A stretch of 33,780 nucleotides of DNA from Acetofilamentum sp. (GTDB taxonomy: Bacteria > Bacteroidota > Bacteroidia > Bacteroidales > DYOH01): NCBI GenBank assembly GCA_020720625.1, contig DYOH01000038.1, positions 1 through 33,780 of the forward strand, written 5' to 3'. Below the pieces are notes generated by a model, which was not told the origin of the DNA, searched no databases, and worked only from the letters and a program-made list of their open reading frames with translations. How positions within the stretch are numbered: position 1 is the stretch's first letter; every line of letters begins with the position of its first letter. The position numbers and the translations under genes were made by a program. Shown here piece by piece: positions 1-33,780 of the stretch.

Positions 1-97
1 TTCGCATTTATACGAGCTTAAAAAAAGAGAGAGTTTTTAGACCGGACTCATATATTATTTTCTTCATCATTTTGATTAAATTTTAATCTGTTCAACA

Positions 98-3000
98 TTA
101 AAATGTTACATTAATACCACCCATCAATGTTCTGGCTTGTGGATAGTTACCCAAATCAATACCATAATTAAATACGCCACCACCAATTTCGGGATCGTAA
201 CCGGAATATTTCGTAAACGTGAATAAGTTTTCGGCACTTACATATAATCTCAGCTTGCTAATTTTAATAGCATTGGTTAATTCAGCAGGAATAGTATATC
301 CAAACGACAGATTTTTCAATCTTAGATAATCTGCATCTTCTACATAAAAATCACTGGCTGTTTTAAGGTTATTGTTGTTATCCAACAAGGTAACTCTAGG
401 ATATTCGGTGCTTGTACCTTCACCTGTCCAACGATTTTCGTAAAATTCGGTACCATAGTTGGTATAAGGCTGGTCGTAACGACGGTAAGCCATCCAAATC
501 TGATGTCCTAGTGCGGTATACCAAAACATATTGAAATCAAATCCTTTGTAATTTAAGGCAATATTCAAACCACCTGTAAAATCAGGCATTGGGTTTCCAA
601 GATTTACCCTATCATCGCTGTCGGTAAGTTTACCATCGCCGTTTTGATCTTTGAATTTGAAATCACCTGGTTTTGCATTCGGCTGAACTTTGTTGCCATC
701 AGCATTTACATAAGCATCAATCTCGGCCTGTGTCTGGAATACACCTTCTACCTGATATCCCCAGAAAAATCCCATTGGTGTACCAATTTCGGCTCTTAAT
801 ACCTGGCTTTGACCAAATCCGGCATCACCGCCAGTAAGAATTTTCTCGGCATTGTTGATGGCCAATACTTCGTTTTTGTTGTAAGCACCGGTTAATGTAA
901 TATCATAGCTGAAATCTTTCATTGAATTGTGGAAACCGAGTTCTAACTCAATACCCTTGTTTGAGATTTCGCCACCGTTAACAATCGGAGGAGTATTACC
1001 TAAAATAAGTGGTGCAGGCGCTTGTACTAACCAGTCTTTGGTTTTCTTCTGATAGAAATCAATACTTGCTGTAATTTTGTCGTTCATAAAACCTAAATCC
1101 AAAGCTACGTCAATTTGCTCTGAAGTTTCCCATTTTAAATCGGGATTAGGAATACGAGAAGGCTGAATACCATTGTACTGAATAGGATCAACACCAAAAT
1201 AATATATCTGACCATTAGACATAGTAGTAGTATAGGCAAAATCACCAATGTTAGCATTACCGTTTTGTCCCCAGCTTGCTCTAATTTTACCAAATGTAAG
1301 AATATTGTTTTCTGGGAAGAAACCTTCTTTTGTAAATACCCAACCTGCACTAGCCGATGGGAAAATACCAAATTTGTTGTTCGGGCCGAAACGAGAAGAA
1401 CCATCGCGGCGAACAGTAGCGCTAAACATATATCTTTCAGCAAAATCCACGTTGGCACGGGCAAAATGCGAAAGGAATGTGTTCTCGGCGTATCCGCCCC
1501 AGCTGTTGGCACTTGCAGGATCGGTTGCATTATTAATATAAGCATGCTCGAAATCATCGAAAATCAAAGTAGATTTAGTACCGCCCAAATTGGTTGTCCA
1601 ATTTTTGAATGCACTATGTCCGGCGATTAAGTTAATATGCCAATCGTTGAAATATTTATCATAAGCTACTACATTTTCCCAGTTCCAAGTAACATATTTG
1701 TTAAATTCGGTGGTTACGCGGTCGAAATTATTGTATTTGGTCGACGACAAATAATAGATTGGAGTGAAACTGCGTGAATTAACAAAAGCATATTCGGTGC
1801 CGTAGGATGTACGGAAAGTTAATCCTTGTAATGCATCCATCAGGTGACCAAAATTTAGCTCGGCAAACACACCTCCAATGGCTTTGTTTACAATACCACT
1901 ATTGTTGCGAATTGATAGCAAACCAACTGGGTTTGTAATCTCTTGCATACCTAAACCATATTGTGCAGGAAATGCGTAAGTACCATCTTCGTGCATCACC
2001 GGAATTACAGGCGGCATATTCAAAGCCTGTGCTAATGACATCCCATATTTATCATTGGCATCGATACCTTTAGTTTCGATATAAGCCAAAGTAAGGTTAG
2101 AACCTAATTTCAGCATACCAAAATCCTGAGTTACGTTTGTTCTCCAAGTAATACGATCGAAATACGATTTATCTTTGGCTACAATGCCTTGTTGCGAGAA
2201 ATACGACAAAGAAGATGAATAAGTAGTATGTTCCGAACCACCGCTAAAGCCAAAAGTATGGCTCATTTTGGGAGCATCGTAATGGAACATTTCATCCTGC
2301 CAGTCGGTATTAGCTGTAAGCGTATCTATTCTGGCCTGATTAAAAGGAATAGGCTGATTAGCATTGGCAGCCGCCTCATTCATGATTTCGAAATACTGGT
2401 CGGATTCCAACACTGACATTTTTTTCCATGGATTTTGAGAACCATAATAAGCATCGTAAGTTACAGTAAAAGCCTGATTCTTTTTGCCGCCTTTTGTTGT
2501 AATTAAAATTACACCATTGGCACCACGAGCACCGTAAATAGCAGCAGAAGCAGCATCTTTCAACACTTCAACCGACTCAATATCCGAGGGATTAAGATAA
2601 TCAATAGCAGCGCCACTAGCTGGCAAACCATCAATTAAATACAAAGGATCGTTGTCTCCATTGGTACCAATACCACGAATACGAATAGACACTGCCGAAC
2701 CGGGTTGTCCGCTGTTGCTTGAAATAACCACACCGGAAGTTTTTCCTTGAAGTGCCTGAGTAACTCTTAAATCGGCGCTTTTAGAAAGTTCTTCGGCAGA
2801 TACCTTAGAAATGGCACCGGTAACCAAACTTTTCTTTTGCACACCATATCCTACAACTACAACTTCTTCCAAACCAATTTCGTCTGTTTCCAATTGCACA
2901 TTAATCACTGTTTGGCCATCAATAGCCACAGTTTTAGATTTCATGCCCACAAAAGAGAAAACAAGTTCGTTAAACTCTGATGGAACAGCTAAACTATATT

Positions 3001-3175
3001 TTCCATCGAAATCGGTAAGCGTACCAATTCCTGAAGTGCCTTTCACGGCCACCGTTACGCCTTGAATTGTCAAACCGTCGGCTGCGCCGGTAACAGTTCC
3101 GGTAATTGTCTGTGTTTGAGCCATTAGCCCAAAACTAAACAATGTAAAAATTAAAACGAGATAAAACTTCATCAT
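98..3175 (-). CDS. SusC/RagA-like TonB-dependent outer-membrane receptor
   Basis: This 1025-aa protein should import oligosaccharides across the outer membrane using TonB energy, normally under a SusD lipoprotein lid. A signal peptide (about residues 1-20, ending LMAQ) is followed by a carboxypeptidase-regulatory-like beta domain (about 22-100), the SusC hallmark EEVVVVGYG at 103-111, a plug domain (about 115-230, with LYLIDGLPAS and SAAIYGARGANGVILITTK-type sequence) and a long beta-barrel ending in the aromatic GGINVTF. Length and order are typical of the SusC family. It lies 21 bp downstream of the GH3 gene on the same strand, so they are probably cotranscribed. SusD is expected next; only 97 bases remain to the left, where an ATG at 5-7 (minus strand) could start it but cannot be confirmed. 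The substrate is not readable from the sequence; the GH3 neighbour suggests a beta-glucan. Confidence 0.96.
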   Translation of the reverse strand: MMKFYLVLIFTLFSFGLMAQTQTITGTVTGAADGLTIQGVTVAVKGTSGIGTLTDFDGKYSLAVPSEFNELVFSFVGMKSKTVAIDGQTVINVQLETDEIGLEEVVVVGYGVQKKSLVTGAISKVSAEELSKSADLRVTQALQGKTSGVVISSNSGQPGSAVSIRIRGIGTNGDNDPLYLIDGLPASGAAIDYLNPSDIESVEVLKDAASAAIYGARGANGVILITTKGGKKNQAFTVTYDAYYGSQNPWKKMSVLESDQYFEIMNEAAANANQPIPFNQARIDTLTANTDWQDEMFHYDAPKMSHTFGFSGGSEHTTYSSSLSYFSQQGIVAKDKSYFDRITWRTNVTQDFGMLKLGSNLTLAYIETKGIDANDKYGMSLAQALNMPPVIPVMHEDGTYAFPAQYGLGMQEITNPVGLLSIRNNSGIVNKAIGGVFAELNFGHLMDALQGLTFRTSYGTEYAFVNSRSFTPIYYLSSTKYNNFDRVTTEFNKYVTWNWENVVAYDKYFNDWHINLIAGHSAFKNWTTNLGGTKSTLIFDDFEHAYINNATDPASANSWGGYAENTFLSHFARANVDFAERYMFSATVRRDGSSRFGPNNKFGIFPSASAGWVFTKEGFFPENNILTFGKIRASWGQNGNANIGDFAYTTTMSNGQIYYFGVDPIQYNGIQPSRIPNPDLKWETSEQIDVALDLGFMNDKITASIDFYQKKTKDWLVQAPAPLILGNTPPIVNGGEISNKGIELELGFHNSMKDFSYDITLTGAYNKNEVLAINNAEKILTGGDAGFGQSQVLRAEIGTPMGFFWGYQVEGVFQTQAEIDAYVNADGNKVQPNAKPGDFKFKDQNGDGKLTDSDDRVNLGNPMPDFTGGLNIALNYKGFDFNMFWYTALGHQIWMAYRRYDQPYTNYGTEFYENRWTGEGTSTEYPRVTLLDNNNNLKTASDFYVEDADYLRLKNLSFGYTIPAELTNAIKISKLRLYVSAENLFTFTKYSGYDPEIGGGVFNYGIDLGNYPQARTLMGGINVTF

Positions 3176-3196
3176 AGAATTAATTAATATTAGTTA

Positions 3197-5476
3197 TTAT
3201 TTAAGGAAAAAATTTTGTGTTATCGATCCTATTTGCGCTTTAAACTCGCCTTTTTCAGTAATCCATTTGTTGTCTATACCTACAAAAGCCATGTCCAGCG
3301 CCCTTACTTCAAAACTCACGATTTTGGTTTCCCCTGGGTTTAGTTCAATTTTGCTGAAACCGCGTAAACGCTTCACAGAAGGCGTAATGCTTGCATATAA
3401 ATCTGAGATGTAAAGCTCAACGGTTTCTTTGCCCACTCTGCTTCCGGTATTTTTCACATCTACCGAAATTGTTAAAGCAGTGGTTTCGGTAAATTCTGTT
3501 GAACTTAGTTTCAGATTGCTGTATTCGAAAGTGGTGTAGCTTAATCCGGTGCCAAATTCAAACTGAGGATAAAATTCGCTTCGACCTTTGCCCATATCCA
3601 ATTGCTCGGTAAACTTATGATCGTAAGCAACCAATGCGTTTGGAAAGCGCGGGTAAGTATAAGGAAGTTTTCCCGAAGGATTAGCATCGCCAAACAACAC
3701 ATCAGCAATGGCCTCCCCACCTTCGTTGCCGGGTAAATACGCCATCAGCACTGATTTGTAGTTTTCGTTTATTTTGCTGATAATTCTTGGTCGACCTTCA
3801 ACTAAAACCATTACCATCGGTTTTCCGGTAGCGATTAATGCATTGGCCAAATCAACCTGTGCTTGCGGCAGATATAAATCATCAATATCACCGGGCTTTT
3901 CCGTGTATGAATTTTCGCCTATACACAAAACAACTGCATCAACAGATTTGGCTTTAGAAACCGCTTCGGCTATATTTACTTCTTTTTCAAATTCGCTGCC
4001 CAGTACATATACCACTTTGGCCTCTCCTATTTTCTGTTGAATAGCCTCCAAAATAGTGTTTTTATCTTTGGCATATTCATCCGTTTGTTCGCCCTGCCAA
4101 GTGTAAGACCAGCCACCATTAAGCGCACGCATAGAATTTGCTGCCGGACCTACAAGCAACACTTTTTTGTCTTTGGATAATGGTAAGGTCTGGTCCTCGT
4201 TTTTCAAAAGCGTAAGCGATTCGATTGCCGCATTCTTGCTAAGCAAACGGAATTTTTCGCTACCAAAATCGGGATAATCCTGAGGATGAGTAACCGGGGT
4301 TTCGAATAATCCGAGTTCTTGTTTTACCCATAAAATTCTGCGCACCGATTCATTTATTCTTTCCTCGGAAATTTCGCCTTCATTTACAAGTTCTAATAAA
4401 TAGGTATAGAAAGAAAAATCGTCGGGTACCATACTCATATCAATACCAGCCAAAATGGCAAGTTTTACGGCTTCTTTAGGGGATGCCGCTATTTTATGAC
4501 GCGTGTATAAATATTTTATATCTTCCCAATCGCTCACAGCAAGTCCTTTAAAATTTAATTCGTTTCTGAGCACTTCGGTAAGCATCCAGGAGTTGGCGTG
4601 AGCCGGAATACCATTTACTTCGGCCGAATTAACCATAAGCGTATGAGCGCCTTGTTCAAAAGCAGCCTGAAAAGAAGGCAAGAAATATTCGCGTAAATAT
4701 CTTTCGGGAATCCAGGCCGGCGTACGGTCTTTACCGCTTAAAGGAGCACTGTAGGCAAAATAATGTTTTGTGCAGGCAGCCACTTTGGTTTTGTCGGAAA
4801 TATCATCTCCTTCGTAACCTTTCACAAGGGCTTTGCCCATTACTTTTGCCAGAAATACATCTTCGCCAAAAGTCTCCCAAAAACGAGGCCATGCAGCATT
4901 TCGTCCCAAATCAAGAACCGGCGAAAAATTCCAGGGTATTGAAGATGCTCTGGTTTCGTAAGCTACAACAGCACCAATTTCTTGAACCGCCTCCGGATTT
5001 CTGGATGCAGCCATATTAATCTGTTGAGGAAATAGCGTTGAACCTATGGTATAATTTACACCGTGAATTGCATCTATACCATATATAATAGGAATACCCA
5101 ATCGTGTTTTGTTCACAGCCGCATCTTGTATCTGTGAAATAATAGAATGCCAGTGTTCTTGAGAATAAGCATGTCCGGCATTATTTAAAATTGAGCCAAC
5201 ATGATATTCGGTAATGGCCTTCATCAATTTTGCCGTATCTAAGCGGTGTGGATCCGGAACATTGTAAATTTCGCCCACCGAAATCACATCGAGCGTAACC
5301 TGTGTCATCTGACCAATCTTTTCTTCGATAGTCATTTTAGAAACAAGTTCTTCAATTTTGTCACCATATTGGTTTGCTGCATTCGTTTGCGGTTTGTTGC
5401 ACGATGCGATAAGCAATCCGATAACGAGCCCTATGGTAATAAAAATGATAAACAGTATAAATAGCTTTTTATTCAT
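3197..5476 (-). CDS. Glycoside hydrolase family 3 beta-glucosidase, lipoprotein
   Basis: This 759-aa GH3 enzyme is predicted to release glucose from the non-reducing end of beta-glucosides. The N-terminus is a lipoprotein signal with lipobox LIASC (Cys26), so the enzyme should be anchored to a membrane and act outside the cytoplasm. GH3 landmarks run in order: GIPIIYGIDAIHG, ETFGEDVFLAKVMGKA, the KHYF motif near residue 235, and GLAVSDWEDI near 315, where the Asp of SDW is the expected nucleophile. The GH3 C-terminal domain (TLLKNEDQTLPLSK onward) and a fibronectin III-like domain (TVELYISD) follow. It is the first gene of the GH3-SusC unit and has its own promoter with upstream repeats. Family assignment is firm. 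The linkage specificity (beta-1,3 or beta-1,4; laminarin-type substrates are plausible) is inference. Confidence 0.95.
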   Translation of the reverse strand: MNKKLFILFIIFITIGLVIGLLIASCNKPQTNAANQYGDKIEELVSKMTIEEKIGQMTQVTLDVISVGEIYNVPDPHRLDTAKLMKAITEYHVGSILNNAGHAYSQEHWHSIISQIQDAAVNKTRLGIPIIYGIDAIHGVNYTIGSTLFPQQINMAASRNPEAVQEIGAVVAYETRASSIPWNFSPVLDLGRNAAWPRFWETFGEDVFLAKVMGKALVKGYEGDDISDKTKVAACTKHYFAYSAPLSGKDRTPAWIPERYLREYFLPSFQAAFEQGAHTLMVNSAEVNGIPAHANSWMLTEVLRNELNFKGLAVSDWEDIKYLYTRHKIAASPKEAVKLAILAGIDMSMVPDDFSFYTYLLELVNEGEISEERINESVRRILWVKQELGLFETPVTHPQDYPDFGSEKFRLLSKNAAIESLTLLKNEDQTLPLSKDKKVLLVGPAANSMRALNGGWSYTWQGEQTDEYAKDKNTILEAIQQKIGEAKVVYVLGSEFEKEVNIAEAVSKAKSVDAVVLCIGENSYTEKPGDIDDLYLPQAQVDLANALIATGKPMVMVLVEGRPRIISKINENYKSVLMAYLPGNEGGEAIADVLFGDANPSGKLPYTYPRFPNALVAYDHKFTEQLDMGKGRSEFYPQFEFGTGLSYTTFEYSNLKLSSTEFTETTALTISVDVKNTGSRVGKETVELYISDLYASITPSVKRLRGFSKIELNPGETKIVSFEVRALDMAFVGIDNKWITEKGEFKAQIGSITQNFFLK

Positions 5477-5524
5477 GATGTATTTAACAAAAATTAAGAA
5501 TTCTAGCTTTATTCCCTAACGCAT

Positions 5525-5556
5525 CAAACTTACTGCAAGCGTTTGCGTTAAACAAA
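5525..5556 (-). promoter_or_regulatory. Promoter of the GH3-SusC operon, with a LacI-like palindrome in the spacer
   Basis: On the minus strand there is TTTG (5553-5556), a 20-bp spacer and TAAGTTTG (5525-5532). This matches the Bacteroidota -33/-7 consensus TTTG ... TAnnTTTG. The start codon lies about 49 bp downstream of the -7 box. The spacer holds a near-palindrome, GCAAACGCTTGC (5535-5546, one mismatch between half-sites), resembling LacI-family operators. A protein bound there would block the promoter. The match is by eye; no transcript evidence is available. Confidence 0.6.
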
Positions 5557-5563
5557 ATAAGGA

Positions 5564-5613
5564 CTACATCTATTCTACATCATGTTAAATGACATACTAC
5601 ATTTTTACTACAT
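5564..5613 (-). promoter_or_regulatory. Four phased ATGTAG repeats, candidate activator-binding array
   Basis: The hexamer ATGTAG (CTACAT on the plus strand) begins at 5564, 5575, 5597 and 5608. The spacings are 11, 22 and 11 bp, so all copies fall on one face of the helix. Most copies extend to ATGTAGT or GATGTAG. The array ends just upstream of the -33 element of the GH3 promoter, the usual place for an activator. The likely ligand is the LuxR-type HTH of the regulator encoded immediately upstream (inference). Confidence 0.55.
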
Positions 5614-5684
5614 CACATTTTGGTTAAAATTTTATCAATTAACGTTTTAGCAAAAATGATGGATTAAATAATTGTTAAGGAATT

Positions 5685-8576
5685 TTAAATTTGAAGCATA
5701 AATTCGAAAAGATTCTGATCACTATCTATGAATAATTTTTTTCTTAATCTATAGCGCCCAATTTCGACACCTCTGACAGAAATATTCATTAAATGAGCAA
5801 TTTCTTTGGATGAAAGATTAATGCGTAAATAAGCACAAAGTTTTAAATCTTTGGGGGTTAAATCCGGATAATGCTGTTTTAATCGTTTAAAGAAATCGCC
5901 ATGCACTGCTTCGAAGTGCTTTTTAAAAAGCTCCCAGTCCTGATCGAGTCTAATCTCGTCGTCAATAGATTTAATCAACTTATTAACTTGCATAAAAGCT
6001 TTAGAATCTATTTTACTTTCCATCTGCAAAAGCTGATCTTTTATGTTGAGCAAAATTTCATTCTTATGGGTATTTTTAAGCGCCACTGTAGCTAACTCTT
6101 TCTTTTTAAGATCAAAATCCAGATTTTTTCTTTCAATTTCGGTCTGAAGCATGGCATTTCGCAATTTGATAATTTCTTGTTCGGCTAATAGTGCAATTTT
6201 ATCGTGCTCTTCTTTTTGTTTTGTCATCAACTCTTGCTGCTTTTGTTTTATAGCATTCTTGTCCTTTTCAATTCTCAGAGAAATAAAACGCGAAACGATA
6301 TAAGCAAAAATAACCGAAAAAAATATGTAGATAAAATAAGCCAAATAAGTTCTATACCAAGGCACGAGGATAGAAAATCGAAACTCTGCCGTTTTGCTTA
6401 CCTCGCCATAAACATTGAGCGCCCTTACTTTAAAAATGTATTTACCAGGAGGTAAATTCGTATATTCTTTCTGTTTTCGGTTTACCCATTTGCTCCATTG
6501 TTCATCAAAACCAATAAGGTATGTGGAATACAATGTTTTGTCGGAATTCTCAAAAAAAGGTGCAGAAAACCTAAAATACACCGAATTATTTTTATAAGGT
6601 ATTGATACATCATTGTCGAAAAATGCTTGATTTCCGATTAAAAAAGAATGATTACTTCCGGTTAATTTTATTTGTTGAAAAATAGTTCTAAAAGTGCTAT
6701 GCATTGCTAATTGGGGTTTCTGTTGATAACAAACGAATCCGTTTTCAGTGGCAATGATTACAATACCTGAGTCGAGCAAATTAAAATATTCGAATCCCGG
6801 AACCAATGTATTTCCAATTTTATTAAAAATGTTGTTTACAGATTCGCCCATTTTACTAAGAAAAGCTACTTTACCATTATTAATATACCAAGTATTTCCA
6901 GCTTTATCATCAGTAAAGCAACAAGGATTTTGCTGCTTAAACTTTTGAGCAAAATCGGAATTTCGATAAAAGCGCTTTGTGTTTTCATCAAAAGAATAAA
7001 TACCATCTTCTGTCGAAAAAAGAAATTGATTCCGCCAGCTAAATACATCATTGGCAAAATTGGAAGGTAAGCCCTGCTGCTTATTATAAAACTGAATTTG
7101 TTTTACTTTGGATAAATCCTTGTCTAAAAAAATACGGTAAATTCCTTTATAACCATGGCTCATCCACAGTGTTGAATCATTGATCGGCCTAAGTATTCGC
7201 GATGATTCGTTAAAACCCTCCAGCTTTCGAAAAAATTGCCATTGTCCGGCTTTCGATTTTTTTAGTAAACTAAGTCCGTTGTAAGTGCCTACCAACAGCG
7301 CTTCAGGTTGTGCTTTTATAGGTACAAAAATCCAATTTCCAATTTCTTTAGAAATTTTGCGTGCCGTATTTTTCTCCACTACATATACACCTTCGTGATG
7401 ACCGCAAAACAACTTATTATCGTGCACAAACAAGTTCCAAACTTGTCCGCCGGTTCCCTCAATAAATTCTGCCTTTTGCGATGCGCCCTTGGATAAATCA
7501 TAAACATACAGACCCTGATTAGTGCCGAAATATAATCTGTTTTCAAAGTAAGCCGAAGAATAACCTGTGCCCATAATTCCTTTTGCTTCGCTGAATACAG
7601 AAAAGGGTGAATTAATTTCCATGTATGAAATACCGTTGTCCAAACCTAGCCATAAATTTCCGGAATGATCAAAAAACATAGACAATATGGTATTGTTTAT
7701 CAAACCTTGTTCTTTTTGTATGTGCGAAATAATTTTTCCGTTTGTGTGCATCAGGTATAATCCCTGATGAATTGTCCCAAGGGCAAAAACCGTATCAGAT
7801 AAAAACTGCGCACTGTAAATCTGAAAATTATTGATTTTATTTGCCGTATTAAGCTCCTTTTTCTCCCATGAATGTTTTTTTTGGACAAAAAGTCCCTTCG
7901 ACGATATTAACGCTAAATTTTTATCGGCCATTTGATGTATGGCCACTATATCTCCAATATTATCCAAATCATTGGTAATAGTATTTGTTAAACCAGTAGA
8001 ATCAACTAATTCCAATAAACCTTGCGATACATCGAAAACGAATAATCGATTAACAAGGGCAAACGAAAACTGAAACTGCCTGTTTTCGAGAATTGGATAC
8101 ACAATTTGGCCATTATAAGCATAAATTGCCGTAAATGATTGAAAATAAACAATATTGTTTATTTTATGGATTCGCCAAACTTCTCCAAAATTATTTTTTT
8201 GGGGCAATAATGCAGATAAAGAATGATATTGAAAGAAACCCGAAGAATTTCTTTCAAAATAGCCAAATTCTTCGAAAGCGCCTGCATAGACTCTTCCATC
8301 GTTATCGGCATGTACAACGCGCACAACCGAATTATTTGGCATTGGATAAACATACCAGGATGTGGCATCAAATCGAATTAATCCTGAATTATTTGCAAAG
8401 AAAATCTCCCCCTCGGAATTTTGCGTTATGCTCCAGTTCTGGGTTCCAGCTTTGTAGATGTTCTTAGGATAATTGGTAATAAAAGGTATCCCTTCGGAAG
8501 AGAATTGCGCTCTTGAAGATTGAGTGATTGTAAAAAAATAGAAAGCAAAGAGCAAAAATTTTATTTTTGTTCCCAT
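5685..8576 (-). CDS. Membrane-spanning Y_Y_Y / LuxR-type HTH one-component regulator
   Basis: This is a 963-aa sensor-regulator from the chosen start. An in-frame ATG at 8627 adds 17 residues, but the ATG at 8576 directly precedes a clean signal peptide (GTKIKFLLFAFYFFTI). The periplasmic part is a beta-propeller of two-component-regulator repeats (for example NLWLGLDNGISYM, NSEGEIFFANNSGLIRF) followed by a Y_Y_Y domain (about 665-735, NLPPGKYIFKVRALN). One transmembrane helix (about 742-765), a charged coiled coil (about 770-870) and a C-terminal LuxR-like HTH (DLTPKDLKLCAYLRINLSSK, then EIAHLMNISVRGVEIGRYRL) complete it. There is no histidine kinase, ATPase or receiver domain, so it should connect a periplasmic signal directly to DNA binding. 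The neighbouring GH3-SusC operon is the obvious target. Confidence 0.88.
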   Translation of the reverse strand: MGTKIKFLLFAFYFFTITQSSRAQFSSEGIPFITNYPKNIYKAGTQNWSITQNSEGEIFFANNSGLIRFDATSWYVYPMPNNSVVRVVHADNDGRVYAGAFEEFGYFERNSSGFFQYHSLSALLPQKNNFGEVWRIHKINNIVYFQSFTAIYAYNGQIVYPILENRQFQFSFALVNRLFVFDVSQGLLELVDSTGLTNTITNDLDNIGDIVAIHQMADKNLALISSKGLFVQKKHSWEKKELNTANKINNFQIYSAQFLSDTVFALGTIHQGLYLMHTNGKIISHIQKEQGLINNTILSMFFDHSGNLWLGLDNGISYMEINSPFSVFSEAKGIMGTGYSSAYFENRLYFGTNQGLYVYDLSKGASQKAEFIEGTGGQVWNLFVHDNKLFCGHHEGVYVVEKNTARKISKEIGNWIFVPIKAQPEALLVGTYNGLSLLKKSKAGQWQFFRKLEGFNESSRILRPINDSTLWMSHGYKGIYRIFLDKDLSKVKQIQFYNKQQGLPSNFANDVFSWRNQFLFSTEDGIYSFDENTKRFYRNSDFAQKFKQQNPCCFTDDKAGNTWYINNGKVAFLSKMGESVNNIFNKIGNTLVPGFEYFNLLDSGIVIIATENGFVCYQQKPQLAMHSTFRTIFQQIKLTGSNHSFLIGNQAFFDNDVSIPYKNNSVYFRFSAPFFENSDKTLYSTYLIGFDEQWSKWVNRKQKEYTNLPPGKYIFKVRALNVYGEVSKTAEFRFSILVPWYRTYLAYFIYIFFSVIFAYIVSRFISLRIEKDKNAIKQKQQELMTKQKEEHDKIALLAEQEIIKLRNAMLQTEIERKNLDFDLKKKELATVALKNTHKNEILLNIKDQLLQMESKIDSKAFMQVNKLIKSIDDEIRLDQDWELFKKHFEAVHGDFFKRLKQHYPDLTPKDLKLCAYLRINLSSKEIAHLMNISVRGVEIGRYRLRKKLFIDSDQNLFEFMLQI

Positions 8577-8640
8577 GATAATAATTTCAGTTTTAAAAGC
8601 TAAAGTATTCAAAATTTTCAAAATCACTTCATCAAACTAA

Positions 8641-9495
8641 TTATACTGTATCCATAAAACTTTGCTCCACTCTGTTAAACAAAATAATGCCCACAAAGAG
8701 AAAAACTATAGCAAAAGTCGTACTGTAAAGCAATCCATTTACAGAAAAAGAGCCTGCCCCAAGCAACGAAAATTTGAATGCTTCAATAACAGGTGCAACA
8801 GGATTAAGCATTACCACAATTCTCAGATTGGAAGGAACCATAGAAATTGGGTAAATTATTGGGGTAGCATACATCCACAATTGCACTCCGAATGCCATTA
8901 AATTTGCTAAATCACGGTATTTGGTTGTAAGGCTTGAAATAATTATGCCAACACCTAAACCAATGGCAGCCAACAAAATAAGGTAGAATGGTATTAAAAG
9001 TACCGTCCAGTTAACGGCAAATAAACCCAGCTTAAAAAAATAGATGGTCATAATCAAAAGTAATAGGCCAAACTGAACCCCAAACAAAATAAGATTAGAA
9101 ATGACGGTAGAAATTGGCGTAACCAAGCGAGGAAAATAGACCTTTCCAAAAATACCGGCATTTGCCGTAAAAGTACCAGAGGTCCCATTTAAACAGGAAG
9201 CAAAATATTGCCAACCGACTAATCCACTCAAATAGAACAATATAGGCGGTATATTATCGGTAGGAATATTGGCAATTTTGTTAAAAACAAAAGTATAAAT
9301 AACTGTACTAAGCAATGGTCCAATAATAAACCAAAGCGGCCCGAGCAAAGTTTGCTTGAATCTGGCTACAAAATCGCGACGCACGAAAAGTTGAATTAAA
9401 TCGCGATAATCCCATAATTCTTTTAAGTTGATATCCAACAGATTACGCTTGGGTTTGATGTACATTGTCCATTCCAATTGCTCTTTATTTTCCAT
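8641..9495 (-). CDS. ABC-2 type polysaccharide/O-antigen export permease
   Basis: This 284-aa integral membrane protein of the Wzm/KpsM/RfbA type forms the channel of an ABC exporter for undecaprenyl-linked polysaccharide or teichoic-acid-like chains. Visible family features are the cytoplasmic N-terminus with LFVRRDFVARFKQTLLGPLWFI, six hydrophobic segments (starting near IIGPLLSTVIYTFVF) and the conserved stretch with SSLTTKYRDLANLMAFGVQLWMYATPIIYP, split by a glycine-rich helix. The partner ATPase (Wzt/KpsT), usually the next gene downstream, is absent: the next gene is the Y_Y_Y regulator. The ATPase may be elsewhere on the chromosome. No clear promoter was found upstream. Confidence 0.9.
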   Translation of the reverse strand: MENKEQLEWTMYIKPKRNLLDINLKELWDYRDLIQLFVRRDFVARFKQTLLGPLWFIIGPLLSTVIYTFVFNKIANIPTDNIPPILFYLSGLVGWQYFASCLNGTSGTFTANAGIFGKVYFPRLVTPISTVISNLILFGVQFGLLLLIMTIYFFKLGLFAVNWTVLLIPFYLILLAAIGLGVGIIISSLTTKYRDLANLMAFGVQLWMYATPIIYPISMVPSNLRIVVMLNPVAPVIEAFKFSLLGAGSFSVNGLLYSTTFAIVFLFVGIILFNRVEQSFMDTV

Positions 9496-10327
9496 GATAC
9501 AATACTCTTATATATTTTGGATGTGAATATAATGAAAAGTATTGAAAAATGCGACTTCCAAGAAAAATGAAATCAAATTTTTAGTTTTGGCTTAACATAA
9601 TACTACAGCAATACAGTCCATAAAAAATATAACTCAATGCACTGAATGGTATTAATAAAGCCTGGCGTATATAGATATTTTTAATTAAAGGATAAATTAA
9701 ATTGATTAGGGCTAAAATGCTGGGTTAAAGCGCGTTTAATGAATTATGAAACAAATGTAAATTAATGACATACAGCTATTTGCAATAAATTACAGAAATT
9801 TGGACAGCAAATTTAAAAAAAACTGCAATTTTTTTTTTTATTTTGATAAGTACCTCTCCGACCCCATTTCTAAGAACCTAGCACATTTTCTTAATGAAAC
9901 ACATCCGATAATGTTACAAAATTGCCATACTCTGATAGAAATATATACAAATTTCACTATCCGATATATTTTATATTAATGTAACTTTACACCATAATTT
10001 TAGGTTTGTGGGTGCAATAATCGCTAAGACAAACATAAAAAAACCTAATTTTCCACATCTCACGGGTAAAATAAAGCCTGGTTACCAAAAGTTATCCACA
10101 TCGCATTGTATTTACATAAACATAAAAGCCATTCTAATGTTCTATTACGTTCTTGGATTAAGGTAGCCACATCATAATCCCCAGATTCTGCAGACAGAAT
10201 TCTTTAGACCCGCAGTAAGTCAAAACAATTTGTCTGCTACGAATTTAGAAAATTGTATACAAATAGAAACAAATCCTTCGGCAAATCAGATTCTACAAGG
10301 CATTACAAAAGTATGCCTAACTAAACA

Positions 10328-10341
10328 ATTTGTATACAAAT
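10328..10341. promoter_or_regulatory. Perfect 14-bp palindrome ATTTGTATACAAAT, operator-like
   Basis: The palindrome is perfect over 14 bp. A second copy with core TTGTATACAA lies at 10253-10262, 77 bp away centre to centre, and a half-site TTTGTAT lies at 10361-10367. Paired palindromes in an intergenic space are typical of dimeric repressor sites. The binding protein is unknown. Confidence 0.4.
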
Positions 10342-10502
10342 CTAAAATTAGGAATTTAGATTTGTATCCAGTCGAAAAACATTTTTAAACGTTAAATTAT
10401 CAGTAATAAAAAATAAATATCAAATATTTTTTAGTGTTGATAACTTTTTATTTCATTTTTAATAAAAAATGAAAATAAAAACCAAATAACTTCAAAATGT
10501 AT

Positions 10503-10531
10503 ATTCAAAAACCTTACCAGGTATTTTGAAT
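10503..10531. repeat. Inverted repeat upstream of lysA
   Basis: ATTCAAAAACCT (10503-10514) pairs with AGGTATTTTGAAT (10519-10531) with a single unpaired base and a 4-nt loop. Upstream, at 10445-10481, a second AT-only inverted repeat (TTTTTATTTCATTTTT and its near-complement) is present. The two could be RNA hairpins in the lysA leader or operators overlapping its promoter; neither carries a terminator-like U-tract at the right place. Confidence 0.4.
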
Positions 10532-10585
10532 GTTTCAAAAATTATTACCTTGTTGCCATGAAAAGAAATTTAAAAAGAAAAAAAT

Positions 10586-11818
10586 ATGCAACTTACTAAT
10601 GATAAATACTTTATTAGCGGAATAGAAATTAATGATTTGGTGAAAGAATATGATACTCCGCTGTATGTTTACGACGGTGCAAAAATTAGCGAACAATTTC
10701 GAAAAATGAAAGATTCGCTAAAAGTGAAAAACTTCAAAATTAATTATGCTGCAAAAGCACTTACCAACATTTCCATACTAAAATTGCTAAAAAAGTTAGG
10801 CAGTGGTATAGATGCCGTATCAATCCAGGAAATAGAACTGGCACTAATTGCAGGTTTTGCACCCAAAGATATCGTTTTTACACCCAATTCGGTAAGTTTC
10901 GAAGAGATAGAAAGTGCTATACATAAGGGCGTTAGAATTAATATCGACAATATTGTAATGCTCGAAGAAATCGGACACAAATATCCACAGCTTCCGGTGG
11001 GCATTCGCATCAATCCTCACATAATGGCCGGAGGCAACAGTAAAATATCTGTCGGACATATTGATAGCAAATTTGGTATTTCGATACATCAAATCCCGCT
11101 TGTCGAACGCATAATCAAAACATTAAATATCAAAGTAAACGGTATACACATGCATACAGGTTCTGATATTCTGGATGTTGAAGTATTTTTGTATGCGGCT
11201 GATATCCTGTTCAATACAGCCAAACATTTTCAGGATATTGAGTACATAGATTTTGGAAGCGGTTTTAAAGTAAAATACAAAAACGATGATATAGAAACCA
11301 ATATTGAAGAGTTTGGAGCGGCTATAAGTCACAAATTTAACGAGTTTTGCCAAGAGACCGGAAAAGAAATTTGCCTGATGTTTGAACCGGGAAAATACCT
11401 TGTAAGTGAAGCCGGATACTTTTTGGTGAAAGCCAACGTTATAAAACAGACCACCTCCACAGTATTTGTTGGAGTGGATTCAGGTTTTAATCATTTAATC
11501 AGGCCTATGTTTTATAACGCACACCACGAAATAATAAATATTTCTAATCCAAACGGTAATCTGCGTATTTACACAGTAGTTGGCTATATTTGCGAAACAG
11601 ATACTTTTGCCTGGAACAGAAAACTGAACGAAGTAAGACCAAACGATATTTTACTATTTAAAAACGCAGGAGCTTATAGTTTTGCCATGTCGTCGAATTA
11701 TAACTCCCGCTACCGTCCTGCTGAGGTATTAATCCATCATGGCCAAGCCATGCTGATTAGAAATCGAGAAAGCCTTGATGATTTACTAAAAAATCAGATT
11801 GAAGTGGAAATTATTTGA
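10586..11818 (+). CDS. lysA: Diaminopimelate decarboxylase
   Basis: This 410-aa PLP enzyme of the alanine-racemase/ornithine-decarboxylase fold III group converts meso-diaminopimelate to L-lysine in the cytoplasm. Motifs present: YAAKAL with the expected PLP lysine at Lys57, HMHTGSD, the FGSGF phosphate-binding turn, EPGKYLVSEAG, the substrate-binding GYICETDTFA (the C-E-x-x-D signature) and the C-terminal NAGAYSFAMSSNYNSR ending in RPAEVL. The length is normal. The start follows an A-rich leader typical of this phylum. The M1 peptidase begins 42 bp downstream on the same strand and may be cotranscribed. Other fold III decarboxylases are possible, but the CETD and NAGAYSFAMSSNYN motifs favour LysA. 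Confidence 0.93.
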   Translation: MQLTNDKYFISGIEINDLVKEYDTPLYVYDGAKISEQFRKMKDSLKVKNFKINYAAKALTNISILKLLKKLGSGIDAVSIQEIELALIAGFAPKDIVFTPNSVSFEEIESAIHKGVRINIDNIVMLEEIGHKYPQLPVGIRINPHIMAGGNSKISVGHIDSKFGISIHQIPLVERIIKTLNIKVNGIHMHTGSDILDVEVFLYAADILFNTAKHFQDIEYIDFGSGFKVKYKNDDIETNIEEFGAAISHKFNEFCQETGKEICLMFEPGKYLVSEAGYFLVKANVIKQTTSTVFVGVDSGFNHLIRPMFYNAHHEIINISNPNGNLRIYTVVGYICETDTFAWNRKLNEVRPNDILLFKNAGAYSFAMSSNYNSRYRPAEVLIHHGQAMLIRNRESLDDLLKNQIEVEII

Positions 11819-11860
11819 AAATCAAAATGCCAAAAAACTACTTAACATAATATACACACT

Positions 11861-13696
11861 ATGAAGCGCATATTCTATATACTAATCATATTAGTTTGGC
11901 TACCCGGCTACTCACAGCTTATAAAAAATAATGAAACAAGAAAATTCGATATTCAATTTACAGATATTCAATGGGAAATAAATCCACACCATTTTTACAT
12001 CAGCGGAAATGTAAAACATATTATTCAAATAAATTCCGTTGCAGCCGAAAAAATTGATTTCGATTTAAATAATTCGCTTAATGTAGATTCAGTCTTTTTA
12101 AATAATAAGATTGTTACATTTGAACATATAAATAATAAAATATATGTAAATTGTTCGGGCAATAAAAAAGATACTACCCAAATTTATTATCATGGCGAAC
12201 CGGGAAATTCCGGATTTGAAAGCTTTTCTCAAACATTTCACGATAATCAGCCCATTGTATGGACACTTTCTGAGCCTTATGGAGCAGTTGATTGGTGGCC
12301 GGCCAGAAATAATCTCGAAGATAAAACAGACAGCATAAGAATCGCCATAAACTGCCCTAACGGATTTATGGCCATCTCAAACGGTTTACTAAGCGATGTA
12401 GTTAATCAGGGAAATGGCAGCAAAACATATTTATGGGAACACAAACATCCGATTGCCATGTACTTAGTGGCATTTGCAGTAACAAATTATTCTCAATTTA
12501 ATTTATACTTTGAACAACACAATGCAGATTCGGTTTTAGTAGAAAACTATGTTTATCCCGAAGATAGCGCCGCCGCTCTTGAGCAAATAAAAGAATTAGA
12601 ACCGGCATTCAAACTATTTAGCGAGTATTTTGGACCGTACCCTTTTAGCAACGAAAAATACGGTCATGCCCAATTCGACTGGGGGGGCGGAATGGAACAT
12701 CAAACAGTTAGTTTTGTAAGCAATTTTGATTTTTATCTATTAGCACACGAACTTTCACATCAGTGGTTTGGCGATTTTATTACCTGTGGAAATTTTAAAG
12801 AAATATGGCTAAACGAAGGATTTGCGGTATTTTCCGAAGGATTAGTTACCGAAAAGCTTTTTTCACAAAACGATTTTATTAACTGGAAAAAATACCGAAT
12901 TGATAGAATCACAGCCTTACCGGGAGGATCATTATATGTGGACGATACAAGTAATATTTGGCGTATTTTCGACGGACGATTAACATACTCCAAAGGCGGA
13001 ATGGTGCTGCAAATGTTACGTTCTCAAATTGGCGACGAAGCCTTTTTTCAGGGGGTGCGCCAATACCTAAACGATGCCAGCCTAGCCAATAGTTTTGCAG
13101 AAACATCAGATTTACAGCAACATTTCGAAAATGCGAGCGGTGAGCAATTAAGCAACTTTTTTCAGCAATGGATATACGAACAAGGTTTTCCAATCTACAC
13201 AATAAATTATGGCTACTCCGAAAATTCGGTTCAAATTATTGTAAACCAAAAGCCCTCGGTTCTAAATGGTCCGGTATTTCATCTCAAATTACCTTTCCTT
13301 ATTGAAGGAAAAAATGCAGATACAATTATTTGGCTCGAAAACACACAAAAAGAGCAGATTTACACCGTTGACCCTAAATTTGTGCCTAGCACAATCAGAT
13401 TCAATCCGTATTTCGACATTTTGGCTAAATGGAAAGAAGAAGATTTGATTTTTGATAAAAATGAAGTGCTCCTATTTCCCAATCCGGCCGATGATTCCAT
13501 TAATATTATGCTAAAAAAGCCCGGTACAGCCTTTGGCTATCGATTATACAATAAAAAGTCGCAATTAGTACAAAAATCAGATGAAGAGTTAATTAGCCCG
13601 TCGAAAATTGATATATCCATGCTAAAAAGCGGAAATTATTATTTGGAGTTAATTATAAATGGAGAAAAAATACATAGCACATTTGTAAAACTATAA
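11861..13696 (+). CDS. Secreted M1-family zinc aminopeptidase with T9SS sorting tail
   Basis: This 611-aa zinc metallopeptidase has a signal peptide (MKRIFYILIILVWLPGYSQ) and an M1 catalytic domain. The exopeptidase motif reads GGGMEHQT, the Bacteroidota version of GAMEN. The zinc site is HELSH (near residues 296-300) followed 18 residues later by the third ligand Glu in WLNEGFAVF. The C-terminal ~75 residues (LLFPNPADDSINI to the final HSTFVKL) form a Por-type sorting domain, so the enzyme is expected to be exported by the type IX secretion system and held at or released from the cell surface. It probably trims peptides outside the cell. A strong hairpin terminator follows directly. Confidence 0.93.
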   Translation: MKRIFYILIILVWLPGYSQLIKNNETRKFDIQFTDIQWEINPHHFYISGNVKHIIQINSVAAEKIDFDLNNSLNVDSVFLNNKIVTFEHINNKIYVNCSGNKKDTTQIYYHGEPGNSGFESFSQTFHDNQPIVWTLSEPYGAVDWWPARNNLEDKTDSIRIAINCPNGFMAISNGLLSDVVNQGNGSKTYLWEHKHPIAMYLVAFAVTNYSQFNLYFEQHNADSVLVENYVYPEDSAAALEQIKELEPAFKLFSEYFGPYPFSNEKYGHAQFDWGGGMEHQTVSFVSNFDFYLLAHELSHQWFGDFITCGNFKEIWLNEGFAVFSEGLVTEKLFSQNDFINWKKYRIDRITALPGGSLYVDDTSNIWRIFDGRLTYSKGGMVLQMLRSQIGDEAFFQGVRQYLNDASLANSFAETSDLQQHFENASGEQLSNFFQQWIYEQGFPIYTINYGYSENSVQIIVNQKPSVLNGPVFHLKLPFLIEGKNADTIIWLENTQKEQIYTVDPKFVPSTIRFNPYFDILAKWKEEDLIFDKNEVLLFPNPADDSINIMLKKPGTAFGYRLYNKKSQLVQKSDEELISPSKIDISMLKSGNYYLELIINGEKIHSTFVKL

Positions 13697-13698
13697 CA

Positions 13699-13745
13699 AA
13701 AAAAATCCAATTGATGAGCAAATGCACATCAATTGGATTTTTTTA
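13699..13745. terminator. Rho-independent terminator after the M1 peptidase gene
   Basis: AAAAATCCAATTGATG (13701-13716) is perfectly complementary to the sequence at 13727-13742, with a 10-nt loop, and is flanked by A-runs on the left and T-runs on the right. The symmetry could stop transcription in both directions, separating the lysA-peptidase unit from the OsmC gene on the opposite strand. Confidence 0.85.
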
Positions 13746-13936
13746 ATACTTCCAGATCAGAATTAATCAAGAAAATTAGCTTTGGTGAGAACTTGGTAGT
13801 TCATATAATTTTCTCTATTTTCATTAGCCTTATAACTTAACTAAGCAAAGCCAAAAAATCTGAACCGGGAAAGCCACACCAAGTAAAGTTTTCCATCATT
13901 TAGAAGCAAAAACTAAAATGTTTTGAAAAATGCAGG

Positions 13937-14368
13937 TCAATTTATCTTAATCTCGTGGCTTAACTCCATTACTTGCTTGTAGGTATAACTAACACCACAA
14001 TATCTTTCCTGCGAAAGATTTATCGCCTTCTCTAATTTGTCGAGCGCAAGAGTTTTACCTTCTTTGGGAGTAAATTCGTATATCAGGTGAATCTTAAAAA
14101 AATGTTTTGGGTGCTCTTCAGTAACATCACCATCCACATGAACTTCAAACTCCAAAATATCCTCTTCAACGCGCATTTTTTTTAAAATGGAAATAACATC
14201 CATTGCAGTACAACCAGCCAAAGATGTAAGCATCAAAGACTTTGGACGAGGACCTTTATTTTCGCCACCAACTTGTTCATCAGCATCAATAAAAAATTTA
14301 TGACCACTCACTGTGGCCTCAAAAGCCATATTTCCTGCCCAACGGGCAGAAGATGTAGTTTTACTCAT
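13937..14368 (-). CDS. OsmC/Ohr-family peroxide-resistance protein
   Basis: This 143-aa protein of the OsmC family reduces organic hydroperoxides with a pair of cysteines. Cys53 in SLAGCTAMDV and Cys124 in ERYCGVSYTY are the two conserved redox residues. The start is placed at the ATG at 14368: the longer in-frame start at 14419 adds 17 residues unlike the family, and a promoter match lies between the two ATGs. The gene is divergent from an FNR/CRP-type regulator 105 bp away, which suggests possible control by it. It may belong to the YhfA-like subgroup (KSLMLTSLAGCTAMDV) rather than Ohr; its substrate is not known. Confidence 0.9.
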   Translation of the reverse strand: MSKTTSSARWAGNMAFEATVSGHKFFIDADEQVGGENKGPRPKSLMLTSLAGCTAMDVISILKKMRVEEDILEFEVHVDGDVTEEHPKHFFKIHLIYEFTPKEGKTLALDKLEKAINLSQERYCGVSYTYKQVMELSHEIKIN

Positions 14369-14390
14369 ATCTAAATATTTTTTAATTGCG

Positions 14391-14420
14391 CAAAAATAAA
14401 CTATAATTGTATTCAGCAAA
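14391..14420 (-). promoter_or_regulatory. Promoter of the OsmC-family gene
   Basis: On the minus strand TTTG (14417-14420), an 18-bp spacer and TATTTTTG (14391-14398) fit the Bacteroidota -33/-7 consensus. The -7 box lies 23 bp upstream of the chosen ATG, which also supports the shorter start. Confidence 0.5.
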
Positions 14421-14473
14421 ACAATAAAATGCTAATTTTAATTAAATAATTGATTTAAATATACATATAAGGC

Positions 14474-15178
14474 ATGAATAAGATAGAAATGCCCCAATGT
14501 GAGCTTTGTTTACACCATTTTAATTCGGTATTTAAGAACTTAAATTCGGAACAGCTTGAAAGTGTGAACTTTGAGAAATCATGCAGATTATATAAAAAAG
14601 GGGATATAATCTACCACGAGGGTAATAGAACCAGTGGATTTTATTGCATAAGCTCAGGAATCATCAAAGTATTTAAAACAGGTATCGAAGGACGGGAACA
14701 AATAATACGTTTCGTAAAAAAAGGAGATATTCTCGGTTATCGTTCGCTAATAAGCAAAGAAGCAGCATGCTCAACTGCCAAAGTAATAGAAGATGCAGTA
14801 ATGTGCTTTATTCCGTCGGAAATATTATTCTCGCTCGTAAAATCCAATATTGATTTTGCAATGGAGATTATGCAGCGCACCGCAAAAGAGCTTGGCGAAT
14901 CGAATAAGTTATTAGTAGATATGGCACAAAAAAATGTGCGCGAAAGATTGGCATCTGTGCTTATAATGCTTGCCGAAACTTTTGAACTCGACGATAATAA
15001 AATTCTACAAATAAACCTTACCCGTGAAGAGTTAGCAAACATTGTAGGTACAGCTACAGAGTCGGTTATTCGTTTACTATCTGAGTTCAAACAGGATGAC
15101 TTAATCGATTTAAAAGGTAGAAAAATTATTATCAAAAATCTCGACGAACTAGAAGAAATAAGCACAATGTATTTATGA
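14474..15178 (+). CDS. CRP/FNR-family transcriptional regulator
   Basis: This 234-aa protein has a cyclic-nucleotide-binding-type beta-roll (about residues 35-120, KKGDIIYHEGNRTSGFYCIS), a dimerisation helix (about 128-155) and a C-terminal winged HTH (LTREELANIVGTATESVIRL, about 180-210). An N-terminal CxxC pair (Cys9, Cys12) and Cys37 resemble the iron-sulfur cysteines of FNR-type sensors, so oxygen or redox sensing is plausible but unproven. It is divergent from the OsmC gene. Confidence 0.9.
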   Translation: MNKIEMPQCELCLHHFNSVFKNLNSEQLESVNFEKSCRLYKKGDIIYHEGNRTSGFYCISSGIIKVFKTGIEGREQIIRFVKKGDILGYRSLISKEAACSTAKVIEDAVMCFIPSEILFSLVKSNIDFAMEIMQRTAKELGESNKLLVDMAQKNVRERLASVLIMLAETFELDDNKILQINLTREELANIVGTATESVIRLLSEFKQDDLIDLKGRKIIIKNLDELEEISTMYL

Positions 15179-15264
15179 ATTTTTTTTTATAATTTAAATT
15201 ATCTTAGTCCAAAACGAGCAATAGCTTGCTTAGACAAATGATGTGTTAAACTAAACCACAAAAA

Positions 15265-15768
15265 ATGAAAAAACTTGTATTACTTATATTTGTGAGCCTT
15301 ATTATTGCTCAAATATCGGCACAAACAACAAAACTTGCTTTTTTGAATGCTGATAAAATTTTGCAGGAAATGCCAGAGACTAAAGCTGCAGAAGCTGAGA
15401 TTACTAAACTAAACAAAGAGTATTCCGATTATATCATTCAACTTAGAAATGAATATAGCCAAAAATTAAATTTTTTGCAGCAAAACAAAGATTCTGTATC
15501 GAGCTTTATATTAGAGCAAAAAATAGACGAACTAAAAATTATTGAACAAAAAATAAGCGATTTTCAACAGAAAGCCCAAAGCGATTTACTTAAGAAAAGC
15601 GAAGAATTGTATGCGCCGGCTAAAAAGAAGCTTTTTGAAGCCATTGAAGTAGTTAGAAAAGAGAAAGGTTATTCCGAAGTATTAAATAGCTCCACCGGCT
15701 TAATTCTGGCTTCCGATGGTAAAAATAATATAGAAGAGGATGTACGCAAAAAACTAAATCTAAGATGA
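15265..15768 (+). CDS. OmpH/Skp-family periplasmic chaperone
   Basis: This 167-aa protein has a signal peptide (MKKLVLLIFVSLIIAQISAQ) followed by the Skp/OmpH core: KLAFLNADKILQEMPE, a long charged coiled-coil arm (about 40-115) and a return strand. Skp proteins hold unfolded outer-membrane proteins in the periplasm. Length and layout match the family. Its stop codon overlaps the start of ispD by 4 bp (ATGA), so the two genes are translationally coupled. Confidence 0.88.
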   Translation: MKKLVLLIFVSLIIAQISAQTTKLAFLNADKILQEMPETKAAEAEITKLNKEYSDYIIQLRNEYSQKLNFLQQNKDSVSSFILEQKIDELKIIEQKISDFQQKAQSDLLKKSEELYAPAKKKLFEAIEVVRKEKGYSEVLNSSTGLILASDGKNNIEEDVRKKLNLR

Positions 15769-16424
15769 ATCTTTGGCTCATTATTGCGGCTGCCGGCCAA
15801 GGTTTGCGTATGCAGGGTAATGAGCCAAAACAATTTGCGCTTTTGCGCAATAAACCGGTGATAATATATAGCTTAGAGAAATTTAATAAGCTATTCCCGC
15901 AAATCAGAATCATTGTATCAATACAAAAATCTTATTTCGATTGGTTTATTGAGCACAAAACAAAATATAAAATTCTACAAGATATTCTGATATCGGAAGG
16001 AGGCTCTACCCGATTCGACTCCGTAAAAAATGCCTTAGGCCAAATTAATCAAAACGGTTTTGTTGCCATACACGACGCCGCACGACCACTTCTTTCAGAA
16101 AATCTCATCAAAAGATTATTCGATGACGCTTTTTCAAACGGAAATGCCATACCAGCAACAGATTTGAAAGAAAGCATCAGAAAAATTGAAAAAAACCAAT
16201 CAATCAGTTTAAACAGAAATGATTATAAATTAATACAAACACCGCAAATTTTCCGGACAAATGAAATAAAAATGGCATATAATCAGGCTATACATTCCGA
16301 GTTCACCGATGATGCATCTGTAATGGAGGCCGCAGGATATAGAATTTTTTTATCAAAAGGCGAAGAAAACAATATAAAATTAACTTATCCAATTGATTTT
16401 CAAATTGCAGAATTATTACTTTGA
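15765..16424 (+). CDS. ispD: 2-C-methyl-D-erythritol 4-phosphate cytidylyltransferase
   Basis: This 219-aa enzyme joins CTP to methylerythritol 4-phosphate in the non-mevalonate isoprenoid pathway. The nucleotide-binding AAAGQGLRM loop (8-16), GGSTRFDSVKNAL, HDAARPL, the TPQIF motif and DDASVMEAAGY are all present, and the C-terminal NIKLTYPIDFQIAE is typical. The start overlaps the skp-like stop (ATGA). Its last 25 bp overlap the end of lspA on the opposite strand. Confidence 0.95.
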   Translation: MNLWLIIAAAGQGLRMQGNEPKQFALLRNKPVIIYSLEKFNKLFPQIRIIVSIQKSYFDWFIEHKTKYKILQDILISEGGSTRFDSVKNALGQINQNGFVAIHDAARPLLSENLIKRLFDDAFSNGNAIPATDLKESIRKIEKNQSISLNRNDYKLIQTPQIFRTNEIKMAYNQAIHSEFTDDASVMEAAGYRIFLSKGEENNIKLTYPIDFQIAELLL

Positions 16425-17074
16425 ATCTGAGTATCTTGGGTTCCTACAGAATCCTTTTTTTCTAATTCCTGCATAAACCCAAAAAATGGTTTCTGAAAGA
16501 TAAGCACAATAATAACGCCTACAGTGATATAAGAATCGGCAAGATTAAAAATAGGAGAAAAGAATATAAACCTCTGACCACCTATTCCGGGAAACCACTC
16601 CGGGTAAAATCCCTCGATTAGCGGAAAATAGAACATATCTACCACATGTCCGTGCAAAAATCCGGCATAACCACCACTCTGAGGTAAAAACTCGGCAACC
16701 GAATGATAACTATTGCTAAAAAGAAGGCCATAAAAAGCGCTATCGATAATATTTCCCAGAGCACCTGCGATAATTAGTGTCAAGCTTACTAAAAGACCGA
16801 CAGATGCACCTTTCTTCCGCAAAAATAATAAGTACCACGACATAACAATTACAGCAAAAATGCGGAACAAACTGAGTGCCAATTTTCCCCATTCTCCGCC
16901 AAACTCCATACCAAAAGCCATTCCCGGATTTTCAGTAAAATGGATATAAAACCAATGCGGAAAAACAAGAACACGCTCACCTATAAGCATTGTGGTTTTA
17001 ATGTATATCTTTAAAACCTGATCAGCAATGATTAGGAAAGCGAAAAAAAAGATTAGTCGATTTAATTTAGTCAT
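16400..17074 (-). CDS. lspA: Lipoprotein signal peptidase
   Basis: This 224-aa inner-membrane aspartyl peptidase cleaves prolipoprotein signal peptides after lipid attachment. Four hydrophobic segments are visible, with the two catalytic aspartates in GALGNIIDSAFYG and FNLADSYITVG. It is longer than the ~165 aa of E. coli LspA, with an insertion between the two aspartate motifs, as seen in other Bacteroidota. The start is set at the ATG at 17074 (MTKLNRLIFFFAF); an upstream ATG at 17122 adds 16 poorly conserved-looking residues. It lies downstream of ileS and the dksA-like gene on the same strand. Confidence 0.93.
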   Translation of the reverse strand: MTKLNRLIFFFAFLIIADQVLKIYIKTTMLIGERVLVFPHWFYIHFTENPGMAFGMEFGGEWGKLALSLFRIFAVIVMSWYLLFLRKKGASVGLLVSLTLIIAGALGNIIDSAFYGLLFSNSYHSVAEFLPQSGGYAGFLHGHVVDMFYFPLIEGFYPEWFPGIGGQRFIFFSPIFNLADSYITVGVIIVLIFQKPFFGFMQELEKKDSVGTQDTQIQSNNSAI

Positions 17075-17202
17075 AAAAATTAGATAAAAAAATGCCGGCT
17101 GCAATATTTCAGAAAACAGCACAAATTTTCAAGGACCATAAATGACCCACAAAAGCTCATTACCGAAATCAGAAACAGGTTGTATACCGGCCTGTTTGTA
17201 TA

Positions 17203-17589
17203 TTAATTCGAGTTATCGAGCCTTTCTTTTGCTTCGATGCTTAAAGTAGCATGAGGCACAGCTTTTAATCGCTCCTTCGAAATAAGTTTACCTGTATCGC
17301 GACAAATACCATAAGTTTTATTTTCAATGCGAACCAGTGCAGCTTGCAAATGCTGAATAAATTTTAGCTGACGTTGAGCCAAACGACCCACTTCCTCGCG
17401 CGAAAGCACCGATGCTCCCTCCTCTAACACCTTAAATGTAGGTGATGTATCTATTGTATCGTTGTTGTCGCGATGCATTAAAGTGTTTCTCAGCAAGTTA
17501 TAATCTTCTTTAGCTTGTGCGAGTTTCTCCAGAATTAGTTGTTTAAATTCGGCAAGTTCCTCGTCGCTATAACGTGTTTTTTCTGACAT
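17203..17589 (-). CDS. DksA/TraR-family protein with degenerate zinc finger
   Basis: This 128-aa protein has a helical N-terminus (coiled-coil tip region with SREEVGRLAQRQ) and the C-terminal zinc-finger region of DksA/TraR proteins, which modulate RNA polymerase through its secondary channel. Only one of the four zinc cysteines remains (YGICRDTGKLI; the later CxxC is replaced by PHAT). It sits 34 bp after ileS and upstream of lspA, the order commonly seen in Bacteroidota. Confidence 0.85.
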   Translation of the reverse strand: MSEKTRYSDEELAEFKQLILEKLAQAKEDYNLLRNTLMHRDNNDTIDTSPTFKVLEEGASVLSREEVGRLAQRQLKFIQHLQAALVRIENKTYGICRDTGKLISKERLKAVPHATLSIEAKERLDNSN

Positions 17590-17622
17590 AATTTCAAAAC
17601 TTTAGGGTATATAACAAAATTA

Positions 17623-20600
17623 TTACTGTAGAACTATTTTGATTGTAGTAAACACATTTTCTTCAATCTCCACAAGTTCTGTTTTAGGTTCTTCCGATTC
17701 AATATAGTCTGATAATTCAATTGCATAAGCGAGTGTTTGCGTGGCAATATAAATCTTAAAGTTTTCCACGGCCTCAGCAATTCTGCTGTGTTGTTGAATT
17801 TGAAGCTTAATTTTATCGGTTACGTTTAACCCGAGCTTTTTACGCAAATTCTGAATTTTATTTACAAATTCGCGGGCGATTCCCTCCTGCCGCAAATCTT
17901 CGCTAATGTTTACATCCAATGCCACAGTAAGAGGCCCATCGTTGGCCGCTAACCATCCCGGAATATCTTCTGAAGTTATTTCAGCTTCTTCGAGCTGAAT
18001 TTCAACCATCTCCCCTCTTACATCAAATCGATAGATTCCACTTTTTTCGAATTGAGCAATCTCTTTCTGTCCAAAAGATGCAAACTCCTGCGTGATATCT
18101 TTCATAAATTTACCAAATTTTTTTCCTAAAAGCTTAAAATTTGGCTTAATTTTTTTTACTAAAACTCCGGATGCATCATCTATAAAATCTATTTCTTTGA
18201 TATTTACCTCAGTAAGTATAATATCTTTTACTGATGCAATTTGTTCGCGAAGCTTATGGTCGAGCGCCGGAATTAAAATTTTGCTTAATGGCTGACGAAC
18301 TTTTATATTAACCTTGCGTCGCAACCCAAGTATCATGGACGAAATACGCTGAGCCAAGTCCATTCTCTCTTCCAATTCTTTATTTACCATGAGCAAATTT
18401 GCTTTCGGAAAATCGGCCAAATGCACCGATTCGGCATTTTCTTTACCGCTTGCATTATTCAAATCCAGATAAAGCCTGTCCATGTAAAAAGGCGCAATAG
18501 GGGCTGCAAGTTTTGCCACTGTGTGCAAACATGTATATAATGTTTGATATGCTGCAATTTTATTCTCGTTGTACTCTTCGCCCCAGAAGCGTTTTCTATT
18601 TAGTCGAACATACCAGTTGCTTAAATTATCTGTAACAAAAGTTTGAATTGCCCGTCCGACCTTCGTTGGTTCATAATCTTCGTAATGTTGTGTAACCTCA
18701 TCAATCAATGTATTTAGCAAGCTTATAATCCAACGATCAATTTCAGGACGTTTTTCAACTGGAATTTCATTCTCGGCAAATGCAAAATTATCGATATTGG
18801 CATAAAGGGAGAAAAACGAATAGGTGTTATACAAAGTTCCAAAAAATTTACGGCTTACTTCTTCCACTCCGGCCATATCAAATTTGAGGTTTTCCCAAGG
18901 AGATGCATTTGTAACCATATACCATCGCAATGGATCAGCACCATATTTTTCAATGGTTTGAAATGGATCAACGGCATTATTCAAACGTTTCGACATTTTA
19001 GCACCGTTTTTGTCGAGAACCAAACCGTTGGAAACAATATTTTTAAAAGCTACGGAATCAAAAAGCATGGTAGAAATGGCATGCAAGGTATAAAACCAAC
19101 CTCGTGTTTGATCAACACCTTCGGCAATAAAATCGGCGGGGAAATGTTCACCGAATTTCTCCTTATTTTCGAAAGGATAGTGTAACTGCGCGTAAGGCAT
19201 TGCCCCGGAATCGAACCATACATCAATCAAATCGTGCTCCCTATACATGGGATTACCAGATGCAGAAACCAATACAATGGCATCAACAAAAGGTTTATGT
19301 AAATCAAAACTTTCGTAGTTTTCTTTAGAAAAATCGCCCGGAATAAAATTTTTGAGTGGATTTTCGCTCATAAAACCGGCTTCAACCGCTTTTTGCACCT
19401 CATTTTTGAGTTGTTCTGCAGAGCCAATACAAATCTCTTCGCTACTATCTTCGGTTCGCCATATAGGAAGCGGAGTTCCCCAATAGCGAGAGCGCGACAA
19501 GTTCCAGTCTACCAGATTTTCGAGCCACATACCAAAACGTCCTGTACCTGTAGATGCAGGTTTCCAGTTAATGGTGCTGTTTAATTCTACCATTCGTTCC
19601 TTAAATGCTGTAGTTTTTATAAACCAGGAATCCAATGGATAATATAGCACCGGTTTATCGGTTCTCCAGCAATGAGGGTAACTGTGTTCGTATTTTTCTA
19701 CCCTAATGGCACGTCCTTCTTTTTTTAATTTTAGGGCAATAAGCAAATCAGTGGTTTCTGCATCTTCCGACAAAGAAACATCGTATGCATTTTTTACGTA
19801 TTTACCACTAAATTCGCCCACTTCATCAATAAATTTACCGGTTTTATCCACCAAGGTTAATGAACCAACACCATTGGCCTTGCATACCCTAAAGTCGTCG
19901 GCACCAAAACTGGGCGCAGTGTGCACAATTCCGGTACCATCTTCGGTGGTAACAAAATCTCCGGGAATGAGTACAAATGCATCGCCATCAGTTGGCTGCT
20001 GATAGGGGAATAATTGTTCGTATCGGGCACCTAAAACGTCTTCGCCTTTAAACTCGGCGAGTACTTTATATGGTATTCTCTTATCACCTTCCTTATAATC
20101 AAGCAGATTAAGCTCGGCGTTTTTTGCAGGATAGTATTCTTCCATGCGAGCCTTCGCCAAAATAACCGCTATAGGTTGATAAGTATATGGATTAAAGCTC
20201 CTTATCAGCACATAATCTATTCTCGGGTTCACGGTAAGTGCCGTGTTGGAGAGCAAAGTCCAGGGAGTTGTAGTCCAAGCCAGGAAAAAAATTTCGGCAT
20301 CAGAATTTTGAAAAAAAGCTTCCGTTTTTTCGTTTCTGATTGCTTTAAACATAGCTACTGCCGTGGTATCCTTTACATCGCGGTAACATCCCGGAAGGTT
20401 AAGTTCGTGAGAACTTAGTCCTGTTCCGGCTGCCGGCGAATATGGCTGTATGGTATAACCCTTATACAACAATTTTTTATCGTACATCTCTTTTAGTAAA
20501 TACCAAAGAGACTCAATATATTTGTTCTCGTAGGTAATATATGGGTCGTTCATATCAACCCAGTACCCCATTTTATTTGTAATATCTTCCCAAATATCAG

Positions 20601-20982
20601 TATATTGCATTACTTCGGTACGGCAGGTATTATTATACTCTTCAACAGTAATTGATTTGCCAATATCTTCTTTGGTAATATTTAATTTTTTCTCCACACC
20701 AAGCTCCACCGGTAAACCATGTGTATCCCATCCAGCCTTACGCTCAACATAAAAACCCTGCTGAGTTTTGTATCTGCAGAACAAGTCTTTTATTGTGCGA
20801 GCCATTACATGGTGTATTCCTGGTAAGCCATTTGCCGATGGAGGCCCTTCATAAAACACATAGGATGTTTTGCCTTTTCGGGTTTCTAAACTTTTTTCAA
20901 ACGCTTCCTTTTCCTGCCATTCTTTCAATACTGTTTTACTTACAGCCGACAGGTCTAAACTCTTGTATTCGGGAAATTTCAT
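17623..20982 (-). CDS. ileS: Isoleucyl-tRNA synthetase
   Basis: This 1119-aa class I aminoacyl-tRNA synthetase charges tRNA-Ile. The first signature is GLPGIHHVMART (the HIGH-motif region near residue 55) and the second is KMSKR in NGAKMSKRLNNAVDP. The editing domain (WTTTPWTLLSNTAL, then GTGIVHTAPSFGADDF) and the C-terminal anticodon-binding domain are present. The length and the HHVMAR form point to the longer, eukaryote-like type of IleRS, which in other bacteria is associated with mupirocin tolerance (inference). It is first in the ileS-dksA-lspA unit and has a promoter match and an AAAGGAG sequence upstream of the ATG. Confidence 0.97.
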   Translation of the reverse strand: MKFPEYKSLDLSAVSKTVLKEWQEKEAFEKSLETRKGKTSYVFYEGPPSANGLPGIHHVMARTIKDLFCRYKTQQGFYVERKAGWDTHGLPVELGVEKKLNITKEDIGKSITVEEYNNTCRTEVMQYTDIWEDITNKMGYWVDMNDPYITYENKYIESLWYLLKEMYDKKLLYKGYTIQPYSPAAGTGLSSHELNLPGCYRDVKDTTAVAMFKAIRNEKTEAFFQNSDAEIFFLAWTTTPWTLLSNTALTVNPRIDYVLIRSFNPYTYQPIAVILAKARMEEYYPAKNAELNLLDYKEGDKRIPYKVLAEFKGEDVLGARYEQLFPYQQPTDGDAFVLIPGDFVTTEDGTGIVHTAPSFGADDFRVCKANGVGSLTLVDKTGKFIDEVGEFSGKYVKNAYDVSLSEDAETTDLLIALKLKKEGRAIRVEKYEHSYPHCWRTDKPVLYYPLDSWFIKTTAFKERMVELNSTINWKPASTGTGRFGMWLENLVDWNLSRSRYWGTPLPIWRTEDSSEEICIGSAEQLKNEVQKAVEAGFMSENPLKNFIPGDFSKENYESFDLHKPFVDAIVLVSASGNPMYREHDLIDVWFDSGAMPYAQLHYPFENKEKFGEHFPADFIAEGVDQTRGWFYTLHAISTMLFDSVAFKNIVSNGLVLDKNGAKMSKRLNNAVDPFQTIEKYGADPLRWYMVTNASPWENLKFDMAGVEEVSRKFFGTLYNTYSFFSLYANIDNFAFAENEIPVEKRPEIDRWIISLLNTLIDEVTQHYEDYEPTKVGRAIQTFVTDNLSNWYVRLNRKRFWGEEYNENKIAAYQTLYTCLHTVAKLAAPIAPFYMDRLYLDLNNASGKENAESVHLADFPKANLLMVNKELEERMDLAQRISSMILGLRRKVNIKVRQPLSKILIPALDHKLREQIASVKDIILTEVNIKEIDFIDDASGVLVKKIKPNFKLLGKKFGKFMKDITQEFASFGQKEIAQFEKSGIYRFDVRGEMVEIQLEEAEITSEDIPGWLAANDGPLTVALDVNISEDLRQEGIAREFVNKIQNLRKKLGLNVTDKIKLQIQQHSRIAEAVENFKIYIATQTLAYAIELSDYIESEEPKTELVEIEENVFTTIKIVLQ

Positions 20983-21013
20983 ACCTTAAGATACTCCTTT
21001 TTTTAAAATGCAG

Positions 21014-21044
21014 CAAAGATAGTCTTTGGTATATTAATAGCAAA
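21014..21044 (-). promoter_or_regulatory. Promoter of ileS
   Basis: On the minus strand TTTG (21041-21044), a 19-bp spacer and TATCTTTG (21014-21021) fit the Bacteroidota -33/-7 consensus well. The -7 box lies 31 bp upstream of the ileS start. No T-box-like leader is visible in this short untranslated region. Confidence 0.6.
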
Positions 21045-21337
21045 TTAATTTCTGAAATAAATGTATAGTATTTGCCCCATATCATTTTATTTTTAGCGGT
21101 GAAAAGTAAACAATTTGGATATTTCGATGGCATAAAAATAAAAGTCTGAAAACTACTATAACTGCAATTTTAAGTTTTGTGCTAAAGAGATTCGCGCAAA
21201 GGCATGTAAAAAAAAAACTGTGAAACTCTGTGAGAAATCTCTCTTGGAACAACAATCCATATAAATAGACTAAAATTCATGGTAAAGCTTTTCATTTGAA
21301 GCATATCTTGAAAACATCAAACAAATAAACACATTAT

Positions 21338-21384
21338 ATTTTTTGAGAATATTTTTTGAGAATATTTTTTGAGAATATTTTTTT
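21338..21384. repeat. 13-bp tandem repeat, 3.6 copies, upstream of the chemoreceptor gene
   Basis: ATTTTTTGAGAAT is repeated exactly at 21338-21350, 21351-21363 and 21364-21376, then ATTTTTTT (21377-21384). The array ends 58 bp before the chemoreceptor ATG, in the promoter zone. Identical copies show recent slippage-type expansion; a change in copy number would alter promoter spacing. Confidence 0.85.
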
Positions 21385-21442
21385 AAAATAAAAAATAATA
21401 CTATTTTAGGTTCTAATTTTCTAATACTTAAGAAATTTTCTT

Positions 21443-23359
21443 ATGATGCAAAATATACAATCCAAGCTAAGCATATCGCTGTTAATAGGAATAAGCACTT
21501 TCCACATTAGTTGGATTCTAAAAGTGACTCTAACTTATATGAATACGGCCGAACAAAGTAACCAAATAATTGTATATGATTTGATTACATGGCTAATCAC
21601 CATTTTGCTTTTGTTGGCAGCCGTAAATTATATCTACAAACCAGTAAACGAAAAGCTGAAAGAAGAACAAGCTTTGAGCAACCACGAACTGCAAGCACTA
21701 TCCAGGCAACTCTTAAACGCCCCATTTACCAATACCCTGTTTTTTATTGCGGGTTTTTTGTTTTACAGTACGATTACCATTTACACATCTTATTTAGTGG
21801 GTGTAAGTTTATTCTTCAATATTTCTCAAATACTTGTAACAATTGCCGGATTATTTACAACGCCCCCAATTGTGTTTTATGCGTCAGGGTATTTTCTGGG
21901 CAAAGAAAATAAAGAAGTATCCTCGGCATTATTTCGAAGAAATATTGAGCTTAAGGCCATATTTTTGAGCTCAGCACATAAAAACAATATTGCTTTTATT
22001 GGCAGCATTATGGGCATGAGTATTTTTATCGTTGGAGTGCTTTACTACTATGCAATTAACAAAAATATTGAACAAAAAAGAGATTTTAACCAGAATTATA
22101 TCTCCCAAATGGTTAAATTTACCGAATCGCTCCAGCAAATCTCTGCCGACAGCAGTTTTTTGGAAGAAGAAATACGCCTTCGTTTGCCCGATGGGAATAA
22201 AAATTTTTGTATAATCAATCATTTATCTCAATTAAGCAAATTGGATGTTGGATTTATTGGATTGCCCCAATTGCAATCCATACTTGAGCGCAACATTTCG
22301 GGGAGTTTCTTTGATAATCAAACAAATACGATTTGGACAGTTCAACCCCTTGCCTCGGGTTATTGGCTAATCTATCAAGATAGTATTTCTCAGATAAAAT
22401 CATATTACAGTGATTATACACTTTGGGCTTCTATTCTAATACTTATGGGCTTTAGCGTAGTTTTTTCGATTCTGCTATTCTACAATATGTGGTTTAAGGA
22501 CTCCCTAAACTATATCAACCAATTGTTTACCCACATGAGTAAAGGCGATTTTAGTATTTCGGGCGGAAAATCGACGAATGATACCCTTGGATTGCTGATA
22601 GACCATTATAATCTTTTGCAGAAAAGTATCAATGGTATGCTGTCTAAAATGAAAAAAACATCCGAAAAAGCATTTTTTGCAGGCGGAGAATTAGACCAAG
22701 TAGCACATACCATTGCACAACAAGCCAACGAGCAAGCAGCAACTACTGAAGAAATATCAGCTTCGATGGAGGAAATGCTTTCTACAGTAAATTCTTCTAA
22801 TGAAAAAGCCACAGAAGCAGAAAAATTGTTTAAAATTACCGTAAGCGAACTAAACGAAAGCTATGAAGTGCTAAAAAAAACAATAGAAATGGTTCAGCAG
22901 ATTAGTCAAAAAATTGTGGTTATTAGCGAAATAGCCTCTAAAACAGACTTATTATCGATTAATGCTGCCATAGAGGCCTCACGTGCAGGAGAATCCGGAA
23001 AAGGCTTTTCGATCGTAGCAAGCGAAATTCGAAAACTCTCCGATAAAACCCGAATGGTATCTAACGACATTGAATCTCTCTCAAAATATGGCAACAATAT
23101 TTCTGAGGAAGCGGGAAGAAAACTTAAAATTCTGGTAGAAGAGATAAATCAAAGTTTGACAAATGTAGAATTTATTGTAGAAGCAAACAAAGAGCAAGAG
23201 AATGGCATTTACTTAGTAAACAATGCCGTTGCTCAATCTACCGGTTCGGCCAACCAATATTCACTATCGGCAGAAAAATTAACTATTTCGGCCAGCGAAC
23301 TTAAAGAACAAATGCAACAAATGATAGATTCAATCAAAGTTTTCAAAACAGAAGAATAA
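21443..23359 (+). CDS. Methyl-accepting chemotaxis-type receptor with multi-pass N-terminus
   Basis: This 638-aa protein ends in a chemoreceptor signalling domain: the hairpin tip with [20 protein letters not shown], then [19 protein letters not shown], flanked by long heptad-rich helices. It should work with CheA/CheW. The N-terminal half is unusual: about four hydrophobic segments (residues ~10-35, 43-65, 95-125, 127-155) precede a fifth (near 190-210), a ~110-residue probably periplasmic part and a final helix (near 325-350), then a HAMP-like linker ([18 protein letters not shown]). Classical receptors have two helices. No NWETF-type CheR docking peptide is seen. No chemotaxis genes are adjacent. 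A tandem repeat lies just upstream. Confidence 0.88.
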
Positions 23360-23745
23360 ATAGTATCCTTAGTAGAGCAAATAGCATAAGAAAAAAAAGG
23401 CTTATAATGTATCTAAATACGAATTATTATGGCTTAAAACAAAAGATTTCGCATATCCATATCAGCTACATTTGCACATTAGTTCCAAAAGTCAGGAATT
23501 CTGACAAATTTTAGTAGCTGTAATATCCATTTTTACAAAATTAAACCAAAACTATTCTATAAAATTTACCCCAATAAAAAAATTGCAAGCAAATAAAGCG
23601 GAGCCAGATAATACATAAGAAAATTCCGAAACAGACTACTTTATTGTGTCCCGAAAATAAGAAAGACTCAAAAAAAAATAAAATCGAAAAAAATAATTCC
23701 TTTCACTAACGAATTATTTCTATTTTTGTAAGCTAGGGTACAATT
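23360..23745. other. 386-bp intergenic region before holB
   Basis: AT-rich, with no recognisable gene. It holds a small imperfect palindrome, GTCAGGAATTCTGAC (23491-23505), and near its end a TATTTTTG box (23721-23728) that fits the Bacteroidota -7 element, 18 bp before the holB start. A convincing -33 TTTG is not seen at the usual spacing. Confidence 0.5.
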
Positions 23746-24909
23746 ATGCAATTTAGAAATATTATAGGCCAGAAAGAAACCATAGAACGCCTGCTGAATA
23801 GTGTAAAAACAGGCAGGATAAGCCATGCGCAATTATTTGCCGGAAACGAAGGAGTTGGCAAACTAGCACTTGCTTTGGCTTATGGCCAGTATATTTCGTG
23901 TACCAACAAAACCGAAAACGATTCATGCGGCACCTGTGCATCGTGCCGAAAATTCGAAAAATTATCGCACCCCGATTTGCACTTTGTTTTCCCTGTAGTA
24001 AAAAGCACCAAACTAAGCAAACCTATCAGCGACGATTATCTGCCACAATGGAGAGAGATTGTATTAGAGCATTACTCCTTTTCGATGAACCAATGGCTCG
24101 ACAAAATGGGAAGCGAAAATGCCCAGGCAGCGATATTTGCCCACGAAAGTCAGGAAATAATACGTAAACTCAATTTTAAGGCCTTCGAAAGCGAATACAA
24201 AATAATGATTATTTGGTACCCGGAAAAACTCAATACCGTAACTGCCAACAAGCTATTGAAAATGATTGAAGAACCACCCGCTAAAACCTTATTCATACTG
24301 CTAACTGCATCGCCCGATCAGGTTTTAGGTACCATATTTTCGCGCACTCAGCTCATAAAAATACCGCAAATAGAAAGCCCTGCCTTAAAAGCACACTTAA
24401 GCATAAATCATGAGCTAAACGAAAAAAACGCCACTGCCCTAGCCCGTATTGCCAACGGAAGTTATATTACAGCAATGGAGCAGCTTAATGCATCGGAGCA
24501 AAATAAACTGAATTTTGCGCAATTTTCGAGCCTAATGAGATTGGTTTATGTGGCGCCAAAAGATAATTCGAAAATAGCCGAACTTGTGCGCTGGACAGAA
24601 GAAATTAGCCAATGGGGACGCGAAAAGCAAAAAGACTTTTTAAGCTACTGCCAAAGAATGTTTCGCGAAAACTTAGTGATGCACGTTTCTGCCGAAAATG
24701 CAGAACAACTGAACTACATCAGTGGAGAAGAATGGGAGTTCTCACAAAAATTTTCGCCATTTATACACTACGGAAATACAGAAAAAATATACAGCCAATT
24801 TAATAAAGCCTTTAGCGATATTGTTCGCAATGGAGCACCAAAACCGGTTTTTTTAGATTTGTCGCTGCAATTAGTTAAACTACTGCGGGTTGCTGATCCG
24901 CTTAAATAA
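23746..24909 (+). CDS. holB: DNA polymerase III delta-prime subunit
   Basis: This 387-aa clamp-loader ATPase-like subunit belongs to the replisome. It begins with the family's MQFRNIIGQKETIERLLNSV, has the P-loop GNEGVGK (33-39), a zinc module (Cys52, Cys61, Cys64, Cys67) and the MIEEPPAKTLFILLTASPDQ stretch of delta-prime proteins. It starts the unit holB-ricT-gldH-(108 aa)-trmB-methyltransferase; the next gene begins 9 bp downstream. Confidence 0.93.
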   Translation: MQFRNIIGQKETIERLLNSVKTGRISHAQLFAGNEGVGKLALALAYGQYISCTNKTENDSCGTCASCRKFEKLSHPDLHFVFPVVKSTKLSKPISDDYLPQWREIVLEHYSFSMNQWLDKMGSENAQAAIFAHESQEIIRKLNFKAFESEYKIMIIWYPEKLNTVTANKLLKMIEEPPAKTLFILLTASPDQVLGTIFSRTQLIKIPQIESPALKAHLSINHELNEKNATALARIANGSYITAMEQLNASEQNKLNFAQFSSLMRLVYVAPKDNSKIAELVRWTEEISQWGREKQKDFLSYCQRMFRENLVMHVSAENAEQLNYISGEEWEFSQKFSPFIHYGNTEKIYSQFNKAFSDIVRNGAPKPVFLDLSLQLVKLLRVADPLK

Positions 24910-24918
24910 ATTTGAAAT

Positions 24919-26154
24919 ATGAGTGATTTTGATAATACAACAATAAAATCTTTTGAAGACATTGGGCGTGGTTGCATAAAATTTAATGCCGACCCTAATT
25001 CACCTTCGTGTAAAAGTGCTAATTCCTATAAACTAGATGTTTACAATTGGCTCGAAGACTTACCCGAAACCCAAACAGCTACAGATATTGTAGAAATACG
25101 TTTTAAAAACACCCGCAAAGGCTTCTATAAAAATATTAATGGCCTTAAACTTAAAAAAGGCGATATCGTTGCTGTGGAAGCATCACCCGGCCATGATATA
25201 GGCATTGTGTCGCTTGTGGGAGAGTTGGTGCTGGAACAAATGCGAAAATACGGAGCCAACACAAATGAGGAGCTAAAAAAAATATACCGCAAAGCCAAAC
25301 CGGCCGATATTCAGAAATGGGAACAAGCCATTAGCCGCGAACACTTAGTAATGCTGGAAACCAGACAAGTAGCCAATAGATTAAGACTGGAAATGAAAAT
25401 TGGCGATATTGATTTTCAGGGAGATGGTACAAAAGCTATATTTTATTACATCAGCGATGAACGAGTAGACTTTAGAGAATTGATAAAAATATTGGCCGAT
25501 AAATTTAAAATACGCATCGAAATGCGTCAAATTGGTGCACGTCAGGAAGCCGGAAGAATTGGAGGAATAGGCTCTTGCGGCCGGGAACTATGTTGTAGTA
25601 CCTGGATGACTAATTTTGTATCGGTGTCAACAAGTGCTGCCCGTTTTCAGGAATTATCGCTTAATCCGCAAAAACTGGCCGGACAATGCGGAAAACTTAA
25701 ATGCTGTCTTAACTACGAACTCGAAGTTTATGTAGACGCTCAAAAAGATTTCCCATCCAAACAAGTTCCCCTGCAAATAAAAGATGGAACAGCATACTAT
25801 CAGAAAACAGATGTTTTTAAGCGTGTTATGTGGTATTCCTATTCCCCTGATTCGGCTGTAAATATTACTCCAGTGCCCATCGATAGGGTAAAAAATATTA
25901 TGATTATGAACAAAGAAGGCTTTAAGCCCGAAAGTTTGCTCGAAGAAGATAAAGAAGGAAAGAAAAAAGTTGCCGACCCCGACTACACCAATGTGGTTGG
26001 ACAGGATAGTATTTCGAGATTTGCCGATCAGAAAAAACCAAAGCTAAAAAAGAACAAAAAAAACCGCAAACCTATTCAGCTCAAGAAAAAAAGCGATGAT
26101 TCTGTTAATACAACAAACGATGATTCCGCAAACTCTGAGCAATTACCTGAATAA
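24919..26154 (+). CDS. PSP1-domain protein, RicT/YaaT-like
   Basis: This 411-aa protein has a PSP1 domain with the cysteine pairs found in RicT/YaaT: GSCGRELCC and QCGKLKCCL, which in Bacillus help form the iron-sulfur-bearing RicAFT complex affecting RNA processing. The C-terminus is a low-complexity basic tail (KKPKLKKNKKNRK) followed by an Asn/Asp/Ser-rich end, absent from Bacillus YaaT. It sits between holB and gldH, as in other Bacteroidota. Its function in this phylum is not established. Confidence 0.85.
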   Translation: MSDFDNTTIKSFEDIGRGCIKFNADPNSPSCKSANSYKLDVYNWLEDLPETQTATDIVEIRFKNTRKGFYKNINGLKLKKGDIVAVEASPGHDIGIVSLVGELVLEQMRKYGANTNEELKKIYRKAKPADIQKWEQAISREHLVMLETRQVANRLRLEMKIGDIDFQGDGTKAIFYYISDERVDFRELIKILADKFKIRIEMRQIGARQEAGRIGGIGSCGRELCCSTWMTNFVSVSTSAARFQELSLNPQKLAGQCGKLKCCLNYELEVYVDAQKDFPSKQVPLQIKDGTAYYQKTDVFKRVMWYSYSPDSAVNITPVPIDRVKNIMIMNKEGFKPESLLEEDKEGKKKVADPDYTNVVGQDSISRFADQKKPKLKKNKKNRKPIQLKKKSDDSVNTTNDDSANSEQLPE

Positions 26155-26165
26155 CAAGATATAAA

Positions 26166-26208
26166 GTCGTCGTATTATTAATAAATTTGTGCTTGGTGAT
26201 GCGACGAC
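26166..26208. promoter_or_regulatory. Inverted repeat enclosing a -7-like box upstream of gldH
   Basis: GTCGTCG (26166-26172) and CGACGAC (26202-26208) are perfect inverted repeats. TAAATTTG (26182-26189) between them fits the Bacteroidota -7 element. There is no T-tract after the right arm, so it does not look like a terminator. It could be a promoter for gldH with an operator, or a hairpin at the end of the ricT message. Confidence 0.35.
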
Positions 26209-26282
26209 ATCTTTAAATAATTAGATTTTACATTTATGAACTTTTGAGACTGATGAAACATTTTGAAATAAAAAATTACCTT

Positions 26283-26744
26283 ATGAAATCAGTTGCCTTT
26301 TATTTGCTTATCATGTTAGCAGCTTCCTGCAGCAATGATGATGTGCTATACGAAAAGCATCATCTGATAGCAAATGAAAATTGGAACGCTGATTCTTTGC
26401 AGCAATTCCATTTTACCGTGAGCGATACCGCATCGGAATACATCATTCTTATTCAAACAGCCAACATCAACGATTACCCATACAGCAATATTTGGTTTTT
26501 TACCCATCTGATTTCCGAACAAAAACATCAAATTACAGATACTTTGGAATTTGACTTAGCAAGCCCTACCGGAAAATGGCTAGGAACAAAAAAAAAGGAG
26601 CAGTATTTATTGCATCATGTATATAGACATGGCGTTAAATTTGCGCATACGGGTAATTATGCATTTAGCATTCAGCAAGGCATGCGCACCCAAGAGCTAA
26701 TAGGTATATCGGAAGTAGGATTGCTGATAAAAAAAATAAAATAA
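26283..26744 (+). CDS. gldH: Gliding-motility lipoprotein GldH
   Basis: This 153-aa lipoprotein has lipobox LAASC (Cys16) and the GldH features: YPYSNIWFFTHLIS, DTLEFDLASPTGKWLGTKKK and the C-terminal SIQQGMRTQELIGISEVGLL. GldH is needed for gliding and T9SS function in Flavobacterium johnsoniae. The start is placed at the ATG at 26283, directly before the lipoprotein signal; an in-frame ATG at 26244 would put 13 polar residues in front. It lies 128 bp after the ricT-like gene and 13 bp before a small membrane protein. Confidence 0.88.
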   Translation: MKSVAFYLLIMLAASCSNDDVLYEKHHLIANENWNADSLQQFHFTVSDTASEYIILIQTANINDYPYSNIWFFTHLISEQKHQITDTLEFDLASPTGKWLGTKKKEQYLLHHVYRHGVKFAHTGNYAFSIQQGMRTQELIGISEVGLLIKKIK

Positions 26745-26757
26745 ATATTTATTCAAA

Positions 26758-27084
26758 ATGGAGAGTTTTCACTTTAAAATAAGTAATAAAACCATTTGGG
26801 CTATAGTTGCAAGCATTTTTGTGCTTACAGGATTAGCAGCTATTGCCACACTTCAACATTGGGAGTTTGTACATATCTTGTTTACTGCTGCAATCATTAT
26901 TTTTTTCCTCACCTGGATAATTATTTTTGGCGATATGCTTACTCAAAAACCTTACAACCAAACATTTTGGATCATGTCGATGTTTATTTTAGCTCCTTTG
27001 ACCATGATTTTTTATTTGTTTCAAAGAAACAAATTGATAAGATTGGCACAAAAGCAGGCTAAAAGCAGAAGTAATTATAAATAA
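26758..27084 (+). CDS. Small three-helix membrane protein of unknown function
   Basis: This 108-aa protein is not recognised. Three hydrophobic helices are visible (IWAIVASIFVLTGLAAIATL, about 13-32; ILFTAAIIIFFLTWIIIFGD, about 40-59; the third, about 71-88, within TFWIMSMFILAPLTMIFYLF), followed by a basic tail rich in Lys, Arg and Gln. It has short gaps to gldH (13 bp) and trmB (18 bp), so it is very likely part of the same transcript. Confidence 0.75.
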   Translation: MESFHFKISNKTIWAIVASIFVLTGLAAIATLQHWEFVHILFTAAIIIFFLTWIIIFGDMLTQKPYNQTFWIMSMFILAPLTMIFYLFQRNKLIRLAQKQAKSRSNYK

Positions 27085-27102
27085 ACATTTTCTACAAAGT
27101 CA

Positions 27103-27816
27103 ATGGCTAAACACAAACTACAGAGATTTGCTGAGATGGAAACCTTTCCAAACGTTTTTCAGCCCAAACTGGCCGAACTGATGCAAGACCCATACCCAAA
27201 TGCAGGACAATGGAACTCCCGCTATTTCGGCAACAATAATCCCCTGGTTTTGGAATTGGGCTGCGGAAAAGGAGAATACACCGTTGGATTGGCAAGATTA
27301 TATCCCGATAAAAACTTTATAGGAATTGATATTAAAGGTGCCCGTATGTGGAGAGGCGCCAAAACAGCCATTGACGAACAATTGGCAAATGTGGCTTTTG
27401 TCCGCACCAAAATAGACATGATTAACGCCGTTTTTGATGCCACGGAGGTTGACGAAATTTGGATTACTTTCCCGGATCCGCAACCCCGAAAATTGGGGAA
27501 GAGACTTAGCTCTGCCAAATTTTTAAACTATTACCGCCCGATTATCAAACCAAACGGTATTATCCATCTAAAAACAGACAGTGCCGAACTATATTTATAC
27601 ACCAAAGCCATGCTCGATTTAAACAAAATAGAGCCCATGGTATCTACACAAAACCTGTATGCCGAACTAAAAAACGACCCAGTGCTGGGTATACAAACCT
27701 TTTACGAAAAATCTTTTTTAAGTAAGGGAAAAACAATTAATTACTTGAAATTCAGAATGCCAGAAAACTACGAGTGGAAAGAACTCGCCAAAGAACACCA
27801 ATTGGCTTTATACTAA
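27103..27816 (+). CDS. trmB: tRNA (guanine-N7-)-methyltransferase
   Basis: This 237-aa SAM-dependent enzyme makes m7G46 in tRNA. Motif I is LELGCGKGEYTVGLA, followed by the acidic GIDIKGARMWRGAK loop and the TrmB hallmark FPDPQPRKLGKRLS. The length is normal. The next gene starts 13 bp downstream. Confidence 0.95.
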   Translation: MAKHKLQRFAEMETFPNVFQPKLAELMQDPYPNAGQWNSRYFGNNNPLVLELGCGKGEYTVGLARLYPDKNFIGIDIKGARMWRGAKTAIDEQLANVAFVRTKIDMINAVFDATEVDEIWITFPDPQPRKLGKRLSSAKFLNYYRPIIKPNGIIHLKTDSAELYLYTKAMLDLNKIEPMVSTQNLYAELKNDPVLGIQTFYEKSFLSKGKTINYLKFRMPENYEWKELAKEHQLALY

Positions 27817-27829
27817 AAAGAAACAATCC

Positions 27830-28537
27830 ATGACAAGCATCAATAAAGCATTAAAGCACAAATACGACACATTGTATTCCGACAAAACCGAAAAATGGCG
27901 ACAATTGGGCGCTATACAAAAGGCCGCCAATATTATGGAAGTTTGTCGCAAGCTCGAATTTAGCAATCTGATTGAGATTGGGGCCGGAGATGGCAATATT
28001 TTGGCAATGCTTAGCGAACACAATTTTTGCCAAAACCTTTGGGCGGCAGAAATTTCAGATAGCGCCATCGAACAAATGAAAAAAAAACAAATCAAACACT
28101 TAAAAAACATTAGTTCCTTTGATGGTTATAAATTGCCCTACGACGATAAATCGTTTGATTTGGCCGTGTGTTCGCATGTAATTGAGCATGTAGAGCACCC
28201 ACGCATTTTAATGGCTGAAATCAAACGAATTTCAAAATATCAGGTTTTTGAGGTGCCCATTGATTTTTCTTTTCAGGTGGATAAAAAATTTGCGCATTTC
28301 AATGCCTACGGACACATTAATATTTATACCCCGGCTTTATTTAATTTTCTGCTACTCTCCACCGGTTTTAGCATATTGCAGCGCAAATATGGTTTTTACA
28401 GCAACGAAGTGATTAAATTTATGTACAAACCATTTTCGTTAAAATACATAGCCACACACACCAAGCGTTTATTATGGAAATGCATTCCCTGGCTAATGAA
28501 AGTTAAACCCAATACCTACACGGTGCTTTGCAAGTGA
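27830..28537 (+). CDS. Class I SAM-dependent methyltransferase
   Basis: This 235-aa methyltransferase of the Methyltransf_11/UbiE-like group has motif I IEIGAGDGNIL (near residues 48-58) and the motif IV/post-IV stretch FDLAVCSHVIEHVEHPRILM. The C-terminal half has GHINIYTPALFNFLL, as in methyltransferases acting on small molecules or lipids. The substrate is unknown. It is the last core-type gene before the cassette-like array. Confidence 0.88.
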   Translation: MTSINKALKHKYDTLYSDKTEKWRQLGAIQKAANIMEVCRKLEFSNLIEIGAGDGNILAMLSEHNFCQNLWAAEISDSAIEQMKKKQIKHLKNISSFDGYKLPYDDKSFDLAVCSHVIEHVEHPRILMAEIKRISKYQVFEVPIDFSFQVDKKFAHFNAYGHINIYTPALFNFLLLSTGFSILQRKYGFYSNEVIKFMYKPFSLKYIATHTKRLLWKCIPWLMKVKPNTYTVLCK

Positions 28538-28552
28538 TCAAAAAGGGGGAAC

Positions 28553-28692
28553 GAAAAACGACGATGCGTATGTTGCTTTTATTGTGGGGGTTGAAAGTAG
28601 AATGTTAAAATTCAGCTCAATATCAATTTATGCACCTTCATTTCAAGTTACGCCCAATGCCCAGCAATTATCGCTTATACAATGTTATAGCC
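28553..28692 (-). repeat. attC-like palindromic repeat, leftmost copy (left edge uncertain)
   Basis: Reading on the minus strand it starts GGCTATAACATTGTATAAGC, 9 bases after the stop codon of the 364-aa gene. CGCTTATACAATGTTATAG (28672-28690) aligns with the end of the copy at 30390-30511. The left arm is degenerate (GGGGAACG instead of TAACG near 28555), so the boundary with the chromosome is not certain. Confidence 0.45.
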
Positions 28693-28698
28693 TTCTTT

Positions 28699-29793
28699 TT
28701 ATTTTGATAATGCTCTAAAATCCTTTAATTCTGCCACTTTGTATTGGGTTTTGTCCTTTTCCAAAATTGCATTTATAAGAACTGTTCGATTGTTTTTAAA
28801 AGCGTCGGCAGCTAATTTTATCTGGTCTGAATTCAATTTTACTGAAATTCGTGATTTTACTTTCTTAATCTCACCTTCAATAATTATCATATTTTGGTCG
28901 CTATCAACATCTTTTGATTTTAATTGAACAATTTTTCCATAAACATCGTTTTCTGAAATTTCTTTCATTTTTTTGCGAATAGTTTTTGAAAACGTGCTTA
29001 AATTATATACCTTTTCTCTATTCAATTCTTTTGCTGATGTTATTTGGTTGATTTGCGTTCCTTTGAGCGAAATTTCAATATCGGCATATTCAATTCCGGT
29101 ATATAAATCTTTTAACTTATTTGAAACATTTACACTTAATAAATTTTGATTTTGTTTCAAAAATTCATCAGTTGGCTCAAAATTATCATAACCAATTATT
29201 TCTGTATTTATAAAGTCGGTAATATTTATCAAATTTTTGTTAATTTCACTTCCAATTATTGAATTTTCAAAAAGCGTTTTTTCTTTTATCTCTTCGCTGT
29301 TTGGTAGTTGTATTTTTGTTATTAAACTGCCTACATCATTTTTGAAAAAATTACAATAATTTAAATATCTTTCCGCTTCGTCTTTATTGTCAAAGAAATG
29401 AGGCTGCTTGATAACTGAAAAATTTGCAACTTCTTGTAATAATTCTTTTGATTTATTTATTAATGTATTAAAAAAAGGAATACTTGGATGCCCATTTTTA
29501 ATACTTTCATTTTCAATATGTAATGTCAATATTTGTCTATCTTCGATAATAATTGATGCTAATTCGTCAATGTCTTCATTGTAAATTTGAGAAATAATGT
29601 TTAAGTTTTTTATAATTTCTTTTTCGTAATCTGAATTTTCAAATTTATTGTAAATATATAATTTATAAGTGTTTGAAAAACCCAATACAGTAGGAGGAAC
29701 AAATAAATCATATTTTGTTTTAACTTCCTGTATTTTCCAATCTCTATTTAATAACAGGTCTTTGATATTTTTATATATTAATTGAGTTTTCAT
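28699..29793 (-). CDS. Protein of unknown function paired with a DUF4365-like nuclease
   Basis: This 364-aa protein is not recognised. It is mostly helical and acidic in the first 270 residues, with no visible catalytic motif, signal peptide or membrane segment. The C-terminal ~85 residues (about 281-364) look like a compact beta domain: YGKIVQLKSKDVDSDQNM, IIIEGEIKKVKSRISVKL, then an Asp/Ala-rich helix and TVLINAILEKDKTQYKVAEL. This layout recalls a small beta-rich domain seen at the end of other accessory proteins. Its ATG overlaps the upstream gene's stop by one base (TAATG), so the two are translationally coupled. Codon use is very AT-rich. It ends 6-10 bp from an attC-like repeat. Confidence 0.75.
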   Translation of the reverse strand: MKTQLIYKNIKDLLLNRDWKIQEVKTKYDLFVPPTVLGFSNTYKLYIYNKFENSDYEKEIIKNLNIISQIYNEDIDELASIIIEDRQILTLHIENESIKNGHPSIPFFNTLINKSKELLQEVANFSVIKQPHFFDNKDEAERYLNYCNFFKNDVGSLITKIQLPNSEEIKEKTLFENSIIGSEINKNLINITDFINTEIIGYDNFEPTDEFLKQNQNLLSVNVSNKLKDLYTGIEYADIEISLKGTQINQITSAKELNREKVYNLSTFSKTIRKKMKEISENDVYGKIVQLKSKDVDSDQNMIIIEGEIKKVKSRISVKLNSDQIKLAADAFKNNRTVLINAILEKDKTQYKVAELKDFRALSK

Positions 29794-30308
29794 TACGAAT
29801 AATTATCAAATAATTGGTTTAGTGTTTCATTCGAAATAAAATTATTTTTGTTTATTGATATTCTTTTTGTTGCAGAATTAGCAGTTAATAATTCTGTTTT
29901 ATCAGGAAAAAACCAATAAGCGCATTTTCGTGTAATTAATTCGTTATCAGAAATATTTAACCAATTTGTTTTATCAGATGGAAGAACAAACAAAATTAAA
30001 ATCAATGGACTTTTTGTATTTTTTCTTGTCAATATATCGTTATATGTTGAAGAATTCAAGTCGTATTTAATTATCTCATCTTCAACTACAATCGAATTTT
30101 CAGTTGTCGCTTTTAATTGAAATTTTAATTCTCTTCCTGTCTCTAAATATCTATTATGTTGGTTTTCAATGCGAAAATCTACTTCTTTAATTTCCAAATC
30201 TGTTCCATAATCAGGATACGAAGAACTTGTTTTGTAACCATTAAAGGCTGCAACCAATTCTATATATCTAAGTGATAAAGCTTCTTTTATATGTTCTTCT
30301 GTCATCAT
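29793..30308 (-). CDS. DUF4365-like PD-(D/E)XK-fold protein
   Basis: This 171-aa protein resembles the DUF4365 family, whose fold is that of PD-(D/E)XK nucleases. After an N-terminal helix with Glu residues, the stretch YPDYGTDLEI contains the likely active-site Asp37, and GRELKFQLKATTEN supplies Gln64-x-Lys66 in the place of the (D/E)xK motif. The later LILILFVLPSDKTNWL and CAYWFFPDK segments fit the rest of the fold. DUF4365 proteins occur in defence loci, often beside a less conserved partner. It is first in a two-gene unit with the 364-aa protein. Nuclease activity is inferred from the motif only. Confidence 0.72.
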   Translation of the reverse strand: MMTEEHIKEALSLRYIELVAAFNGYKTSSSYPDYGTDLEIKEVDFRIENQHNRYLETGRELKFQLKATTENSIVVEDEIIKYDLNSSTYNDILTRKNTKSPLILILFVLPSDKTNWLNISDNELITRKCAYWFFPDKTELLTANSATKRISINKNNFISNETLNQLFDNYS

Positions 30309-30327
30309 AATTTTAAAACTGGTAATG

Positions 30328-30335
30328 CAAATATA
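30328..30335 (-). promoter_or_regulatory. -7-like box of the DUF4365 unit
   Basis: TATATTTG on the minus strand fits the Bacteroidota TAnnTTTG element and lies 20 bp before the start codon at 30308. The -33 partner is weak. It suggests that this cassette carries its own promoter. Confidence 0.4.
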
Positions 30336-30389
30336 ATACTAATTATGAAATTAAAGAATTTGTCATTTTTATTATTTTTATTTATATAG

Positions 30390-30511
30390 GCTGTAACGTG
30401 AATAGCTTTGATGCGGTGGCTTGGGTGGCTTGCGAAATGAGCGTAGCGAACGAAACATGCTGCGAAAGCAGACCGCTACCTACCACTGACCGCTATATGC
30501 GATGTTACACA
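30390..30511 (-). repeat. attC-like palindromic repeat between the two gene pairs
   Basis: The ends are an inverted pair: TGTAAC at 30392-30397 and GTTACA at 30504-30509. Next to them GTGAATAGC and its partner with GCTATATGC extend the stem. The core holds CTGCGAAAGCAG, a tight GNRA-type hairpin. TACCACTGA (30482-30490) is shared with the copy at 32371-32505. The TAA stop of the DUF4276-like gene (30505-30507) lies inside the right-hand box. Confidence 0.65.
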
Positions 30512-31092
30512 CATGATTTTATCTTTTCAATCAAATTTTTAAAGTCAATGAAATCAGTTGCTAACTTATCTGCATCTAAAAGTTTTAATAATTCTACGGC
30601 ATGCTTAATTTTATGATATTCACCTTTTTGAGAATTTTTCGTTATGCGCTTCAAAACTTCATACGGGTGGTCAATATCCGCAGGTTTCTTTTTGGGAATT
30701 TTTTCCGAAACATTTTTTTTATTGTCATCAACGCCATAGAATTTATCTAATACATCTGGTTGTGATAAAAACCAACTTTCCATTTCTTGTATCATGTAAA
30801 ACACATTATCTTTTACATCAAGCAGATCCAACTCTTTTAAATCATTTTCACGCTCGTTTTCAGGTTTATCCAAATCAACTAAAACCAATGAAATATCTGC
30901 GTTCAGTTTATTTGTTTTAAACTTATGTATTGTTTGGGTTTTACCACCTTGCGAATAACCGCCGCCGATAATTATTTTCGGCAAATGTCCTTTAAGTTGT
31001 TTTTGAAGTAAATCTATTAAACCTTTGCGCAAATCGCCATTCGGGCTATTAGGTTCGCCTTCTACAAACAATAGTATTTTCTTAGCTGCCAT
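30505..31092 (-). CDS. DUF4276/TOPRIM-like protein, partner of an AAA ATPase
   Basis: This 195-aa protein looks like a DUF4276-type small TOPRIM-fold protein. The expected metal-binding residues are in place: Glu11 in LLFVEGEP, Asp73 and Asp75 in SLVLVDLDKPEN, then IQEMESWFLSQPDVLDKFYG and KKKPADIDHPYEVLKRI, both typical of the family. TOPRIM proteins paired with ABC-type ATPases act as effector nucleases in several defence systems (for example AriB with AriA in PARIS, which uses DUF4435). It overlaps the ATPase gene by 11 bp, so they form one functional unit. Its stop codon lies within the attC-like repeat. The role in defence is inferred from this pairing. Confidence 0.75.
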   Translation of the reverse strand: MAAKKILLFVEGEPNSPNGDLRKGLIDLLQKQLKGHLPKIIIGGGYSQGGKTQTIHKFKTNKLNADISLVLVDLDKPENERENDLKELDLLDVKDNVFYMIQEMESWFLSQPDVLDKFYGVDDNKKNVSEKIPKKKPADIDHPYEVLKRITKNSQKGEYHKIKHAVELLKLLDADKLATDFIDFKNLIEKIKSCV

Positions 31093-32293
31093 ATCTCACC
31101 CCACCAAAATCACCTTGTTTCCACATTTGCCCCAAAGCGAAAGTTTCATACCAATCTTGAAATTGGTCGCTTGTAAACGAATGAATACTTGAACAATTCG
31201 TTGCATCTTTTTCGAAAACTCGAATATTCTCTATCTCAAAGTAATTCAGTAAATTATCAGAATGTGTTGAAATAATGTAGTTTGTTTCTGTTGCCGATTC
31301 TTTAATTGCATTGGCTATGTTTAAAATCATATCCGGATGCAATCCAACTTCAGGCTCGTCAATGCAAACTATTCTGCCACGTTCCGGATTAAAAAAAATT
31401 GATAGTAAACACAAAAAACGCAATGTCCCGTCCGAAATATTTGATACATGCACAGCACTGTCCAGTTCCGTTTCTTCCAGCATCAATTCAATATTACCAC
31501 CAATAAAATTAAAATCGAACCCGGTGAAGTTTGGATTAACTTCTTGCAACATTTCTGCTATTCTTTTATAATATGCTTTATGATTAATTTTAATTGTATT
31601 TAGAATTTGTGGTAAATTAGTTCCATCCGGCGAAAGCCGCTTTTCCGAGGTTGGCAACATTGGCTTACGAATCAAACTTTTTGGGGTTGTATCGAAATAA
31701 TCATAAACTACAATATCTTTAATTGCCTTTTTAACTGTTGTAAGTGCAAAATATCGGTCGGTATCGCTTACTTCTTTTAAAACCAATTCCTGGGGATCAA
31801 AATCATTGTATTTTACCAGATTTGTTTTACGCGAACTTTCTGAAGATATCTCAGTGAGATGCCCGCTTCCATTATTAAACTCCAAATAAACAAACCCCTT
31901 GATGGTTTCAATTTTTTCTTGGACATAATAATTATGTAAACCTGCCGATTTTTGAATTGTAATGGTATAAATAATATCATCGGTAAAGTTAAATCCGTAA
32001 CCGGCTTTACTTATCTCAAATCCGTTAAAAATAAATTGCAATTGAATATGCTTCGGGTCCGAATTACTTTTTTGCTTTTTGCAAAACACATTATCAAATC
32101 CGCCCAAATTATCCAGTAGGTGCTTTTTCAAACCGATGCCTGCAACACTTTCTTTTAATAACTTGAGTGCTTTAATAAAATTTGATTTTCCGGCACCATT
32201 AATCCCTATGAGTAAATTTGTTTGGTCTTGAAACTTAAAAGTAGCTTGTTCAAAGCTGTAGAAATTCGTTATGTTTATTTCGCGTATCATCAT
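31082..32293 (-). CDS. RecF/SMC-like AAA15/AAA21-type ATPase
   Basis: This 403-aa protein has an ABC/RecF-type ATPase core: Walker A GINGAGKS (30-37), the signature SDGT (287-290, in NISDGTLRFLCLL), Walker B IVCIDEPEVGLHP (308-320) and the H-loop ISTHSDN (His344). The region between Walker A and the signature lacks a long coiled coil, and the C-terminus GQMWKQGDFGGVRYGS is typical of this group of accessory ATPases. The start ATGATG follows AAAAAGGA, a fair ribosome-binding sequence. It is encoded directly upstream of, and overlapping, the DUF4276-like gene. It probably senses a phage or DNA signal and controls its partner, by analogy with PARIS and related systems (inference). Confidence 0.88.
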   Translation of the reverse strand: MMIREINITNFYSFEQATFKFQDQTNLLIGINGAGKSNFIKALKLLKESVAGIGLKKHLLDNLGGFDNVFCKKQKSNSDPKHIQLQFIFNGFEISKAGYGFNFTDDIIYTITIQKSAGLHNYYVQEKIETIKGFVYLEFNNGSGHLTEISSESSRKTNLVKYNDFDPQELVLKEVSDTDRYFALTTVKKAIKDIVVYDYFDTTPKSLIRKPMLPTSEKRLSPDGTNLPQILNTIKINHKAYYKRIAEMLQEVNPNFTGFDFNFIGGNIELMLEETELDSAVHVSNISDGTLRFLCLLSIFFNPERGRIVCIDEPEVGLHPDMILNIANAIKESATETNYIISTHSDNLLNYFEIENIRVFEKDATNCSSIHSFTSDQFQDWYETFALGQMWKQGDFGGVRYGS

Positions 32294-32370
32294 TCCTTTT
32301 TAAAGTGCTAATTTAGGTTATTTTCTCTTTTCATACTGGAAATTCGAAATAATATAGCTAATCCGGTTGT

Positions 32371-32505
32371 GTGTAACGGTTGGCGGTATGAAATCGTTGG
32401 GGAGTGCGGGCTACTTTCCTGTCAAGCTACACCGAATTTTGAGCGGGGTAGAATGCTTGATTTACCACTGAAACCCTTATTGCTGCTACACTTTGTTATG
32501 GGCTG
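32371..32505 (-). repeat. attC-like palindromic repeat between ATPase and DUF975 units
   Basis: Boundaries are GTAACGG (32373-32379) and GTTATGGGC (32494-32502). The core TGCGGGCTAC (32405-32414) and the block from ACCGAATTTTGAGCGGGG (32431-32448) align with the copy at 33290-33426, which has the same words in the same order (TTGCGGGCTTC; ACAATTTTGAGGCGGGCTAC). The stop codon of the restored DUF975 reading (32509-32511) is a few bases to the right. Confidence 0.65.
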
Positions 32506-32508
32506 GTT

Positions 32509-33116
32509 TTATATGTTTTCAGTAATCATTGAATTTGCTTTTACGTCATCATAAAATTTTGCCATACTCACTTGCATATAGGGCATAAGCCAAAGAAAGC
32601 CTATTCCTAAAGTCAGAATACAGAGTAATGCCCAGCCTAAAAATCTCAATCCTAAACAGAAATACTTCCATATATATCCATCATCTTTTTGCTTTTGTCA
32701 ATTGCTTCCATTGCTTTAATTGAATTGTCATCTGCCAAAATGTAAAAGGTCATTGAATAAGATATGGCAGCAATAATACCAGGGATTATGAGTAACAGAG
32801 TCCATAAAAGAATGAACAAAACCATTAATAGATAAGCCCCTAATGCTGTTCCAAAATTATTAAACCCTTGAAATATTTGTTCCAATTTAGTGTCTTGGTT
32901 TCTTGAAATGGATAATGAAAAAATAGCAAGACCTAAGGCAAATGGGCCTGAAATTATTAATGAAGCAATTGGTCCAACAATTGGAATAATTTGTAGAACC
33001 ACCGCGATTAACATATATACCACAAATGTTCCAATAGCTAAACCCCATTTCCACTTTAGAGATTCTCTTGCCATTTGCATTAAAACAACATTTTCAGTTT
33101 TCATTTTTATTATCAT
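32509..33116 (-). pseudogene. DUF975-family membrane protein gene with a single frameshift
   Basis: The first frame gives 154 aa (32652-33116): a soluble N-terminus (RESLKWKWGLAIGTFVVYML), then hydrophobic helices and ILADDNSIKAMEAIDKSKKMM, as in DUF975 integral membrane proteins. It then runs into a stop. Shifting the frame near 32676-32681 restores 57 further codons that are typical of the family's end: GYIWKYFCLGLRFLGWALLC, a further helix with LGIGFLWLMPYMQ, and VSMAKFYDDVKAN, ending at 32509. Adding one base makes 202 aa, close to normal length. A GGG to GG loss in ATGATGG(G)A would explain it. It may be a true mutation or a sequencing error. The function of DUF975 is unknown. Confidence 0.8.
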
Positions 33117-33289
33117 TTTAAGTTTTCCTACTCGTTTGGCTTTTCGGTGTCGCCCCGTTTTTTCAGTGGTTTCTGAACTCCACTTTTTATTTTTCTCTTG
33201 TCAGTCGATAATGATTTTCAAGAAGTGTCAAGTATAATTGTTGATAGTTCACGTGTCTGTTTCATACCACTGTGTCGTTTTTTAAACTT

Positions 33290-33426
33290 GCCCATAACGG
33301 AAAAGTATATGCAAAGTAGGCGATTGCGGGCTTCAAACTTATCAAACCGTTACAATTTTGAGGCGGGCTACAACCCTTTAATTTACTACCATTTCGCCTA
33401 TTTTGTATATACATTGTTGTGCCCCG
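33290..33426 (-). repeat. attC-like palindromic repeat between DUF975 and Fic units
   Basis: This is the best-formed copy. The arms gtatatgcaaagtaggcga (33305-33323) and its partner (33394-33412) pair over 19 positions, with only two G.T pairs. Outside them are CCATAACGG (33292-33300) and TTGTTGTG (33415-33422). The centre has unpaired bases and GCGGGCT/GCGGGCTAC words in both halves. Such a long imperfect stem with a bulged centre is how attC sites fold on one strand. Confidence 0.7.
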
Positions 33427-33440
33427 TTTTTTAATTTTCT

Positions 33441-33780
33441 TTACGTCTCAATTAGGTCTAAAATCAATTTTGTCAGTGTTTTTATATCACTGTTTATTGT
33501 CCCTTGCATATATTGGTCGTAAACATTTTTATTGTCAGGTGGGTTTAGATTTAATGTTAATCCTTTTTCCAATGCTAATAATCTTAAAAATTCTCTTTGT
33601 GCTCGCCCGTTTCCTTCTCTGAATGGATGCAGGTAATTTACATTATCCAAAATTTCAGCTAATTTCGCGGCTATCTTCAGGTTTTCACCTTTTGATATGC
33701 TTCTATAATCCGAAATCAATGTGTCAATGAAACGAAAGGCATTGTCAAAATGCGTTGTTGGAAAAAATTGTTTTCCTGCT
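33441..33780 (-). CDS. Fic-domain protein, N-terminus beyond the window edge
   Basis: This reading frame runs off the right edge; 112 codons are visible. It has a complete Fic motif, HPFREGNGRAQR, whose His is the catalytic base for transfer of AMP or a similar group from a nucleotide to a target protein. The upstream residues GKQFFPTTHFDNAFRFIDTL fit the helices before the motif. No alpha-inhibitory helix is seen in the visible C-terminal part; an antitoxin or an N-terminal inhibitor could be outside. The TAA stop is 15-20 bp from an attC-like repeat, as in the other cassettes. Toxin or signalling roles are both possible. Confidence 0.85.
   Translation of the reverse strand, partial: AGKQFFPTTHFDNAFRFIDTLISDYRSISKGENLKIAAKLAEILDNVNYLHPFREGNGRAQREFLRLLALEKGLTLNLNPPDNKNVYDQYMQGTINSDIKTLTKLILDLIET

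Follow-up and report, generated by a model that had tools for sequence, protein, structure and literature searches.

The window, i.e., the whole 33,780-nt stretch that was analysed, carries on its minus strand a 208-bp intergenic gap between a regulator gene (8627-5685) and a gene for a GH3 glycoside hydrolase (5476-3197), and this gap houses an array of short direct repeats followed by a promoter. The features of the locus, with offsets counted from the first half-site, are:

5685..8627, minus strand: Y_Y_Y/LuxR regulator, 980 aa as called (Pfam, translation and AlphaFold model)
5608..5615, minus strand: predicted activator half-site 1, TGATGTAG (offset 0, distal pair)
5597..5604, minus strand: predicted activator half-site 2, AAATGTAG (offset 11, distal pair)
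5575..5582, minus strand: predicted activator half-site 3, TGATGTAG (offset 33, proximal pair)
5564..5571, minus strand: predicted activator half-site 4, AGATGTAG (offset 44, proximal pair)
5553..5556, minus strand: -33 element TTTG (consensus match)
5535..5546, minus strand: LacI-like near-palindrome GCAAACGCTTGC in the -33/-7 spacer (one mismatch from GCAAACGTTTGC)
5525..5532, minus strand: -7 element TAAGTTTG (offset +83 from half-site 1)
3197..5476, minus strand: first target gene, GH3 glycoside hydrolase (Glyco_hydro_3, 2.7e-72)
98..3175, minus strand: second target gene, SusC-like TonB-dependent receptor (Plug, 3.8e-22; TonB barrel, 2.2e-18)

On the minus strand, ATGTAG occurs four times (5613-5608, 5602-5597, 5580-5575 and 5569-5564) at spacings of 11, 22 and 11 bp. 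Because the family consensus of the half-site is TGATGTA(G/A/T)T, TGATGTAG (starts at 5615, 5604, 5582 and 5571) represents the better register, and the array then spans 5615-5564 with TGATGTAG-type half-sites at relative positions 0, 11, 33 and 44. When the 208-bp gap was randomised 20,000 times under a Markov model, neither four copies of ATGTAG nor two pairs at 11 bp ever arose. The promoter downstream of the array, TTTG-N20-TAAGTTTG, has the form of a Bacteroidota -33/-7 promoter (TTTG, about 20 bp, TAnnTTTG) and matches all four -33 and all six -7 consensus letters; the start of the proximal pair lies 50 bp upstream of the -7 box of the GH3-SusC operon. Five of the six pairs of the near-palindrome GCAAACGCTTGC are matched. 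The arrangement named in the original prediction, i.e., four ATGTAG copies at 11/22/11 bp just upstream of a -33/-7 promoter with a palindrome in its spacer, is thus present in the window.

The translation of the neighbouring regulator reads, from N to C terminus, as a signal-like stretch, a propeller with Y_Y_Y domain, one transmembrane helix, a long coiled coil and a LuxR-type helix-turn-helix (HTH). Pfam matches were found to Y_Y_Y (1.6e-11), Reg_prop (1.4e-6) and GerE (7.2e-4), the last scoring 19.6 bits and thus below its curated cut-off of 23.5; histidine kinase, receiver and AraC domains were absent from these Pfam results. The C-terminal part was modelled with confidence by AlphaFold (pLDDT 90.9) and had LuxR/NarL DNA-binding domains as its nearest folds; the nearest solved isolated domains, those of LiaR, NarL, DosR, VraR and ComA, gave target TM-scores of 0.70-0.81, although no structure match passed E 0.001. 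As modelled, the HTH of the window regulator resembles the LuxR/NarL domains.

The 3.8-Mb genome encodes 16 Y_Y_Y proteins, of which two end in this LuxR-type helix. There are three exact copies of the pair ATGTAGN5ATGTAG in the genome, namely both pairs of the window and one at C44:12092-12108, and all three adjoin one or the other of these two regulators. The C44 pair sits between the second Y_Y_Y/LuxR regulator and a Glycoamylase-SusC-SusD operon, and its promoter, like that of the window, matches the -33/-7 consensus in full and has a near-palindrome of LacI type between the two boxes. The third LuxR-like protein encoded in this genome (L123, G000:C12) carries another recognition helix (QSEDALKKARLRLRQKL), with a near-identical helix in L124, and has no array.

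The original prediction also held that a LacI-type protein represses the window promoter. A single LacI gene was found in the genome; it is divergent from a SusCD pair, and a perfect GCAAACGTTTGC lies between them, at the susC promoter (C19:33289). The spacers of both array promoters hold one-mismatch copies of this palindrome, a further copy lies ahead of an MFS sugar transporter gene, and sites with no more than one mismatch number 17 as compared to 6 for the reversed pattern. The window palindrome itself has the form of a LacI operator, being CG-centred and one mismatch away from the GCAAACGTTTGC beside the lacI gene. All of these observations argue against the palindrome being a chance feature of the spacer, in which case there would be no dual control; this reading is the most probable of the alternatives. 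In its favor, the LacI-like core was found in the spacer of only 4 of 38 loci across the phylum, a marginal enrichment that was reached by 7 of 500 randomisations, and GNAAACGNTTNC was not enriched in genome-wide counts. We consider a chance palindrome rather unlikely, and LacI-type repression at the window promoter plausible from its sequence context. As the phylum-wide enrichment is only marginal, dual control can be called no more than plausible for this lineage, and the repression half of the prediction is less well supported than the activation half.

A separate observation is that a sigma-70-type (ECF-like) gene at L305:787-1383 is located just upstream of the MFS transporter gene whose promoter bears the LacI-like palindrome.

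The original prediction had proposed a search for 11-bp ATGTAG arrays beside other regulators of this type, and this search was positive not only in the same genome but also across Bacteroidota. Since matches to the exact pattern ATGTAGN5ATGTAG over 80 relatives fell mostly away from regulators, the exact pattern was judged too strict and half-sites with mismatches were used instead. The 80 loci drawn from the genome collection yielded 48 that were independent and in which the next gene runs in the same direction (not thinned for relatedness); among these, the spacings of GATGTA-like half-site pairs on the coding strand peaked at 11, 22, 33 and 44 bp, with 18, 10, 11 and 6 loci, respectively, as compared to 2, 0, 0 and 0 on the opposite strand of the same loci and to shuffle means of 0.3-0.5. 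When 28 non-redundant loci were anchored on one pair, a second, unselected pair at 32/33 and 43/44 was present in 13 (shuffle mean 0.09, maximum 1). A -7 box was found at +82/83 in 15 of 38 non-redundant loci (shuffle mean 1.24, maximum 6), and exact -7 boxes occurred 12 times at 50 bp and 7 times at 83 bp from the pair start, with a control maximum of 2. Among the first target genes of 38 arrays, 26 encode a SusC plug domain, 4 a GH3 and 2 a Glycoamylase. One cultured relative that has the array is Labilibaculum (L160).

Overall, 50 of the 107 regulators with this helix have a strong array nearby (6 of 107 in the opposite-strand control), as does 1 of 13 regulators with another recognition helix. 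For the other 57 of the 107, no strong array was found within the regions searched; one case is L125, the closest relative of the window regulator (same genus, HTH 83% identical), which has no array in the 242 bp to the contig end, nor upstream. The prediction was to be given up if homologous loci lacked the repeats; they do not lack them in general, and about half of the regulators, the closest relative included, are without a strong array.

Of 30 loci examined from a pattern scan of 296 Bacteroidota genomes, in which loci were not selected by regulator, 13 had the array next to this HTH, and several matches had no such HTH within 1.5 kb. Twelve of the 13 HTH-adjacent loci (L261-L272) belong to one regulator class and show, after the regulator, a distal 11-bp pair in inverted orientation; in those read by eye, the direct array is nearer to the next gene than the inverted pair. 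This inverted pair, upstream of the direct array, might permit looping or serve a second promoter. Two other loci without such a regulator within 1.5 kb (L257 and L258) carry two pairs about 55 bp apart instead of 33, possibly a five-turn variant. At G049:C80:1120-1209, ATGTAGACGGA is repeated several times head to tail; no HTH of this kind was found in that genome.

The orientation of the arrays follows the target gene. Downstream of the regulators, 40 strong pairs are on the target-facing strand and 6 on the other; upstream, 36 are on the divergent (target-facing) strand and none on the other. At loci with a divergent target, the array upstream of the regulator points toward the divergent gene in 22 cases and away from it in none. 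Autoregulation of the regulator gene through a same-strand array was also considered and rejected, since in 108 loci none of the strong pairs points toward the start of the regulator itself.

The array could alternatively be bound by a different, co-occurring regulator, e.g., a global activator of sugar-uptake operons. The pattern-scan matches that lack a nearby HTH of this kind would fit such a binder, as would the 29 strong pairs found elsewhere in the loci (610 kb). Against it, the density of strong pairs is far higher beside these regulators than inside them (3 in 328 kb), the array accompanies other-helix regulators in the single case noted above, and the exact pairs of the window's own genome are confined to the flanks of its two regulators; a different binder appears improbable. 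That the adjacent regulator represses rather than activates through the array is the least probable alternative by our assessment, for although the direction of control is unreadable from sequence, the pairs stop just short of the -33 box, on its upstream side and at a fixed distance, where an activator usually sits, and the site that overlaps the promoter is the LacI-like one.

The arrays found elsewhere in this genome and in other Bacteroidota, together with their fixed geometry to the -7 box, support activation by the adjacent Y_Y_Y/LuxR regulator as originally predicted, and the window array is very likely the operator of this membrane-spanning one-component activator. The sequence data would be consistent with a mechanism in which the periplasmic propeller binds a glycan fragment and the regulator dimerises through its coiled coil. 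From the geometry, one 11-bp direct repeat would hold two LuxR-type HTHs on the same face of the helix, the distal pair, three turns upstream, would hold a second dimer, and the proximal pair beside the -33 box would recruit RNA polymerase. A LacI-type repressor, which is the weaker part of this scheme, probably sits on the in-promoter palindrome and blocks the promoter until an intracellular sugar signal frees it.

These data also suggest, with good though somewhat lower confidence than for the window array itself, that Y_Y_Y/LuxR one-component activators across Bacteroidota share an operator code of head-to-tail 11-bp repeats, usually two of them 33 bp apart, the one nearer the promoter beginning 50 bp upstream of the -7 box. 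If so, a large class of glycan sensors would have a readable operator code by which the target operons of Y_Y_Y/LuxR sensors could be found and assigned from DNA sequence alone, and LuxR-type domains would be bound head to tail in a fixed register with the Bacteroidota promoter.

Searches of the literature outside most subscription journals turned up neither an account of a Y_Y_Y/LuxR operator nor anything relevant on the motif letters. Among described systems, the SusR-like regulators of Bacteroides are likewise anchored in the membrane and activate polysaccharide-utilisation loci. The operator predicted for them is again built of direct repeats, two in number and separated by 67 or 77 bp (Ravcheev et al. 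2013, PMC3878776), a spacing not seen in the array described here, with its four half-sites at 0/11/33/44. For hybrid two-component systems (HTCS) with an AraC domain, direct repeats about 21 bp apart have been predicted (PMC3878776). The window regulator shares with HTCS the sensor domains Y_Y_Y and Reg_prop (solved relatives 3v9f, 4a2l and 3ott) and the same kind of target operon, but it differs from them in lacking a histidine kinase, receiver and AraC domain and in the geometry of its array. The palindrome GCAAACGTTTGC beside the lacI gene is CG-centred as in LacI-family operators; unlike these, the window palindrome is located within a promoter whose operon bears an activator array as well. 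Finally, the predicted fold of the regulator HTH resembles that of LuxR/NarL-type DNA-binding domains, many of which bind inverted repeats, whereas the sites predicted here are head-to-tail repeats of 11 bp and the HTH is fused to a periplasmic propeller sensor.
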